DNA of 64,000 nt from Hamadaea tsunoensis DSM 44101 (GTDB lineage Bacteria; Actinomycetota; Actinomycetes; Mycobacteriales; Micromonosporaceae): contig NZ_AUAX01000008.1 in NCBI RefSeq assembly GCF_000428945.1, positions 124,001 to 188,000 of the forward strand, written 5' to 3'. The notes below the pieces were generated by a model. It was given only the letters and a program-made list of their open reading frames with translations, had not been told where the DNA came from and searched no databases. Shown here in pieces: positions 1-64,000 of this stretch. A program made the position numbers and the translations under genes. Numbering within the stretch: position 1 is the stretch's first letter; every line of letters begins with the position of its first letter.

Positions 1-344
1 GCGTCGACCCGGTCCGCCCCGCCCTGCCGTGGGCCGGCATCAGCCTCGTCGCCCTCCTGCTGGCCGCCGGACCCGCGCTGGTGACCGGCGTACGCAAGAT
101 GCGCAACACCCCCGCCTGGGCCTTCCTCGCCGGCGCCGGCGCGGCCGTCCTGTTCTCGATCCTGGCCGGCCTGGCCCGTGGCGGGGTCGAACACGCCTGG
201 CTGCCGTTCTTCCCCTGGCTCACCATCGCCGCGGTGGCCCCCGAAGAACGCGGCGGCCCCATCCCGCCGGCCCCCATCGTGCTGACAGCGGCGGGAGCGA
301 TCACGGCCATCATCGTCGAGGCGGTCCTGGCGACCACCACCTGA
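1..344 (+). CDS. C-terminal part of a multi-pass membrane protein (5' end outside window)
   Basis: The reading frame is open from base 3 to the TGA at 342-344, so this is the last ~113 codons of a gene that begins before the window. The protein has at least three hydrophobic segments: one starting AGISLVALLLAAG, one starting AWAFLAGAGAAVLFS, and a C-terminal one starting IVLTAAGAITAII. A loop with Trp, Pro and two Glu residues separates the last two. This pattern fits an integral membrane protein with its C-terminus at the last helix. I cannot assign a family from this fragment. An internal ATG at 81 is unlikely to be the true start because the hydrophobic frame continues upstream of it. Element A begins 14 bases after the stop. 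Confidence 0.6.
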   Translation, partial: VDPVRPALPWAGISLVALLLAAGPALVTGVRKMRNTPAWAFLAGAGAAVLFSILAGLARGGVEHAWLPFFPWLTIAAVAPEERGGPIPPAPIVLTAAGAITAIIVEAVLATTT

Positions 345-357
345 CCCCCGCCCCGTT

Positions 358-1317
358 CGACGATCTTGCGCGAATGCCCCGAGTTTCGTCCGGAATACGG
401 GAAATGCCCGGACATTCGCGCAAGATCGTCGCGGCTGGGGACCGGACACTCGTGCAAGATCGTCGCCGCTGGGGGATCGAGGCCTCACCCCCGAGCCGCC
501 GGCCTCACCCCCGGGCGGCGGCCGCGCGTGTGTCGTTGTCGCCGTGTTCGGCGCCTCGCACCCTTTGCGACCTTGTCGCGACTGTCCGATACGGGCATTC
601 GGGGTGGCCGACGCGGCAGCCCATCGGGTCGGGGATCTTGACGGATGTCCGGTTGTCGACGTCGGAAGAGATCAACTGCGGGGCAACCGGGCATCCGTCA
701 AGATCGCCCACGGATCGGCGGCCCGACCGCACTGCACGGCGGCGCCGAATCAGGGCTGCGGTGATCGTTTGCGGGTGCGATGTAATTTTCGGGCCGCTCC
801 CTCGATCCAGTCCGGCTGAGATGTAGCCGTGGGCCAGTTTCCTCCATCGGAACCGCTTTGGATCATGGGCGAGCGGTGCGGTTGGACATCTGGGCCGCTG
901 TGGATCACGTCCGAGCCGTCCGGCCCCCGGTCGGGGTCCGTGGTGCGGGAACGATCTTCCGCCCAGTGGATAGGCGTCGTCGACCTGCTGATCGTTTACG
1001 GCTGGGGTGTAATTCCGGCCCGATCTGCATGATCGAATACGCGTGAGGTGTAGCCGGATCCGGTCAGCGTGCTCCGCAACCGTAAACGATCATGCACAAG
1101 GCGGCCATATTTACACCGCAGCCGTCAACGATCACTCCGTCGGCGATACGCCCGGCACACAAGTCGGACAGTCGCGACAAAGGCCGGGGTGAAGGGGTAG
1201 ACGGTGACCGGACCGCGGTGAAGGATGCGTCGCCCCACTCACCTGGCAGTGGAGGCCCCCCAGGGCCGGAACGGTCTCCCGCGGGAGGAGCGGAGGTGAG
1301 ATCGACGAACCCGGGAC
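358..1317. repeat. Long intergenic repeat element, copy A (about 960 bp)
   Basis: This gene-free stretch is near-identical over most of its length to 52975-54008 (inverted, copy C) and, with a deletion, to 28331-29201 (copy B). It contains three inverted-repeat modules. Module 1 at 358-376/413-431 has perfect 19-bp arms (CGACGATCTTGCGCGAATG and its complement). Module 2 at 634-655/684-705 has 22-bp arms with one mismatch. Module 3 at 990-1001/1080-1091 has perfect 12-bp arms (GATCGTTTACGG). Two GC-rich ~19-bp units lie at about 483-525. The right boundary GAACCCGGGAC is shared by all three copies. Open frames inside it are not supported: none has a convincing start or protein-like composition, and the copies are not conserved as protein. 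Function unknown. Confidence 0.85.
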
Positions 1318-1319
1318 AA

Positions 1320-1339
1320 AAAGATCTTCAAATTGATCT

Positions 1340-1341
<2 letters not shown>
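1320..1341. terminator. AT-rich inverted repeat at the element A / ABC-F junction
   Basis: AAAGATC at 1320-1326 pairs with GATCTTT at 1335-1341 around an 8-base spacer. It lies just outside the right end of element A and overlaps the stop codon of the ABC-F gene. It could terminate the ABC-F transcript, but there is no clear T tract beyond the stem. A similar AT-rich palindrome follows element B at 29210-29227. Confidence 0.35.
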
Positions 1342-2941
<1,600 letters not shown>

Positions 2942-3135
2942 GGTGCTGCCATCGTACCGGGGCGGAGGAATCCGTTTTCGGGCCCGAACGGGTGTCTCGC
3001 GCCACTCCCGCACCCTCCCCGGCTCCCCTGGTCCCGCCGGCCCACCTCCGGCACCCCCGCCGAGCCACCCTCGGGATCCCGCTGGCCCCACCCCGAGGCC
3101 CGCGCGCGCCCACCCAAGATCCCGCTTGGACCCAC

Positions 3136-3219
3136 CCAAGATCCCGTTTGGATCAGGGAAATCACCCGAATCTTGGCCCATGATTACGTGCGGAACCGTG
3201 ATCCAAACCAGATCTTGGG
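3136..3219. repeat. Palindromic intergenic element, copy P1
   Basis: One of five copies of an 80-85 bp imperfect palindrome. The outer arms read CCAAGATCCCGTTTGGATC and, inverted, GATCCAAACCAGATCTTGG. The centre holds ATCTTGGCCCATGATTACGTG. This copy lies between the divergent ABC-F and metallopeptidase genes, so it is not simply a terminator. The rest of the gap (2942-3348) is GC-rich sequence with CGGGCGCAGGCC-type short repeats at about 3230-3280. I see no gene in it. Confidence 0.8.
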
Positions 3220-3348
3220 GCGCGACCGGGGTGCAGGCCCGGGCGCAGGCCCGGGCGAGAGGCCGGGGCGCAGGCAGAGGTGCGGGCGCGGGCGGGCGAG
3301 TCGGCAGGAAAGCGCTCAAGCTCGGACATTTGCGGTAAGAATGGCTCT

Positions 3349-4431
3349 ATGTCGCTGAACGAGAACGCCGACCTCGACCCGAGCCAAGTCGAGGACATGC
3401 GCGGCTCCGGCGGAGGCGGGAGCGGCGGCGGCAGCGGTGGTTTCCCCGGCCTCAACCTCCCCGGCGGCGGAGGCGGGGGCGGCGGGGGCGGCGGCATGGG
3501 TCCCGGGATGGGCGGCGCGGCCGGCTGCCTCGGCGGCCTCCTCCCGATGATCTTCCGAGGCGGCGGTCAGGGCGGTCAGGGCGGCGGCAAGGGCCGCAGC
3601 ACCCTGCTCATCATCGTGCTGGTTCTCGTCGTCTGCGTCGGCCTGATCTGCTGCCTCGGCCGCGGCAACCTGGGCAGCCTCGGCGATCTCGGCGGGCTCA
3701 CCGGCGGCGGGTCCAACCCGAGCCCGAACAACTCCAGCCTGGCGTCGACCTGCTCGAAGAGCAACCCGAACCGGTTCGACGACCCGGCCTGCCGCAACCT
3801 CGCGTACATCAACTCGATCCAGGCGTTCTGGCAGAAGGAACTCCCCCAGGTCTACGGCAAGCCGTACGCCATCGTCCCGACGCGGTTCTTCTCCGGCTCG
3901 GTGAACACCGCCTGCGGCGGGGCGACCTCGGGTGTCGGCCCGTTCTACTGCCCCGGCGACCAGCGCGTCTACATCGATCTCAGCTTCTACGACGAGCTGG
4001 CCAGCCGGTTCGGCGCGCCGGGCAACTTCGCGCAGGCGTACGTGCTGGCCCACGAGTACGGGCACCACGTGCAGAACCTGCTCGGCACCGAGGCCCAGGT
4101 ACGCCGCGCCCAGCAGCGCGATCCCGCCAACGCCAACAAGTACTCGGTCGCGATGGAGTTGCAGGCCGACTGCTATGCCGGCGTCTGGGCCAAGGCGGCG
4201 AGCGGCACGACCGACTCGTCCGGCGTACCGATCTTCAAGAGCCTGACCACGCAGGATCTGCAGGAGGCGCTCACCGCCGCGGCCGCGGTCGGCGACGACA
4301 CCATCCAGCAGAAGGCCGGCCAGCAGATCAACGAGTCCGGCTTCACGCACGGCAGCGCCGCCCAGCGCCAGCAGTGGTTCAGCCAGGGCTACCAGACCGG
4401 CGACCCGAAGCAGTGCAACACCTTCGGCTGA
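3349..4431 (+). CDS. Membrane-anchored neutral zinc metallopeptidase (YpfJ/KPN_02809 type)
   Basis: Residues 1-80 are a Gly-rich, low-complexity N-terminus. A single hydrophobic helix follows at about 84-104 (STLLIIVLVLVVCVGLICC), then an extracytoplasmic catalytic domain. The zinc site is HEYGHH at about residues 235-240, with a downstream glutamate in MELQADCYAG (about 270) as the likely third ligand. This arrangement matches the putative neutral zinc metallopeptidase family. Substrates of this family are largely unknown. The start at 3349 (MSLNENADLDPSQ) is preferred over 3280 because the upstream extension covers the intergenic repeat. There is no strong Shine-Dalgarno, and TAAGAAT at 3336-3342 could be a -10 for a leaderless message. 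The gene is convergent with the next one and abuts it. Confidence 0.88.
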   Translation: MSLNENADLDPSQVEDMRGSGGGGSGGGSGGFPGLNLPGGGGGGGGGGGMGPGMGGAAGCLGGLLPMIFRGGGQGGQGGGKGRSTLLIIVLVLVVCVGLICCLGRGNLGSLGDLGGLTGGGSNPSPNNSSLASTCSKSNPNRFDDPACRNLAYINSIQAFWQKELPQVYGKPYAIVPTRFFSGSVNTACGGATSGVGPFYCPGDQRVYIDLSFYDELASRFGAPGNFAQAYVLAHEYGHHVQNLLGTEAQVRRAQQRDPANANKYSVAMELQADCYAGVWAKAASGTTDSSGVPIFKSLTTQDLQEALTAAAAVGDDTIQQKAGQQINESGFTHGSAAQRQQWFSQGYQTGDPKQCNTFG

Positions 4432-4845
4432 TCAGCCGCCCGGGCAGCCGTGGCCGCCGCTGCGGGGGATGCACTGCGTCACCGCCGGCGCCGGTCGCGG
4501 CGGCCCCGGATAGTGCCCGATGAGCGGACCGGTCGCCAGCGATCCGACCATCGCGAAACCGAGCAGCATCAGGAAACCGCCGCCCACCGCGATCGCGTAC
4601 CTACGGGTCCACACCCGGTCCCGCAGCACCCCGGCCAGTGCCACGCCGGCGAGCGGCACGGTGATCGCGATGATCAGACCCGCGCGCAGCCACACGTCGG
4701 TCACTCTCCCCTGCGCGGCCGCGTCCGCGACGCTCATCCAGTTCAATCTCGTCGTACGCCGGATCAGCCCGACGATCAGCGCGAACGGGGCCGTGTACAG
4801 CCACGTGAAGAAGAGCGTCCCGAGCACCATCCGCCGTACGCTCAT
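4432..4845 (-). CDS. Small four-helix-type membrane protein, unknown function
   Basis: A protein of 137 residues with about three hydrophobic segments (LFFTWLYTAPFALIVGLI, GLIIAITVPLAGVALAGVL, AIAVGGGFLMLLGFAMVGSL) and a Pro/Cys/Gly C-terminal tail containing two cysteines. The start at 4845 (MSVRRMVLG) is chosen because its ATG overlaps the TGA of the upstream gene (ATGA, 4842-4845). The longer frame to 4941 is an Arg-rich shadow of that upstream gene. The overlap implies translational coupling and a shared operon with 4842-5192. I do not recognise a family. Confidence 0.65.
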   Translation of the reverse strand: MSVRRMVLGTLFFTWLYTAPFALIVGLIRRTTRLNWMSVADAAAQGRVTDVWLRAGLIIAITVPLAGVALAGVLRDRVWTRRYAIAVGGGFLMLLGFAMVGSLATGPLIGHYPGPPRPAPAVTQCIPRSGGHGCPGG

Positions 4846-5192
4846 CGGGGCGACGCCAGGGAGATCGCGAAGACGCAGCCGCCGAGCGCGGTGACTCCCA
4901 CGGATGCGATGACCCCCGCCCAGACGGGTGAGCGTACCCACCGGACGAGGAGGGCGAGCAGGCCGAGCCCGAGGGCCAGCAGGACGCCGGCCAGGACGAC
5001 GGCGATCATGAGACCGAGGACGACCTCTTCGCGCCCGTCGAAGCAGAGGCCCTCGCCGTCACACGGCCGGGCCGGGACGGACGCCGACGCGGTCACCCCG
5101 GCGGCGGCCAGCATCGTGCACCAGCCGAGAACGATGAGTGCGCCCTGGCCGAAGACACGGCGTTTCGCGACGGGTTCCCCGAGACTCGTCAT
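4842..5192 (-). CDS. Small membrane protein, unknown function
   Basis: A protein of 116 residues with an N-terminal hydrophobic segment (ALIVLGWCTMLAAAGVTAS), a short outward loop with two cysteines (PCDGEGLCFDG) and two further helices (VVLGLMIAVVLAGVLLALG and VWAGVIASVGVTALGGCVF). It is first in a two-gene operon with 4432-4845, joined by an ATGA overlap. The pair may work together at the membrane, but nothing in the sequence names a function. The two loop cysteines could form a disulfide outside the cell. Confidence 0.65.
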   Translation of the reverse strand: MTSLGEPVAKRRVFGQGALIVLGWCTMLAAAGVTASASVPARPCDGEGLCFDGREEVVLGLMIAVVLAGVLLALGLGLLALLVRWVRSPVWAGVIASVGVTALGGCVFAISLASPR

Positions 5193-5225
5193 GCGCCCGA
5201 GTCTGCCACGGCCGCGCCGGCCCGG

Positions 5226-5558
5226 CTACGCGGTCGACGCCCGGATCCAGTCCAGATAGGACTGACCGCCGCCGACCACGGGCAGGCAGACGATCTCCGG
5301 AACGTCGTAGCTGTGTACGCCGCGCAGGTGATCGCGCAGCTCGGCCGACCGGGCGGCCGTGGTCTTGAACTCGACCCGCCATTCGCGCGCCTCGTCGACG
5401 GCGCCCTCCCAGCGGTACACGCTCGTCATCGGGCCGAGGACCTGGGCGCAGGCGGCCAGCCGGGCGACGACCGCGGACCGGGCCAGTTCGTGGGCCGCGT
5501 CGGCCGAGTCGGTGGTGGTCACCACCACGACGAACTCTGTGCGGATGTCTGTCTCCAC
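5226..5558 (-). CDS. cutA: CutA1 divalent-cation tolerance protein
   Basis: A protein of 110 residues, the usual length for the trimeric CutA family. Family features are visible: FVVVVTTTDSADAAHELARS near the N-terminus, LAACAQV, SVYRWEGAV, EWRVEFKTT, and the C-terminal YDVPEIVCLPVVGG followed by YLDWI. CutA has been linked to divalent metal tolerance, but its molecular role is unsettled. The GTG start (complement of 5556-5558) gives a short leader METDIRTE before the first strand. The gene lies between the small membrane-protein pair and azlCD on the same strand, separated by 33 and 27 bases, so it could share transcripts with either. Confidence 0.93.
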   Translation of the reverse strand: METDIRTEFVVVVTTTDSADAAHELARSAVVARLAACAQVLGPMTSVYRWEGAVDEAREWRVEFKTTAARSAELRDHLRGVHSYDVPEIVCLPVVGGGQSYLDWIRASTA

Positions 5559-5585
5559 ACGGGCACCGTAGCCCTCACGCGGCCC

Positions 5586-5903
5586 TCAGGACAGACCGGC
5601 GAATCGCAGCAGTGCGGCGGTCGCGGCGGCGGCCACCACGACCACGGCGAAGGGCGCCCGCCGCCAGGCCAGAACCGCGCCGACGAGCACGCCCGCGGGC
5701 CGGGCGACACCGAGTGACAGCTCCCCCGCGGTGGTGAACACGGCGGTCGCGATCAGTGCCAGGAGCAGCGTGGTCGCGGCGACCGGCAGCAGATCTCCGA
5801 GCCAGACCGGCAGGACCAGGCGGCCGCGCAGCAGTACGCCGCTCACCCGGATCGCGTACGTGCCGACGGCCAGACAGGCGATGGCGATCAGGAGCGTGGT
5901 CAT
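5586..5903 (-). CDS. azlD: AzlD-family small subunit of branched-chain amino acid exporter
   Basis: A protein of 105 residues with three to four hydrophobic segments (TLLIAIACLAVGTYAIRVSGVL, LLPVAATTLLLALIATAVF, FAVVVVAAAATAALLRFAG), the size and profile of AzlD. AzlC and AzlD form a two-component exporter for branched-chain amino acids or their analogues in the cytoplasmic membrane. Its ATG overlaps the stop of the upstream azlC (ATGA at 5900-5903), so the two are translationally coupled. The divergent XRE-cupin gene at 6757 is the probable regulator. Confidence 0.88.
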   Translation of the reverse strand: MTTLLIAIACLAVGTYAIRVSGVLLRGRLVLPVWLGDLLPVAATTLLLALIATAVFTTAGELSLGVARPAGVLVGAVLAWRRAPFAVVVVAAAATAALLRFAGLS

Positions 5904-6691
5904 CGCGTGGCACCCTTTCCGGCGGCCGCGACCTCGTCGGTGCCCGCGGTCGTGTCGATGTCCGAAGTCTGGGCGGCACCCGAGGTCCGGGAGACGTCCG
6001 TGGTCCTGCCGGCTCCCGCGATCCTGCCGGCGGCGACGCCGAGCAGGGCGACGAGGACGGGCAGGCCGGCGGGCAGGAACGGGGTGGCCGCGACGGCGAT
6101 CACCGCGCCCGTGACCGCCGAGATCCGGGTGGTCCGGTCCCGCAGGGAGGGCAGGACCAGGGCGAGCATGCCGGCCGGGAACGCCGCGTCGAGGCCGAAC
6201 CGGTCCGGGTCGCCGACGACGCCGCCCAGCAGCACGCCCGCCACCGTCCCCAGATTCCAGAGCACGAACAGCGCCCCGCCCACCAGCCAGTACGCGTGCC
6301 GCCGCCGCTCGGGCCGGTCCTGCGCGAGGGTGAAGGCCGTGTTCTCGTCGATGAGCACGTGCGAGCCGATGAGGCGGGCCGCGGTGGTGTCGCCGATGGC
6401 ACCGCCGATGGCCAGCCCGAACGGCAGGTGCCGGACGTTGACCAGCAGGCCGCCCAGCACCGCCGCGACCGGGTTGCCGGCGCTGAACAGGCTGACGGCC
6501 AGGAACTGGGAGCCGCCGGCGAAGACGGCCAGCGACATGACGATCGGCACCCAGGCGGGCATGCCCTGGGCGACGCTGATCGCACCGTAGGACAGGCCGA
6601 CCACGGCCGAGGCGGCGCCGAGCGCCAGGGTGTCGCGGATCAGGTCGCGGTCGACCGCCCCGACGAGTCGCGTTCGATATGCCGTACGCAT
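5900..6691 (-). CDS. azlC: AzlC-family branched-chain amino acid exporter large subunit
   Basis: A protein of 263 residues. The family core is visible: LGAASAVVGLSYGAISVAQG, then MSLAVFAGGSQFLAVSLFSAG, then LLVNVRHLPFGLAIGG, with later helices including YWLVGGALFVLWNLGTVAGV. The C-terminal ~40 residues are a Thr/Ala/Ser-rich cytoplasmic tail not needed for the fold. The protein exports branched-chain amino acids together with AzlD. There is no Shine-Dalgarno before the ATG at 6691. A TTGACG...GATATT promoter (complement of 6699-6728, 18-bp spacer) would start transcription close to the ATG, so the message may be leaderless. Confidence 0.9.
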   Translation of the reverse strand: MRTAYRTRLVGAVDRDLIRDTLALGAASAVVGLSYGAISVAQGMPAWVPIVMSLAVFAGGSQFLAVSLFSAGNPVAAVLGGLLVNVRHLPFGLAIGGAIGDTTAARLIGSHVLIDENTAFTLAQDRPERRRHAYWLVGGALFVLWNLGTVAGVLLGGVVGDPDRFGLDAAFPAGMLALVLPSLRDRTTRISAVTGAVIAVAATPFLPAGLPVLVALLGVAAGRIAGAGRTTDVSRTSGAAQTSDIDTTAGTDEVAAAGKGATR

Positions 6692-6698
6692 GACATAG

Positions 6699-6742
6699 AA
6701 TATCGAACACGAGAGCCCTGTTCGTCAAATCGAACGATTCGA
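6699..6742. promoter_or_regulatory. azlC promoter and candidate XRE operator
   Basis: On the minus strand TTGACG (complement of 6723-6728) and GATATT (complement of 6699-6704) are spaced by 18 bases and point toward azlC. Overlapping and adjacent to this, TCGAA-CGA-TTCGA at 6730-6742 is a perfect inverted repeat, and TCGAAC recurs at 6703-6708. The arrangement between divergent genes suggests that the XRE-cupin protein binds here and controls azlCD and itself. The promoter and operator are inferred from sequence only. Confidence 0.5.
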
Positions 6743-6756
6743 CCTGTGGAGCGAAC

Positions 6757-7314
6757 ATGACCGCCGACGGCCCCCCGCTCGCCATCATCGCCGCGAACCT
6801 GCGCCGCGAACGGGAACACCGCGGCCTGAGCCTCAGCGAGGTCGCCAAGCGGGCCGGGGTCGCCAAGTCGACGCTGTCCCAGCTGGAGTCGGCCCAGGGC
6901 AACCCGAGCGTGGAGACGCTCTGGTCGCTGGCCGTGGCGCTCGACGTGCCGTTCAGCCGGCTCATCGAGCAGCCGGCGGCGAGCGTACGCGTCCTGCGGC
7001 GGGGCGAGGGGGTCGCGTACCCGAGCACGCAGGCGGACTTCACGGGGACCCTGCTCAGCACCGGGCCCCGGCACGTCACCCGGGACATCTACGTGCTGCG
7101 GGTCGAGCCCGGCGCCGACCGGAAGGCCGAGGCGCACATCCCCGGCACGGTCGAGCACCTCATCGTCTGCGCGGGACGGTTCCGCTCGGGCCCCGCCGAC
7201 GAGCCGGTCGAGCTCGGGCCGGGCGACTACGCGTCGTTCCCCGGCGACATCGACCACTCGTACGAGGCCCTCGAACCCGGCAGTTGGGCCGTGCTCGTCA
7301 TGGAGCACCGCTGA
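6757..7314 (+). CDS. XRE-family HTH regulator with C-terminal cupin domain
   Basis: A protein of 185 residues. An N-terminal helix-turn-helix spans about residues 10-65 (EVAKRAGVAKSTLSQLESAQ followed by NPSVETLWSLAVALDV). A cupin-type sensor domain follows at about 105-183 (PGTVEHLIVCAGRF, LGPGDYASFPGDIDHSYEAL). This HTH-cupin layout is typical of small-molecule responsive repressors. The start is supported by GGAG at 6748-6751, five bases before the ATG. It is divergent from azlCD across a 65-bp gap with inverted repeats, so it probably controls export of branched-chain amino acids or analogues. The ligand is not known. Confidence 0.88.
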   Translation: MTADGPPLAIIAANLRREREHRGLSLSEVAKRAGVAKSTLSQLESAQGNPSVETLWSLAVALDVPFSRLIEQPAASVRVLRRGEGVAYPSTQADFTGTLLSTGPRHVTRDIYVLRVEPGADRKAEAHIPGTVEHLIVCAGRFRSGPADEPVELGPGDYASFPGDIDHSYEALEPGSWAVLVMEHR

Positions 7315-7320
7315 GCCGCG

Positions 7321-8124
7321 CTAGGAGACCAGGAACTCCGCGGCGGAGCGCAGGCGGGTCTTGAGGACGCCGGCGGCCCGCGAGATGTCCAGCTTCACGT
7401 CCGCCGGCCGCACCAGGCCCGACGCCGCGACCGTACTCACGGGAATGTCGGCAGTGGACAGTCCGTACGCGTCGCCCACGAGGCGGGCGAGTTCCGGGCG
7501 GGTCAGCGCCTGCGCCCCCGCCACGTTCAGGATCCCCGCGTAGTCGTTGCCGACCAGTTCCAGCACCGCGTCGGCCAGGTCGGCGTCGGCCACCGGGCAG
7601 CGGATCTCGTCGCTGAAGAACGACCCCGACACCTCGCCGCGCAGCACGTCCAGGCAGAACTTCACCTGCGGCGTGTGCTCCGGCCCCAGGATGAGCGACG
7701 TACGCACGACCGCCGCGGACGGGTCGAGCGCGCGTACCGCCGTCTCGGCCGCCGCCTTGGCCGCACCGTACGCGTGCACCGGCGACGGCTCGTCGTCCTC
7801 CGTGTACGGTCGCGGGCGGCCGGCGTGCAGGGCGTCCGACGAGATGTGCACCAGCCGGGAGCCGGTCGCCGCCGCGGCCGCCGCCACGTTGGCCGCCCCG
7901 TCGGCCGTCGCCGTCCAGCTTCCCCGCTGGTACGCGCAGTTCACGACGGCCGCCGGGCGTACCCGCTGAAAGAGCTGGTGCACGGCGAACGGGTCGCGGA
8001 CGTCGAGGGGTTCCCACGACGGCGCCTGCCGGGCCGTGCCGACGACCTGGAAGCCGGCGGCCGGGGCACGCCGGGCGACCTCGCCGCCGAGGTGGCCCGA
8101 CGCGCCGACGACGAGGAGGATCAC
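7321..8124 (-). CDS. RmlD-like SDR (dTDP-4-dehydrorhamnose reductase-related)
   Basis: A protein of 267 residues of the extended SDR/RmlD-substrate-binding type. It has an N-terminal NAD(P)-binding GASGHLGGE motif (about residues 7-15), VVNCAY, a serine pair in [10 protein letters not shown], the catalytic YGAAK pair (about 117-121) and a later [10 protein letters not shown] strand. The GTG start (complement of 8122-8124) overlaps the TGA of aspS (GTGA), giving coupling downstream of aspS. The substrate cannot be assigned: no other deoxysugar genes lie nearby, so the rhamnose name may only reflect fold similarity. Confidence 0.78.
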
Positions 8125-9875
8125 GCCTTGGGCTTGCCGTCGATGCCGGCCTCGAGGCGCTGCTGCGCGGTGATCGGCGTGGGTGCGCCGGTGAGCGGGT
8201 CGTAGCCGCCGCCCGTCTTCGGGAACGCGATGACCTCGCGGATCGAGTCCGCGCCGGCGAGCAGCATGCAGACGCGGTCCCAGCCCAGCGCGATGCCGCC
8301 GTGCGGCGGCGGCCCGTACGCGAACGCGTCGAGCAGGAAGCCGAACTTCTCGCGCTGCTCCTCGGGCGTGATGCCCAGCAGGGTGAAGACGCGCTCCTGG
8401 ACGTCCGAGCGGTGGATACGGATCGATCCGCCGCCGATCTCGTTGCCGTTGCAGACGATGTCGTACGCGTACGCCAGCGCGTGCTCGGGGTCGGCGTCGA
8501 AACCGGCGAGCCAGTCGGAGTTCGGGGAGGTGAACGGGTGGTGCAGCGCCGTCCAGCCGATCTGCTTCTCGGGGTCCTTGTCGTCGTAGACGGCCTCGAA
8601 CATGGGCGCGTCGACGATCCAGCAGAACGCCCAGGCGGCCGGGTCGATCAGGCCGGCCCGCTTGCCGATCTCCAGCCGGGCCGCGCCGAGCAGTTCCTGC
8701 GTACGCCGCTGGGTGCCGGCGCCGAAGAAGACCGCGTCGCCGGGCTTGGCGCCGACGGCGTCGGCCAGGCCGTTCAGGTGGGCCTCGGAGAGGTTCTTGG
8801 CGACCGGGCCCTTGGGCTCGCCGGTCTCCGCGTCGAACAGCAGGTACGCGAGCCCCTTCGCGCCGCGGGACTTGGCCCAGTCCTGCCAGCCGTCCAGCTC
8901 CTTGCGGGTCTGCGCGGCGCCGCCGGGCATGACCACCGCGCCGACGTAGGGCGCCTGGAACACGCGGAACTCGGTGCCCTGCAGGAACCCCGTGAGGTCG
9001 ACCAGTTCGCAGCCGAAGCGCAGGTCGGGCTTGTCCGAACCGTAGCGGTCCATGCCCTCGGCGAAGGTCATCCGGCGGATCGGCGTGCTGATCTCGTGCC
9101 CGGCCAGCTCGCTCCAGAGCGCCCGGACGATCGCCTCGGCCAGCTCGATGACATCGTCCTGGGTGACGAACGACATCTCGATGTCGAGCTGGGTGAACTC
9201 GGGCTGCCGGTCGGCGCGGAAGTCCTCGTCCCGGTAGCAGCGGGCGATCTGGTAGTACCGCTCCATGCCCGCCACCATCAGCAGCTGCTTGAACAGCTGG
9301 GGCGACTGGGGCAGCGCGTACCAGTTGCCGGGCTGCAGGCGGACGGGGACCAGGAAGTCGCGGGCGCCCTCGGGGGTCGAGCGGGTCAGCGTCGGCGTCT
9401 CGATCTCGTGGAAGTCGCGCTGGTGCAGGATCTCGCGGGCGATCTGGTTGGCCCGGGAGCGCAGCTTCAACGCCTTCGACGGCGCGGTACGCCGCAGGTC
9501 CAGGTACCGGTGGCGCAGGCGGATGTCGTCGCCGGCCTCGACGTGGTCGTCGATCGGGAACGGCAGCGGCGCGGCGGTGGACAGCACCTCCAGGTCCGTG
9601 ACGATGACCTCGATGCCGCCGGTGGGCAGCTCGGGGTTCTCGTTGCCGGCCGGGCGCTCGGCGACGGTCCCGGTCACCTTGACGCAGAACTCGTTGCGCA
9701 GCGCGTGCGCCGTCTCCTCGTCCCGGAAGACGACCTGGGCGATGCCCGAGGCGTCCCGCAGATCGATGAAGGTCACGCCACCGTGGTCGCGCCGGCGCGC
9801 CACCCATCCGGCGAGCGTCACGACCTCACCGGCGTGCGACGTGCGCAGGGTGCCGGCGGCATGGGTGCGGATCAC
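8121..9875 (-). CDS. aspS: Aspartyl-tRNA synthetase
   Basis: A class II synthetase of 584 residues. It has an N-terminal OB-fold anticodon domain ([20 protein letters not shown]), motif 2 with [20 protein letters not shown] and motif 3 GLGWDR-type ([14 protein letters not shown]) near the C-terminus. The insertion typical of bacterial AspRS lies between motifs 2 and 3. The protein charges tRNA-Asp, and in many actinobacteria also tRNA-Asn for amidation by GatCAB. The GTG start at 9875 is chosen because GGAG lies just upstream and [11 protein letters not shown] matches known N-termini. The extended frame upstream of it is a shadow of the GH3 gene. Confidence 0.95.
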
Positions 9876-9973
9876 GGTGGCTCTCCATTCGGCGTATGAC
9901 GACTCGCCCATTCTTCCAGGGTCTCCCCACGCCGGGGCGCCGGGGTGGGGAACCCGGGAAGCGGACGTATGCC

Positions 9974-11473
9974 TCAGAGCGCGCCGGTGAGGACCTCCGC
10001 CGCGGCCTGGCCGCAGACGGGCGAGGAGCCGTGGGTGGCGACGTGCATGGCGCCGACCGGGTCGCCGCCCGGCACGCCCATCTCCACCACGTACGCGTCC
10101 GGCCGCTGGGCGAGGACCGCCCGCAGGACGTCGCCGAGCCACACGTGGCGGTGGGCGTCGCGGACCACGAGCACGAGCGGCCGCCCGGAGGCGGCCGAGA
10201 GGGCGAGCGGCAGCCCGCCGTTGGTGGCCGCGGCCCGGTCGAGACGCTCCACTGTGGTCCCCGGCAGGATCGCGCTCAGCGGGCCGCCGACGCCCCAGGG
10301 AGTGGCGCCGTCGATGGCCATGTTGACCTCGGTGGTGAACTCGACCACGTGCGGCGGTTTCGTGACCGGCGCGGCGTCGGCCGACCGCCAGGTACGCACG
10401 GCCCGCCGCGCGGCCGCGAGACCGGGCCGGTCGAGGTGGCCGGCCCGCCAGCGGCGCCCGGCCTCGGTACGCTCGCCGGCCTGCTTGGCCGACCAGTCCG
10501 CGAGGGCCGCCACCCGGCCGGCCGCCTCGGCGAGCCGTTCCTCCGCCAGCGTTCCCGTGTGGACGGCGTCGACGAGCGCGTCGCGCAGGCGGACAGCGGT
10601 TTCCTCGTCGGCGGTCTCGCCGCCGACGCACACCGCGTCGGCCCCGGCCGCGATGGCGCGTACGACCGCGCCGGTGAGGCCGTACTGCGCGCGGATGGAG
10701 GCCATCTCGATGCCGTCGGTGACGATCAGGCCCGTGTAGCCCAGGTCGTTGCGCAGCAGGTCGGTGAGGATGCGCGGGCTGAGGGTGGCGGGCAGGTCGG
10801 GGTCGAGCGCGGGCAGCAGGAGGTGCGCGGTCATGATCGCGCGTACGCCCGCCGCGATGGCGGCCCGAAAGGGAACCAGTTCCACACGCGACAGCCGGTC
10901 GAGGTCGGCGACGACGCGGGGCAGCCCGTGGTGGGAGTCCACATCGGTGTCCCCGTGCCCGGGGAAGTGCTTGGCGCAGGCCGCGATCCCCCGCGACTGC
11001 AGGCCGGTGACCCACGCCGCGGCGTGCCGGGCCACGAGCTCCGGGTCGGCGCCGAAGGAGCGTACGCCGATCACGGGGTTGTCCGGGTTGTTGTTCACGT
11101 CCACTGTGGGCGCGTAGTTCAGGGTCACGCCCGCCGCGGCGAGCTGGTCGCCGATGTCCGCCGCGACCGTGGCGGTCAGGTCCGGGTCGTCGACCGCACC
11201 GAGCGCGTGGTTGCCCGGGCGGGTGCTCCCGCTGCCGACGTCGAGCCGGGTCACGTCGCCGGACTCCTCGTCCACGGCGACGGTGACGGCGGGGTTGCGG
11301 GCCTTCAACGCCGCGGTCAGCCCGGCCAGCTGGTCGAGGTCGACGATGTTGCGCGAGAACAGCACAACACCGCCGAGTCCCTCGTCCAGCCGGCGTTCCA
11401 GCCACTCCGGCGGGGTCACGCCGACGAAGCCGGGCTGCAGCACGGCGTCGGCCCAGATACGCACCTGGTCCAT
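9974..11473 (-). CDS. Glycoside hydrolase family 3, beta-N-acetylhexosaminidase type
   Basis: A protein of 499 residues whose first ~330 form a GH3 barrel. The NagZ-like [14 protein letters not shown] loop (about residues 167-180) carries the acid/base His, and the nucleophile Asp is in [30 protein letters not shown] and [15 protein letters not shown] are also typical. The remaining ~170 residues form a C-terminal domain. There is no signal peptide, so it is probably cytoplasmic and acts in cell-wall amino-sugar recycling, but other beta-glycosidase activities are possible. It sits between hisS and aspS with gaps of 46 and 98 bases. Confidence 0.85.
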
Positions 11474-11519
11474 GCCACGCAGACTAATCTTTAAGTTTCT
11501 TTATTGATAGCCCGCACGC

Positions 11520-12869
11520 TCATCCGATCGGACCGGAAACGATCGGGCGAAGATCCTCCGCGGCGGGCTGCCATGTCGTGGCCAGAGCCGGAATCTGGTC
11601 GCCCGAGCGGATGTCCTTGACCGAGTCGCCGCCGTCGCCGTCGCCGGTGCCGGCGAACCAGACGTACGGGATGCCGCGGCGCTCGGCGTACTTGATCTGC
11701 TTGCCGAACTTCGCGGCCGTCGGCGAGACCTCCACGGCGATCCCCCGCGACCGCAGCGCCGTCGCCGTGCGCATCGCCGCCGGCCGGTCCTCGTCGGCGC
11801 TCAGCGCCACCAGGACGACCGTCGGCACCGCCCGGGAGGCCGTGAGCGCGTCGTCCTTGAACAGCAGCCCCAGCAGGCGGCTCAGCCCGATGGAGATGCC
11901 GACGCCGGGGAACCGCTCGGTGCCCGAACTCGCCAGGTTGTCGTAGCGGCCGCCGGAGCAGACCGAGCCGAACCGCTCGTACCCCGACAGCTGCGTCTCG
12001 TAGACGGTCCCCGTGTAGTAGTCGAGGCCGCGCGCGATCTTCAGCTCCGCGCGGCACAGGCCGGGCGCGTGCGCGCCCGCCGTCTCCACCACCGCGACCA
12101 GTTCGGCCAGGCCCTCGTCCAGCAGCGGGTCGCTCACCCCGAGCTTGGCCACGTCGTCGGCGAACGAGGCGTCCGCGGCGGAGATCTCCGCGAGCGCCAG
12201 GCACTTCTCCGCGGCCTCCGTGGACACTCCGCCCTTCACCAGTTCCTCGCGTACGCCCTTCGGACCGATCTTGTCGAGTTTGTCGACGATCCGCATCGCC
12301 GCCATCGGGTCGGCGATGCCGAGACCGCGGTAGAAGCCCTCCAGGATCTTGCGATTGTTGACCTGGATGACGGCCTTGGGCAGCGGCAGCCCGGCGAAGA
12401 CGTCGCCGATCACCAGCGGGATCTCGGCCTCGTAGTGCGCCGGCAGCGTGTCGCGGTCGACGATGTCGATGTCGCACTGGAAGAACTCGCGGTAGCGGCC
12501 CTCCTGCGGCCGCTCGCCCCGCCACACCTTCTGGATCTGGTAGCGGCGGAACGGGAAGTTCAGCTTGCCGGAGTTCTCGACGACGTACCGGGCGAACGGC
12601 ACCGTGAGATCGAAGTGCAGCCCGAGCTGCCCGTCACCGGCGCCGCGCGGCTCATCGGCCTCGGCCTGCAGCCGGCGCAGGAGGTAGACCTCCTTGGACG
12701 TCTCGCCCTTGCTCAGCAGGGTGTCCAGCGGCTCGACGGCCCGGGTCTCCAGGGACGCGAACCCGTGCAGTTCGAACGTACGCCGGATGTGGTCCAGGAA
12801 GTTCTGCTCGACGACGCGCTGCGCCGGGGTCCACTCCGGGAAACCGGAGATGGGAGCGATCTTGCTCAT
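11520..12869 (-). CDS. hisS: Histidyl-tRNA synthetase
   Basis: A class II synthetase of 449 residues. Motif 1/2 region: LHFDLTVPFARYV and RYQIQKVWRGERPQEGRYREF. The histidine-specific block is GLDYYTGTVYE, and motif 3 lies in GGRYDNLASSGT and GISIGLSRLLGL. A C-terminal anticodon-binding domain has VVLVALSADEDRPAAM and IPYVWFAGTGDG. The N-terminus (MSKIAPISGFPEWTPAQR) resembles the longer actinobacterial HisRS forms. It is preceded by the MBL hydrolase with a 28-base gap, an order also seen in mycobacteria. Confidence 0.95.
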   Translation of the reverse strand: MSKIAPISGFPEWTPAQRVVEQNFLDHIRRTFELHGFASLETRAVEPLDTLLSKGETSKEVYLLRRLQAEADEPRGAGDGQLGLHFDLTVPFARYVVENSGKLNFPFRRYQIQKVWRGERPQEGRYREFFQCDIDIVDRDTLPAHYEAEIPLVIGDVFAGLPLPKAVIQVNNRKILEGFYRGLGIADPMAAMRIVDKLDKIGPKGVREELVKGGVSTEAAEKCLALAEISAADASFADDVAKLGVSDPLLDEGLAELVAVVETAGAHAPGLCRAELKIARGLDYYTGTVYETQLSGYERFGSVCSGGRYDNLASSGTERFPGVGISIGLSRLLGLLFKDDALTASRAVPTVVLVALSADEDRPAAMRTATALRSRGIAVEVSPTAAKFGKQIKYAERRGIPYVWFAGTGDGDGGDSVKDIRSGDQIPALATTWQPAAEDLRPIVSGPIG

Positions 12870-12897
12870 GATGGAAGTCTCCGAAAGATGTCGTGTC

Positions 12898-13581
12898 TTA
12901 GAGGCCGCGGTGCGGAGCGGGGACGAGCTCCCGCAGGTACGGGTTGCTCACACGCTCGCGGCCGATGGTCGTGCGCGGTCCGTGGCCGGGCAGCACGATC
13001 GTGGCGTCGTCGAGCGGCAGGACCTTGTCCCGCAGGCTCGCCATCATCCGATCCGTGTCGCCGCCCGGCAGGTCGGTCCGTCCGATCGAGCCCGCGAACA
13101 GCACGTCGCCGCTGAAGCACAGCGGCCCGTCGGCGCTGGGGGCCCGGAACATGACCGACCCGCCGGTATGGCCGGGCGCGTGGTCGACCGTGATGCTCAG
13201 GCCGGCGATCTCCATCACGCCGCCGTCGGGCAGCTCGGCGACGTCGGCGGGTTCGGCGTACGGCAGGCGGCCGCCGAACATGGAGCTGAGATCGACCGAC
13301 AGCGCCTTGGCCGGATCGGCGAGCAGTTCCCGGTCCGCCGGGTGGATGTACGCCGTCAGCCCGCGGCCGTCGCACACCGGCGCGACCGAGAAGGTGTGGT
13401 CGAGATGGCCGTGGGTCAGCAGGACCGCGACGGGGTGCAGCCGGTGCTCGGCGAGAACCTCGTCCAGTTGTGGCACTACGCCGATGCCGGGGTCGACGAC
13501 GACACACTGCTCGCCCGGCCCGGTGGCCACGACATAACAATTGGTGCCGAATATCTCCGACGGGAACCCCGCGACCAGCAC
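12898..13581 (-). CDS. MBL-fold metallo-hydrolase (glyoxalase II-like)
   Basis: A protein of 227 residues with the metal-binding THGHLDH motif (about residues 64-70), a second His in DHAPGHTGGSV, an Asp in FSGDVLFAGSIGRTDL and a final His in LPGHGPRTTIG. This set matches the glyoxalase II-like branch of the metallo-beta-lactamase fold, whose members hydrolyse thioesters or related bonds. The GTG start at 13581 is preferred because GAAGGAG lies seven bases upstream. A longer frame runs back over the divergent promoter region. The gene precedes hisS, as in mycobacteria. Confidence 0.88.
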   Translation of the reverse strand: MLVAGFPSEIFGTNCYVVATGPGEQCVVVDPGIGVVPQLDEVLAEHRLHPVAVLLTHGHLDHTFSVAPVCDGRGLTAYIHPADRELLADPAKALSVDLSSMFGGRLPYAEPADVAELPDGGVMEIAGLSITVDHAPGHTGGSVMFRAPSADGPLCFSGDVLFAGSIGRTDLPGGDTDRMMASLRDKVLPLDDATIVLPGHGPRTTIGRERVSNPYLRELVPAPHRGL

Positions 13582-13808
13582 GCTCTTCTCCTTCGGCTTT
13601 CCCAGGGCTTTTTCAGACAGCCGCAGCACAATGACCGGCGCACGACGGTGCATCCGGTTCGCGTAGGGAGAGCCTATCTGGCAGGACACAGCGACTTTCC
13701 GTACACTCGCACGGACTGTGCGGGAGTGGCGTGGCACACTCCGGTACGAAACGGTCGATGGACCCACCGAGTGCCGATCGGCGTAGACACACAAGGAGGG
13801 GAGCTCTC

Positions 13809-14720
13809 GTGGCTTCCAGCAGAACCCGCGCGCGCAAGCTGGCCCGCGCCAAGCTCAACCGGCAGATGACCCGGCGTGCCGATCAGCAGCGGCGTGGCCG
13901 ACAGGTCAAGGCCGGTCTGGCCGTGGTTCTCGCCCTCGCCGTCGCCGGCCTCGGAACCGCGTGGCTCCTCGGAGCCTTCGACAAGAAGGTCACCCCGACG
14001 CCCCAGGCCCAGTGTGCCTGGACGACGCAGTCGACGGAGGCCAACGCCGACCTCAAGGACGTCGGCCAGCCGCCGGTCACCGGACTGCCCGACACCGGCA
14101 CCGGGGTCATGGCGGTCACCCTCAGCACCGGCACCGTGAAGATCAGCCTCGACCGCGCCGGTTCGCCGTGCGCCGCGGGCAGCCTCGCGTACCTGGCGAC
14201 CAAGAGCTACTTCGACAACACGCCGTGCTTCTCGCTGACCCACTCCGCGGCCGACGGCTACGCGCTCACCTGCGGCGACCACACCGGCAAGGGCACCGGC
14301 GGCCCGACCTACACGTTCTACAACGAGCAGGTCGCCCCGCAGGCCAGCACCGCGCCGTCGGCGGCGGCGTCCGCCTCGGCCAGCGCGGCCGCGACCCCCT
14401 CCGCGGCCCCCGCGACGTACGCCTTCTACAAGGCCGGCACCGTCGTGATGAACCCGTCGGTCAGCGGCAGCCAGTTTATGATCTTCTACAAGGACTCGAC
14501 GCTGGACACCTCGACCCACAACTACTCCGTCGTGGGGCAGGTCTCCTCGGGCCTGGAGGCGATCGATACGATCGCCAAGGCGGGCACCGTGAACAACGAT
14601 GCCGGCGCCGACGTGAAGCCCAAGAACGCCGTCACCGTGCAGACGCTGACGGTCGCCGACGGCCCGTCGCCGAGCGCCGCGCCGTCGACCCAGCCGAGCG
14701 CCACGGCCTCGGCGTCCTGA
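13809..14720 (+). CDS. Membrane-anchored cyclophilin-type peptidyl-prolyl isomerase (first copy)
   Basis: A protein of 303 residues. It has a basic cytoplasmic N-terminus (RTRARKLARAKLNRQMTRRA), one membrane segment at about residues 39-57 (AGLAVVLALAVAGLGTAWLLG), then an extracytoplasmic cyclophilin-like domain with Ala/Ser-rich insertions and tail. Conserved pieces include SLAYLATKSYFDNTPCFSL and GSQFMIFYKDS. Cyclophilins catalyse proline cis-trans isomerisation, and this one would act on secreted proteins. Several catalytic residues appear degenerate compared with the next gene: the FHR-like block reads CFSLTHS here against CHRLVTEGF there. The GTG start follows AAGGAGGGG. The two genes are a tandem duplication separated by 55 bases. 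Confidence 0.82.
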   Translation: MASSRTRARKLARAKLNRQMTRRADQQRRGRQVKAGLAVVLALAVAGLGTAWLLGAFDKKVTPTPQAQCAWTTQSTEANADLKDVGQPPVTGLPDTGTGVMAVTLSTGTVKISLDRAGSPCAAGSLAYLATKSYFDNTPCFSLTHSAADGYALTCGDHTGKGTGGPTYTFYNEQVAPQASTAPSAAASASASAAATPSAAPATYAFYKAGTVVMNPSVSGSQFMIFYKDSTLDTSTHNYSVVGQVSSGLEAIDTIAKAGTVNNDAGADVKPKNAVTVQTLTVADGPSPSAAPSTQPSATASAS

Positions 14721-14775
14721 CCCCGTACCGACGTACCGACACCCATACGCCATAAACCGCTCGGAGGATCCAGCC

Positions 14776-15591
14776 ATGACGCCCACCAGGGAACGCCAGC
14801 GCGCGGCGGCCCGCGCCCGCCTGGAGCGGGAGATGTCCGCTCGTGCTGAGGCCGCGCAGGTGCGGCGTAAGCGCAACGCGTACGTCGGGGCGGGTCTCGC
14901 CGTCCTCATCCTCCTCGTGGGCGGCGGGTACGCCACGTACGCACTGACCCGGCCGGAGAAGAAGCCGGCCCCGGCCGCGGCCGCGCCGGACTGCACCTGG
15001 ATCCCGGACGACGCGTCGCAGAACCCGGCGCTCAAGGACGTCGGCACGCCGCCGACCTCCGTCGCCAAGGCCGGTACGCAGACCCTGACGCTCAACACCA
15101 ACCTCGGCCAGATCGAGATCCAGATGGACGTCAAGGGCGCGCCGTGCACCTCGGCGAGCATGGCGTACCTGGCCGGGATGAAGTTCTACGACGGGACCAA
15201 GTGCCACCGGCTGGTGACCGAGGGCTTCAAGATCCTGCAGTGCGGCGACCCGGCCGGCAACGGCTCCGGCGGCCCGACCTACAAGATGGCCGAGGAGAAC
15301 CTGCCGGTCAACCAGAACCCGACCTACACCCGGGGCATGGTCGCGATGGCGAAGACCCAGGAGGCCAACTCCACGGGCAGCCAGTTCTTCATGATCGACG
15401 CGGACATCTCGGCCCAGAACCTGCCGGCCCAGTACACTGTGCTCGGCAAGATCACGAAGGGCCTGGACATCCTGGACAAGGTCGTCAAGGACGGCGCGGT
15501 GGGCGCCGACGGCAAGGCGACCGGTGACGGCGCCCCCAAGGACACGATCAAGTTCGACACCGTGACCGCCGGAGCCGTCAGCGCCAGCTGA
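14776..15591 (+). CDS. Membrane-anchored cyclophilin-type peptidyl-prolyl isomerase (second copy)
   Basis: A protein of 271 residues with the same architecture as its upstream neighbour: a basic N-terminus, a membrane segment (YVGAGLAVLILLVGGGYATYAL, about residues 35-56), a short linker and a cyclophilin domain. Motifs are better preserved: TSASMAYLAGMKFYDGTKCH, RLVTEGFKILQCGDPAGNG, and GSQFFMIDADI. Two cysteines in the domain match those in copy one. It probably folds exported proteins outside the membrane. Downstream, a strong terminator separates it from the convergent rel gene. Confidence 0.88.
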   Translation: MTPTRERQRAAARARLEREMSARAEAAQVRRKRNAYVGAGLAVLILLVGGGYATYALTRPEKKPAPAAAAPDCTWIPDDASQNPALKDVGTPPTSVAKAGTQTLTLNTNLGQIEIQMDVKGAPCTSASMAYLAGMKFYDGTKCHRLVTEGFKILQCGDPAGNGSGGPTYKMAEENLPVNQNPTYTRGMVAMAKTQEANSTGSQFFMIDADISAQNLPAQYTVLGKITKGLDILDKVVKDGAVGADGKATGDGAPKDTIKFDTVTAGAVSAS

Positions 15592-15611
15592 TCCCGCCCC
15601 GCACAACGCGA

Positions 15612-15640
15612 ACCGCCCCGGACCACTGGTCCGGGGCGGT
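15612..15640 (+). terminator. Rho-independent terminator after the PPI pair
   Basis: ACCGCCCCGGACCA at 15612-15625 pairs perfectly with TGGTCCGGGGCGGT at 15627-15640, followed by TTCTTTCTTG. It lies between the plus-strand PPI genes and the minus-strand rel gene and could serve both directions weakly, though the T tract favours the plus strand. Confidence 0.85.
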
Positions 15641-15660
15641 TTCTTTCTTGTCTGTGGCCG

Positions 15661-18120
15661 TTAGGCCCCGGACGTCACCCGGTACGCGTCGAACACCCCG
15701 TCGACCTTGCGGACGGCGTTCAGCAGGTGGCCCAGGTGCTTCGGGTCGGCCATCTCGAAGCTGAACCGGCTGACCGCCACCCGGTCACGGGTGGTGGTGA
15801 CCACGGCCGAGAGGATGTTGACCCGCTCCTCCGACAGCGCCTTCGTCACGTCGGCGAGCAGCCGCTGCCGGTCGAGCGCCTCGACCTGGATGGCGACCAG
15901 GAACGTCGAGCCCGCCTTGGGCTTCCACGTCACCTGCACCATCCGCTCGGGCTGGTCCTGCAGATCCTTGGCGTTGGCGCAGTCCATGCGGTGCACGCTG
16001 ACCCCGCCCGACCGGGTGACGAAGCCGAACACGTCGTCGCCGGGGACCGGCGTACAGCAGCGGGCCAGCTTGATCCAGACGTCGCTGACGCCCACCACCA
16101 CCACGCCCGGGTCCTGATTGGACTGCCGGTTGCGCGACGGCCGCGTCGGGACGGCCGTCTCGGCCATGTCCTCGATCGCGCCCTCTTCGCCGCCGAACGA
16201 GGTCACCAGGCGGGCCACGATCGACTGGGCGGACACCTGGCTCTCGCCGACCGCCGCGTACAGCGAGGCGACGTCGGGCAGGTTCAGCTCGCGGGCGATC
16301 GCCATCAGGGCCTCGGCGGTCAGCATCCGCTTCAGCGGCAGGCCCTCCCGGCGCAGGGACCGGTTGAGCGCCTCCTTGCCCTGCTCGATCGCCTCGTCGC
16401 GGCGCTCCTTCTTGAAGTACTGCCGGATCTTCGTACGCGCCCGCGGCGACTTGACGAAGCCCAGCCAGTCCTGGGTCGGGCCGGCGTTCTCCGACTTCGA
16501 CGTGAAGATCTCCACGACGTCGCCGTTGGACAGCACCGACTCCAGCGGCACCAGCTTGCTGTTGACCCGCGCGCCGATGCACCGGTGGCCGACGTCGGTG
16601 TGCACCGCGTACGCGAAGTCGACCGGGGTCGAGCCCACCGGCAGCGCCCGCACGTCGCCCTTGGGCGTGAAGACGTAGACCTCCTGGCTCGACAGGTCGA
16701 ACCGCAGCGCGTCGAGGAACTCGCTCGGGTCGCTCGCCTCTCGCTGCCAGTCCAGCAGCTGCCGCAGCCAGGTCATCTCGTCGATATGCGCGGGCGGGCC
16801 GACGACCGTCGCCGCCTTGTTCTCCTTGTACTTCCAGTGCGCCGCGATGCCGTACTCCGCGGTGCGGTGCATCGCGTTCGTCCGGATCTGCATCTCCACC
16901 GGCTTGCCGCTCGGCCCGATCACGGTCGTGTGCAGCGACTGGTACATGTTGAACTTCGGCATCGCGATGTAGTCCTTGAACCGGCCCGGAACAGGCTGCC
17001 AGTTCGCGTGGATCACACCCAGCGCCGCGTAGCAGTCCCGGACCGTCTCCACCAGGATCCGCACGCCGACCAGGTCGTAGATGTCGTTGAAGTCGCGGCC
17101 CCGCACGATCATCTTCTGGTACACCGAGTACAGGTGCTTCGGCCGACCGGTGACCTCGCTCTTGATCTTCGACGCCCGCAGGTCGCCGGTGACCTTGTTG
17201 GTCACCTGGCGCAGCAACGCCTCCCGCTGCGGCTGGTGCTCGTCGATCAGGCGCTTGATCTCGTGGTAGCGCTTCGGGAACAGCTGCTCGAACGCGAGAT
17301 CCTCCAGCTCCCACTTGATCGTGTTCATGCCCAGCCGGTGCGCCAGCGGGGCCAGGATCTCCAGCGTCTCCTTCGACTTCTGCTCGCGCTTCGGCGCCGG
17401 CAGGAAGTTCAGCGTACGCATGTTGTGCAGGCGGTCGGACAGCTTGATGACGAGCACCCGCGGGTCCTTGGCAGTGGCCACGACCATCTTGCGGATCGTC
17501 TCGGCCTTCGCGGCGTCGCCGAGCTTCACCTTGTCCAGTTTGGTCACGCCGTCGACCAGCAGCGCCACGCTCTCGCCGAAGTCGGCGCGTACGCCGTCCA
17601 GGGTGTAGGGCGTGTCCTCGATCGTGTCGTGCAGCAGGGCCGCGACCAGCGTGGTCGTGTCCATGCCCAGACCGGCGAGCACCCCGGCGACGGCGAGCGG
17701 GTGCGTGATGTAGGGGTCGCCCGACTTGCGGTACTGCCCCTCGTGCCACTTGTGCGCGGTCTCGTACGCCTGCTGCAGCGCCCGGACGTCGGCCTTGGGG
17801 TGCCAGCGCCGGTGCTCCGTGATCAGCGGGGCCAGTTCCTCGGCGACCAGAGTGGACTGCCACGGCGCGTTGAACCGGGACAGGCGGGCGCGCACGCGCC
17901 GACCCGACGGAGCACCGTTCAAAATGCTCAGCGGGTTGGTCTGCGTCGTCTCCGCGTCGACCGGTTCGAGCGCGCTACGCCCCGCCGCGACCGCCGGATC
18001 GGGATCCGGAGCGATCGTGGCCAGCGTCTGGGCACTGGGTCGGCGCACCGGCACGACGTCGTCGTTCTGGGCGCTGACCTGCTCCTGGGCGTTCACGGCA
18101 TCGACAGGATCGGTGGACAC
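15661..18120 (-). CDS. rel: Bifunctional (p)ppGpp synthetase/hydrolase Rel
   Basis: A protein of 819 residues. After an ~95-residue variable N-terminus comes an HD hydrolase domain ([25 protein letters not shown]). A synthetase domain follows, with [13 protein letters not shown] and the [10 protein letters not shown] block; RFKD is the signature of bifunctional enzymes. Then come a TGS domain ([17 protein letters not shown]) and a C-terminal ACT domain. The enzyme makes and degrades the alarmone that sets the stringent response. The start is GTG with GAGGAG seven bases upstream. It follows apt, the usual actinobacterial order. Confidence 0.96.
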
Positions 18121-18300
18121 CAGCCGCTCCTCACACCTCGCCCGGCATTGTCGCCGTTCGACGATGCCCCAGGCGAGGACCCCATCTTACCCAGCGGAGG
18201 CCTTCCTGCCGACTACACGGCCGGTGGCCGGTTCCCAGGTGGCACTTCCGCGTCGTCTGTCCGATTCACGGCGTACACCGGGGTGTGGCGTTGTGACCCG

Positions 18301-18870
18301 TCAGACGGTCAGCAGCGCGTGCAACGGCCGCCCCGCCAGTCGGTCCCGGCCGTGCAGGAAAGCGAGCTCCATGAGCACAGTGAGACCCGCCACGGCACCG
18401 CCCGCCTGTTCGACGAGGCTGAGCGTCGCCTCGGCCGTCCCGCCGGTGGCGAGTACGTCGTCGACGACGAGGACCCGCTGGCCGGGCTGGAACGCGCCCT
18501 CGCTGACCTCCAGCACCGCCTGCCCGTATTCGAGGTCGTACGCGGCGGAGTAGGCGACCCGGGGCAGCTTGCCGGCCTTGCGGACGGGCACGACCCCGAC
18601 ACCGGCCGCGTACGCGACGGCGGACGCGATGACGAAGCCGCGCGCCTCCACTCCGACGACGACGTCGAAGCCCCGATCACCGGTGGCGCCGTAGTGCCCG
18701 ACGATCGCGTCGATGACGGCCCGGAACCGGTCGCCGTCGGCGAACAGCGGGGTGAGGTCCTTGAACAGGATGCCCGACTTGGGGAAGTCGGACACGTCGA
18801 GGACGCCCTCGGCGACCAGCTTCGCCACGTCGGTTCCGCTGTCGCCCCGGTACTGCACTGTTTCCGTCAC
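18301..18870 (-). CDS. apt: Adenine phosphoribosyltransferase
   Basis: A protein of 189 residues. It has the PRPP-binding loop VLVVDDVLATGGTAEA (about residues 131-146), FPKSGILFKDLTPLFADG near the N-terminus and VVGVEARGFVIASAVAY. It converts adenine and PRPP to AMP in purine salvage in the cytosol. The GTG start (complement of 18868-18870) has only a weak ribosome site. It lies between secF and rel. A strong hairpin at 18907-18937 separates it from secF, so apt-rel may have its own promoter in that gap. The 180 bases between apt and rel hold no gene. Confidence 0.94.
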   Translation of the reverse strand: MTETVQYRGDSGTDVAKLVAEGVLDVSDFPKSGILFKDLTPLFADGDRFRAVIDAIVGHYGATGDRGFDVVVGVEARGFVIASAVAYAAGVGVVPVRKAGKLPRVAYSAAYDLEYGQAVLEVSEGAFQPGQRVLVVDDVLATGGTAEATLSLVEQAGGAVAGLTVLMELAFLHGRDRLAGRPLHALLTV

Positions 18871-18906
18871 GGGCCAACTCTATCGGCCGCCGGCGTCCGC
18901 GTACGA

Positions 18907-18937
18907 AAGCGCCCCGGGCACCGGGCCCGGGGCGCTT
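18907..18937 (-). terminator. Terminator hairpin after secF
   Basis: AAGCGCCCCGGG at 18907-18918 pairs perfectly with CCCGGGGCGCTT at 18926-18937 around a 7-base loop. Read on the minus strand it lies 20 bases after the secF stop, and the stem ends in CTTTCG. It probably ends the yajC-secD-secF transcript ahead of apt. Confidence 0.75.
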
Positions 18938-18957
18938 CGAGGGAACTTCGTGGCGGG

Positions 18958-20109
18958 TTACCGCCGCTTGGGTGCCGACGGCCGTACGCCGCCCTTGCCG
19001 CTGCCGCTGCCGGACTTCTTGCCCTGCGGCCGGGCGCCCGGACGCGGTGCCGCGGTACCGGCCAGAGCCGGCTCCTCGCCCGCCTTCTGGACCGGGGCGG
19101 TGTCGGACAGGCCCTTCGACTTCAGCGCCTCGCGCCGCGCCAGTACGCGCTGCGTGTGCGTCGCGATCCGCGGCTCGTAGCCCTTGAGGGTCACGAGAAC
19201 CGGGGTCGCGAAGAAGATCGACGAGTAGACCGCGGTGCCCATACCGATGAACAGCACCAGACCGAGGTCCTTGAGCGTGCCGGCGCCGAGCAGGCCGGCG
19301 CCGATGAACAGCAGACCGCCGACGGGCAGCAGGGAGACCAGGCCGGTGTTGATCGACCGCATGAGGGTCTGGTTGACGGCCAGGTTGGCCGCCTCGGCGT
19401 AGGTCGTCGTGCTGCTGCCGGTGATGCTGCGGGTGTTCTCCTGGACCTTGTCGAACACCACGACGACGTCGTAGAGCGCGAAACCGAGGATCGTCAGGAA
19501 GCCGATCACCGTCGACGGCGTCACCTCGAAGCCGACGATCGAGTAGACCGCCGCGGCCGTGACGAGGTCGAAGGCCAGCGACGCGAGCGCCGCCACCGCC
19601 ATCCGCCACTCGAACCGGATGACCAGATAGACCATCACCACGACCAGGAAGATCACGAGGCTGAGGAGCGCCTTCTCCGTGACCTGCTGACCCCAGGCAC
19701 CCGACACGATGTCCGTGCTGATGGTGTCCTTGGAGATGCCGAGCTCGCTGGCCAGCGCCGCCTTGACGGTGTCGACCTGCCCGGTCTCCATCGGCGTGGT
19801 CCGGATCTTGTACGCCGGCGATCCGCCGCCCAGCTGCTGGGCGGTGCCGACCTTCGCCTCGGGGTCGACCTTGGTGATCTGCTCGCCGAGCTTGTCCGAG
19901 ACCGTGGTCATCGAGCCTGCGCTGGCGGGGATGGTGTACTCGACACCACCCTTGAACTCGATACCGGCCGTGAATCCCCGGGCGAAGAAGCTGATCAGCG
20001 CGATCAGCAGCACCGTGCCGGCGACCGCGAACCACACCTTCTTCTTGCCGATGATGTTGAGGCCGGCCTCACCGCGGTAGAGGCGTGTCGCCAAACCCGT
20101 CTTAGCCAT
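18958..20109 (-). CDS. secF: Protein-export membrane protein SecF
   Basis: A protein of 383 residues with six predicted membrane helices. It has the SecF first-helix region (VWFAVAGTVLLIALISFFARGF), the conserved GIEFKGGVEYTI, and the D-rich block FALYDVVVVFDKVQENTR in the middle of the membrane domain. SecF pairs with SecD and uses the proton motive force to help protein release from SecYEG. The C-terminal ~70 residues are a basic, Gly/Ser/Pro-rich cytoplasmic tail. The ATG starts two bases after the secD stop, so the genes are co-translated. Confidence 0.95.
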   Translation of the reverse strand: MAKTGLATRLYRGEAGLNIIGKKKVWFAVAGTVLLIALISFFARGFTAGIEFKGGVEYTIPASAGSMTTVSDKLGEQITKVDPEAKVGTAQQLGGGSPAYKIRTTPMETGQVDTVKAALASELGISKDTISTDIVSGAWGQQVTEKALLSLVIFLVVVMVYLVIRFEWRMAVAALASLAFDLVTAAAVYSIVGFEVTPSTVIGFLTILGFALYDVVVVFDKVQENTRSITGSSTTTYAEAANLAVNQTLMRSINTGLVSLLPVGGLLFIGAGLLGAGTLKDLGLVLFIGMGTAVYSSIFFATPVLVTLKGYEPRIATHTQRVLARREALKSKGLSDTAPVQKAGEEPALAGTAAPRPGARPQGKKSGSGSGKGGVRPSAPKRR

Positions 20110-20111
20110 GG

Positions 20112-22040
20112 TCAGGCCTCCTTGGCCCGGTAGCGACGGGTCTCGCCGGGGGCGGCCTCGTCATCGTCTTCGTTCTGCTGATGCAGCACCCGGCCCAGAC
20201 CGCTGACGCGCGGCGAGAGGAAGGCGTTCGTACGCGCGAACATCGCCATGATCGGGTGCCGGAAGAGGAACACCACGATGAGGTCGATGAGGGTCGCGAG
20301 GCCCAGCGCGAACGCGAAGCCCTTCACCGCACCGGCGGAGAAGAGGAACAGCACGACGGCCGCCATGATCGACACCGTGTTGGCGGTGATGATCGTACGC
20401 CGGGCGCGGACCCAGGCCCGCGGAACGGCCGAACGCGGTGTCTTGCCTTCGCGGATCTCGTCCTTGAGTCGCTCGAAGTAGATGACGAACGAGTCCGCCG
20501 CGACACCGAGTGAGACGATGAAACCGGCGATGCCCGCGAGCGTCAGCGTGAAGCCCATCGTCCGGCCGAGGACCACCAGCATGCCGAAGGTCAGCAGGCC
20601 GGACAGGATCAGCGACAGGAAGATGACCGTGCCGAGCAGGCGGTAGTAGAAGAACGCGTAGACCGCCACCAGCAGCATGCCGATGCCGGCCGCCAGCAGA
20701 CCGGCCTTGAGCTGGGCCTGGCCGAGCGTCGCGGTCACGTGCACGGCCTGGTCGGCCTTGAAGGTGATCGGCAGCGCGCCGTAGTTCAGCTTGTTCGCCA
20801 GGTCGGTCGCGGTGTCCGAGGTGAAGTTGCCGGTGATGCTGGAGTTGTCGGACAGGACGTCCAGGATCTCCGGCGCGGAGATGACCTGGTTGTCCAGGAC
20901 GACGGCGACGCGGCAGTTCTGCTTGGTGCCGCCCAGGGCGGCCGTCTCGCAGGTGGCGCCGGTCTTGTTGACCGACTCCTTGGTCAGGTTGGTCCACTTG
21001 TCCTGGCCGTCGCCCTTGAACTTGAGGCTGACGGTCCACTCCGGCTGCTGCGAGTTCGGCGCCACGGCCTGGGCGCTGCCGATGTCGGTGCCCTTGACCT
21101 TCGCGACGTCCAGCATCTCCTTGGCGCCGCTGTCACACGCCACGACCTGCTGGTCGGCCTTGTTGATGGAGCCGATCGGGCGCTTGTCCAGCGCGGTGCA
21201 GCCGATCTGCGGCACGTTGAACTGCATCTTCGCCGGCAGGATGGCGACCTCGTTGGGGGTCAGCTTGGCGAAGTTCGCGAACGGGGCGGCGCCCGACGGG
21301 TCGGTCGAGAGGTCGACCGGCGCGGTCAGCGCCATCGCGGCGTTCCATGCGGCGTCGCCGACCTTGGCCTTCACCTTCGCCTGCGCGGCGGCGTCCTCGG
21401 GGTCGAGCACCGGCTCCGGGGAGGCGGAGGTGCTCGGCGCGGCCGAGGCGGACGGGGCCGGGCTCGCCGACGCGGAGGCGGCGGCGCCGCCACCCTGGCC
21501 GCCGGTGGAGGCGCTGGCCTTGGGCGAGGCGGAGGCGGCCGTGCTCGGCTTGGCCGAGGCCGAGGTGCTGGGCTTGGCGGACGTCGAGGCGCTCGGCTTC
21601 GCGGAGGTGCTGGCACTCGGCGAGGCGGTGGCCGCCGCGAGGGCGTCGGCGTAGTCCTGCGTCACGTTGAGCACCTTGCGGAAGTACATCTGCGCGGGCT
21701 GGCCGACGTCGTTCAGGTTGGTGCTGTCGTTGCCGGGGATCGAGATGACGATGTTCTTGTTGCTCTCGGTCACCACCTCGGCCTCGGCGACGCCGTAGCC
21801 GTTGACGCGATCTTCGATGATCTGGCGCGCCTGCTCCAACTCGGTCGAGCTGGGCGCCTTGCCTTGCGCCTCCAGCGTCATCTGCAGGCCGCCGACGAGG
21901 TCGAGACCGAGCCGGGGGTGCAGCCGGTTGTGCCAGCTGCCCGAGCCGCCGAGGAAGACGATCAGGTAGAGGAGGACGAAGAGGCCGGCGAGAACGGCGA
22001 GCTGCCGTCCGGGCCTCATCTGTCCTTGTGGTGGTGCCAC
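20112..22040 (-). CDS. secD: Protein-export membrane protein SecD
   Basis: A protein of 642 residues. It has an N-terminal helix (QLAVLAGLFVLLYLIVFLGG), LGLDLVGGLQMTLEAQG, a periplasmic-type domain, and a C-terminal five-helix membrane domain with AGFIVSLGVAADSFVIYFERLKDEIREGK. The outer domain carries an ~85-residue Ala/Ser/Thr/Pro/Lys low-complexity insertion (about residues 138-222) with repeated ASTSAKPS units. This insertion is longer than in most bacterial SecD. The start is GTG with AAGGAG nine bases upstream. With SecF and YajC it forms the accessory translocase complex. Confidence 0.94.
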   Translation of the reverse strand: MAPPQGQMRPGRQLAVLAGLFVLLYLIVFLGGSGSWHNRLHPRLGLDLVGGLQMTLEAQGKAPSSTELEQARQIIEDRVNGYGVAEAEVVTESNKNIVISIPGNDSTNLNDVGQPAQMYFRKVLNVTQDYADALAAATASPSASTSAKPSASTSAKPSTSASAKPSTAASASPKASASTGGQGGGAAASASASPAPSASAAPSTSASPEPVLDPEDAAAQAKVKAKVGDAAWNAAMALTAPVDLSTDPSGAAPFANFAKLTPNEVAILPAKMQFNVPQIGCTALDKRPIGSINKADQQVVACDSGAKEMLDVAKVKGTDIGSAQAVAPNSQQPEWTVSLKFKGDGQDKWTNLTKESVNKTGATCETAALGGTKQNCRVAVVLDNQVISAPEILDVLSDNSSITGNFTSDTATDLANKLNYGALPITFKADQAVHVTATLGQAQLKAGLLAAGIGMLLVAVYAFFYYRLLGTVIFLSLILSGLLTFGMLVVLGRTMGFTLTLAGIAGFIVSLGVAADSFVIYFERLKDEIREGKTPRSAVPRAWVRARRTIITANTVSIMAAVVLFLFSAGAVKGFAFALGLATLIDLIVVFLFRHPIMAMFARTNAFLSPRVSGLGRVLHQQNEDDDEAAPGETRRYRAKEA

Positions 22041-22079
22041 GGCTCGGGTCTCCTTGGATGACAGGGTCAGGTGGGTGAA

Positions 22080-22108
22080 CCCCGGCGCCAGGGGCGGCGG
22101 CGCCGGGG
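22080..22108 (-). terminator. Hairpin between yajC and secD
   Basis: CCCGGCGCC at 22081-22089 pairs with GGCGCCGGG at 22099-22107. It sits in the 86-base gap between yajC and secD with no T tract, so it is more likely an RNA-stability or partial-attenuation hairpin than a full terminator. Confidence 0.4.
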
Positions 22109-22126
22109 AGGGGTCTCAAGCGAGCG

Positions 22127-22495
22127 TCAGCGGCCCTGCTCGACGACGTGCGCGGCGGCGTCGTCGGCGTCGGTCTCCTCGGCCGTCTCGGCCTCGGGCT
22201 CGGCGGCGGGGGCCTTGACCACCCGGGCGACGGCGGCGCGCTCGAAGCGGGCCACGACACCGGGAGCGATCTCCAGCGAGATCTGGTCGCCGTCGATGGC
22301 GGCGACGGTGGCATGCATGGCGTCGATGGTGATCACTTCATCGCCGACCGACACGTTCCGCTGAAGCTCCATGGCCTCACGGCGGCGCTTGCTCTGCGGC
22401 CGGATGATCATGAAGTACATCAGGGCGGCCATCAGGCCGAGAAAGAGCAGCGTGGGCAGCGCGCTGCCGCCCGAGGAACCTGCCGCGAGGTGCAC
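22127..22495 (-). CDS. yajC: Preprotein translocase subunit YajC
   Basis: A protein of 122 residues. One N-terminal membrane helix (ALPTLLFLGLMAALMYFMII) is followed by RPQSKRRREAMELQRN and VGDEVITIDAMHATVAAID, the standard YajC layout. An acidic Ala/Glu-rich tail ends the protein. YajC associates with SecDF in the translocase. The GTG start (complement of 22493-22495) is preceded by GGAAGG. It is first of the yajC-secD-secF cluster, 125 bases after ruvB. That gap holds a GGCGCCAAACGCC-type hairpin but no gene. Confidence 0.93.
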   Translation of the reverse strand: MHLAAGSSGGSALPTLLFLGLMAALMYFMIIRPQSKRRREAMELQRNVSVGDEVITIDAMHATVAAIDGDQISLEIAPGVVARFERAAVARVVKAPAAEPEAETAEETDADDAAAHVVEQGR

Positions 22496-22620
22496 GGTGT
22501 CGACCTTCCGTTAGCCAGCGGCGATACGTCGGCACTGGCGAAAATGTGTCCGTCCGGACCGCGGCGAGTCTAGTCGGTATGGCGCCAAACGCCACACCCC
22601 CCGTGGCGATCACATTACGA

Positions 22621-23742
22621 TCACGGCACGTTGTCGGCTTCGCCCTCGGTACTGAACAGGTCCGGCAATGCTCCGGAGCCGCCGGAAAACATACCATTTA
22701 CAGCTGAATGACCAACAGCCTGTGAACCTGCTGTCAATGGCGGCACGGCCGGCGCCGGCAGGCCCAGATGACGCCAGGCCGCGAGGGTCGCCACCCGCCC
22801 CCGGGGCGTACGCGCGAGCAGGCCGGCCCGGACCAGGAAGGGCTCGCAGACCTCGGCGACCGTCTCCGGCTGCTCGCCCACCGCCACGGCCAGCGTGGAC
22901 AGGCCGACCGGTCCCCCGCCGAACGTCTCGACCAGGGCCGCCAGGACCGCCTTGTCCAGCCGGTCGAGCCCGAGATCGTCGACGTCGTAGACGCGCAGGG
23001 CCGCCTTCGCCGCCGCCAGGGTGACCACGCCGTCGGCCCGGAGCTCGGCGTAGTCGCGTACGCGCCGCAGCAGCCGGTTGGCGATCCGGGGTGTGCCCCG
23101 CGACCGCCCGGCGATCTCCACGATCCCGTCCAGCTCGGCCGGCACTCCGAGGATCTTCGACGACCGGTGCAGCAGGGTCGCCAGCTCGTCGCCCGAATAG
23201 AACTCCAGGTGCCCGACGAAGCCGAACCGGTCGCGCATCGGCCCGGTCAGCAGGCCGGCCCGGGTGGTCGCACCGACCAGCGTGAACGGCTCCACGTCCA
23301 GCGGGATCGCGGTCGCGCCGGGCCCCTTGCCGACGATGACGTCGACCCGGAAGTCCTCCATCGCGGAGTAGAGCAGTTCCTCGGCCGGCTTGGCGATCCG
23401 GTGGATCTCGTCGATGAACAGCACGTCGCCGGCGGCCAGGCTGGTCAGGATGGCCGCCAGGTCGCCCGAGCGCTCGATCGCCGGGCCGCTGGTCATCCGC
23501 AGGTTCCCGCCCAGCTCGGCCGCGACGATCATGGCCAGCGTGGTCTTGCCCAGCCCCGGCGAGCCGGAGAAGAGGATGTGGTCCGGCGGCGAACCCCGGC
23601 GCAGAGCGCTGTGCAGGAGGACTTCGAGCTGCTCGCGTACGCGTTCCTGGGCGACGAACTCGGCCAGCCGTTTCGGCCGGACGGTCGCCTCGGCGTCGCG
23701 TTCCTCCGGCGACGCGAGCGCGCTGACGAGCGACTCGCTCAT
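22621..23742 (-). CDS. ruvB: Holliday junction branch-migration ATPase RuvB
   Basis: A protein of 373 residues. It has an AAA+ Walker [10 protein letters not shown], Walker [10 protein letters not shown], sensor [11 protein letters not shown], an arginine-finger region [19 protein letters not shown], and the C-terminal winged-helix DNA-binding domain. The last ~40 residues (Ala/Pro/Ser-rich, ending GEADNVP) extend beyond the usual end. It drives Holliday junction branch migration with RuvA. The start at 23742 ([15 protein letters not shown]) is set by its ATGA overlap with the ruvA stop. The longer frame is a ruvA shadow. Confidence 0.96.
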
Positions 23743-24341
23743 CGGGCCCGTCCGAGCAGCTTGATCGCCTGCCGGAGGAGCACGGGCACGGCCGGGGTCG
23801 GGCCGTCCTCCAGCGACGAGGCGACCGAGGTGATCGCGTGGTCGGCCTGGCTCGCCGTCCAGCCGAGCCCGACGAGCCCCTGGCGGACCTGGTCCTGCCA
23901 GGCGAGCTGGCGAGGTACGCCGGCCGCCGCACCGGGGGTCACCGGGCCGACCTTGTCGCGCAGTTCGAGGATGATCCGCTCGGCGCCCTTCTTGCCGATC
24001 CCGGGCACCTTCGTCAGTACGCCGAGCTCGCCCGAGGCGATCGCGTTGCGTACGACGTCGGGGTTGTGCACGGAGAGGACAGCCTGCGCGACCCGCGGGC
24101 CGACACCACTGACGGTCTGGAGAAGGTCGAAGAGCTCGCGCTCGTCGTCGTCGGCGAAACCGTAGAGGGTGAGGGCGTCCTCGCGGACGATGAGGCTGGT
24201 GGACAGCCGGGCGGCCTGGCCGACGCGCAGCCCGGCGAGGGTCGTGGGCGTGCAGAACACGGCGAGTCCGACCCCGCCGACCTCGATCACCGTGCGGTCG
24301 GCGCCGACCGACGCGACCTGACCCGCCACGCTCGCGATCAT
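23739..24341 (-). CDS. ruvA: Holliday junction DNA-binding protein RuvA
   Basis: A protein of 200 residues. It has the N-terminal OB domain ([20 protein letters not shown]) and two helix-hairpin-helix motifs ([18 protein letters not shown] and [19 protein letters not shown]). The small C-terminal domain that contacts RuvB is [17 protein letters not shown]. RuvA holds the four-way junction and recruits RuvB. It overlaps ruvC upstream and ruvB downstream by four bases each, giving a tightly coupled ruvCAB operon. Confidence 0.96.
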
Positions 24342-24859
24342 CGGGCACCTCTCTGCAGTCGGACGGCCGCGGCCACCTTATCCTTCGTGCCGCCGCGCCA
24401 GACGTGGCAGATGGCCAGCGCCAGCGCGTCGGCGGCGTCGGCCGGCCGGGGCGGCGCGGCGAGCTTCAGCAGGCGGGTCACCATCATGGTCACCTGCGCC
24501 TTGTCGGCGGTGCCCGAGCCGGTCACGGCCGCTTTGACCTCGCTCGGCGTGTAGAGGCTCACGGGCAGGCCCGCGCGGGCGGCGGCCAGGATCGCCACCG
24601 CGCCCGCCTGGGCGGTGCCCATGACGGTACGCACATTGTGCTGGCTGAAGACCCGCTCGACGGCCACGCCCTGCGGCTGGTACTCGGCGATCAGCTGGGT
24701 CAGCCGGTTGTCGAGGTTCAGCAGGCGCAGCGAAAGTTCCAGATCGGGCTCGCTCTGCACGACCTCGTAGTGGATCGGTGTGCAGGTCCGGCCGGGTACG
24801 CCTTCGACGACGCCGACGCCGCACCGCGTCAGCCCCGGGTCGACGCCGAGCACCCGCAC
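24338..24859 (-). CDS. ruvC: Crossover junction endonuclease RuvC
   Basis: A protein of 173 residues with the four acidic catalytic positions visible: Asp in [12 protein letters not shown] (residue 7), Glu in [12 protein letters not shown], and two Asp in [14 protein letters not shown] near the C-terminus. It cuts Holliday junctions symmetrically. The GTG start at 24859 is chosen because GGAGG lies five bases upstream and VRVLGVDPG matches family N-termini. It is the first gene of ruvCAB. The 160-base gap to the divergent SDR gene should hold both promoters. Confidence 0.95.
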
Positions 24860-25019
24860 GTTTTCCTCCCCCTGCCGTACGCCTGTACGACACCTTAGCG
24901 GTCCCGGACACCGCGCCCGCCGCGACACCCGGTACGCCGATGTTCCACACCGATACCCCCTGAGGTGTGTCGGGCGGACACATGTGCCGATCCGGGGACG
25001 CGCTCGTAGGTTCACCGCC

Positions 25020-25781
25020 ATGACCTCGATCGTCCAGCTCGACCTCTCCGGCCGGACCGCCCTCGTCACGGGCGCCGGCAGCGGCATCGGCCGAGCCTGC
25101 GCCACCCGCCTCGCCGCGGCCGGCGCGCACGTCCTGGTGCTGGACCGCGACGGCGACGCGGCCCGCGCGACGGCCGGGGCGATCGGCGGCACCGCGCTGG
25201 AGGTCGACCTGAGCGAGGCCGACGCCGTCGAGGCCGTTCCCGCGGCGGTCGACGTCGTGGTGAACAACGCCGGGCTGCAGTACGTGTCGCCGATCGAGGA
25301 CTTCCCCGCCGACCGGTACGCGTACATCCAGCGGGTCATGGTGACGGCGCCGTTCCTGATGATCCGCCGGGCCCTCCCCCACATGTACGCCGCCGGCTGG
25401 GGCCGGATCGTCAACATCTCCTCGGTGCACGGGCTGCGGGCGTCGCCGTTCAAGGCCGCCTATGTCACCGCCAAACATGGTCTGGAGGGCCTGAGCAAGG
25501 TGACGGCGCTCGAAGGCGCCCCGCACGGCGTGACGGCCAACTGCGTGTGCCCGGCCTATGTGCGTACGCCCCTGGTCGAGGCACAGATCGCGGACCAGGC
25601 CCGGGCGCACGGCATCCCGGCGGACGAGGTGGTCGAGAAGATCATGCTGGAGCGGGCGGCCATCAAGCGGCTGATCGAACCGGAGGAAGTCGCCGAACTC
25701 GTCGCATACCTCTGCACGCCGGCCGCCTCCTTCATCACCGGAACCTCGATCGCGATGGACGGCGGATGGACGGCGCACTGA
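25020..25781 (+). CDS. Short-chain dehydrogenase, 3-hydroxybutyrate dehydrogenase type
   Basis: A classical SDR of 253 residues. It has an NAD-binding [10 protein letters not shown] motif (about residues 17-26), [14 protein letters not shown], the catalytic Ser in [12 protein letters not shown] and a YVTAKHG motif supplying Tyr and Lys. The downstream loop [18 protein letters not shown] closely fits D-beta-hydroxybutyrate dehydrogenases, which oxidise 3-hydroxybutyrate to acetoacetate with NAD. The exact substrate remains an inference. The gene is followed 11 bases later by the GAF/PucR-type regulator, so the two form an operon. Confidence 0.85.
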
Positions 25782-25792
25782 GAATTGCCCGC

Positions 25793-27694
25793 ATGACGCC
25801 GCTGGTGCACCTCCTGGAACTGCTCGAACGCGAGGCGAGCCCGGTCGAGTTCGAGGCCCCGCTCCTGCGGGCCCGCGCCGACGGTACCGCCACCGCCGAG
25901 CTGGAGGCGGCCAAGAACAGCGCGCTGCGCGTACGGGCGCTGCTGGAGCGGCGGCGACGGCGCGAACTCGAATTGTCCGGGCTCTACGACACCGCCAGCG
26001 ACCTCGCCGGCCTGCGGGATCTCGACAGCGTCCTGACCGCGATCGTCCACCGGTCGCGCATCCTGCTGGGCACCGACACCGCGTACCTCACGCTCAACGA
26101 CCCCGAGCAGGGCGACACCTACATGCGGGTCACCGACGGCTCCATCTCCGCGCGCTTCCAGCAGCTGCGCCTGCCGCTCGGCGGCGGCCTCGGCGGGCTC
26201 GTCGCGCAGACCGGCACGCCCTACGCCACCGCCGACTACGCCGCCGACGCGCGCTTCCGGCATCTCGGCGACGTCGACGAAGGTGTACGCGAAGAGGGGC
26301 TGGTCGCGATCCTCGGCGTACCGCTGCGGCTGGGCGCCCGGGTGATCGGCGTGCTCTTCGCGGCCAACCGGACGGCCCGGCCGTTCGCCCGCGAGGAGAT
26401 GGCCCTGCTGGGCTCGCTGGCGGCGCATGCCGCGGTGGCCATCGACACCGCCCGGCTGCTCGCCGAGACGCAGGCCGCCCTGGCCGAGCTGTCGGCCGCC
26501 AACGAGGTGATCCGGGCCCACACCGAGTCGGTCGAGCGGGCCGCCGAGGCGCACGACCGCATGACCTCCCTGGTCCTGCGCGGCGGCGGCGTCGAGGACG
26601 TGGCCGCGGCGGTCACCGCCACGCTCGGCGGCACCCTGCTCGTCCTGGACACCGACGGGCGTACGCTCGCCGGCGACCTGCCCGCCCCGGAACCGAGGGC
26701 CCTGGCCGAGGCGGTGTCCGCGTCGCGCGCCGAGGGCCACGCCGTACGCCGATCCGACCTCTGGTACGCCGCGGTCGTGGCCGGCACCGAGAACCTGGGC
26801 GCGCTGGTGTTCCGCCCCGGCAGCCCGCTGGCCGACGCCGACCAGCACATCTTGGAGCGGGCCGCGCTGGTGACCGCGCTCGTCCTGCTCTTCAAGCGCA
26901 ACGTGGCCGAGGCCGAGGGCCGCGTACGCGGAGAGCTCCTCGACGACCTGATCGCCCGCCCGGTACGCGACGCCGAAGCCCTCCGCTCGCGCGCCCGCCG
27001 GATCGGCGTGGATCTCGACGCCGACCACGTCCTCGTGGCGGTCGGCGACGACTCCTTCGCCGGAGCGACCGTCTCCCCCGGCGCGGCCCGGCAACGGGCG
27101 GCCTCATGGGCGGCGACCTACGCGGCCACGCGCTCCGGACTGGCGGCGGCCCGCGACGGCCGCCTCGTCCTCATGCTCCCCGGGTCGGACGCGGGCGGTG
27201 CGGCCCGCGCGATCGCCAAGGACCTCGGCCGCATCCTCGGTACGCCCGTCACCGCCGGCGCCTGCGGTCCGGCGCGCGGGCCCGGTGCGCTGGCTCAGGC
27301 GTACAAGGAGGCGGAACGCTGCGTGACCGCGTTGCTGGCACTGGGCCGGGCGGGCGAGGGATCGTCCACATCGGAGCTTGGTTTCGTGGGCCTGCTGCTG
27401 GGAGCGGTGACCGACGGCGGTGACCATGGGGTGGCGAAGTTCCTGCAGCACGCCATCGGACCGGTCGTGGACTACGACACCCGCCGCGGTACGGCGCTGG
27501 TCAAGACCCTGGAATGCTACTTCGGCGCGGGCGGCAGCCTCGCCCGCGCGGCGGAGCAGCTGCACGTCCACGTCAACACGGTCACCCAGCGCCTGGACCG
27601 CGTCGCCCAACTCCTCGGCACCGACTGGCAGCGGCCCGAACGCGCCCTGGAAGTGCAGCTGGCCCTCCGCCTCCACCGCCTCCGCACCACGTAA
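25793..27694 (+). CDS. GAF-domain PucR/CdaR-type transcriptional regulator
   Basis: A protein of 633 residues. An N-terminal coiled region is followed by a GAF sensor domain at about residues 65-220 (SRILLGTDTAYLTLND, LGGGLGGLVAQTG, VAILGVPLRLGARVIGVLF). A second ligand-binding-like region follows, and a C-terminal PucR-type helix-turn-helix ends the protein (SLARAAEQLHVHVNTVTQRL). Homologues often activate neighbouring catabolic genes in response to a metabolite, so it probably controls the SDR gene upstream, with which it is co-transcribed. Next downstream is a gene-free 1.6-kb region. Confidence 0.83.
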   Translation: MTPLVHLLELLEREASPVEFEAPLLRARADGTATAELEAAKNSALRVRALLERRRRRELELSGLYDTASDLAGLRDLDSVLTAIVHRSRILLGTDTAYLTLNDPEQGDTYMRVTDGSISARFQQLRLPLGGGLGGLVAQTGTPYATADYAADARFRHLGDVDEGVREEGLVAILGVPLRLGARVIGVLFAANRTARPFAREEMALLGSLAAHAAVAIDTARLLAETQAALAELSAANEVIRAHTESVERAAEAHDRMTSLVLRGGGVEDVAAAVTATLGGTLLVLDTDGRTLAGDLPAPEPRALAEAVSASRAEGHAVRRSDLWYAAVVAGTENLGALVFRPGSPLADADQHILERAALVTALVLLFKRNVAEAEGRVRGELLDDLIARPVRDAEALRSRARRIGVDLDADHVLVAVGDDSFAGATVSPGAARQRAASWAATYAATRSGLAAARDGRLVLMLPGSDAGGAARAIAKDLGRILGTPVTAGACGPARGPGALAQAYKEAERCVTALLALGRAGEGSSTSELGFVGLLLGAVTDGGDHGVAKFLQHAIGPVVDYDTRRGTALVKTLECYFGAGGSLARAAEQLHVHVNTVTQRLDRVAQLLGTDWQRPERALEVQLALRLHRLRTT

Positions 27695-28330
27695 CTCCCC
27701 CGGCGCTCCTGTCACCGCATCTCTTGCATGATCGAGGTGGCTTGCATGATCGAGGGTCTCAGCGATGTGGCCGCCGGTGCTCGCCTGGTCGTTGGCCGGG
27801 TCCTGATGCGGGGGGAGCGATCCATCGCGTCGGATCCTCGCAGGTGGCCTGGACCGGGCCTGGGCTTTGTCGCGGCTGTCCGGTATGGAGGCTGTCCGAT
27901 GCGTCCGGGGTGTGGCTCTCTCATGGGTCGGGGTGTCGCTGGGCCTCGATCCAGTACCCGGATGCTGTAGTAGTGGATCTCTGTGGCGTGATCAGGTTCC
28001 CTGGAGCTGCGGATTCTGCCTGTTTTCTGCAGGATTTGGGAACTTGATCATGCCTTCACGTCTGCTCGATCATGCCTGCACGTCTGATGGGGCGATCACT
28101 GTCCTGAGTGATCATTTACCGCTATTACGGCGGGACGCGGCAGATAGCCTTGATCAAGTACCGTCTATTCGGCAAAGGAGGGCCCGCCCGCCGTAATGAC
28201 GGTATTTGATCAAGGAAATCGGCGTCGCGATGCCGTTATAGCGGTACTTGATCAAGGTGATCGTGTCGCGGGTGGGGACGAAGTTGTCGGCCCCGACGGA
28301 TCACCCACACAGGCAACCGGAGAGCCGAAC
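27695..28330. other. Gene-free stretch before element B
   Basis: No open frame here looks like a protein. The stretch holds several short repeats. TTGCATGATCGAGG occurs twice in direct orientation near 27725-27756. A GATCATGCC...CACGTCTG unit occurs twice near 28046-28086. A variant of the CTTTGTCGCGACTGTCCG motif lies at 27865-27883. GATCAGGTTCCC near 27989 is an imperfect inverted match of GGGAACTTGATC near 28037. The four-unit array at 28109-28257 is listed separately. The composition is richer in A/T than the flanking genes. Confidence 0.6.
28109..28257. repeat. Array of four 23-26 bp units phased at about 42 bp
   Basis: The units are at 28109-28131 (inverted), 28148-28173 (inverted), 28190-28215 (direct) and 28232-28257 (direct). 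Each joins a CCG-N6-CGG palindrome (for example CCGTTATAGCGG) to a CTTGATCAAG or similar palindrome. The first unit is the most degenerate at its GATCA end. Unit starts are 39, 42 and 42 bases apart, about four helical turns, and the two inverted units face the two direct ones. Such phasing suggests binding sites for one protein on the same DNA face. No function is known. Confidence 0.75.
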
Positions 28331-29201
28331 ATTCGCGCAAGATCGTTGCGGCTGGGGGCGGACATTCGCGCAAGATCGTCACCGCCGGGGGATCGAGACC
28401 CCACCCCCGGCCGCCAGCCTCACCCCCGGCCGCCGGCCTCACCCCCGGCCGCCGGCCTCGGCCCCGGCCGCCAGCCTCACCCCCCGGCCGCCAGCCTCGG
28501 CCCGGGCTGCCGGCCTCACCCCCGGTCGGCGGCCGCGCGTCTGTCGCTGTCGCCGTGTTCGGCGTCTCGCACTCTTTGCGACTTTGTCGCGACTGTCCGA
28601 TATGGACATTCGGCGGCGCCGAATCTGGCCGCGGTGATCGTTTGCGGGTGCGATGTAATTTTCGGGCACGTTCCCTCGATCCAGTGCGGCCGAGATGTAG
28701 CTATGGGCCGGTTTCCCCCATCTGAACCGTTTGGATCATGGGCGAGGGGTGCGGTTGGACATCTGGACCGCTGTGGATCACGCCTGAGCCGTCCACCCCC
28801 GGGTCGGGGTCCGTGGTGCGGGAACGATCTTCCGCCCAGTGGACAGCCGTCGTCGACCTGCTGATCGTTTACGGCTGGGGTGTAGATCCGGCCCGATCTG
28901 CATGATCGATGACGCCTCAGGCGTAGCCGGAGACGGTCAGCGCACTCCGGAACCGTAAACGATCATGCGCGGGGTGGCCGTATTTACACCGCAGCCGTCA
29001 ACGATCACCCCGTTCGACGGCCCGCCGCCGCACATACCGGACAGTCGCGACAAAGGCCGGGGTGAAGGGGTAGACGGTGACCGGACGACGGTGAAGGATG
29101 CGTCGCCCCACTCAGGTGGCAGTGGAGTCCCCGGAGCGAAGCGATAGGGGCGGAACGGTCTCCCGCGGGAGGAGCGGAGGTGAGATCGACGAACCCGGGA
29201 C
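28331..29201. repeat. Long intergenic repeat element, copy B (about 870 bp)
   Basis: Same orientation as copy A. It shares the CATTCGCGCAAGATCGT start, the TTTGTCGCGACTGTCCGA motif at 28583-28600, the GATCGTTTACGGCTGG block near 28862 with its inverted partner CCGTAAACGATC near 28953, and the same right boundary GAACCCGGGAC ending at 29201. It lacks module 2 entirely: sequence passes from the CGACTGTCCGATA block directly to GGCGGCGCCGAATC. It also lacks the left arm of module 1. Its internal minisatellite is expanded to about seven units. Frames within it look non-coding. Confidence 0.82.
28397..28530. repeat. GC-rich minisatellite inside element B
   Basis: About seven imperfect copies of a ~19-bp unit of the form CACCCCCGGCCGCCGGCCT. 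The equivalent place in copy A (483-525) holds about two units, and in copy C (about 53790-53890, opposite strand) about five. The differing number indicates slippage within an otherwise conserved element. Confidence 0.75.
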
Positions 29202-29209
29202 CAGAATTT

Positions 29210-29227
29210 GATCTTAAATTTAAGATC
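29210..29227. repeat. Perfect 18-bp AT-rich palindrome after element B
   Basis: GATCTTAAATTTAAGATC is its own complement. It lies nine bases beyond the element boundary and about 25-50 bases upstream of the lipoprotein gene, where it could be an operator or part of a promoter. An AAAGATC/GATCTTT repeat occupies the same place beside element A. Confidence 0.6.
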
Positions 29228-29279
29228 ATGGGCACGCTCCCAAGCAACCTAAGTGGAGGCCCGGCGCGTTCTTGTGCGC

Positions 29280-30047
29280 ATGCTGCGCTTCACAAGATCC
29301 CTCGTCGCCCTCCTCGCCACCGGTCTCGCCTTGACAGCGTGCGGCGGAGGTAAGCCCGCCGCGAGTCCGTCGCCAGCGGTCAGGGCGGGACTCGACTGCG
29401 AGGAGCTGACCGCCGACGGCAAGCCCGTGCACTTCGGAAAGGATGCCGGCGCCGACCTCTACGGCCTCGTCTTCGGCACGGGGAAGACGGGGATCGTCAT
29501 CCTGCACATGTACGGCGACGACGTCTGCCAGCCGACTCCGTTCGCCAAGGTGCTGGCGGGCGACGGCTACCGGGTGCTGGTGTTCGACTTCGCCGGTTTC
29601 GGCGTCTCGACGGCGGCCGGCGCCTCGCGCGACGACCAGGTCGCGGCCGCCGTGGCGACCTTGCGGGGCGAGGGGGTGGCCGACGTGGCGCTGGTCGGCG
29701 GTTCGATGGGGGCGACCACGACGCTCGGGGTGGCGGCGGACATCAAGCCGCCGCTCAAGGCGGTCGTCGCGCTGTCGCCGCCGATCTCGTTCGACAGCGA
29801 CAACTCGATCTCCGGTGCGGCCCGGCTGACGATGCCCGCGCTGATCGCCTGCGGCGAGTACGAGCCCGACTATCCCGGCTACGTCAAGGACATCGGCGAC
29901 GCGATCCCGAAGTCCGTGCCGCACACGGTGACCATGGTGTCCGGCAGTTCCTCGCACGGACTGGCGCTGACCGACCCGTACATCGGGGACAAGGCGTTCG
30001 CGCAGTCGGTCGTGGATTTCCTGAAGAAGTACGCCCCGGTGGCGTGA
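29280..30047 (+). CDS. Alpha/beta-hydrolase-fold lipoprotein
   Basis: A protein of 255 residues from the ATG at 29280. It has a lipoprotein signal peptide MLRFTRSLVALLATGLALTA with lipobox cysteine at residue 21. A hydrolase core follows, with GIVILHMYGDDVCQPTPFA, RVLVFDFAGFGVS, a nucleophile elbow VGGSMGATT, and a likely catalytic His in GSSSHGLAL near the C-terminus. An acidic residue in CGEYEPDYPG may complete the triad. The substrate is unknown. The start is uncertain: GTG codons at 29253 and 29274 are in frame, and GGAGG at 29255-29259 is far from the ATG. The gene is convergent with, and abuts, the TetR gene. Confidence 0.78.
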   Translation: MLRFTRSLVALLATGLALTACGGGKPAASPSPAVRAGLDCEELTADGKPVHFGKDAGADLYGLVFGTGKTGIVILHMYGDDVCQPTPFAKVLAGDGYRVLVFDFAGFGVSTAAGASRDDQVAAAVATLRGEGVADVALVGGSMGATTTLGVAADIKPPLKAVVALSPPISFDSDNSISGAARLTMPALIACGEYEPDYPGYVKDIGDAIPKSVPHTVTMVSGSSSHGLALTDPYIGDKAFAQSVVDFLKKYAPVA

Positions 30048-30749
30048 TCAGCGCGCCGAGCGCTCCTGGCGGCGGGCCTGCTCCCGGTCGGAGCGGGCCT
30101 GCCGGCGGTCGCCGTCCCGCACGACGCGCTCGTCGTCCCGGGCCGTGTACGCCGGGGCGGCCAGCCCTTCCAGCAGCGCGTCGACGACCCGCTCCGGAAG
30201 CGTCTCGTCGTCGACGTTGGGGTTCCACCCGAACATGCGCTGCATGACGACGGGACCGGTCAGCAGCAGCGTGGTGAGTTCGATGTCGAGATCCGGCCGC
30301 AGTTCGCCGGACTCGATCCCCCGCCGGAGCACCTCGCGCGTACGCTCCCGGCGCGGCTCGACGAACGACTGGTAGAGGAAGCGCAGATCCGGGTTGCGCG
30401 AGACCTCCGGCAGCAGGCACGGGAACACCTGCGTCGCCCGGGGATCGCTGGCGCCGACCGAACCCAGCCCGGCGATCAGGTCCTCGCGGACGGTCGCGCC
30501 CTCGACGAGCGGGACCGGCTGCTTGAGCGTACTGACGGCCTCGACGAGGAGCTCGTTCTTGCCCGCCCAGCGGCGGTAGATCGTGGCCTTGCCGACGCCG
30601 GCCCGGGCGGCGATCGCCTCGATGGACAGCTCCGCGATCGGGACGCCTTCCGCCAGAAGATCCAGCGTGGCGTCGATGATCGCCTCATGCGCACGGGTGC
30701 TCCGCGGCCGGCCTGCCGTCCGCGGAGCACCCAAAGCGAGGTCGTTCAT
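30048..30749 (-). CDS. TetR-family repressor, linked to DHA2 efflux pump
   Basis: A protein of 233 residues. The N-terminal helix-turn-helix is at about residues 38-60 (IEAIAARAGVGKATIYRRWA), followed by a TetR C-terminal ligand domain. The last ~25 residues are a highly charged Arg/Gln/Glu tail. It lies 23 bases downstream of the DHA2 transporter on the same strand. The large inverted repeat upstream of the transporter (32431-32503) is the likely binding site, giving a drug-inducible efflux operon with autoregulation. The inducer is unknown. Confidence 0.87.
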   Translation of the reverse strand: MNDLALGAPRTAGRPRSTRAHEAIIDATLDLLAEGVPIAELSIEAIAARAGVGKATIYRRWAGKNELLVEAVSTLKQPVPLVEGATVREDLIAGLGSVGASDPRATQVFPCLLPEVSRNPDLRFLYQSFVEPRRERTREVLRRGIESGELRPDLDIELTTLLLTGPVVMQRMFGWNPNVDDETLPERVVDALLEGLAAPAYTARDDERVVRDGDRRQARSDREQARRQERSAR

Positions 30750-30772
30750 GGTGAACTAAACCTTACCCCTGA

Positions 30773-32398
30773 TCAACCGATCTCGACCGCTTCGAGGGCC
30801 AGCTCCGGGCTGAGCTCCTCGTCCGGCTTGGCCGGTGCCTTGGCGGCCGGAGCGGCGGTCTTCGCCTTGCCCGGCAGCCAGAGCAGTACCACGATCAGGC
30901 CCACCAGGCCGACGAGCGCCGAACCGATGGCCGCCGCGTGCACGGCCGAGACGAACGCGTTGTCGGCCGCCTTGATCAGAGCGGGCGCGAAGCCGGCGAA
31001 CGGCGTACCGCCGAGGTTCTCGGCGACGGCGTGGGCACCGGCGATCGACTCGCTGATGGCGGCCTTGGCCGGCGCCGGGGCGCCCGCCGGAACCTGGGCG
31101 ACCGTGTCGCTGATGTTGCTCCGGTAGACCGACGACAGCACCGAGCCGAGCACCGCGACGCCGAGAGCGCCGCCGACCTGGCGGACGGTGTTGTTGACGG
31201 CCGAGCCGACGCCCGCCTTCTCCCGCGGCACCGACGCCATCACGGCCTCGGTCGCCGGCGGCATGATGTTGGCCATGCCCGTGCCGAAGACGAAGAACAT
31301 CACCAGCAGGATCCACATCGGGCTGTCGGTGCCGACGAGCAGGTAGCCCAGCGTCGCGACGGACACGATCGAGATGCCCACCGCGCTGACCAGCTTGCCG
31401 CCGAACCGCTTCACCATGCCCGCCGACAGCGGCGCGAAGATCATCTGAGCCGCCGCGAACGGCAGCATCAGCAGGCCGGTCTGCAGCGGCGAGTAGCCCC
31501 GGACCAGCTGCATGTAGAACGAGATGAAGAAGAACACGCCCATCGCGGCGAAGAACGAGATGCCCACCAGGCTCACCGCGGCGGCGAACCGCGGGATCTT
31601 GAACAGCGACACGTCCAGCGCGGGATACTGCGTACGCGACTCCCACCAGACGAAGACGCCCAGCGTGATCACGCCCAGCGCGGTCCACGCCCAGACGCTC
31701 GGGGTGTCGAATCCGGACTGGCCACCGTCGATGATGCCGTAGACCAGGGCCGCGAGGCCGACGATCGACAGCAGTACGCCGAGGAAGTCGATCCGGCCCG
31801 GCTGCGGGTTCTTCGAGTCCGGCACGATCCACAGTACGAAGATCAGGCCGATGGCGATGATCGGCAGGTTGATCATGAAGATCGAGCCCCACCAGAAGTT
31901 CTCCAGCAGCGCGCCGCCCACGATCGGGCCGACGGCCACACCGATGCCGACCGCGCCGGCCCAGGCGCCGATGGCCTTGGCCCGCTCCTTCGGGTCGAAC
32001 ACGTTGGTGATGATCGGCAGCGTCGTCGCCATGATGGCCGCGCCGGCGAGACCCATCGCTGCCCGGGCCGCGATCAGCTGGCCGGGATCCTTCGCGTACG
32101 CCGAGACGAGCGAGGTCAGCGCGAACAGCACGAGGCCGGCGACGAGGACCTTCTTGCGCCCGAGCCGGTCACCGAGGACGCCGAAGGTGAACAGCAGCCC
32201 GGCGAAGACCAGGGTGTAGGAGTTGATCGCCCATTCGAGCTGGCTCTGGCTGGCGCCGAGGCCGTGCTGCGGGTCGGCGAGGACCTTCAGGGCCACGTTG
32301 AGAACGGTGTTGTCGAGCACCACCACGAGTAGTGAGACAACCAGCACCGCGAGGATGGCCCATCGCCTCGGGTGCCCGGTGTTCGTCTGTGTCTCCAC
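30773..32398 (-). CDS. DHA2-family MFS drug efflux transporter (14 TM)
   Basis: A protein of 541 residues with about 14 hydrophobic helices. It has the DHA2 features LDNTVLNVAL in helix 1, FTFGVLGDRLGRKK (motif A) and a motif C-like segment GAVGIGVAVGPIVGGALLE. EmrB/QacA-type proteins export drugs and other hydrophobic compounds using protons. The C-terminus is a Lys/Ala/Pro-rich cytoplasmic tail. The GTG start (complement of 32396-32398) has GGGGGAA upstream. It is co-transcribed with the TetR gene behind it. Confidence 0.92.
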   Translation of the reverse strand: METQTNTGHPRRWAILAVLVVSLLVVVLDNTVLNVALKVLADPQHGLGASQSQLEWAINSYTLVFAGLLFTFGVLGDRLGRKKVLVAGLVLFALTSLVSAYAKDPGQLIAARAAMGLAGAAIMATTLPIITNVFDPKERAKAIGAWAGAVGIGVAVGPIVGGALLENFWWGSIFMINLPIIAIGLIFVLWIVPDSKNPQPGRIDFLGVLLSIVGLAALVYGIIDGGQSGFDTPSVWAWTALGVITLGVFVWWESRTQYPALDVSLFKIPRFAAAVSLVGISFFAAMGVFFFISFYMQLVRGYSPLQTGLLMLPFAAAQMIFAPLSAGMVKRFGGKLVSAVGISIVSVATLGYLLVGTDSPMWILLVMFFVFGTGMANIMPPATEAVMASVPREKAGVGSAVNNTVRQVGGALGVAVLGSVLSSVYRSNISDTVAQVPAGAPAPAKAAISESIAGAHAVAENLGGTPFAGFAPALIKAADNAFVSAVHAAAIGSALVGLVGLIVVLLWLPGKAKTAAPAAKAPAKPDEELSPELALEAVEIG

Positions 32399-32430
32399 GA
32401 CTGTTTCCCCCAGGATTGCTTAACCTTTAC

Positions 32431-32503
32431 GAAACGGAACGGTCCCGTCTCGCATAGCGGAGACGCTACTCCCCGCAGATGCGATACGGAACCGTTCCGT
32501 TTC
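32431..32503. promoter_or_regulatory. Double palindromic operator upstream of DHA2/TetR operon
   Basis: Two 25-bp arms, 32431-32455 and 32479-32503, are inverted copies with two mismatches. Each arm holds its own near-perfect palindrome: ACGGAACGGTCCCGT at 32434-32448 and ACGGAACCGTTCCGT at 32486-32500. This is what two adjacent TetR dimer sites look like. They lie 33-105 bases upstream of the DHA2 start codon, where a bound repressor would block the promoter. The TetR encoded downstream is the obvious candidate. Confidence 0.75.
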
Positions 32504-32539
32504 ATTTGTGTCCCCGGTCACGACCGGGAATAGCCCAGC

Positions 32540-33763
32540 TCAGTCTTCGATGAAGCGCGGGCGGGCCGCGAAGATCCCCGTCACCGCCTGCACGCAGGCC
32601 GCGATCGCCAGCAGCACCATCGGGACCGCCCAGCCGCCGGTCACGTCGTACAGGACCCCGACCAGGAACGGGCCGAGCGCCGCGATCAGGTAACCCACGC
32701 TCTGCGCGAACGCCGACAGCGCCACCGTGCCCTGCGCCGTCCGTGCCCGCATGCCGATCATGGCCAGCGCCAGCGGGAACGCGCTCTGACCGAGCGCCAG
32801 CAGCACCACCCAGACCACCGCACCGCCGTGCGGCGCGAGCGCGAGGCCGGCGTACGAGGCGATCATCGCGGCCGAGGTCAGCAGCACCAGCCAGCGCAGG
32901 TCCCTCATCCGCCCGGCGAGCGTCGGCATGAACAGCGCCAGCGGTACGCCCACCGCCGTCACCCCGGCCAGCAGCAGCCCCGCCTGCGCGGGCGTGAACG
33001 CCGAGTCCCGGAACACCTGCGCGAGCCAGCCCATGGTGGCGTACCCGCTGAGGGCCTGGGCGCCGAAGAAGACGGCCATCGCCCAGCCGAGCCGCGTACG
33101 CCCCGGGCGGACCCGGTCGACCGCCGCGACCGGTGCCGGACGGCCGCCGGCCGAGCGCCGGAATCCCTCCCGCAGCCAGGGGAACATCGCGACGACGGCG
33201 ATGACGGCCCACACGCCGAGCCCGGCCCGCCACGAGCCGAACGCGTCGGCGATGGGGACGGACGCGGCCGAGGCTGCGGTCGTCCCCGCGACGAGGGTCA
33301 TCGTGTAGACCCCGGTCACCAGACCGGCCCGGGCCGGGAAGTGGGTCTTGACGAGCATCGGCAGCAGCACGTTGGCGACCGCGATGCCGGCCAGGGCGAG
33401 CGCGCTGAGCAGCACGAACAGCACCGCGGAATCGGTGAGCGCCCGCAGCACCTCGCCCGCCGCGAGCGCACCCATCGCCCCCACCAGTACGCGTGACGCC
33501 GAGAACCGCCGCGTCAGTGCGGGGGTCAGCGCGCCGAATCCGGCGAAGGCGAGCGCCGGCAGGGTGGTCACGATCCCGGCGAGGGTGCCGGACAGGTGCA
33601 GGCCGACGCGTACCTCGTCGAGCAGGGCGCCGAGGCTGGTGATGGCCGCGCGCAGGTTCAGGGCGACCAGCAGGATGCCGGCGAGGATCAGGGCGGGGGC
33701 GGCGGCGGCGCGGTGCGAAGGTACTGCGGAGGCACGGTGCGCGGGTACGGCTGGCGCGGACAT
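32540..33763 (-). CDS. MFS transporter, CynX/NimT family
   Basis: A protein of 407 residues with 12 predicted helices. It has a short Ala/Pro-rich N-terminus, then LILAGILLVALNLRAAITSLG, the conserved first-helix motif (NLR) of the CynX/NimT branch. Later helices include VVWVVLLALGQSAFPLALAM. Relatives carry cyanate, nitroimidazole or other small anions and compounds, but the substrate here is unknown. It is divergent from the GntR regulator at 33882 across ~118 bases. Its 3' end is close to the DHA2 operator but is a separate unit. Confidence 0.85.
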   Translation of the reverse strand: MSAPAVPAHRASAVPSHRAAAAPALILAGILLVALNLRAAITSLGALLDEVRVGLHLSGTLAGIVTTLPALAFAGFGALTPALTRRFSASRVLVGAMGALAAGEVLRALTDSAVLFVLLSALALAGIAVANVLLPMLVKTHFPARAGLVTGVYTMTLVAGTTAASAASVPIADAFGSWRAGLGVWAVIAVVAMFPWLREGFRRSAGGRPAPVAAVDRVRPGRTRLGWAMAVFFGAQALSGYATMGWLAQVFRDSAFTPAQAGLLLAGVTAVGVPLALFMPTLAGRMRDLRWLVLLTSAAMIASYAGLALAPHGGAVVWVVLLALGQSAFPLALAMIGMRARTAQGTVALSAFAQSVGYLIAALGPFLVGVLYDVTGGWAVPMVLLAIAACVQAVTGIFAARPRFIED

Positions 33764-33881
33764 ACATCCGATCGTAGAATGATGGGATGAATTTGCGGAG
33801 CGTCTTGTAAGCACCGCCACAGCGACCGGTCCGGGGACACGCCGCGGACCACTGACAGACCGACGGGGGATGATGTCCGGC

Positions 33882-34541
33882 ATGAGCTTGCAGTCCGCCT
33901 CGCGCCAGCCGCTCGTGACCCAGGTGGCCGAGCAGCTGCGGGCGCAGATCGCGGCCGGCGAGTGGCCGGTCGGCAGCCGCATCCCGACCGAGACCGACCT
34001 GGTCGCCGCGTTCGGCGTCGGCCGCAACACCGTCCGCGAGGCCGTCAACGCGCTCGTGCACGCCGGGGTCCTCGAACGGCGGCAGGGCTCGGGCACCTTC
34101 GTGACCGCCGCCGACGAGCTGACCGGACCGCTGAGCCGCGCCGTCGCCGACGCGCACCCCAGCGAGGCCATCGAGGTCCGCCGCGCCTTCGAGGTCGAGG
34201 CCGCCCGGCTGGCCGCCCTCCGGCGTACACCTGAAGATCTGTCCGCAATGGACGCGGCGCTCGCGGCGCGGGAAGAGGCGTGGCAGGCCGGCGACGCCGC
34301 GGAGTTCGTCGAGGTCGACGCGCAGCTGCACATGATCGTGGTCCGCGCCGCCCACAACGACATGCTCGCGGACCTGTACAGCTCGTTCGGCGCGGCCCTG
34401 CGGGCCAGCATCCTGCGCAGTTTCAACGGGAAGCTGACGCCGGAGACCTACTGCGACCACAGCGAGCTGATCGCGGCGATCCACGCGGGCGACCCGATGC
34501 GGGCGGCGACCGCGGCCGGGTCCTATCTGGAGATCGCCTGA
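33882..34541 (+). CDS. GntR-family regulator, FadR/FCD subfamily
   Basis: A protein of about 219 residues. The N-terminal winged helix (VTQVAEQLRAQIAAGEWPVG, then TETDLVAAFGVGRNTVREAV) is followed by an all-helical FCD ligand domain with DAQLHMIVVRAAHN and HSELIAAIHAGDPMRA. Metal-ligand His/Asp positions of FCD domains appear in these segments. Three in-frame ATGs (33870, 33873, 33882) are possible. The last is preferred because the GGGGGA Shine-Dalgarno sits about 11 bases before it. The protein probably controls the divergent CynX-type transporter. An imperfect CATCC...GGGATG repeat lies at about 33764-33788 between them. Confidence 0.86.
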   Translation: MSLQSASRQPLVTQVAEQLRAQIAAGEWPVGSRIPTETDLVAAFGVGRNTVREAVNALVHAGVLERRQGSGTFVTAADELTGPLSRAVADAHPSEAIEVRRAFEVEAARLAALRRTPEDLSAMDAALAAREEAWQAGDAAEFVEVDAQLHMIVVRAAHNDMLADLYSSFGAALRASILRSFNGKLTPETYCDHSELIAAIHAGDPMRAATAAGSYLEIA

Positions 34542-34568
34542 ACGTTTATCGTTCATCAACCAACGGGT

Positions 34569-35075
34569 ATGGCGCGCGGCATGGCAGCATTCTCCCGCTA
34601 CAGGAGCGCGACGGGCGCCGGTACGCTCGCCGCTTTCCTCCTGGTACTCATCTTCGGCAGCCCCTGGTACCGGGACTGGGCGGCCGCGCACACCAGCGCC
34701 GGAACAGCCGGCGGCTGGTTCCTCCGGCTGCTCGCCTGGCCCGCGTGGAGCTTCAACACCAACGACTCCCTGGGCGACGTGCTGGCCAACGACATCAAGG
34801 CGATCCTGGTCGTCGTGCTGACCTGGCTGTTCCTCAAGCTGACCGTGGGCGAGCAGCTCGCCCGGGCCCGGGGCACCCTCGCCCAGCTGTTCGCGGGATG
34901 GTCGTCGTACATCTTCGCGGCCGGGCTCGCGGCGCTGATCACGACGTTCATCAAGTCGAATCCGTCGCTGCTGGGGGCGTTCCAATCGGCGGGGAGCGGC
35001 GCCATGTACGGGCTGTTCGTCGGCTGGATCATCGGGTTCGCGGCGCTGGGGAACTACCGGGGTAGCGGTAGTTGA
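34569..35075 (+). CDS. Hypothetical four-TM membrane protein
   Basis: A protein of 168 residues with about four hydrophobic segments (GTLAAFLLVLIFGSPWY, AILVVVLTWLFLKLTVG, YIFAAGLAALITTFIKS, GLFVGWIIGFAALGNY) and a conserved-looking WPAWSFNTNDSLGDVLANDI loop. It starts 27 bases after the GntR gene and may be co-transcribed with it. No Shine-Dalgarno is obvious. A second ATG lies at 34581. I cannot assign a function. Confidence 0.65.
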   Translation: MARGMAAFSRYRSATGAGTLAAFLLVLIFGSPWYRDWAAAHTSAGTAGGWFLRLLAWPAWSFNTNDSLGDVLANDIKAILVVVLTWLFLKLTVGEQLARARGTLAQLFAGWSSYIFAAGLAALITTFIKSNPSLLGAFQSAGSGAMYGLFVGWIIGFAALGNYRGSGS

Positions 35076-35086
35076 TCTGCTGAGTT

Positions 35087-35200
35087 GCCCGTTCGCCCTT
35101 CGGGCGAGACGAGGGCACGTCGGCCCTTATGCGACGTCCGGCGGTCCAAGATCCTCAAACTTCGTTTGCAGATCTTGGACCGCCGGACGTCGCGGCCGAG
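35087..35200. repeat. Single diverged copy of the pdxS-upstream tandem unit
   Basis: The sequence runs GCCCTTCGGGCGA, CCCTTATGCGACGTCCG, AAGATCCTCAAAC, TTGCAGATCTTGGACCGCC, GGACGTCGC. This matches in order the 123-bp unit tandemly repeated at 39381-39644. Here the inner parts also form a hairpin: GTCCGGCGGTCCAAGATC pairs with its complement at about 35170-35190. It sits directly upstream of element P2 in the 295-base gap before the WYL gene. Confidence 0.65.
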
Positions 35201-35219
35201 CGCGGGTCCCACGGGCTTG

Positions 35220-35302
35220 CTTGATCCCGTTTGGATCAGGGAAAACACCCGAATCATGGGGCATGATTACGTGCGAAAACCTGATCCAAGCGGGATCTTG
35301 GC
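35220..35302. repeat. Palindromic intergenic element, copy P2
   Basis: Outer arms TTGATCCCGTTTGGATCAGG and, inverted, CTGATCCAAGCGGGATCTTG, with the shared core CACCCGAATCATGGGGCATG and ATTACGTGCG. It is in the same orientation as P1 and P3. It lies between the membrane protein and the WYL gene, both on the plus strand. Confidence 0.8.
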
Positions 35303-35341
35303 GCGTACAAGCGGGGATCTTGCGGGGCGTGGGCGGGTTTG

Positions 35342-35364
35342 CTGACAGGTTGTGTCAGTAGGAT
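35342..35364 (+). promoter_or_regulatory. Inverted repeat and -10 region of the WYL regulator gene
   Basis: CTGACA at 35342-35347 and TGTCAG at 35353-35358 form a perfect inverted repeat with a 5-base spacer. TAGGAT at 35359-35364 follows, six bases before the GTG start. The TAGGAT would serve as a -10 for a leaderless transcript, and the palindrome overlapping the -35 area could be an autoregulatory site. Both are inferences from position. Confidence 0.5.
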
Positions 35365-35370
35365 GCGGGG

Positions 35371-36333
35371 GTGCGTGCTAGCCGGCTCGTGAACCTCCTG
35401 CTGCTGCTGCAGAACCGGGGGCGGCTGACCGCGCAGGAACTCGCCGACGAGCTCGAAGTGTCCGTCCGGACCGTCTACCGCGACGTCGAGGCGCTCGGGG
35501 CGGCCGGCATCCCGATCTACGGCGAGCCCGGCCACGACGGCGGCTACCGGCTGGTCGAGGGGTACCGCACCCGGCTCACCGGGCTCACCGGTCCGGAGGC
35601 GGGCGCGCTGTTCCTCACCGGGCTGCCGGGTGCCGCCGCCGAACTCGGCCTCGGCGCCGAACTCGCCGCGACCCAGCTCAAGCTTTCCGCCGCGCTTCCA
35701 CCGGAGCAACGCGTACGCGCGGAGCGGATGCGGGAACGCTTCCATCTCGACGCGCCCGGCTGGTACCGCCGGCCCGAAGAGGTGCCGTTGCTGATGACCG
35801 CCGCCGACGCCGTCTGGGAGGACCGCCGGATGCGGATCCGGTACCGCCGCTGGGAGGCGCCCCGCGAGGTCGACCGGGAGGTGTCGCCGCTCGGGCTCGT
35901 GCTCAAGGCGGGCCGCTGGTATCTGATCGCCCTCGGCGGTCGGGGCGGGGCCGTGGCGTACCGGGTGGCGAACCTGCTCGCCGCCGAGATCCTGGCGGAG
36001 ACGTTCGAGCGGCCCGACTTCGACCTCGGCGGTTACTGGCAGGAATACCTGGCCGACTTCGAGGGCCGCCGCTGGACGGGCACCGCCGTCGTACGCTTCT
36101 CCCCCGCCGCCCGCGAACGCCTGCGCGACGTCGAGCACGACGCGATGTCGGCGGCCGTCCGGGACGGCGAGCCCGACGCGAACGGGTGGATCACCGCGAC
36201 GATCCCGATCGAGTCGCCGGCCGCCGCCGCGACCGATCTGCTGCGGATCGGCGGCATCGAAGCGGTCTCGCCGCCCGAACTCCGCGACCTGATCCGCCGC
36301 CGCGCGCAGGAGGTGCTGGATCTACACGGCTGA
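35371..36333 (+). CDS. WYL-domain HTH transcriptional regulator
   Basis: A protein of 320 residues. An N-terminal winged helix-turn-helix (GRLTAQELADELEVSVRTVY followed by RDVEALGAAGIPIYGEPG) precedes a WYL domain. The domain centres on VLKAGRWYLIALGG (about residues 180-193), and a C-terminal extension is typical of the family. WYL domains are thought to bind nucleic acids or small ligands. The GTG start at 35371 has no ribosome site and is close to a -10 box, suggesting leaderless translation. Its 3' end overlaps the convergent GNAT remnant by 12 bases. Confidence 0.88.
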   Translation: MRASRLVNLLLLLQNRGRLTAQELADELEVSVRTVYRDVEALGAAGIPIYGEPGHDGGYRLVEGYRTRLTGLTGPEAGALFLTGLPGAAAELGLGAELAATQLKLSAALPPEQRVRAERMRERFHLDAPGWYRRPEEVPLLMTAADAVWEDRRMRIRYRRWEAPREVDREVSPLGLVLKAGRWYLIALGGRGGAVAYRVANLLAAEILAETFERPDFDLGGYWQEYLADFEGRRWTGTAVVRFSPAARERLRDVEHDAMSAAVRDGEPDANGWITATIPIESPAAAATDLLRIGGIEAVSPPELRDLIRRRAQEVLDLHG

Positions 36334-36842
36334 GGTGGGCACCCAGAAGCGGAGCTTGTAGCCGCGCTGGTCTTCGAGCACGCCGCCGTTCTTCTCGATC
36401 ACTTTCCGCGACGCCGTGTTCGTGTCGTCGCAGGTCAGCAGGGCCGGATCGATGCCCAGCGCGTACGCGAGCGGCAGCGACTCGGCCAGCATCCGGCTGG
36501 CGTGGCCCTCCCTGCGACGCGACGGGCGTACGTCGTAGCCGATGTGGCCGCCGACCTCCAGCAGGTCCGGGGTCAACCGGTGCCGGATGGCGAGGCGCCC
36601 GACGAAGCCGGCGTCGTCCACCCACCAGTACGTCGTGCAGGGCACCCAGTCCGCCGCGCGGGGCGTCTCCTCGAACCGGTCCGCCAGCAGTCTGTCCACG
36701 TAGGACTGGAAGTTCGCCGGGCGTTCCAGCACGTCCGGCTCCAGTCCCCGGACGAACCAGGAGATCGGGGCGTCGGCGGCGAATTCGCGTACGGCGGCGA
36801 GGAACGAGTCCCGGTAGCGGACGTCGGCAGCACCAGCGGCAT
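36322..36842 (-). pseudogene. GNAT-family acetyltransferase with a probable 1-bp frameshift near its start
   Basis: From 36732 back to 36322 the frame reads a standard GNAT: GFVGRLAIRHRLTPDLLEVG, GHIGYDVRPSRRREGHASRM (acetyl-CoA loop), LTCDDTNTASRKVIEKNGG. The same frame extends upstream with sensible sequence (DVRYRDSFLAAVREFAADAP, ISWFVRGLEPD) to a TGA at about 36853 but contains no ATG or GTG there. An ATG at 36842 opens MPLVLP in the neighbouring frame. Restoring one G near 36825-36827 (CCGACG to CCGGACG) would join MPLVLP to DVRYRD. So the gene is frameshifted or the base is missing from the assembly. If the break is real, only a shorter product from GTG 36732 could be made. Confidence 0.75.
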
Positions 36843-36867
36843 GCCCAGATCATCCCAGGGCGCACGA

Positions 36868-36899
36868 AGGCCCGGCCACCGAATACGGCGCCCGGGCCT
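36868..36899 (-). terminator. Hairpin after yebC
   Basis: AGGCCCGG at 36868-36875 pairs with CCGGGCCT at 36892-36899, placed 20 bases after the yebC stop on the minus strand and followed by TTCG. It is a moderate terminator candidate. Confidence 0.5.
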
Positions 36900-36918
36900 C
36901 GTGTCGCGACCGCGGTGG

Positions 36919-37677
36919 TCACTCCTCGGCGTCGATGACCGCCATGACCTCGTCGGAGATGTCGAAGTTGCCGTAGACGTTCTGGACGTCGTCGCAGTCG
37001 TCGAGCACGTCGATCAGCTTGAAGATCTTGCGCGCGCCGTCCTCGTCCAGCTGGACCTGGACGCTCGGCACGAAGGTCGACTCGGCCGACTCGTAGTCGA
37101 TGCCCGCCTTCTGCAGCGCGGTACGCACCTCGACCAGGTCGGACGCCTCGCTGATGATCTCGAACGACTCGCCCATGTCGTTGCACTCCTCGGCACCGGC
37201 GTCGAGGACCGCGCCCAGGACGTCGTCCTCGGACAGGCCGCCCTTGGGCACGATGACCTGGCCCTTGCGCGAGAACATGTAGGACACCGAACCGGCGTCG
37301 GCGAGGTTGCCGCCGTTGCGGGTGAGCGCGACGCGTACCTCGGTGGCGGCGCGGTTGCGGTTGTCGGTCAGGCACTCGATGAGCAGCGCGACACCGCTGG
37401 GGCCGTAGCCCTCGTACATGATCGTCTGCCAGTCGGCACCGCCGGCTTCGAGGCCCGAACCGCGCTTGACCGCCCGATCGATGTTGTCGTTCGGGACGGA
37501 GCTCTTCTTCGCCTTCTGGATGGCGTCGAAGAGGGTGGGGTTTCCGCCAGGGTCCGCCCCACCAGTACGCGCCGCGACCTCGATGTTCTTGATGAGGCGC
37601 GCGAAGAGCTTGCCGCGCTTCGCGTCGATGGCGGCCTTCTTGTGCTTGGTGGTAGCCCACTTTGAGTGGCCGGACAT
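36919..37677 (-). CDS. yebC: YebC/PmpR-family protein (TACO1 type)
   Basis: A protein of 252 residues. The N-terminus [20 protein letters not shown] is diagnostic, and [20 protein letters not shown] and [20 protein letters not shown] confirm the family. Members were annotated as transcriptional regulators. Several are now known to act in translation, relieving stalling at difficult sequences, so the regulator name may be wrong here. The start at 37677 is chosen on the conserved N-terminus. In many actinobacteria yebC directly precedes ruvC; here about 12 kb of accessory genes lie between them. Confidence 0.95.
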
Positions 37678-37767
37678 AACCCCTCCGTCGTCGTCGGACC
37701 CGGCCCCGAGCCGGCCGGATGGCACTGCACCGCCGCGGGAGCCGGGCCGACTTCGACAGAAGGCGGC

Positions 37768-38361
37768 TCAGGAGGCCGCGCGCACCATCTCCACGAAGAG
37801 GCGGTGCAGCCGCAGGTCCCCGGTCAGCTCCGGGTGGAACGAGGTCGCGAGCAGGTTCCCCTGCCGGACCGCGACAATCCTAGCGTCCGGCCCTTCCCCC
37901 ACCTGCCCCAGCACCTCTACCTCGCCGGTGGTCTTCTCGACCCACGGCGCCCGGATGAAGACGGCGGTCACCGGGCCGCCCTCGACCCCGGCGATCTCCA
38001 CCTGCGACTCGAACGAGTCGACCTGGCGGCCGAAGGCGTTGCGGCGTACCTGGAGGGCGAGGCCGCCGAAACCGACCTGGTCGGGGCGGCCGTCGAGGAT
38101 CTCGTCGGCCAGCATGATCATCCCCGCGCACGTCCCGTACGCCGGCATCCCCGCCCGCAGCCGGTTCCGGATGGGCTCGTAGACGCCGAACTCCTGCGCG
38201 AGCTTGCTCATCGTGGTGGACTCGCCACCCGGGACGATCAGCCCGTCGATCTCGGCGACCTCCTCGGGCCGGCGTACGGGCCGGGCGATGACGTCGCACT
38301 CGGCGAGCGCGGCCAAGTGCTCGCGGAAGTCCCCCTGCAGGGCGAGGACTCCGATGATCAC
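37768..38361 (-). CDS. pdxT: Pyridoxal 5'-phosphate synthase glutaminase subunit PdxT
   Basis: A protein of 197 residues. It has the class I glutamine amidotransferase triad: Cys in [10 protein letters not shown] (about residue 78) and His/Glu in [10 protein letters not shown] (about 172-174). [14 protein letters not shown] and [15 protein letters not shown] are family-specific. It supplies ammonia from glutamine to PdxS for PLP synthesis. The GTG start overlaps the pdxS stop (GTGA, 38358-38361), coupling the two subunits. Confidence 0.95.
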
Positions 38362-39260
38362 CAGCCACGCTCCGCGAGCCGGTGCGGGACCGGGATGTCG
38401 TCGACGTTGATGCCGACCATGGCCTCGCCGAGGCCGCGCGAGACCTTCGCGAGCACGTCGGGGTCGTCGTGGAAGGTGGTGGCCTTGACGATCGCGGCGG
38501 CACGCTGGGCGGGGTTGCCCGACTTGAAGATGCCGGAGCCGACGAAGACGCCCTCGGCGCCGAGCTGCATCATCATCGCGGCGTCGGCCGGGGTGGCGAT
38601 GCCGCCCGCGGTGAACAGCACGACCGGCAGCTTGCCCGTCTGGGCGACCTCCTTGACCAGCTCGTACGGCGCCTGCAGCTCCTTGGCCGCGACGTACAGC
38701 TCGTCCTCGGGCAGCGAGGTCAGCCGCTTGATCTCGCCGCGGATCTGGCGCATGTGGGTGGTGGCGTTCGAGACGTCGCCGGTGCCGGCCTCGCCCTTCG
38801 AGCGGATCATGGCCGCGCCCTCGGTGATCCGGCGCAGCGCCTCGCCCAGGTTGGTCGCGCCGCAGACGAACGGCACGGTGAACGCCCACTTGTCGATGTG
38901 GTTGGCGTAGTCGGCCGGGGTGAGCACCTCGGACTCGTCGACGTAGTCGACACCGAGCGCCTGCAGCACCTGCGCCTCGACGAAGTGGCCGATCCGCGCC
39001 TTCGCCATCACCGGGATCGAGACGGCGTCGATGATGCCGTCGATCATGTCCGGGTCAGACATCCGGGACACGCCGCCCTGCGCACGGATGTCGGCGGGCA
39101 CCCGCTCCAGCGCCATGACCGCGACGGCACCGGCGTCCTCGGCGATCTTGGCCTGCTCCGCGGTGACCACGTCCATGATCACGCCGCCCTTGAGCTGCTC
39201 GGCCATCCCGCGCTTCACCCGGGACGTCCCGGTGGCAGCAGTGGTCACGTTTTCGGACAT
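38358..39260 (-). CDS. pdxS: Pyridoxal 5'-phosphate synthase lyase subunit PdxS
   Basis: A protein of 300 residues. Family segments include [40 protein letters not shown], the catalytic Lys region [16 protein letters not shown], and [20 protein letters not shown]. It joins ribose 5-phosphate, glyceraldehyde 3-phosphate and ammonia into PLP as a dodecamer with PdxT. A short Thr/Ser/Ala N-terminal tail precedes the core. The upstream region (39261-39652) holds the 123-bp tandem repeat. Confidence 0.96.
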
Positions 39261-39380
39261 GGCGCTATCACTCCTGTAAGAAAGAAGGGCTTCACCAGCA
39301 AGATTAACGGGGCGGGCGGCGGGTGGCCGACAGCCAATCGATCCCGGGTGGCCAGCTACGTGAGCCAGATCACAGTATTG

Positions 39381-39644
39381 CTGGGCTCGCCCTCCGGGCG
39401 ATGCCGGCGTCGCGCCCCTCATGCAACGTCCGTCGGCACAGAGATCCTCAACCGCTACGCGCTTGCAGATCTTGCACCGCCGGACGCCGCAGGCGCAACG
39501 CTGCCGGGCTCGCCCTCCGGGCGATGCCGGCATTGCGCCCCTTATGCAACGTCCGTCGGCACAGAGATCCTCAACCGCTACGCGCTTGCAGATCTTGCAC
39601 CGCCGGACGCCGCAGGCGCAACGCTGCCGGGCTCGCTCCGCGGG
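39381..39644. repeat. 123-bp tandem repeat, about 2.1 copies
   Basis: The unit starting GGGCTCGCCCTCCGGGCGAT recurs at 39383, 39506 and (partial) 39629, an exact 123-base period. The two full copies differ at only a few positions, such as GGCGTCGCGCCCCTC against GGCATTGCGCCCCTT. Each contains CAGAGATCCTCAACCGC and GCTTGCAGATCTTGCACCG. 123 is divisible by three, so an open frame runs across it, but the peptide is Arg-rich and low in credibility. The 392-base gap between pdxS and the next gene holds no other feature; the pdxS promoter must lie near 39261-39370. Confidence 0.85.
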
Positions 39645-39652
39645 TGGAGCGC

Positions 39653-40135
39653 TTAGACGTCGATGTCGAAGTAGGCGGGCCGGGTGTGCCGGCGGGCCAG
39701 CCCCAGCCAGCGTACGAGCTGATGTTCGCGCAGCGCCAGGGCGTCGCGTACGGAGTCGGAGTGGACCTGCCGGGCGAGCACGACCCGCCGGCCGGCCGCC
39801 TCCACGGCCTCGACCAGCGCCGGCTCCGCCTTCGCGGCGGCCACGTCGAGCTCGCGCAGCCGCCGGCTCAGGTCGTTCTCGGCCGCCTCCCGGTCACCGC
39901 CCGGCGTGTCGAGCGCGCCGCGCGCGGCCAGGTACAGGTCGTCCTGCGGGCTGTCGGACTGCTCGGCCAGCACCGCGGCGGCCGCCGCCCGGCGTACGAG
40001 CTGCGACTCCAGGGCGCGACGGGCGGCGGCGGCGCGCAGGTGCAGCCGGTCCAGCCGGGCGGCCAGCCACGTGACGTAGGTGCCCACCAGCACCACCGTC
40101 ACCACGACTCCCACCACCCACGCCACGTCGTGCAT
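39653..40135 (-). CDS. Membrane-anchored coiled-coil protein, LemA-like
   Basis: A protein of 160 residues. One N-terminal membrane helix ([22 protein letters not shown]) is followed by an Ala/Leu/Arg/Glu-rich helical region with heptad-like spacing ([20 protein letters not shown]), ending in [12 protein letters not shown]. The layout resembles small LemA-like proteins, but the family assignment is tentative. It lies nine bases downstream of pimA and so belongs to the pgsA-patA-pimA operon, as nearby small membrane genes do in related actinobacteria. Function unknown. Confidence 0.65.
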
Positions 40136-40144
40136 GGTAGTGGT

Positions 40145-41317
40145 CTACAGCTCGACGCCCTCCCCGGGCATGTACTCATCGAAATCCCGGCTCGCGCGGG
40201 CGCTCTCCGACAGGTCCGGACTCGCGTCGATCGCGGTCGCGTACACCTCCAGGACCCGGCGGGCCACCACCGGCCAGTCGAACTCCCCCACCACCGCGCC
40301 GGCCCGGTCCGCGAGCCGCCGCCGGGCGGCCGGATCATCCAGAAGCGTCGATATTGTACGCGCCAGAGCAGCCGAGTCGCCGTTCGGGAACAGTGCTCCC
40401 GCCTGCCCGCCGTCGAGTACCCGGCGGAAGGCGTCGAGGTCGGCGGCGACGACCGGCGTACCGGCGGCCATGGCCTCGGTGAGGATCATCCCGAACGACT
40501 CCCCGCCCGTGTTGGGCGCGATGTACAGGTCGACGCTGCGCAGCATCCTCGCCTTGTCGGCCTCGGAGACCTTGCCGAGGAAGGTCAGCCGCTCGCGTAC
40601 GCGGTCCGGCAGCGCGACCTCGGCGAGGTCGCTCGGCCCGGCCAGGAGCAGCCGCAGGCCCGGACGGTCGGCGACGATCCGGTCGAGCGCGTCGACCAGG
40701 ATGGCGAAGCCTTTGCGGGGCTCGGTGAAGCGGCCGAGGAAGCCGACCGCGCCGCCCTCGCCGGGCCAGCCGGGCAGCGGTTCGGCGTGGGCGAACTTGG
40801 CGACGGCGACCCCGTTCGGGATCTCGACGCCGCCCCCGCCCAGATGCTCCACCTGTACGCGACGCGCCAGGTCGCTCACCGCGATCCGGCCGGTGATCCG
40901 CTCCAGCACCAGCTGGAGGGCGGGCTGGGCGGCCGCCATCGCCTTGGACCGGCCCATCGCGGTGTGGAACGTGGCGACCACCGGGCCGTCCGCGAGCATC
41001 ACCGCCAGCAGCGAGAGGCTCGGCGTGACCGGTTCGTGCACGTGCAGGACGTCGAACCGGCCGGTCGACAGCCACCGGCGTACGCGGGCCAGCGAGATCG
41101 GGCCGAACGACAGCCGGGCGACCGAGCCGTTGTACGGCACCGCCACGGCGCGGCCGGCCGGCACGACGTAGTCCGGCAGCTCCGCCTCCTCCTCCGCCGG
41201 GGCGAGGACGCTGACGGAGTGGCCGAGCCCGATCAGGGTCTCGGCGAGGTCGCGTACGTGCAGCTGCACTCCACCGGGGACGTCCAGCGAGTACGGGCAG
41301 ACGATCCCGATGCGCAT
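40145..41317 (-). CDS. pimA: Phosphatidylinositol alpha-mannosyltransferase PimA
   Basis: A GT4, GT-B fold glycosyltransferase of 390 residues. The N-terminus RIGIVCPYSLDVPGGVQLHV matches PimA. The GDP-mannose site is marked by FLGRFTEPRKGFAILVDAL and the E-x7-E type motif GGESFGMILTEAMAAGTP. It transfers the first mannose to phosphatidylinositol at the inner membrane face, starting PIM synthesis. The neighbours patA-like and pgsA complete the pathway start, with a nine-base gap to patA. The assignment is strong because of motif and context together. Confidence 0.92.
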   Translation of the reverse strand: MRIGIVCPYSLDVPGGVQLHVRDLAETLIGLGHSVSVLAPAEEEAELPDYVVPAGRAVAVPYNGSVARLSFGPISLARVRRWLSTGRFDVLHVHEPVTPSLSLLAVMLADGPVVATFHTAMGRSKAMAAAQPALQLVLERITGRIAVSDLARRVQVEHLGGGGVEIPNGVAVAKFAHAEPLPGWPGEGGAVGFLGRFTEPRKGFAILVDALDRIVADRPGLRLLLAGPSDLAEVALPDRVRERLTFLGKVSEADKARMLRSVDLYIAPNTGGESFGMILTEAMAAGTPVVAADLDAFRRVLDGGQAGALFPNGDSAALARTISTLLDDPAARRRLADRAGAVVGEFDWPVVARRVLEVYATAIDASPDLSESARASRDFDEYMPGEGVEL

Positions 41318-41326
41318 GGGCCTCCC

Positions 41327-42196
41327 TCAGTCGAGCCAGAGCTTCTGCAGCATGTGCCAGTCGGCGGGGTGCTCCGCGATCCCCTTCGCCATTTCGTCGG
41401 CGACCGTCTGGGTCAGCGCCGAGATCCGCTCGGTCAAGGTACCGCCCGTCGGCACCGGCAGGGGGCCCACCAACGCGCCGTGCGGCCGTTCGGGGTCGAA
41501 CCACATCTTCGCCACGTACAACGGCGCACCGGTGCGGACCGCCAGCAGGGCCGGGCCGGCCGGCATCCGCGTACGCCCGCCGAAGAACTTCACCTCGATG
41601 CCGCGCCGGGACAGGTCGCGGTCGGCCAGCAGCGGGACGACGTGCCCGGCGCCCAGGGCCTGGACGAGCAGGTCGGTCGGCGGGGCGGTCGAGCCCTCGG
41701 TCGGGATGATGTTCATCCCCAGGCTCTGCCGGTACGCGAGGAACCGCTGGTACAAGGCCTCGGGCTTGAGCCGCTCGGCGACCGTGGTGATGGGCAGGCC
41801 GGTGGCGGCGACCCAGGCACCGGCGGCGTCCCAGTTGCCGGCGTGCGGCAGGGCGACGATCGAGCCGATCCCCTGCTTGTTGTTGGCGGCGAGCTCCTCG
41901 CCCCGGTCCAGCACGAACCCGGACGCCTGCTGCGCCCTGGTACGCGACGGCAGCCGGAACGCCTCCATCCAGTACCGGGCGTAGGAGCGCAGGCCCGCCC
42001 GGAGCAGCTCGTCGGGGACCGGAGCACCGAGCAGTACGCGGGAGAGGTTCTGCTCGAGCCGGCGTACTGCCGGGCCCTTCTTGCGGAAGGAGCGGTCGGC
42101 GCCGGCGCGGAAGGCGGCAGTGGCGACCGGCTGGGGCAGTGCCCGCACGACCCGCCAGCCGGCGGCGAACCCGAGGTCGGTGAGACGGTCCTTCAT
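41327..42196 (-). CDS. Phosphatidylinositol mannoside acyltransferase (PatA/HtrB-like)
   Basis: A protein of 289 residues of the lysophospholipid/LpxL acyltransferase superfamily. The catalytic HxxxxD-like motif is HAGNWDAAGAW (His 117, about residues 117-122), with GHVVPLLADRDLSRRGIEVKF and MPAGPALLAVRTGAPL following. It would acylate the mannose of PIM. Its ATG overlaps the pgsA stop (ATGA). PatA-type function is inferred from position between pgsA and pimA. Confidence 0.88.
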   Translation of the reverse strand: MKDRLTDLGFAAGWRVVRALPQPVATAAFRAGADRSFRKKGPAVRRLEQNLSRVLLGAPVPDELLRAGLRSYARYWMEAFRLPSRTRAQQASGFVLDRGEELAANNKQGIGSIVALPHAGNWDAAGAWVAATGLPITTVAERLKPEALYQRFLAYRQSLGMNIIPTEGSTAPPTDLLVQALGAGHVVPLLADRDLSRRGIEVKFFGGRTRMPAGPALLAVRTGAPLYVAKMWFDPERPHGALVGPLPVPTGGTLTERISALTQTVADEMAKGIAEHPADWHMLQKLWLD

Positions 42197-42807
42197 GCGG
42201 CCGCCGCCGCCCGGTCGGCCCGGGCCGCGGCGAGCATGCGCTGGCCGACGGTGAAGACCGAGCCCGCGGCCAGCAGCCACATCGCGGCGGGCATGCCCCA
42301 GCCCAGGCCGAAGCCGGTGGCGAGGCCGCCGATGCCGGTGAGGATGAGCCGCTCGGCCCGCTCGACCAGGCCGACGTCGACCCGCAGGCCGAGGCTGTCG
42401 GCGCGGGCCTTGACGTAGGAGACGACCTGGCCGGCCACGAGGCTGATCAGCAGCGCGACCAGCGTCCACGGTTCGCCGCGGTAGAAGAACGCGACCGAGG
42501 CGAACACGGCGCCGTCGGCGACCCGGTCCATGGTCGAGTCCAGCAGCGCGCCGAATCTGGAGGAGCTGCCGCGGGCCCGCGCCATCGCCCCGTCGATCAC
42601 GTCCGTGAGCGCGCTCAGCGTGACGACGACCGTCGCGATGATGAAGTGGCCGCGCGCGCCGAAGCCGATCGCGCCGATCAGGACGCCGATCGTTCCGGCG
42701 ACCGTGACCGCGTTGGGAGTGACGCCCGCTCGCAGCAGACCGCGCACGATGGGCTCGAAGAGACGGACGACTACCGTCTTGACCGAGACGCTGAAGATCT
42801 TCGCCAT
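42193..42807 (-). CDS. pgsA: CDP-alcohol phosphatidyltransferase, phosphatidylinositol phosphate synthase type
   Basis: A protein of 204 residues with about six helices. The CDP-alcohol motif D-x2-D-G-x2-A-R-x8-G-x3-D-x3-D appears as DVIDGAMARARG, then FGALLDSTMDRVAD (about residues 68-92). In this gene order the enzyme normally joins inositol 1-phosphate to CDP-diacylglycerol, giving the precursor of phosphatidylinositol. The gene name is used as in actinobacterial genomes; it should not be read as glycerophosphate transferase. It is first of the pgsA-patA-pimA cluster and divergent from the EF-G2-like gene across 130 bases. Confidence 0.9.
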   Translation of the reverse strand: MAKIFSVSVKTVVVRLFEPIVRGLLRAGVTPNAVTVAGTIGVLIGAIGFGARGHFIIATVVVTLSALTDVIDGAMARARGSSSRFGALLDSTMDRVADGAVFASVAFFYRGEPWTLVALLISLVAGQVVSYVKARADSLGLRVDVGLVERAERLILTGIGGLATGFGLGWGMPAAMWLLAAGSVFTVGQRMLAAARADRAAAAA

Positions 42808-42937
42808 AGCGGTCTAAAGATAATCAGAGGCGCTGCCGACTGTGTGTGTCGGGGTTGTTAAGTCGGGGCGACAGGTGTGGGATCTAAGTATGTGAGCCAC
42901 ACCACATCGCGGTGAACTCTCGTCGTTGGAGGTCCAA

Positions 42938-45100
42938 ATGGCCCAGAAAAACCCGGAGAAAGGGCTCGCCGGCTCCGCGCCGGCGGTGGATACGCCCGTC
43001 AACGTACGCAACGTGGTGCTCGTAGGGCACTCGGGTGCCGGAAAGACGACCCTGGTCGAGGCCCTGCTGGCCGCGACGGGGACGATCGGCCGGGCGGGTA
43101 CGGTCACCGAGGGCACCACGGTCTGCGACAACGATCCCGCCGCCGTACGCCAGCAACGCTCGGTCGCGCTGGCCTGCGCGCCCCTGATGCACGACGGAGT
43201 GAAGGTCAACCTCCTCGACACTCCCGGGTACGCCGACTTCACCGGCGAGTTGCGGGCGGGCCTGCGCGCGGCCGACGCCGCCCTGTTCGTGGTGAGCGCG
43301 GTCGACGGCATGGACGCCGCCACCGGCACGCTCTGGGAGGAGTGCGCCGCGGTCGGGATGCCCCGCGCGGTCGCGGTCACCCGGCTGGATCACCCGCGGG
43401 CCGACTTCGACGAGGTCGTGGCGCTGTGCGGGCGGGTCTTCGGCGACGGGGTGATCCCGCTCTACCTGCCCATGCACGGCGACGACGGCGAGAGCGTCGT
43501 CGGCCTGATGGGACTCTTGACCCAGCGGGTCTACGACTACACCAACGGTCACCCGGCCGAGGTACGCGATCCCGACCCGGAGCATCTGCCGGCGATCGAG
43601 GAGGCCCGCAACGAGCTGATCGAGGGGATCATCGCGGAGAGCGAGGACGAGACCCTCATGGACCGCTACCTCGGCGGCGAGGAGCTCGACGTGGCGGTGC
43701 TCGTCGCCGATCTGGAGAAGGCGGTCGCCCGCGGCCACTTCTACCCGGTGATCCCTGTCAACGCGCCCTCCGGTGTCGGCCTGGACACCCTGCTGGAGCT
43801 GCTGACCAGCGCGTTCCCGACGCCGTTGGAGCATCCGCTGCCCGCCGTGGCCACCGTGGACGGCCGGCCCGCCGAGGCGATCACCTGCGACCCCGACGGC
43901 CCGCTGGTCGCCGAGGTCGTCAAGACCACGATCGACCCGTACGTCGGGCGCGTCTCGCTGGTCCGGGTCTTCTCCGGCACGCTCAAGCCCGAGACCGCGA
44001 TCCACATCTCCGGGCACGGGCTGGCCGAGCGCGGCCACTTCGACCACGACAGCGACGAGCGCATCGCCCACATCTACTCGCCGCTCGGCGCCCAGCTCCG
44101 CGAGGTCACCAGCTGCATCGCCGGCGACATCTGCGCGATCACCAAGTCGACCGCCGCCGAGACCGGCGACACGATCTCGGCCAAGGACCGGCCGCTGCTG
44201 ATCGAGGCCTGGGACATGCCCGAGCCGCTGCTGCCGGTCGCCGTGGTCCCCAAGACCCGCGCCGACGAGGACGTCCTGGCGAAGAACCTGGCCCGGCTCG
44301 CCGCCGGCGACCCGACGCTGCGCCTGGAGCGCAACCCCGAGACCCACCAGCTCGTGCTGTGGACCATGGGCGAGGCCCACGCCGACGTCGTCCTCGACCG
44401 CCTGCGCGCCGGGGGCGTCGAGCTTTCCACCGAGCCCGTACGCGTCGCGCTGCGCGAAGCGTTCTCGTCCTCGTCGACGGGGCACGGCCGGCACGTCAAG
44501 CAGTCCGGCGGCCACGGCCAGTACGCCGTCTGCGACATCGAGGTCGAGCCGCTACCCCGGGGTACCGGCGTCGAATTCGCCGAGCGCGTCGTCGGCGGGG
44601 CCGTCCCGCACAACTACATCCCGAGCGTCGAGAAGGGCGTGCGTACGCAGGCCGAACGCGGGATCGTCGCGGGCTACCCGGTGATCGACGTGCGGATCAC
44701 CCTGGTCGACGGCAAGGCGCACAGCGTGGACTCGTCCGACGCGGCGTTCCAGACCGCGGGCGCGCTCGCGCTGCGGGACGCGGCCGAGAAGTCCCAGATG
44801 TCGCTGCTCGAACCGGTCGACGAGGTGGACATCCGGGTGCCGGACACGTACGTCGGCGCGGTCATGAGCGACCTGTCCAGCCGGCGCGGGCGCGTCCTCG
44901 GCACGGAGGCCGACGAGGTCCACGAGGGACGGACGGTCGTCAAGGCCGAGGTCCCGGCGACCGAGCTGCTGCGGTACGCGATCGAGCTGCGGGCGATGAC
45001 GTCGGGCGCGGGAACGTTCCGGCGCCGGTTCAGCCGCTTCGAGCCGATGCCCCAGCACCTGGCCGAGTCCGCCCGCAAGGAACACGCCAACACCCACTGA
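42938..45100 (+). CDS. EF-G2-like translational GTPase
   Basis: A protein of 720 residues with elongation factor G layout. It has a P-loop VLVGHSGAGKTTLVEALLA (about residues 24-42), switch II LLDTPGYADF, and C-terminal EF-G domains with GHGRHVKQSGGHGQYAVC (about 520-537) and RRGRVLGTEADE. The usual NKxD guanine-specificity motif is replaced by TRLDHP, as in the FusA2/EF-G2 branch. Members of this branch bind ribosomes but do not replace EF-G in standard assays; the role is unsettled. The ATG at 42938 is chosen for GGAGG six bases upstream. Confidence 0.87.
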   Translation: MAQKNPEKGLAGSAPAVDTPVNVRNVVLVGHSGAGKTTLVEALLAATGTIGRAGTVTEGTTVCDNDPAAVRQQRSVALACAPLMHDGVKVNLLDTPGYADFTGELRAGLRAADAALFVVSAVDGMDAATGTLWEECAAVGMPRAVAVTRLDHPRADFDEVVALCGRVFGDGVIPLYLPMHGDDGESVVGLMGLLTQRVYDYTNGHPAEVRDPDPEHLPAIEEARNELIEGIIAESEDETLMDRYLGGEELDVAVLVADLEKAVARGHFYPVIPVNAPSGVGLDTLLELLTSAFPTPLEHPLPAVATVDGRPAEAITCDPDGPLVAEVVKTTIDPYVGRVSLVRVFSGTLKPETAIHISGHGLAERGHFDHDSDERIAHIYSPLGAQLREVTSCIAGDICAITKSTAAETGDTISAKDRPLLIEAWDMPEPLLPVAVVPKTRADEDVLAKNLARLAAGDPTLRLERNPETHQLVLWTMGEAHADVVLDRLRAGGVELSTEPVRVALREAFSSSSTGHGRHVKQSGGHGQYAVCDIEVEPLPRGTGVEFAERVVGGAVPHNYIPSVEKGVRTQAERGIVAGYPVIDVRITLVDGKAHSVDSSDAAFQTAGALALRDAAEKSQMSLLEPVDEVDIRVPDTYVGAVMSDLSSRRGRVLGTEADEVHEGRTVVKAEVPATELLRYAIELRAMTSGAGTFRRRFSRFEPMPQHLAESARKEHANTH

Positions 45101-45127
45101 CCCACACCGCAACCGGTCCTGGCTACG

Positions 45128-45212
45128 CCCAAGATCCCGTTTGGATCAGGGAAATCACCCGAATCATGGCCCATGATTACGTGCGTTTCCCTGATCCAAA
45201 CGGGATCTTGGG
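45128..45212. repeat. Palindromic intergenic element, copy P3 (most perfect)
   Basis: The outer arms are perfectly complementary over 27 bases (45128-45154 and 45186-45212), containing AAGATCCCGTTTGGATCAGG and its complement. The centre holds a second palindrome ATCATGGCCCATGAT (45163-45177) and ACGTGCG. It lies between two converging genes (EF-G2-like stop 45100, MFS-SnoaL stop 45219) and could act as a bidirectional terminator here, but copies elsewhere lie between divergent genes. Confidence 0.85.
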
Positions 45213-45218
45213 CGGGGG

Positions 45219-46751
45219 TCAGATGATGGGGCGGCCGCTGGCGGTGGTCTCGGGGACGTCCTCCTTGACGTCCCAGTGCTCGGCGATCCGGCCGCCTTCG
45301 ACGCGGAAGACGTCCACGACCGCCGTCCCCCGGTCGCCTTCCCCCGCGGTGAAGTGCGAGTGGGCGAAGACGAGGTCACCCTCGGCCGCGATCCGGCGCA
45401 GCTCGAAGCGGCCCTGCGGCATCTTCTCCCGGATGCCGTCGACCAGTTCGGCCAGCGGCGTACGCCCGTCGGGCAGGTTCGGGTTGTGCTGGGCGAGATC
45501 GTCGGCGACGAACTCCGCCACCCGGTCGGTGCGCCCCTGGTTCCAGACGATCTCCAGGTAGTCGGCGACGAGCTGAGCGTTGGGCTGCATGGTGGTTGCC
45601 TTCCTGTGCGTTGATTCCCTTGTGGACAGGTGGACGACGGCGGCCGCGGCGAGGACCGCGAGCGCGACCGGCGGCAGGAGCGCGGCGCCTCGGCCGAGCA
45701 GCGCGCCGCCCGCCAGGCTGCCGACGCTCATGCCGATGTAGAGCGCCGAGGCGTTGAGCGCGAGGGTCAGTCCGGCGTACTCGGGCGCCCGGCCGACCAG
45801 CCGGGCCTGCTGCGGGACCTGGTAGAGCTGGCTGAAGAAGGCCCAGCCCGCGAACAGGACGACCCCGGCGACCGGCGTACGCGGCGCGGCGGCGAGCCCG
45901 GCGAAGGCGGCCGCCAGTCCGGCGAGGGTGATACCGACCGTCCGGTATCCGCCCAGCCGGGCGCTGACCGGCGCGGCCACGGCGTTGCCGAGGACGCCGA
46001 CGATCCCGAAGACGAGCAGGGCCGCCGACACCACGCCGTCCGCCGCCCCGAACCGCGCGGCCAGGTACGCCCCGGCGACGCCGTAGACCGTGAACTGGGC
46101 GGCCATGAAGAGCAGGGTGGTCGCCACCATCCGCGGCACGCCCGGTGACCGCAGCACCGCCCGGTACGCCTCCCGGGTCGGGGCCGGACCGGCCGGCACG
46201 TCGCGTACCAGGAGAAAGACCAGGAGGACCGAGACGGCGGCCAGGACGGCGACGCCGCCCAGCGCACCGCGGCGGCTGACGAGGGTGCCGAGGAGCGAGA
46301 CGAGCGGGATGCCGAGGACGGTCGCGGCGGTCATGCCGCCGAAGACGACGGCGAGCGCCTGGCCGCGGCGCTCGGGCGGGACCAGCGCAGCGCCTGCCGC
46401 CGACGCGGCCGGGCCGAAGATCGCGGCGCCGATCGCGGCGAGCACCCGGGCGCCGGCCATGGTCGCGTAGGTCGGAGCGAGCGCGGCGGCCGCCGACCCG
46501 ACGGTCAGCAGGGTCAATCCCGCCAGCAGTACGCGTCGCCGGGCCGAGCGGCGCAGCAGGACCGCGGCCAGCGGCGCCGCCACGGCGAAGGTGAGGGCGA
46601 AGAAGGTGACGAGGAAGCCGATGCTCGCCGCCGGTACGCCGTACGCGGCGCCGAGCGCGCGGTTGAGCCCGACGACGGACAGCGAGGTGGTACCGAGGGC
46701 GAAGTAGCCGAGGGCGAGGGCGGTGAGAGCCGGGGCGGTCCGAGTCCGCAT
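45219..46751 (-). CDS. MFS transporter fused in frame to a SnoaL-like domain
   Basis: A protein of 510 residues. Residues 1-386 are a 12-helix MFS exporter of the DHA1 type (LALGYFALGTTSLSVVGLNR, FGGMTAATVLGIPLVSLLG). With no stop, a linker (STRESTHRKATT) leads into a SnoaL-like/NTF2-fold domain of ~123 residues (NAQLVADYLEIVWNQGRTDR, HWDVKEDVPE). An AGGAAGG ribosome site stands seven bases before the ATG codon at 45590, so the C-terminal part may also be made as a separate protein. The start at 46751 has GAAGG upstream. The gene is divergent from the TetR gene at 46838 with a perfect operator between. It may be a real fusion or the result of a lost stop codon. Confidence 0.8.
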   Translation of the reverse strand: MRTRTAPALTALALGYFALGTTSLSVVGLNRALGAAYGVPAASIGFLVTFFALTFAVAAPLAAVLLRRSARRRVLLAGLTLLTVGSAAAALAPTYATMAGARVLAAIGAAIFGPAASAAGAALVPPERRGQALAVVFGGMTAATVLGIPLVSLLGTLVSRRGALGGVAVLAAVSVLLVFLLVRDVPAGPAPTREAYRAVLRSPGVPRMVATTLLFMAAQFTVYGVAGAYLAARFGAADGVVSAALLVFGIVGVLGNAVAAPVSARLGGYRTVGITLAGLAAAFAGLAAAPRTPVAGVVLFAGWAFFSQLYQVPQQARLVGRAPEYAGLTLALNASALYIGMSVGSLAGGALLGRGAALLPPVALAVLAAAAVVHLSTRESTHRKATTMQPNAQLVADYLEIVWNQGRTDRVAEFVADDLAQHNPNLPDGRTPLAELVDGIREKMPQGRFELRRIAAEGDLVFAHSHFTAGEGDRGTAVVDVFRVEGGRIAEHWDVKEDVPETTASGRPII

Positions 46752-46767
46752 GGCAGACCTTCTTTTC

Positions 46768-46815
46768 AATACGGTGCGTTGCGTATTTCTGAGCCTATAC
46801 GCAACGCACCGTATT
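46768..46815. promoter_or_regulatory. Perfect 19-bp inverted repeat between MFS-SnoaL and TetR genes
   Basis: AATACGGTGCGTTGCGTAT at 46768-46786 and its exact complement at 46797-46815 flank a 10-base AT-rich spacer. The site sits in the 86-base gap between divergent genes, so TetR bound here would control both. The TetR side also shows TATGAT at 46825-46830 as a -10, seven bases before the ATG. Confidence 0.8.
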
Positions 46816-46837
46816 GCAAGTGGGTATGATCCAGATC

Positions 46838-47401
46838 ATGACCGGACGACCTCGGGACCCCGCGACGGACGCGGCGATCCACCAAGCCACCCTGGAACTC
46901 GTCGCCGAACACGGGGCCGGCGGAGTCAGCATGGAAGGCATCGCGGCCCGCGCCGGCGTCTCGAAGCAGGCCGTCTACCGCCGCTACCGTTCCAAGGGCG
47001 AAGCGCTGCTCGACGCGGCGGCGACCTCCGGGCGGGCGCTCGGCGTACCGGACACGGGATCACTGCCGGGCGACCTCACCGACCTGCTGATCGAGTCCTT
47101 CGAACGGCTGGCCGGGCCGGACGGGGAGGTCAACCGGGCGCTCATGGCCCAGGCGCTGCACGACCCCGGATTCCGCGAGCAGCTCTGGGAACGCCACATC
47201 CAGGCGCGCCGGGCAGCCTTGCGCGGCATCCTCGGCCGGGCCCGCGTACGCGGCGAGATCGATCCGGCGGTCCCCGACGACGTGCTGGCCGACCTGTTCT
47301 TCGGCGCGATGTGGTACCGGATCCTGTTCCAGCACCAGCCGTTCGACGAAGCAGGCGCACGCGCACTCGCCGACGCCGTCACCCGCGCCGCCCGCCCCTG
47401 A
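46838..47401 (+). CDS. TetR-family repressor of the divergent MFS gene
   Basis: A protein of 187 residues. The helix-turn-helix is at about residues 29-51 (MEGIAARAGVSKQAVYRRYR) with the usual all-helical ligand domain. The start at 46838 (MTGRPRDPATD) is chosen because TATGAT lies just upstream as a -10 and family N-termini begin this way. ATG 46826 is the alternative. It faces the MFS-SnoaL gene across the perfect inverted repeat, the classic layout of a self-controlled efflux repressor. The ligand is unknown. Confidence 0.88.
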   Translation: MTGRPRDPATDAAIHQATLELVAEHGAGGVSMEGIAARAGVSKQAVYRRYRSKGEALLDAAATSGRALGVPDTGSLPGDLTDLLIESFERLAGPDGEVNRALMAQALHDPGFREQLWERHIQARRAALRGILGRARVRGEIDPAVPDDVLADLFFGAMWYRILFQHQPFDEAGARALADAVTRAARP

Positions 47402-47420
47402 CCCGCGCCCCGGGCGCGCG

Positions 47421-47502
47421 CTTGATCCGGTTTGGATCAGGGTTTCGCACGTAATCTTGGGCCAAGATTCGGGTGATTTCCCTGATCCAAACGGGATCTT
47501 GA
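47421..47502. repeat. Palindromic intergenic element, copy P4
   Basis: Opposite orientation to P1-P3: CTTGATCCGGTTTGGATCAG, then CGCACGTAATCTTGGGCCAA, then CCCTGATCCAAACGGGATCT. It lies between the converging TetR and polysaccharide deacetylase genes. Further partial CTTGAGCC/CTTGGGCC half-repeats continue to 47545. Confidence 0.8.
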
Positions 47503-47545
47503 GCCAGCCGGGGGCCTTGAGCCGGGCGGGATCTTGGGCCGGGGG

Positions 47546-48340
47546 TCAGACGGGTGCAGGGGCGGACGCGAGCAGCTGGGAGACCGTCACCAGCTTGTAG
47601 CCCGCCGCCCGCAGGCCGTTGACGATCCCGGCCAGGTTCGCGATCGTCACCAGCCGGTCGCTGGGGCCGGTGTCGTGCGCCAGGATGATCGCGCCGGGGC
47701 GGACGTCGCGTACCGTCCGGTCGACGATGCCGCTCGGATTGTGCACGTACTCGTTCTCGGGCATCCGCTGCGACCAGAGGATGACGTCGTAGCCCAGCTC
47801 GTCGGCGGCGATCAGGGTCGAGCCGGCCATGTGCCCCCACGGCGGCCGCATGATCTTCGGTGCCCGGCCGAGGGTCTGCACGATCTGGTCGTGGCACCGG
47901 CGCATCTCGGTACGCGCCGCGTCCCGGTCCATCATCGCCAGGTCGTCATGCGTCCAGGTGTGGTTGCCGACCTCGTGGCCGTCGTAGAGGCCGCCCTTGG
48001 CCAGCTGCGGGTACGCCCGCAGGTGCTCGCCGATGAGGAAGAAGGTCGCCGGGGCGTCCACCTCGCGCAGGGTGGCGAGGACCCTGGGCGTCCAGTCCGG
48101 CATCGGCCCGTCGTCGAACGTCAACGCGACCAGCTTCTCCGTGGTCGGGACGTGGTAGACGCAGCGCACGCTGCCCCTGGCGCTGTAGACGTCGGGGTTG
48201 CCCGCCGGGGCGTACCCCCCGTCGATGGGCAGCCGGTGCGGGCCGAACAGCTTCGGCGCGCCCTCGGCCGCGACCCCCACCGCCGCGCCGCCGACCGCGC
48301 CGACACCGCCGGCGATCATCGAGCGTCGTGAAACCCCCAT
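47546..48340 (-). CDS. Secreted polysaccharide deacetylase (NodB homology)
   Basis: A protein of 264 residues. The N-terminus MGVSRRSMIAGGVGAVGGAA is a twin-arginine-like signal (SRRSM). The catalytic domain has LTFDDGPMPDW with the base/metal Asp pair, metal-binding HEVGNHTWTHDDL, RPPWGHM and ILAHDTGP near the end. Such enzymes remove N-acetyl groups from peptidoglycan, chitin or related polymers outside the cell. A GGGGGGAA ribosome site precedes the ATG at 48340. It stands alone, with P4 after it and 182 gene-free bases before it. Confidence 0.9.
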   Translation of the reverse strand: MGVSRRSMIAGGVGAVGGAAVGVAAEGAPKLFGPHRLPIDGGYAPAGNPDVYSARGSVRCVYHVPTTEKLVALTFDDGPMPDWTPRVLATLREVDAPATFFLIGEHLRAYPQLAKGGLYDGHEVGNHTWTHDDLAMMDRDAARTEMRRCHDQIVQTLGRAPKIMRPPWGHMAGSTLIAADELGYDVILWSQRMPENEYVHNPSGIVDRTVRDVRPGAIILAHDTGPSDRLVTIANLAGIVNGLRAAGYKLVTVSQLLASAPAPV

Positions 48341-48522
48341 CGAGCCGTTCCCCCCGTCGAGCTTCCCCCATGGCAGCGTCGCAGGATTTCGAGGCGGCGC
48401 GGATCGTTCTTCAAGTGAATCTTGAGCCATCCGAACGGATGGTGAAGGAAGTTCATCGAGAAGGTGACCCAGGACAACCCGGTCGGGTGACAGCCGTCGC
48501 CCGGGTGCGGCCGGCCGGGTCG

Positions 48523-49026
48523 CTACGGTGACGCCGGCCAGGCCTCGGCGAGCAGGTCCCGGGTCTCGGTGAGCAGCTGCGGCAGCGTCTTCGTACGCCC
48601 GATCACCGGCATGAAGTTGGCGTCGCCACCCCAGCGGGGCACCACGTGCTGGTGCAGATGCCCGGCGACCCCCGCCCCGGCCACGGAACCCTGGTTGATG
48701 CCCAGGTTGAAGCCGTGCGCGGCGGAGACCGCCCGGACCACCTTCATCGCCGTCTGCGTGAAGGCGGCCAGCTCGGCCGTCTCCGCCCCGTCGATGTCGG
48801 TGTAGTCGGCGACATGCCGGTACGGGCAGATCAACAGGTGTCCCGGGTTGTACGGGAACCGGTTGAGGATGGCGTACACGGTCTTGCCACGGGCCACGAC
48901 CAGGCCGTGGACGTCGTTCTCCGGCGCCACGCAGAACGGGCACCCGGTGTCGGACGGGTCACCGCCTTGCACGTACGCCATCCGCCACGGCGTCCACAGC
49001 CGTTCGAGGCCGTCGGGCTCCCCCAT
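48523..49026 (-). CDS. HIT-family nucleotide hydrolase (Ap4A phosphorylase-like)
   Basis: A protein of 167 residues with the histidine triad HLHQHVV (about residues 124-130) and a Cys-x2-Cys start (GCPFCVAP). ILNRFPYNPGHLLICPYRHV and GFNLGINQGSVAGAG are typical of the actinobacterial HIT branch beside thrS and pgsA, which act on Ap4A-like dinucleotides. Its ATG overlaps the thrS stop by one base (TGATG), so it follows thrS in an operon. Downstream the usual pgsA neighbour is separated by ~5.5 kb of other genes. Confidence 0.9.
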   Translation of the reverse strand: MGEPDGLERLWTPWRMAYVQGGDPSDTGCPFCVAPENDVHGLVVARGKTVYAILNRFPYNPGHLLICPYRHVADYTDIDGAETAELAAFTQTAMKVVRAVSAAHGFNLGINQGSVAGAGVAGHLHQHVVPRWGGDANFMPVIGRTKTLPQLLTETRDLLAEAWPASP

Positions 49027-51071
49027 CAGGCCGCTTCGGCGGGCTCGGCCGCCGACGGCGGGACGTTGGTCCGCGACCGGACGATCTCGGCCACGTGCGC
49101 CACCGCCTCGTCCAGCGAGACGCCGTTGCGCTGCGAGCCGTCGCGGTAGCGGAAGGAGACCGTGCCGTCGGCGACGTCCTGGTCGCCGGCGATCGCCATG
49201 AACGGGATCTTCTGCCCCTGCGCGTTGCGGATCTTCTTCTGCATCCGGTCGTCCGAGGCGTCGACCTCGGCACGGATGCCCGCCGCGCGCAGCCGGGTGA
49301 CGAACTCGTCCAGGTACGCGACGTGGTCCGCCTGGTTCTCGCCGGCCGCCGACCGGATCGGGATGCCGATGACCTGCACCGGGGCGAGCCACGCCGGGAA
49401 CGCACCCGCGTAGTGCTCGGTGAGTACGCCGAAGAACCGCTCGATCGAGCCGAACAGCGCCCGGTGGATCATGACGGGCTGCTGGCGCGTACCGTCGGCG
49501 GCCTGGTATTCGAGGCCGAAGCGGGCGGGCTGGTTGAAGTCCACCTGGATCGTCGACATCTGCCACGTACGCCCGATCGCGTCGCGCGCCTGCACCGAGA
49601 TCTTCGGGCCGTAGAACGCCGCGCCGCCCGGGTCCGGCACGAGCTCCAGGCCGGAGCCGCGGGCCGCCGTCTCCAGCGCGGCCGTCGCCTCCGCCCAGTC
49701 CTCGTCGGCGCCGATGAACTTCGGCGAATCGTCGCGAGTGGACAGTTCCAGGTAGAAGTCGTCGAGACCGTAGTCGCGCAGCAGGTCCAGCACGAAGGTC
49801 AGCAGGGTCGACAGCTCGCCCGGCATCTGCTCCTTGGTGCAGTAGATGTGGGAATCGTCCTGCGTCAGGCCGCGTACGCGGGTCAGGCCGTGGACCACGC
49901 CGGACTTCTCATACCGGTAGACGGTCCCGAACTCGAACAGGCGCAGCGGCAGTTCCCGGTAGGACCGCCCGCGGGCCCGGAAGATCAGGTTGTGCATCGG
50001 GCAGTTCATGGCCTTGAGGTAGTACTCGGCGCCCTCGAGCTGCATGGGCGGGAACATCGTGTCCGCGTAGTACGGCAGGTGCCCGGACGTCTCGAACAGG
50101 TTCGCCTTGGTGATGTGCGGCGTGTTGACGAACTCGTACCCGGCCTGCTCGTGGCGCTGCCGCGAGTAGTTCTCCATCTCCCGGCGGATGATGCCGCCCT
50201 TGGGGTGGAAGACCGCGAGGCCCGAGCCGATCTCGTCCGGGAAGCTGAACAGGTCGAGGTCCGCGCCCAGCTTGCGGTGGTCGCGCTTGGCGGCCTCCTC
50301 CAGCAGCGCGAGGTACGCCTTGAGCTGGTCCCGGGTCGGCCACGCAGTGCCGTAGATGCGCTGCAGCTGCGGGTTCTTCTCCGATCCCCGCCAGTACGCC
50401 GCGGCCGACCGCATGATCTTGAAGGCGCCGATGTGGCGGGTGCTGGGCAGGTGCGGACCCCGGCAGAGGTCGCCCCAGCAGCGGTTGCCCGTCTTCGGGT
50501 CGAAGTTCTCGTAGATCGTCAGCTCGCCGCCGCCGACCTCCATGACGTCGGCGTCCACGTCGCCCTTGACGTCGACGAGTTCGAGCTTGAACGGCTCGTT
50601 CGCGAGCTCGGCCTTGGCCTGCTCGGCGGAGTCGAAGCGGCGGCGCTTGAACGTCTGGCCCTGCTTGACGATCTCCTGCGCCCGCGCCTCGATCTTGGCG
50701 AGGTCGTCGGGCTGGAACGGCTTCGCGACGCCGAAGTCGTAGTAGAACCCGTTGTCGATGGGCGGGCCGATGCCCAGCTTGGCCTCGGGGAAGACGTCCT
50801 GGACGGCCTGGGCGACCACGTGCGCGGTCGAGTGGCGCAGGACGTTGAGACCGTCGGGCGAGTCGATGCTCACCGGGGCCACGGCGGTGTCGACCTGCGG
50901 CGCCCAGTCGAGGTCGCGCAGGTTCCCCTCGGGATCGCGGACGACGACGATGGCCTTGGGGCCGTTCTGCGGCAGCCCGGCGGCGGCGACCGCGGCGGCC
51001 GCCGTCGTGCCGGCGGCCACGGTGACGAGGTCTCCGCTCGGGCCGGCGGCAGGTACGGTCGGTGCGCTCAC
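49026..51071 (-). CDS. thrS: Threonyl-tRNA synthetase
   Basis: A protein of 681 residues. It has an N-terminal TGS-like domain, an editing domain with [19 protein letters not shown], and a class II core with [35 protein letters not shown] and [20 protein letters not shown]-terminal anticodon-binding domain ([20 protein letters not shown]) completes it. It charges tRNA-Thr. The GTG start (complement of 51069-51071) is preceded by AGGAG. I looked for a T-box leader and saw none. It is first in the thrS-HIT operon. Confidence 0.96.
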
Positions 51072-51283
51072 GGTGTGCTCCTAGAAGAAGATCGGCACGG
51101 GCTGGACCGGACATTCCCGGCCCCGCGCCATGCTATCGCCCGCCCCGCGCCGCCCTCCGCCCCGCCTCACCCGGTCCCACCGATCCGCCCGCCACACGCC
51201 GCCGCGATCCGGCCGTGTCGCCCTGACTCCGCGCCCGTGACCCGGCGCCCGTGACCCGGCGCCGTGACTCCGCCTAGCGCCGC

Positions 51284-51364
51284 CGTGATCCCGCTTGGAT
51301 CACGGTTGCGCACGTAATCATGGCCCAAGATTCGGCTGATTTCCCTGATCCAAGCGCGATCATG
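51284..51364. repeat. Palindromic intergenic element, copy P5
   Basis: Same orientation as P4: GTGATCCCGCTTGGATCACG, then GCACGTAATCATGGCCCAAG, then CCCTGATCCAAGCGCGATCA. The arms have drifted but keep paired changes (GCTTGG against CCAAGC). It lies between divergent thrS and the serine hydrolase gene. The 473-base gap here holds P5 and the 20-bp tandem repeat and no gene. Confidence 0.75.
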
Positions 51365-51365
51365 G

Positions 51366-51462
51366 CTGGGTGTGGGCCGGGGCCGCTGGGTGTCGGCCGG
51401 GGCCGCGGGGTGTGGGCCGGGGCCGCGGAGTGAGGGCCGGGGCCGCGGAGTGAGGGCCGGGG
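51366..51462. repeat. 20-bp tandem repeat, 4.85 copies
   Basis: Units begin at 51366, 51386, 51406, 51426 and 51446, with consensus CKGGGTGTGGGCCGGGGCCG drifting to CGGAGTGAGGGCCGGGGCCG in the last two. Neighbouring units are most alike, as expected for expansion by slippage. It lies ~80 bases upstream of the serine hydrolase start. Confidence 0.85.
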
Positions 51463-51544
51463 CAGGGACGCCGCGGGGACGCGTTCAGGGAGCTACCAGG
51501 TTGCGGCCAGGGATCGCTCAGAGCTATGGACGAGGCTAAGCGTC

Positions 51545-52477
51545 ATGGAGGACCCCACGCACCCCCGCCTCAGCCGTCGCCGTCTCATGGGTCTGGTCGC
51601 CGGCGGCCTGACCGCCACGGCCGTGGGCGGCGTGGGCATCTTCGAGCAGCGCCGGGGCGACGCCGCCGGCCCCTCGGCCGCCCCCTCCTCGACAGCCGAA
51701 CCCGTCGCCGGTACGTCGACGAAGGCGAGCGCCGTGCCGAAGCAACCCGCCGTGCACCCCGTCGTCAACCCGGCCACCCAGTCCGACACCTGGTACGCCT
51801 GGCAGTGGGTCAACCTCACGACGGGTGCGGCGTACGGGTCGGCGAACGCGCGTACCGAGACGAACAACACCGAGTCCATGGTGAAGGCCTGGCTCGGCGC
51901 GGATTACATCGCCGGGCTGGAGTCGGCCGGCGAGAGCCTCGGCGCCGCCGACAAGGCGCTGATCACCAAGATGATCCGGTCCTCGGACGACGCCGCGGCC
52001 CAGACCCTGTGGCAGCGCCGGGGCGGCGACGCGGCGATCGAGCGGCTGATCGCCGACTGCGGCCTCACGAACACCTCCGTCACGCCGGACTGGTGGTCGA
52101 AGACACAGATCACGGCGTACGACGCGACGAAGATGCTGCGCACGATCCTGAACCGGAGCCAGACCTCGCCCTGGACCGCGTGGCTCGTCGACGACCTCAT
52201 GCGCTCCGTCGACCCGGGCGACGCCTTCGGCATCGCGCAGGTACTCGCCGAACTCGACCCCCAGGCCAAGCCCGCGGTCAAGAACGGCTGGACCGCGCAC
52301 GGCGCCACCGGACTGTGGAACCTCAACTGCCTCGCCGAGTGGACGCCGACCGGCTCGTCGGACCGGATCGTGCTGTCGGTCCTGACCCGCTACCCGGTCG
52401 CGTACGGGCAGTCCTATGGCGAGAAGCTCTGCCGGGACGTCACCCGCCAGCTTTGCGGGACGTTGTTCGCGGCGTAG
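51545..52477 (+). CDS. Secreted serine hydrolase, class A beta-lactamase-like fold
   Basis: A protein of 310 residues. The N-terminus RLSRRRLMGLVAGGLTATAV is a twin-arginine-like signal, followed by an Ala/Ser/Thr/Pro linker. The catalytic domain has S-x2-K in TESMVKAWLG (Ser about 110), an SDN-like SSDDAAAQTLWQR, and a K-x-G-like VKNGWTAHG near the end. This order matches beta-lactamase/penicillin-binding folds. The changed second and third motifs suggest it is not a typical antibiotic-hydrolysing enzyme. It may act on the cell wall. The PemK-like gene follows after 15 bases. Confidence 0.8.
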   Translation: MEDPTHPRLSRRRLMGLVAGGLTATAVGGVGIFEQRRGDAAGPSAAPSSTAEPVAGTSTKASAVPKQPAVHPVVNPATQSDTWYAWQWVNLTTGAAYGSANARTETNNTESMVKAWLGADYIAGLESAGESLGAADKALITKMIRSSDDAAAQTLWQRRGGDAAIERLIADCGLTNTSVTPDWWSKTQITAYDATKMLRTILNRSQTSPWTAWLVDDLMRSVDPGDAFGIAQVLAELDPQAKPAVKNGWTAHGATGLWNLNCLAEWTPTGSSDRIVLSVLTRYPVAYGQSYGEKLCRDVTRQLCGTLFAA

Positions 52478-52492
52478 CGATAGGGTGCCGCC

Positions 52493-52951
52493 ATGATCTG
52501 GTGGCTTCTCCTCGCCGTCGTCGTGATCGTCGTCGCTGTCGTCCTGCTGCGCCGACCGGCGACCTCGCGCCGTCGACCGGTCCCCAAGGCACCCCCGCGG
52601 CGGCCCGCCCCGCCGAGGCGCGCCCCCACCCTCGTCGGCACGCCCCGGCCTGGGGAGATCTGGTGGGCGGACGTTCCCTACGAGGACGGCACCGGACACA
52701 AGATCCGCCCCTGCCTCGTCCTGCGCGGCGGCGGGAAGTCGTTCGAGGTCCTCAAGATCACAAGTCAGGACCAGAGCGACCGCACCGACCATGTCCAGAT
52801 CCCCACGAAGGCCTGGGATCCCGGCGCCGACCACAACAGCTGGCTGGATCTCACCGGTCCCATCCGCGTACAGGCTTCGTCCTTCGAGGACAAGGCAGGG
52901 CTGCTCGACGCCACCATCTGGCGCAAGGTCCGCCGCCTCCACAATGTCTAG
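52493..52951 (+). CDS. Membrane-anchored PemK/MazF-like domain protein
   Basis: A protein of 152 residues. Residues 1-20 are a hydrophobic anchor (MIWWLLLAVVVIVVAVVLLR), followed by a basic Pro/Arg linker to about 48. The rest reads as a PemK/MazF-type beta-barrel: RPGEIWWADVPYEDGTGHKI, RPCLVLRGGGKSFEVLKIT, QASSFEDKAGLLDATIWRKV. MazF-like toxins are normally soluble RNases paired with an antitoxin. Here there is no antitoxin gene and the domain is tethered to the membrane, so a toxin role is doubtful. It is 15 bases after the serine hydrolase and 24 bases before element C. Confidence 0.78.
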   Translation: MIWWLLLAVVVIVVAVVLLRRPATSRRRPVPKAPPRRPAPPRRAPTLVGTPRPGEIWWADVPYEDGTGHKIRPCLVLRGGGKSFEVLKITSQDQSDRTDHVQIPTKAWDPGADHNSWLDLTGPIRVQASSFEDKAGLLDATIWRKVRRLHNV

Positions 52952-52974
52952 ATCACTCTCTCTATAAAGACGTT

Positions 52975-54008
52975 GTCCCGGGTTCGTCGATCTCACCTCC
53001 GCTCCTCCCGCGGGAGACCGTTCCGCCCCTATCGCTTCGCTCCGGGGACTCCACTGCCACCTGAGTGGGGCGACGCATCCTTCACCGTCGTCCGGTCACC
53101 GTCTACCCCTTCACCCCGGCCTTTGTCGCGACTGTCCGACATGTGCGCCGGCGGCACCGCCAACGGGGTGATCGTTGACGGCTGCGGTGTAAATATGGCT
53201 GCCCTGCGCATGATCGTTTACGGTTGCGGAGCGCGCTGACCGGATCCGGCTACACCTGACGCGTCATCGATCATGCAGATCGGGCCGGAATTACACCTCA
53301 GCCGTAAACGATCAGCAGGTCGACGACGGCTGTCCACTGGGCGGAAGATCGTTCCCGCACCACGGACCCCGACCGGGGGCCGGACGGCTCGGACGTGATC
53401 CACAGCGGCCCGGATGTCGAAACGCACCTCTCGCCCATGATCCAAAGCGGTTCAGATGGAGGAAACTGGCCCACGGCTACATCTCAGCCGGACTGGATCG
53501 AGGGAGCGGCCCGAAAACTACATCCCACCCGCAAACGATCACCGCAGCCCTGATTCGGCGCCGCCGTGCAGTGCGGTCAGGTCGCCGATCCGTGGGCGAT
53601 CTTGACGGATGTCCGGTTGCCCCCGCAGTTGATCTCTTCCGACGTCGACAACCGGACATCCGTCAAGATCCCCGACCCGATGGGCCACCACATCGACCAC
53701 CCCCGAATACCCATATCGGACAGTCACGACAAAGTCGCATAGGGATGCGAGACGCCGAACACGGTGACAGCGACAGAAGCGCGGCCAGCGACCGGGGCGA
53801 AGCCGCAGCGTACCGGGGGTGACGCCGGCGACCCGAGGGTGAGGCCGGCGACCCGAGGGTGAAGCCGGCAGCTCGGGGTGAGGCCTCGATCCTCCATCGG
53901 CGACGATCTTGCACGAATGTCCGCCCCCCAGCCGCGACGATCTTGCGCGAATGTCCGGGCATTTCCCGTATTCCGGACGAAACTCCGGGCATTCGCGCAA
54001 GATCGTCG
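52975..54008. repeat. Long intergenic repeat element, copy C (about 1034 bp, inverted)
   Basis: Inverted relative to A and B. Module 1 arms are at 53935-53953/53990-54008 (19 bp, perfect). Module 2 arms are at 53598-53619/53649-53670 (22 bp, perfect, where copy A has one mismatch). Module 3 arms are GATCGTTTACGG at 53212-53223 and its complement at 53302-53313. The shared end GTCCCGGGTTC lies at 52975. An extra copy of the CGGACAGTCGCGACAAAG motif follows at 54071-54088, outside the element, next to the DUF3995 gene. No gene is supported anywhere in 52952-54107. Confidence 0.85.
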
Positions 54009-54107
54009 GGCAGGGCCGGACAGGTCGGACGGGGCGCGGAGGGCCGGCGGGTCGCGGCGAGCCGGCGGATCGGACAGTCGCGACAAAGGCCAGAGGGGGC
54101 GAAGGGA

Positions 54108-54533
54108 TCAGTGGGCTGCCAGGAGGGCTGCGCCGGCCAGGACCAGGCAGAGCGGCGTGTACGCGACGATGTTGAGACGGTGGAAGATCGTGCCCCGTTG
54201 CGAACCGATGCCGGCCGCCCAGACGAAACCGGCCAGTGCTCGCAGTCCGGCGCCCGCCGCGACGGCGTACGCGCCGGTCGTGGTGATCCAGTGGGGAACC
54301 GCCGGGCCGATTCCGGCGCGGTCGGCCAGCAGCACCGTTCCCCCGGTCAGGATGGCGATCAACGTGATGAGTACGCGTGGCGTGAACGGATAGTCGGCGT
54401 TGAGGACGGCGTGCGACAGGGTCTTCGTGTCCGGGGCCGGCCAGGTGCGGCCGGTCAGCCAGTAGACGTGGACGAGGGCGTCGGCGGTCAGGATGGCGGC
54501 GGCGGTGAGGGCCGCGGTCTGCGTGATCTCCAT
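54108..54533 (-). CDS. DUF3995-like small membrane protein
   Basis: A protein of 141 residues with four hydrophobic segments: AALTAAAILTADALVHVYWL, VLITLIAILTGGTVLLA, AYAVAAGAGLRALAGFVWA, IVAYTPLCLVLAGAALLAAH. The HVYW near the first helix and the FHRLNIVAYTPLC block fit the DUF3995 family of unknown function. Start at 54533 or, less likely, GTG 54563. It follows the SRPBCC gene by 46 bases on the same strand and may be the last gene of the add-sigma-SRPBCC unit. Confidence 0.68.
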   Translation of the reverse strand: MEITQTAALTAAAILTADALVHVYWLTGRTWPAPDTKTLSHAVLNADYPFTPRVLITLIAILTGGTVLLADRAGIGPAVPHWITTTGAYAVAAGAGLRALAGFVWAAGIGSQRGTIFHRLNIVAYTPLCLVLAGAALLAAH

Positions 54534-54579
54534 GCCCGACAGAGGCGGCAAGACGGCCCGCACTATCCCGTGAGGACGG

Positions 54580-55023
54580 TCACACGTCGCCGAAGCGCTT
54601 CTCGAAACGGTGGAGGGTACGCGCGGCCAGCCGGCCGTGCAGGGGCCGTAGCAGCCGGCGGCCGGGCAGCCGCAGCCCGGCCAGATACGCGAACCGGGTG
54701 CCCTCCGTGGCCGCCGGGGCGAGGGCCATGCCGAAGACGAGCAGCCTGCTCTGCATGAGGCACCAGCCGGGGCGCAGCACGAGATCGAAGGGCGCCCGCA
54801 GGCCGGAGTAGCCGTGGACGAGGACGCGGCCGGGTCCGATGTGGCGGATGCTCCGCACGTCCGGCACGAGTCCGGGGAAGGTCCGTTCGACGTCGCTGAG
54901 CTGCGCCCACACCTCGTCGAACGGCTGCGCGAGGGTGGTTTCGGCGTACAGGGTGCCGGGCAGGGCGCCGTGCAGCACCCGCAGGCGCCGCAGCGTGTCG
55001 AGTTCGGCCACCGGCCAGGTCAT
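54580..55023 (-). CDS. SRPBCC-fold (polyketide cyclase-like) protein
   Basis: A protein of 147 residues. The sequence LYAETTLAQPFDEVWAQLSD then VERTFPGLVPDVRSIRHIGP is characteristic of the SRPBCC/START-like ligand-binding fold, ending in a long basic helix LHGRLAARTLHRFEKRFGDV. Its ATG overlaps the stop of the sigma gene (ATGA, 55020-55023), so the two are translationally coupled. The ligand is unknown. Placement directly behind a sigma factor suggests it may modulate it or belong to its output. Confidence 0.7.
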   Translation of the reverse strand: MTWPVAELDTLRRLRVLHGALPGTLYAETTLAQPFDEVWAQLSDVERTFPGLVPDVRSIRHIGPGRVLVHGYSGLRAPFDLVLRPGWCLMQSRLLVFGMALAPAATEGTRFAYLAGLRLPGRRLLRPLHGRLAARTLHRFEKRFGDV

Positions 55024-55526
55024 GGCTCCTCCGCCCAGGCTCGCCGGAAGCCGCGCCGGGCCCGGAACAGTCGTGATCGGACGGTCCCCACCGGTACGCC
55101 GAGCTGCTCGGCCGCCTCGGCCTCGTCCAGCCCTTCGAGATCGCGGAGGGTGAGGACGGCCCGGTGTTCCGGCGACAGCCGGCCCAGCACGTCGCGGACG
55201 TCCGAGGCGAGGGTCGTGTCGCCGGGCTCGGGCAGCTCGGTCAGCTCGGCCGGCATGTCACGAGCGGAACGGCGGGCGACCCGGACCGCCTCGCGGACGG
55301 CGATCGTGCGTACCCAGCCGAAGAGGGCGGCCGGCTCGCGCAGTTCGCCGAGCCGGCGCAGCACCACGATCAGCGTCTCCTGCACGGCGTCCGGGCCGTC
55401 CGCGAGGGCGATCGGGCCGCAGAGCCGGCCGACGTACGGCGTGAGCACCGTGATCAGCTCGTCCAGCGCCGGCAGGTCGCCCGCCTGGGCGCTGCGGACC
55501 AGCCGCGCCTGGAGGTCAGCGTCCAC
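55020..55526 (-). CDS. ECF-type RNA polymerase sigma factor
   Basis: A protein of 168 residues. Region 2 is seen in LVRSAQAGDLPALDELITVL to DAVQETLIVVLRRLGEL (about residues 8-70). Region 4 has LGRLSPEHRAVLTLRDLEGL and the HTH VPVGTVRSRLFRARRGFRRA at the C-terminus. No anti-sigma gene is present in the window. The GTG start at 55526 lies 11 bases inside the end of add, so it is read by coupling to that gene. The GTG start is the first within the frame that gives a full region 2. Confidence 0.82.
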   Translation of the reverse strand: MDADLQARLVRSAQAGDLPALDELITVLTPYVGRLCGPIALADGPDAVQETLIVVLRRLGELREPAALFGWVRTIAVREAVRVARRSARDMPAELTELPEPGDTTLASDVRDVLGRLSPEHRAVLTLRDLEGLDEAEAAEQLGVPVGTVRSRLFRARRGFRRAWAEEP

Positions 55527-56523
55527 CCGCGTACGCGTCGATCTCGGCCAGGATCGCCGACTTGGCGGCGTCGGACGCGAACGACTGGCGTACGCCGGCG
55601 CGGGCCAGGTCCGCCACGCCGGACTCGTCGAGGCCGAGCAGGCGGGCGGCGACGGCGTACTCGTCGCCGAGGGTCGTGGAGAACATGGGCGGGTCGTCGG
55701 TGTTGATGCTGACCGGTACGCCGGCCGCGACGATCTGCGGCAGCGGGTGCTCGTCCAGCGAGGCGACCGCGCGGGTGCACACATTGGACGTCGGGCAGAT
55801 CTCCAGCGGGATCTGGTGCTCCGCCAGGTGTTCCAGCAGCGCCGGATCCTGCGCCGCCCGGATGCCGTGGCCGATGCGCTCGGCGCCGAGCAGGCGTACG
55901 GCGTCCCAGACCGCCTGGGCGTCGGTGGTCTCCCCGGCATGCGGGTTGCTGTGCAGGCCGGCCGCCCGGGCCTGGTCGAAGTATCGCTGGTAGGGCGCGC
56001 GGGGGCCGTCCGGTCCGCCGAGGCCGAAGCTGATCAGGCCGTCCGGCCGCTGCTCCAGCGCGATCGCCAGGGTGCCCTGGCCGGCACCCATCCCCTCGGC
56101 CTCGCTCGGGATGTCGAAGCACCAGTTCAGGGTCAGGTTCAGGTCGCGGGCGGCGGCCGCGCGGGCGTCCTCGATCGCCTCGCAGAAGGCCTCGGCCGGG
56201 ATGCCCCGCTTCACGCTCGACCAGGGGGTCACGGTCAGCTCGGCGTAGCGGACGTTCTGGGCGGCCAGATCCTGCGCGACGCCCCAGGTCAGCGTACGCA
56301 CGTCCGCGGCGTCGCGGATCAGGTCGACGACGCTCAGGTAGACCTGGATGAAGTGCCCGAAGTCGGTGAAGCTGAAGTACTCCGCGAGCTTGTCCGGGTC
56401 GGCCGGGACCGGCGAGGTGCCCTCGTGCCGGGCGGCGAGCCGGGCGACCGTCTGGGGCGAGGCCGAACCGACATGGTGCACGTGCAGCTCTGCCTTGGGC
56501 AGGCCGGCGATGAACTCCCGCAT
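55516..56523 (-). CDS. add: Adenosine deaminase family hydrolase
   Basis: A protein of 335 residues with a TIM-barrel metal hydrolase layout. It has a metal motif LPKAELHVHHVGSASPQT (His pair, about residues 13-15), the metal/catalytic HAGETTDAQAVW, IGHGIRAAQD, and a final Asp pair in SINTDDPPMFST. It deaminates adenosine or a related purine base. The HVHHVG segment differs from the common HLHLDG, so the substrate could be another adenine compound. The start at 56523 (MREFIAGLPKAEL) is favoured over the longer frame to 56574. Its stop overlaps the sigma start. Confidence 0.87.
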   Translation of the reverse strand: MREFIAGLPKAELHVHHVGSASPQTVARLAARHEGTSPVPADPDKLAEYFSFTDFGHFIQVYLSVVDLIRDAADVRTLTWGVAQDLAAQNVRYAELTVTPWSSVKRGIPAEAFCEAIEDARAAAARDLNLTLNWCFDIPSEAEGMGAGQGTLAIALEQRPDGLISFGLGGPDGPRAPYQRYFDQARAAGLHSNPHAGETTDAQAVWDAVRLLGAERIGHGIRAAQDPALLEHLAEHQIPLEICPTSNVCTRAVASLDEHPLPQIVAAGVPVSINTDDPPMFSTTLGDEYAVAARLLGLDESGVADLARAGVRQSFASDAAKSAILAEIDAYAGGR

Positions 56524-56694
56524 GAGGCGATCATATGCGGACCCCCGGACACCGCTCAGGCGCACGTCGCACACCGTGTACGCCGCCCGCTCCGCCCCGG
56601 TTTACGACGACCGCCACCGCCCTTATCGTCGTTGTCAGGGACGAAAAGGCCGTCCCCGGGTAACAGCCCACGAGTAACGGGGAGGTGCGCCCCT
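56524..56694. promoter_or_regulatory. Divergent gap between add and the small ORF
   Basis: ACGACGA at about 56604-56610 pairs with TCGTCGT at about 56628-56634, an inverted repeat in the middle of the divergent region that could be an operator or a hairpin. GGGGAGG at 56678-56684 is the likely ribosome site of the small ORF. Nothing else is seen. Confidence 0.4.
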
Positions 56695-56790
56695 ATGACC
56701 GTACAGGAGCAGTCGCCACAGGATCAGTCCAAGCAGGAACGGATCGACCGGATCGAGAAGATCGAGATGTCCGCCGACGCGGTCTTCTGA
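56695..56790 (+). CDS. Small ORF of 31 codons, charged peptide
   Basis: The ATG follows GGGGAGG with a 10-base spacing. The peptide (MTVQEQSPQDQSKQERIDRI at its start, ending KIEMSADAVF) is rich in Gln, Glu, Asp, Lys and Arg with a helical-looking middle and a short hydrophobic end. It has no Cys, no Trp and no signal sequence. A strong hairpin 45 bases after the stop would end its transcript. A charged leader with a small tail resembles the shape of some modified-peptide precursors, but there is no maturation enzyme beside it except the converging PaaK-like adenylate-forming gene. Treat as a probable small gene of unknown role. Confidence 0.5.
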   Translation: MTVQEQSPQDQSKQERIDRIEKIEMSADAVF

Positions 56791-56835
56791 CACCGTTCGT
56801 TCCCCGACGAAGTCCCGGCTTCTGACGACCCCTCC

Positions 56836-56867
56836 TGAGCGGTGTCGCGCGGACGCGGCACCGCTCA
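56836..56867. terminator. Bidirectional terminator hairpin between the small ORF and PaaK-like gene
   Basis: TGAGCGGTGTCGCG at 56836-56849 pairs with CGCGGCACCGCTCA at 56854-56867 (one G-T-type mismatch). The right arm contains the stop codon of the PaaK-like gene. No T tract is visible on either side, so strength is uncertain, but the position between converging genes fits. Confidence 0.65.
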
Positions 56868-58238
56868 GCCCGAAGCACCCTCAGGCTCGTCCACCAGCGA
56901 ATCGTCCACCAGGGAGATGAACTCCTCCATCTTCCGGGCGCCCCGCCGGACGAACGCGCCGTCGGCCCGAAGCTCCACGCGTACTCCCGGATCGAGGGCG
57001 TGGACCGCGGCCGCGGCCTGATCGCGGGCCTTCTCCAGCGCGGCGGCCGTGGTCTGCGGCAGCGGCGCCACGATCAGCTCGACGAGGTCCGGCCGGCGCT
57101 GGATGATCTGGTAGCGGGCGAGCGGCACGGCGAGCAGCGGCAGCGCGAGCGCGCGGACGCCCAGCAGGATCCCGCCGGCCAGCCGCAGCCGTCCGGGCTC
57201 GCGCCCGGCGACCAGGCGCAACGCGCGGTGCGGGCGCCCGCAGGCACAGGGCTCGGCGCTGAGCGCGCCGAGATCCCCGGTGCGGTAGCGCAGCAGGGGT
57301 TGCGCGCGGTTGATCAGGTTGGTGACCACGATCTCCCCGATGCCGCCGCCGGGCACCGGCGCGCCGGCCTCGTCCAGCACCTCGACCCAGAGCCGCTCCC
57401 CCTCGATGTGGTACGCGCCGCGGGCGCACTGGGCGGCGATCGTGCCGACCTCGCCCATCCCGTACGAGTCGCGGACGGGTGCCTCGAAGAAGGCGGCCAG
57501 CCGCTCGGCGGCCGCGGGCGTGAGCCGTTCGCCCCAGGTGGAGACGATCCCGGGGGCGGGGAAACCGCGGCCGCCGTGCGCGGTGAGCAGGTCGGCGAGC
57601 TCGAGGCAGCGGGTGGCGTGGCCGACGATCGCCTGCGGCCGGTAGCCGCGGACGCGGTCGACGACGTCCACCCAGTACGCCTCGTCGCCCACCGCCCCGA
57701 ACTCGGCGATCCGCGACAGCCCGTACGCGGGCGCGGTGTACTCGAACCACCGGTCGAGGGCCGAGTGGAACGGGTACAGGACGCGCCGGTCGAGCGGCAG
57801 GCCGTGGTCGTGCGTACGCACCATCCCCAGCGCGTACGCGTGGGCGAGATGCTCGAAGTCGTGCACGATCCGCAGCGGTTCGCCGGTGGTGCCCGAGGTC
57901 TGCACGGAACGGCAGCGGTCCGGGTCGATGCCGTCGTCGCAGTGGTCGGCGAACCCGGCCCGCAGGTCGGCCTTGGCGACGGTGGGCAGCGCGGCGAGGG
58001 CCGCCCAGGGATCGCCGGGATCCCCCACCCGCCCCCGGTACGCCGGGACGGCGGCCGCGACGTGCGTCAGCATCGCCCGCAACCGTCCCGTCTGGAGTTC
58101 CCGGAGCGACGCGGCGGTCTCGTCGCGGCGGCGGTACTCCTGGTAACGGGCGTAGATCTCCGGGAAGAGGTGCGCCTGGAAGATCATCTCGCCGCGGTAG
58201 ACGCGGATGCGCTCCTCGACCGCGGCCCTCTCCGGCAC
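56865..58238 (-). CDS. PaaK-like adenylate-forming enzyme (phenylacetate-CoA ligase family)
   Basis: A protein of 457 residues of the PaaK branch of ANL enzymes. It has the AMP/phosphate loop SVQTSGTTGEPLRI (about residues 111-124), YGMGEVG for the adenine site, LLRYRTGDLG, and a zinc-type CACGRPH segment. The N-terminal region (RYQEYRRRDETAASLRELQT) is usual for the family. It activates a carboxylic acid as its adenylate, then usually passes it to CoA. The substrate is unknown. There are no phenylacetate catabolic genes nearby. The start is GTG with no strong ribosome site. Confidence 0.83.
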   Translation of the reverse strand: MPERAAVEERIRVYRGEMIFQAHLFPEIYARYQEYRRRDETAASLRELQTGRLRAMLTHVAAAVPAYRGRVGDPGDPWAALAALPTVAKADLRAGFADHCDDGIDPDRCRSVQTSGTTGEPLRIVHDFEHLAHAYALGMVRTHDHGLPLDRRVLYPFHSALDRWFEYTAPAYGLSRIAEFGAVGDEAYWVDVVDRVRGYRPQAIVGHATRCLELADLLTAHGGRGFPAPGIVSTWGERLTPAAAERLAAFFEAPVRDSYGMGEVGTIAAQCARGAYHIEGERLWVEVLDEAGAPVPGGGIGEIVVTNLINRAQPLLRYRTGDLGALSAEPCACGRPHRALRLVAGREPGRLRLAGGILLGVRALALPLLAVPLARYQIIQRRPDLVELIVAPLPQTTAAALEKARDQAAAAVHALDPGVRVELRADGAFVRRGARKMEEFISLVDDSLVDEPEGASG

Positions 58239-58316
58239 GGTGTCACAGTAGTCGCCGCCGCCGGGCGTGGGCCATGGCGGCGGCGGTCATTCACCCGCCC
58301 TCGTTACAGGCTCTCG

Positions 58317-59099
58317 CTACAGGCCCTTGCGGCCGACGACGAAGATCCGGCGGAACGGGAAGATCACCACTCCGCTCTCCACCGGGTACGCCTTCTCCAG
58401 CTTCCCGGTCAGCTGTTCCCGGTAGGCCTGCCAGAGTCCGGGGTCCCCGCCGAGCGCCGCCTTGACCGGCCGCAGCGCGGTGCCCTCCATCCATCGCAGG
58501 ACCGGGTGCACGTCGTCGGCGGCCGGCAGCTGGTGCAGATAGGTCGTCTCCCAGACATCTCCCGCCAGCCCGTACGCGAGGAGGTCGCGCGCGTACTCGG
58601 CCGGTTCGGCGACGGGGATGTCGTCCCGGACGGCCGGGCCGAGCCGCGGCCGCCACTCCGGCGACTCGTTGAGCTCCCGCGCGAGCAGATGCGACGACCC
58701 CGAGAAGTTCCCCGGCACCTGGTACGCGATCCACCCGCCCGGCTTCAGCGCGGCGGCCCAGCGGGCGAGGAGGTCCCGATGGCCGGGCACCCATTGCAGG
58801 ACCGCGTTGGACACGATCACGTCGACGTCCGGGTCCGGCGTCCAGTCGAGCACGTCGGCCACGGCGAAGTCCACATCGGACCCGAGCTCGCGGGCGGCGG
58901 CGATCATCTCGGCGGACGAGTCGAACCCCGAGATCCGGGCGGCCGGCCAGCGCCGGGCCAGGGTGGCGGTCAGCGTGCCGGGACCGCAGCCGGCGTCGAC
59001 GACACGGGCGGGGCGTTCGGCGTACACCCGGCCGATCAGGTCGAAGAAGGGACGGGAGCGCTCGTCGCCGTAACGCTGGTAGACCTGGGGGTCCCACAT
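58317..59099 (-). CDS. tam: Trans-aconitate 2-methyltransferase-like SAM enzyme
   Basis: A protein of 260 residues. The N-terminus MWDPQVYQRYGDERSRPFFD is typical of Tam. SAM motif I is VVDAGCGPGTLTATLARRWP (about residues 34-53), followed by GFDSSAEMIAAAREL, VIVSNAVLQWVPGHR and GWIAYQVPGNFSGSSH. Tam methylates trans-aconitate that leaks from the citrate cycle. The start at 59099 is chosen because GGAGGA lies eight bases upstream; the nearby ATG at 59105 is too close to it. It stands 78 bases upstream of the PaaK-like gene on the same strand. Confidence 0.87.
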   Translation of the reverse strand: MWDPQVYQRYGDERSRPFFDLIGRVYAERPARVVDAGCGPGTLTATLARRWPAARISGFDSSAEMIAAARELGSDVDFAVADVLDWTPDPDVDVIVSNAVLQWVPGHRDLLARWAAALKPGGWIAYQVPGNFSGSSHLLARELNESPEWRPRLGPAVRDDIPVAEPAEYARDLLAYGLAGDVWETTYLHQLPAADDVHPVLRWMEGTALRPVKAALGGDPGLWQAYREQLTGKLEKAYPVESGVVIFPFRRIFVVGRKGL

Positions 59100-59268
59100 G
59101 ATCATTTCCTCCCGGTTCAACAAACCGTACGTACGTCTTGTTTCTATCACGCCATCGTACGCCCGCGCCAGGGGCGTGGGAGCGTTCCCGGGTTTAACAG
59201 GCTGGTCAAGGTCCATTTTCCGAACCGTTACATTCGTGATCTCCCGATAGCGCTGGACAGGACCGGCC

Positions 59269-59280
59269 GCAAGCGCTTAC
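59269..59280. promoter_or_regulatory. LacI-type operator upstream of the sugar ABC operon
   Basis: GCAAGCGCTTAC centres on the perfect palindrome AAGCGCTT (59271-59278), the kind of site bound by LacI-family repressors with a central CG. It lies ~110 bases upstream of the solute-binding protein start. A second weak GATAGCGCTGG sequence lies at 59247-59257. The LacI gene at 62943 is the likely partner. The rest of the 291-base gap shows no gene. Confidence 0.65.
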
Positions 59281-59390
59281 ATGGTCTTGACCGCACCTTC
59301 GTTCGGGCATCGGATCGCAGGTCGTCCCGCGGTCGTACTGGGTTTGACCGACCTGCGAGTCAGTCCGCCCTGGCAAGGAGGACAACGCAC

Positions 59391-60755
59391 ATGCATATTT
59401 CCGCACGCCGCCGGGCGCTCGCGCTCTTCGCGCCGGCAGCCGCGCTGGCCCTCGTGGCCGCGTGTTCCAACACGCCGAGCAGCAACTCGGCAAGCCCCGT
59501 CCCGACGCTGACCGGTGACTGCGCCAAGTACCAGGCGTACGCCGGCCACGCGGGCACCAAGGTCACGATGTTCGCGTCGATCATCAGCCCGGAGTCGGAC
59601 TCGCTCCAGAAGTCGTGGGACGAGTTCAGCAAGTGCACCGGGATCTCGATTGCCTACGAAGGCTCGAACGACTTCGAGTCGCAGCTGCCGGTCCGCGTCA
59701 GCGGCGGCAACCCGCCGGACCTCGCGGTCATCCCGCAGCCCGGCCTGCTCCAGCAGATGGTGAAGACCGGCAAGGTGGCGAAGCCGTCGGCGGAGACCGT
59801 GGCGAACGTCGACAAGTACTGGAACAAGGCCTGGAAGCAGTACGGCACCGTCAACGACACCTTCTACGCCGCGCCGATGAGCGCGAACATGAAGTCGCTG
59901 GTGTGGTACTCGCCGAAGGCGTTCACCGCCGCCGGCTACCAGGTGCCCACCACGTGGGCCGACATGATGTCGCTCAGCGACAAGATCGCGGCCAAGGGCG
60001 GGGGCGTCAAGCCCTGGTGCGGCGGCATCGGATCCGGCACCGCGACGGGCTGGCCGGCGACCGACTGGCTGGAGCAGGTCGTGCTCCGCGAGAACGGCGG
60101 CCAGGTCTACGACGACTGGGTGGCGCACAAGGTCAAGTTCAGCGACGCCCCGATCACCGGGTCGATGCAGACCATGCAGAACTGGATGCTCAACCCGAAG
60201 TACGTCAACGGCGGCTTCGGTGACGTCAAGTCGATCGCGACGACGACGTTCCAGGACGCCGGCAAGCCGATCCTGACCGGCAAGTGCTACATGCTGCAGC
60301 AGGCGTCCTTCTACGGCGCACAGTGGCCGAAGGGCACCAAGGTGGCCGAGGACGGCGACGTCTTCGCGTTCTACCTGCCGGCCATCAAGAGCGACGTCAC
60401 CACCCCGGTCATCGGCGGCGGCGAGTTCGTGACCGCGTTCTCGAACCGTCCCGAGGTTCAGGCCGTGCAGAACTACCTGTCCACCCCCGAGTGGGCGACC
60501 AGCCGGATCAAGGTCGCGACGGGCTGGGTCTCCGCCAACAACGGCGCCGACCAGAGCGCGTACACCGACCCGATCGACAAGCTGTCGGCGAAGTACCTGA
60601 CCGACTCCAGCGCGACCTTCCGGTTCGACGCCTCCGACCTGATGCCGGCCGCGGTCGGCGCGGGCGAGGAGTGGAAGCAGATGACCGCGTGGTTCGCCGA
60701 GGGCAAGTCGATCACCGACGTGACCAAGGCGATCGACCAGGCCTGGCCGAACTGA
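59391..60755 (+). CDS. ABC sugar importer, solute-binding lipoprotein (alpha-glucoside type)
   Basis: A protein of 454 residues. It has a lipoprotein signal (HISARRRALALFAPAAALAL then VAAC) with Cys 25 as the lipidation site, a Ser/Asn/Pro linker, then a family 1 extracellular binding domain with VTMFASIISPESDSLQKSWD, GGNPPDLAVIPQPG and ATGWPATDWLEQVVLRENGG. Relatives serve alpha-glucosides such as trehalose, sucrose or maltose. The sugar is not certain. AAGGAGG ten bases before the ATG fixes the start. The two permease genes follow. No ATPase is present, as usual where a shared MsiK/MalK-type ATPase is used. Confidence 0.9.
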   Translation: MHISARRRALALFAPAAALALVAACSNTPSSNSASPVPTLTGDCAKYQAYAGHAGTKVTMFASIISPESDSLQKSWDEFSKCTGISIAYEGSNDFESQLPVRVSGGNPPDLAVIPQPGLLQQMVKTGKVAKPSAETVANVDKYWNKAWKQYGTVNDTFYAAPMSANMKSLVWYSPKAFTAAGYQVPTTWADMMSLSDKIAAKGGGVKPWCGGIGSGTATGWPATDWLEQVVLRENGGQVYDDWVAHKVKFSDAPITGSMQTMQNWMLNPKYVNGGFGDVKSIATTTFQDAGKPILTGKCYMLQQASFYGAQWPKGTKVAEDGDVFAFYLPAIKSDVTTPVIGGGEFVTAFSNRPEVQAVQNYLSTPEWATSRIKVATGWVSANNGADQSAYTDPIDKLSAKYLTDSSATFRFDASDLMPAAVGAGEEWKQMTAWFAEGKSITDVTKAIDQAWPN

Positions 60756-60781
60756 CCAGCCGCCTGATGTGATCTGATTCG

Positions 60782-60810
60782 CCGCGGCCCGGCCCCGCCG
60801 GGCCGCGGCA
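60782..60810 (+). terminator. Strong GC hairpin between the binding protein and permeases
   Basis: GCCGCGGCCCGGC at 60782-60794 pairs perfectly with GCCGGGCCGCGGC at 60798-60810, followed by ATTTCCCTC. It lies 26 bases after the binding-protein stop in a 119-base gap. Such hairpins usually reduce read-through so that more binding protein than permease is made. Confidence 0.65.
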
Positions 60811-60874
60811 TTTCCCTCATGAGAAGTTCGACTCCCCTCACCCGGCGCCGTGGCCGACAAGGAGGTACGGTCTG

Positions 60875-61882
60875 ATGCCCGGCATCCACACCATGTTCGA
60901 AGCCTCCACGCTGTCCGACGCGGTGACGAAACTGCTCAACACGTTCGGCGCGGTCGCTGGTTTCCTCGCGATCCTGCTGATCGTCTTCTACGCGGCGGGC
61001 CGCGCGACCGGCAAGATCTCCCGCCCGCTGACCATCCTGGTCTTCCTCGGCCCGGCGGTGCTGCTGATCCTGATCGGCCTGATCATCCCCGCCGCCCGCA
61101 CGATCTGGCTGAGCACGAAGAGCGACGACAGTACGCGCTTCCTCGGCGCCAAGAACTACACGTGGGCGTTCACCTCCGACTCGATCCACCAGGTGCTGCT
61201 GAACACGCTGCTCTGGATCATCGTGGCGCCGATCGTGACCACCGCGCTGGGCCTGTGCATCGCGCTGCTGGTCGACCGGCTGAAGAACGAGGCGGTCTAC
61301 AAGTCGCTGATCTTCATGCCGATGGCGATCTCGTTCGTCGGCGCGAGCATCATCTGGCGCTTCATCTACGAGACCCGCGACTCCAGCCAGCCGCAGATCG
61401 GCCTGCTCAGCCAGACCGTCATGGCGCTGGGCTGGAAGCACCCGCCGAACTGGATCCTCAGCCACCCGCTGAACAACTTCCTGCTCATGGTGATCATGAT
61501 CTGGGTCCAGACGGGCTTCGCGATGGTCGTGCTGTCGGCCGCCATCAAGGCGATCCCGGCGGAGATCATCGAGGCGGCGAAGGTCGACGGCGCGCGCGGC
61601 GGCAACCTGTTCTTCCGCGTGACGGTGCCGATGATCCGCAACACCCTGATCGTCGTCCTGACCACGGTCATGATCACGACGCTCAAGGTGTTCGACATCG
61701 TCCGCACGATGACCGGCGGCAACTTCGGTACGCAGATCCTCGCCAACGAGATGTACTCGCAGTCGTTCGTGCAGTTCAACATCGGCCGGGGCAGCGCGCT
61801 CGCGGTGATCCTGTTCGTCGCGGTCCTGCCGCTCGTCGGCTACAACATCGTCCAGCTGCGGAAGGAGCGTGGAAACCGATGA
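60875..61882 (+). CDS. ABC sugar importer permease (AglF-like)
   Basis: A protein of 335 residues with about eight hydrophobic segments. The first part is longer than the minimal MalF unit and includes GAVAGFLAILLIVFYAAGRA. The transmembrane coupling EAA-loop motif appears as EIIEAAKVDGARGGNLFFRV. Together with the next gene it forms the membrane channel for the sugar carried by the lipoprotein. Its TGA overlaps the start of the second permease (ATGA). The conserved MTGGNFGTQILANEMYSQSF block is typical of the alpha-glucoside group. Confidence 0.9.
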   Translation: MPGIHTMFEASTLSDAVTKLLNTFGAVAGFLAILLIVFYAAGRATGKISRPLTILVFLGPAVLLILIGLIIPAARTIWLSTKSDDSTRFLGAKNYTWAFTSDSIHQVLLNTLLWIIVAPIVTTALGLCIALLVDRLKNEAVYKSLIFMPMAISFVGASIIWRFIYETRDSSQPQIGLLSQTVMALGWKHPPNWILSHPLNNFLLMVIMIWVQTGFAMVVLSAAIKAIPAEIIEAAKVDGARGGNLFFRVTVPMIRNTLIVVLTTVMITTLKVFDIVRTMTGGNFGTQILANEMYSQSFVQFNIGRGSALAVILFVAVLPLVGYNIVQLRKERGNR

Positions 61883-62835
61883 CCACCGTCGAGGAGCCCA
61901 CGGCCGCCCCGGACCCGGCGCAGCCCGCCACCAGCTCCGGCAAGGTACGCAAGGCGTTCTCCAGCCCGCTCGCGTCGATCTTCATGATCGTCGTGACCGT
62001 GTTGTGGACGATCCCGACGATCGGCCTGCTCGTCACGTCCGTACGCCCGGCCGGCGACGTCGCGCTGACCGGCTGGTGGACGGTCTTCACGCACCCGTCC
62101 TTCACCCTCGAGAACTACCACAAGGTGCTGTTCGAGAGCAGCTTCGGGTCGAGCGGCGGCATGCTGCCCTACCTGGTGAACTCGCTGGCGATCGCCATCC
62201 CGGCGACCATCTTCCCGCTGGCCCTGGCCTCGATGGCCGCGTACGCGCTGGCGTGGGTGCGGTTCAAGGGCAGCGACACGATCTTCTTCGCGATCTTCGC
62301 GCTGCAGATCGTGCCGTTGCAGATGGCGCTCATCCCGCTGCTGCAGCTGTTCAACGGCGGCGCGCACATCGGCAGCGTCACCATCATCCCGGCGCCGAAT
62401 CTCGGCGGCACCTACGTGCCGGTGTGGCTCGCGCACACGATGTTCGCGATGCCGCTGGCGATCTTCCTGCTGCACAACTTCATCGCCCAGCTGCCCCGGG
62501 ACGTCATGGAGGCGGCACAGGTCGACGGGGCCAGCCACTTCAAGATCTTCCGGACCATCGTGCTGCCGCTGGCGGCGCCGGCGCTGGCCTCGTTCGCGAT
62601 CTTCCAGTTCCTGTGGACCTGGAACGACCTGCTCGTGGCGCTGACCTTCGTCGGCGGCACGGCGGACGTGGCCCCGCTGACCGTACGCCTGTCGCAGATG
62701 GCGGGCTCGTTCGGCCGCAGCTGGGAGGTGGTGACAGCGGGCGCGTTCATCTCGATCGTCGTCCCGCTGATCGTCTTCTTCTCGCTGCAGCGGTACTTCG
62801 TCCGCGGCCTGCTGGCCGGGTCGGTCAAGGGCTGA
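61879..62835 (+). CDS. ABC sugar importer permease (AglG/MalG-like)
   Basis: A protein of 318 residues with six predicted helices. The EAA-loop motif is MEAAQVDGASHFKIFRTIVL, at the usual distance from the C-terminus. An N-terminal Ala/Pro/Thr-rich cytoplasmic tail of about 25 residues comes before helix 1 (ASIFMIVVTVLWTIPTIGLL). It pairs with the upstream permease. GAAGGAG lies 13-16 bases upstream and the ATG overlaps the previous stop. Confidence 0.9.
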   Translation: MTTVEEPTAAPDPAQPATSSGKVRKAFSSPLASIFMIVVTVLWTIPTIGLLVTSVRPAGDVALTGWWTVFTHPSFTLENYHKVLFESSFGSSGGMLPYLVNSLAIAIPATIFPLALASMAAYALAWVRFKGSDTIFFAIFALQIVPLQMALIPLLQLFNGGAHIGSVTIIPAPNLGGTYVPVWLAHTMFAMPLAIFLLHNFIAQLPRDVMEAAQVDGASHFKIFRTIVLPLAAPALASFAIFQFLWTWNDLLVALTFVGGTADVAPLTVRLSQMAGSFGRSWEVVTAGAFISIVVPLIVFFSLQRYFVRGLLAGSVKG

Positions 62836-62942
62836 CCGTGTTCGCGGGGCCGGACCGCACCCGGTCGGTCCGGCCGCGCGAACCGTCAGGGCCCGTCTCG
62901 CGGATCATTCGTGGTCCGGGCGAGCGGCCCTAGGGAGGCACC

Positions 62943-63959
62943 ATGGCGAAGATCGACGATGTGGCCCGGCTCGCCGGCGTCTCGACGGCGACCGTCTCCC
63001 GGGCCCTGCGCGGCCTGCCGATGGTCTCCGAGGAGACCCGCCAGCGCGTGGCGGCCGCCGCCACCACACTCGGATATGTCGCGTCGCCCAACGCGTCCCG
63101 GCTGGCCGGCGGCCGCACGGGCAACGTCGGGCTGGTCGTACCCCGGATCACGCGCTGGTTCTTCGCGACCGTCGTCGAGGCGGCCGAGGAGACCCTGCAC
63201 CATGCCGGCTGGGACCTGCTGCTGTACAACCTGGGCGGGCGCGAGCAGGCCCGGCGCGACCTGTTCAGCGGGTACGCCCTGCACAAACGCGTGGACGCCG
63301 TCATGCTCGTCGCCACCCCGCTCACGCCCGACGACTGCGACGCGGTCGTGCGGCTCGGCGTACCGGGGGTGACGGTCAGTTCGGGCACACCTGTCGCGGG
63401 CTGGCCGAGCATCCGGATCGACGACGTCGGCGCGGCGCGTACGGCCATGCGGCACCTGCTCGACCTCGGCCACCGCCGGATCGCCCACATCTCCGGCGAC
63501 CCGAGCAGCGAGCTGGCCTTCACCACCCACCTCGACCGCCGCCGCGGCTACGAGCAGGCCCTGCAGCGCGCCGGCCTGCCGGTCGACCCCACCCTCGTCA
63601 TCGACGCCGACTTCACGGTGCTCGGCGGCGAGGCCGCCACCGTCGAACTGCTGCGCCAGGACGATCCGCCCACCGCGATCTTCGCCGCCTGCGACGAGAT
63701 GGCCTTCGGCGCCATCCGCGCGCTGCGGGCGGAGGGGTTGCGCGTACCGGACGACGTGAGCGTCATCGGCATCGACGACCACGACCTCGCCGCGGCACTC
63801 GGGCTGTCCACCGTCGCCCAGCCCGCCGCCGAGCAGGGCAACCGGGCGGCCCTGACGCTCGTGGCCCAACTGCTCGCCGGGCCACAGGAGCTCAGCCGCG
63901 CCGAGATCCTCCAAACCCGCCTCGTCGTACGCGAATCCACCGCCCCACCCCGCCCGTGA
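62943..63959 (+). CDS. LacI-family repressor of the sugar ABC operon
   Basis: A protein of 338 residues. The N-terminal HTH is KIDDVARLAGVSTATVSRAL, with the hinge GYVASPNASRLAGGRTG and a periplasmic-binding-protein-like sensor (RIAHISGDPSSELAF, IFAACDEMAFGAIRALRAEG, VSVIGIDDHDLAAALGLSTV). It would release its operator when its sugar binds. It is last in the order binding protein, permease, permease, regulator, 107 bases after the second permease. The AAGCGCTT site upstream of the operon is the obvious target. The final 41 bases of the window hold nothing recognisable. Confidence 0.92.
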   Translation: MAKIDDVARLAGVSTATVSRALRGLPMVSEETRQRVAAAATTLGYVASPNASRLAGGRTGNVGLVVPRITRWFFATVVEAAEETLHHAGWDLLLYNLGGREQARRDLFSGYALHKRVDAVMLVATPLTPDDCDAVVRLGVPGVTVSSGTPVAGWPSIRIDDVGAARTAMRHLLDLGHRRIAHISGDPSSELAFTTHLDRRRGYEQALQRAGLPVDPTLVIDADFTVLGGEAATVELLRQDDPPTAIFAACDEMAFGAIRALRAEGLRVPDDVSVIGIDDHDLAAALGLSTVAQPAAEQGNRAALTLVAQLLAGPQELSRAEILQTRLVVRESTAPPRP

Positions 63960-64000
63960 GGCGGCGCCACGGACCCCACCACCGGTCAGGCCGGCCACGC

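Follow-up and report, generated by a model that had tools for sequence, protein, structure and literature searches.

A probable family of non-autonomous mobile elements with inverted ends predicted to fold in Hamadaea tsunoensis

A 64,000-nucleotide stretch of the Hamadaea tsunoensis DSM 44101 genome (hereafter the window; contig NZ_AUAX01000008.1, positions 124,001 to 188,000) contains three copies, A, B, and C, of a repeat of about 1 kb. Taken as a whole, the repeat is probably best explained as a family of non-autonomous mobile elements with the organization tail–T–middle–T–tail, in which T is a terminal module that lies inverted at the two ends and is predicted to fold. A non-autonomous mobile element was among the readings offered by the initial annotation, and copy number, patchy distribution among genomes, empty sites in congeners, and a T-to-T unit shared by unlinked loci all favor it. 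Another of those readings, a chromosome-organization site, received no support from these analyses.

The initial annotation described three highly similar stretches with a common boundary, and alignment bears this out. Identity over gap-free columns is 90–93% (A–C, 897/960 or 93.4%; A–B, 687/764 or 89.9%; B–C, 749/833 or 89.9%), and the three copies share one exact terminus, GAACCCGGGAC. Copy A begins with a 74-nt palindromic module, I1 (358–431), whose family recurs at other places in the genome. Two further palindromic modules, M1 (615–723) and M2 (762–1134, with GATCGTTTACGG arms), are followed by T (1158–1317, plus strand), which has motif P (GGACAGTCGCGACAAAGG, 1166–1183, plus strand) at its start and the fixed boundary GGGAC at its end. 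The T core that is common across genera and predicted to fold occupies 1244–1317 (plus strand; model match 1244–1321). Beyond it, an AT-rich tail (1318–1341, plus strand) runs into the TAA stop of an ABC-F-like gene (TTA on the plus strand, 1340–1342).

Copy B (28325–29201, plus strand) has T at its right end, with the core at 29117–29201 and an AT-rich tail at 29202–29229 (both plus strand), upstream of an alpha/beta-hydrolase lipoprotein-like gene. It lacks the module found at 608–757 of copy A, and with it M1, and carries an extra 19-nt tandem array (28404–28537). Copy C (52975–54106) lies on the minus strand, as do its T (52975–53145), its T core (52975–53059), its AT-rich tail (52952–52974) – which directly follows the TAG stop of a PemK-like gene (52493–52951) – and a cut-off second end at about 54070–54106 that consists of the start of T with motif P. 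The window also contains a 20-nt tandem array (51365–51464), a 123-bp tandem duplication of 97% identity that overlaps open frames (39379–39624), and five copies of a second palindromic repeat family (CCCAAGATCCCGTTTGGATCAGGG...; 3135–3219, 35218–35302, 45128–45212, 47419–47503, and 51282–51366). The core of this second family ranks with the commonest repeated words in 464 kb of the genome (the window plus 400 kb of contig C1), and at one matching site the congener G003 carries a palindrome that is analogous but not the same.

We found no sign of coding content, in agreement with the initial annotation. Gap lengths between copies are mostly frame-breaking (A–C, 6/6; A–B, 9/10; B–C, 9/9), and A–C substitutions show no clear codon-phase bias (20/26/17). 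Eight ORFs of at least 60 amino acids overlap copy A and 13 overlap copy C; the four ORFs lying inside these copies were searched and gave no Pfam match. The neighboring genes are unrelated, as had been claimed – by Pfam, an ABC-F-like ATPase, an alpha/beta hydrolase, and a PemK-like protein, with no Pfam match for the left neighbor of copy A – though the placement of the elements is not random, as described below.

The initial count of three copies, by comparison, proved far too low. Allowing up to three mismatches, a 26-nt terminus pattern occurs 228 times in the 9.48-Mb genome (110 forward and 118 reverse) and the reversed control pattern not once, so the similarity of the copies is not due to chance. 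With copy A as the query, there were at least 158 matches in the genome (the best 40 of 473 candidates were scored), and a covariance model found 19 T cores at E ≤0.1 in the 464 kb, of which the window holds three. The elements combine T (1158–1317 in copy A) with several GATC-containing palindromic modules in mosaic fashion, and these modules also recur in the genome.

In two-ended units, T forms outward-facing inverted ends around a middle of palindromic GATC modules, with a tail beyond each end. Among 101 distinct T ends in own-genome loci picked by similarity, 22 outward pairs with mirrored tails have such inverted ends of ~160–190 bp. These pairs span 333–1339 bp end to end, nine of them 736–803 bp. 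In one-ended copies, A, B, and C among them, a single T remains and the second end is lost or cut off. Two units at unlinked positions of C1 (24.1–24.9 kb and 91.4–92.1 kb), which adjoin unrelated genes, align over 785 bp at 86% identity from T boundary to T boundary. A different arrangement was seen in Asanoa ishikariensis (G078; locus L164, 1501–1904), where five tandem T units at ~81-nt spacing lie upstream of a gene, as if slippage had amplified one end.

Comparison of T across genera supports the prediction that its core of about 75 nt folds, with helices backed by compensatory changes. When T cores from the window and numerous other genomes (91 in all) are aligned, the 14 named pairs are paired in 94.3% of cells; pair 7–80, for example, is GC in 55 sequences, CG in 25, UA in five, and UG in one. 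A hairpin at 11–14/73–76 varies in sequence and in length, from none to ~100 nt, and mostly stays paired. The covariation score is 0.272, against 0.105 for shuffled alignments (reached in 0/500) and at most 0.069 when the structure is slid, in a test that favors the structure to some degree because it was partly chosen on the same alignment. Two other measures were not unusual: seven two-sided pair changes were reached in 110 of 500 shuffles and 20 further pair types in 55 of 500. A candidate long-range pair between columns 88 and 131 (CG 63, UA 22, UG 1) has a signal that subfamilies may partly explain. Folding T alone was uninformative (z = 0.06).

Wobbles favor one strand of this predicted fold. 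Leaving aside the near-constant pair G3–U84 and two weak rows of the 89 distinct rows, both of which were kept for the covariation score, there are 19 G-U cells and three A-C cells, which fits the strand on which T points outward. The initial annotation had suggested a structured RNA. Structure in the terminal ~75 nt is upheld by the covariation and the strand-biased wobbles, both of which fit RNA and single-stranded DNA alike and so leave the RNA part of that suggestion indistinguishable from single-stranded DNA. Rfam 15 gave no match over the gathering score in the window, and with gathering and loose E-value thresholds nothing at T reached the gathering score. In 20 T loci the only families over that score were SAM riboswitches, which lie outside T (L172, 1279–1410; L174, 2700–2838).

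The paired ends could also mark a strict miniature inverted-repeat transposable element (MITE) – a DDE transposon reduced in length, in which a transposase supplied in trans would bind the long inverted ends as double-stranded DNA. The 22 outward pairs with ends of ~160–190 bp and the absence of coding content would suit this explanation, but we think it rather unlikely. Direct repeats at the T boundary are 0–2 nt long in 22/22 pairs (mean 0.18, versus 0.10 for shuffled sequences), so that no target duplication is seen there, a measurement that would miss a duplication lying outside the variable tails. Neither covariation within T nor strand bias among its wobbles is expected if double-stranded DNA is recognized. 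Moreover, no pair has room for a transposase, and none of the 22 is a full-length transposon with matching ends, in a search limited to pairs of up to 1500 bp.

Comparison with congeners points to gain of the element at copy A. The same convergent genes occur in 3/3 congeners, with stops only 17 (G001), 18 (G003), and 3 nt (G002) apart, whereas ~1 kb separates the same stops here. With gaps of 3–18 nt in all three congeners, insertion is the best reading of copy A. The ABC-F gene ends in TGA in each congener and, in this genome, in a TAA that lies inside the tail. That a 1-kb element could enter a 3–18-nt convergent gap without loss of either gene shows how more than 200 such ends can accumulate in one genome, and the same insertion shows remodeling of a stop codon during uptake of an element. 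At the copy C site, 10 nt separate the end of the PemK-like gene in G003 from sequence that matches window position 55531; copy C and some further genes are therefore extra in this genome. The PemK-like gene stops with TGA in G002 and G003 and with TAG in this genome. For copy B, the G003 sequence compared contained no collinear stretch.

The same pattern extends to other loci. Six of 13 T loci on C1 (15, 24, 48, 91, 256, and 274 kb) have collinear flanks in G003, and T is present at none of the six G003 sites; the T at 256 kb is degenerate (21.2 bits). In five of these six loci the gap is longer in this genome (e.g., 893 versus 110 nt at 24 kb), the exception being the 48-kb locus, where the G003 gap is the longer (570 versus 322 nt) and contains palindromes of its own. 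At 24, 48, and 91 kb the protein encoded in this genome ends, by eye, about four residues before its G003 relative. Across 550 kb from the congeners, the covariance model detected no T at E <0.01; its best hit there, adjacent to the SDR gene of G002 (22.9 bits, E 0.012, other orientation), was weak and was treated as chance. At C1 75.9–79.0 kb, a gene flanked by a plus and a minus T core has the opposite orientation in G003, as though recombination had taken place between inverted repeats.

T is distributed unevenly across the family. The covariance model identified T in at least 32 of 150 family genomes and in at least 10 of 44 genera; with the best 31 candidates scored per genome, this genome reached 31 and the six Asanoa genomes 23–30. 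A 22-nt core pattern, scanned across 354 Micromonosporaceae genomes, occurs 217 times in this genome; 49, 51, 59, 66, 72, and 93 times in the six Asanoa (g19) genomes; 4–32 times in seven g66 genomes; 1–10 times in five g7 genomes; 11 times in G135; nine times in G027; and 5–6 times in the three congeners. Elsewhere there are mostly 0–3 occurrences and a few up to six, with controls at 0–4. T is thus high-copy in all six Asanoa genomes, moderate in some members of a few further genera, and close to background in the rest. A scan of named genomes with the core pattern listed at least 23 stretches. The model confirmed 12/12 from Asanoa or Actinoplanes, including records of A. ishikariensis (G078), A. 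hainanensis (G133), and Actinoplanes sp. NBRC 103695 (G153); among the other 11 listed, only those from Streptomyces seoulensis (20.8 bits) and a Planctomycetota metagenome-assembled genome (18.8 bits) scored at all. The pattern had no match in a viral contig collection.

T copies mostly lie directly beside genes. The gene calls, made by a simple codon-usage script that misses some genes, such as an SDR gene at 15.4 kb, occupy 86% of the 400 kb of C1, yet just one of its 16 T cores falls within a call, toward the 3' end of the ORF; the other 15 are outside. The fixed end of T is faced by a gene 3' end in 65 of 93 distinct copies and by none in 28. When four G021/G027 loci are omitted, 61 of 89 own-genome copies face a gene 3' end, 49 of them within 50 nt. 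Genes ending this close to T use TAA stops more often than gene calls overall (18/49 versus 30/311; p = 5e-6), and TAA occurs in one of 12 genes that end further away. In the cross-genus set of 91 matches, T faces a gene 3' end in 58 and a gene start in 21; copy B also faces a gene start.

The AT-rich tails beyond the T boundary are loosely conserved. GATC lies within 34 nt of the boundary in 80 of 88 copies (the same four G021/G027 loci omitted) and CAAGATC, read in the sense of the gene, in 61. A run of thymines marks the boundary (91% T at −1, 84% at −4), and tails fold slightly better than shuffled tails (−3.6 versus −2.5 kcal/mol). Within an element, each tail mirrors the other, and this likeness slightly exceeds that between elements (p 0.03–0.13, by length compared). 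We rejected the idea that the tail is an ordinary terminator that also occurs without T, since AT-rich CAAGATC/GATCTTG stretches in the 464 kb (31 in C1 and four in the window, by eye) all adjoin T. We likewise rejected a palindrome already present at the target, since the empty sites of copy A contain none. In one Actinoplanes record (G153; locus L179, ~1415–1503), the T-adjacent tail consists of an extended array of AAGATCAAGGTC-like repeats.

This placement and these tails could belong to a module useful to the host, in which T at gene 3' ends terminates transcription or blocks antisense read-through and has spread by gene conversion and selection. The frequency with which T faces gene 3' ends, the thymine run, the slight folding of the tails, and the presence of T at the same gene in two g66 species (loci L168 and L170) would all suit such a module, which we nevertheless consider improbable. 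T is absent from the same sites in congeners, its copy number is very uneven, and similarity extends over whole units at unlinked loci. In addition, an ordinary GC-rich hairpin persists between the gene and T in at least two elements (e.g., C1 24.9 kb), and the wobbles favor the strand antisense to the adjacent gene.

Searches for a mobilizing enzyme returned none of the domains sought in this genome. Y1_Tnp (PF01797) is absent from it and from G021, on which basis a RAYT/IS200 origin was rejected. It has no PF07282 (TnpB/Cas12f), and no T lies beside the TnpB loci of other genomes (14/14), so a TnpB/omega-RNA system was rejected as well. Reverse transcription was set aside because RVT_1 yielded no match and no candidate in this genome; there was also no match in G078, G124, and G133, all of which have many T copies. 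In other genomes, T is likewise not beside 12/19 RT and 4/7 Y1 loci. The T copies have diverged, so a lost mobilizer is possible.

The same searches bear on the idea that the family is an RNA-directed relic, with T as an omega-RNA-like scaffold or a start site for reverse transcription and the tail as a guide or 3' tail. A fold that ends at the element boundary, the candidate pair 88–131, and the A-rich repetitive tails, including the AAGATCAAGGTC repeats in Actinoplanes, are features such a relic might have. We judge it decidedly doubtful given the missing PF07282 and RVT_1 domains, the lack of RVT_1 in T-rich genomes, the separation of T from TnpB, RT, and Y1 loci, and the lack of any Rfam match to T; two inverted ends with a conserved tail also fit a free guide poorly. 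Least credible is that nothing was gained here and the elements are ancestral and were lost in the congeners: T in several genera would allow an old origin of the family, but copy A would require three clean losses to 3–18 nt, and several hundred parallel losses are unlikely.

How a non-autonomous mobile family of this kind might move can be sketched from these features. Its ends would be recognized as a folded single strand, with DNA likelier than RNA; we regard this step, taken by itself, as evenly balanced. A putative enzyme would act in trans and may now be lost. Insertions would come to lie beside genes through targeting, selection, or both, and an insertion could overwrite a stop codon, with the AT-rich tail supplying a new one. 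The hairpins might then help to end transcription of the neighboring genes. We suggest only tentatively, and lean against, the stronger proposal that this is a new kind of mobile element, with multi-helix inverted ends, including a candidate pair that involves the extreme 3' end, recognized as a folded single strand by machinery other than Y1, TnpB, or RT, inserting beside genes without target duplication and able to supply a new stop from its tail. Ends that covary across genera offer a concrete handle for tracing the mobilizer.

In IS200/IS605 elements and TnpB omega-RNAs, a folded domain ends at the element boundary and there is no target duplication. T resembles these systems, compared here by their general features, in having a fold that ends exactly at the boundary and in showing no target duplication; it differs in being inverted at two ends, in its conserved tails, and in lacking Y1_Tnp, PF07282, and Rfam matches. 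A literature search, covering titles and abstract openings, found no description of such repeats in Micromonosporaceae. REP sequences and BIMEs, as presented in PMC3733652, are high-copy extragenic palindromes that occur singly, paired, or in mosaics, are moved by RAYT (Y1) transposases, and have a 20–40-bp palindrome tagged at one end with GTAG (or CGTC). Shared features are high-copy palindromes near gene ends, ends that would fold as single strands, and the lack of autonomy. Set against that account (PMC3733652), T has no GTAG tag and this genome no Y1_Tnp, and in place of a 20–40-bp hairpin there is a ~75-nt multi-helix core in units of 0.3–1.3 kb with inverted ends. T itself does not have the form of a REP; palindrome I1 has CGTC at both ends.

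BOX elements of pneumococcus and other streptococci are modular, with constant end modules and variable middles, according to PMC3049150. Both are modular composite repeats with predicted folded transcripts and no known mobilizer gene inside; here, however, the same module is inverted at both ends, the sequence is unrelated, and the phylum is another (PMC3049150). MITEs are defined by terminal inverted repeats, a target-site duplication, and a full-length transposon with matching ends (PMC3049150, PMC2229807). Correia/NEMIS, RUP, and ERIC sequences are, like this family, intergenic, gene-less, and folded, with inverted ends. Compared with bacterial MITEs of 100–200 bp, as described in PMC2229807, the units here are longer and have long inverted ends (~160–190 bp), no target duplication was found, and there is cross-genus covariation within the end. 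Small non-autonomous mosaic repeats are a known kind of element; what is new here is the folded end family, together with its putative mobilizer.
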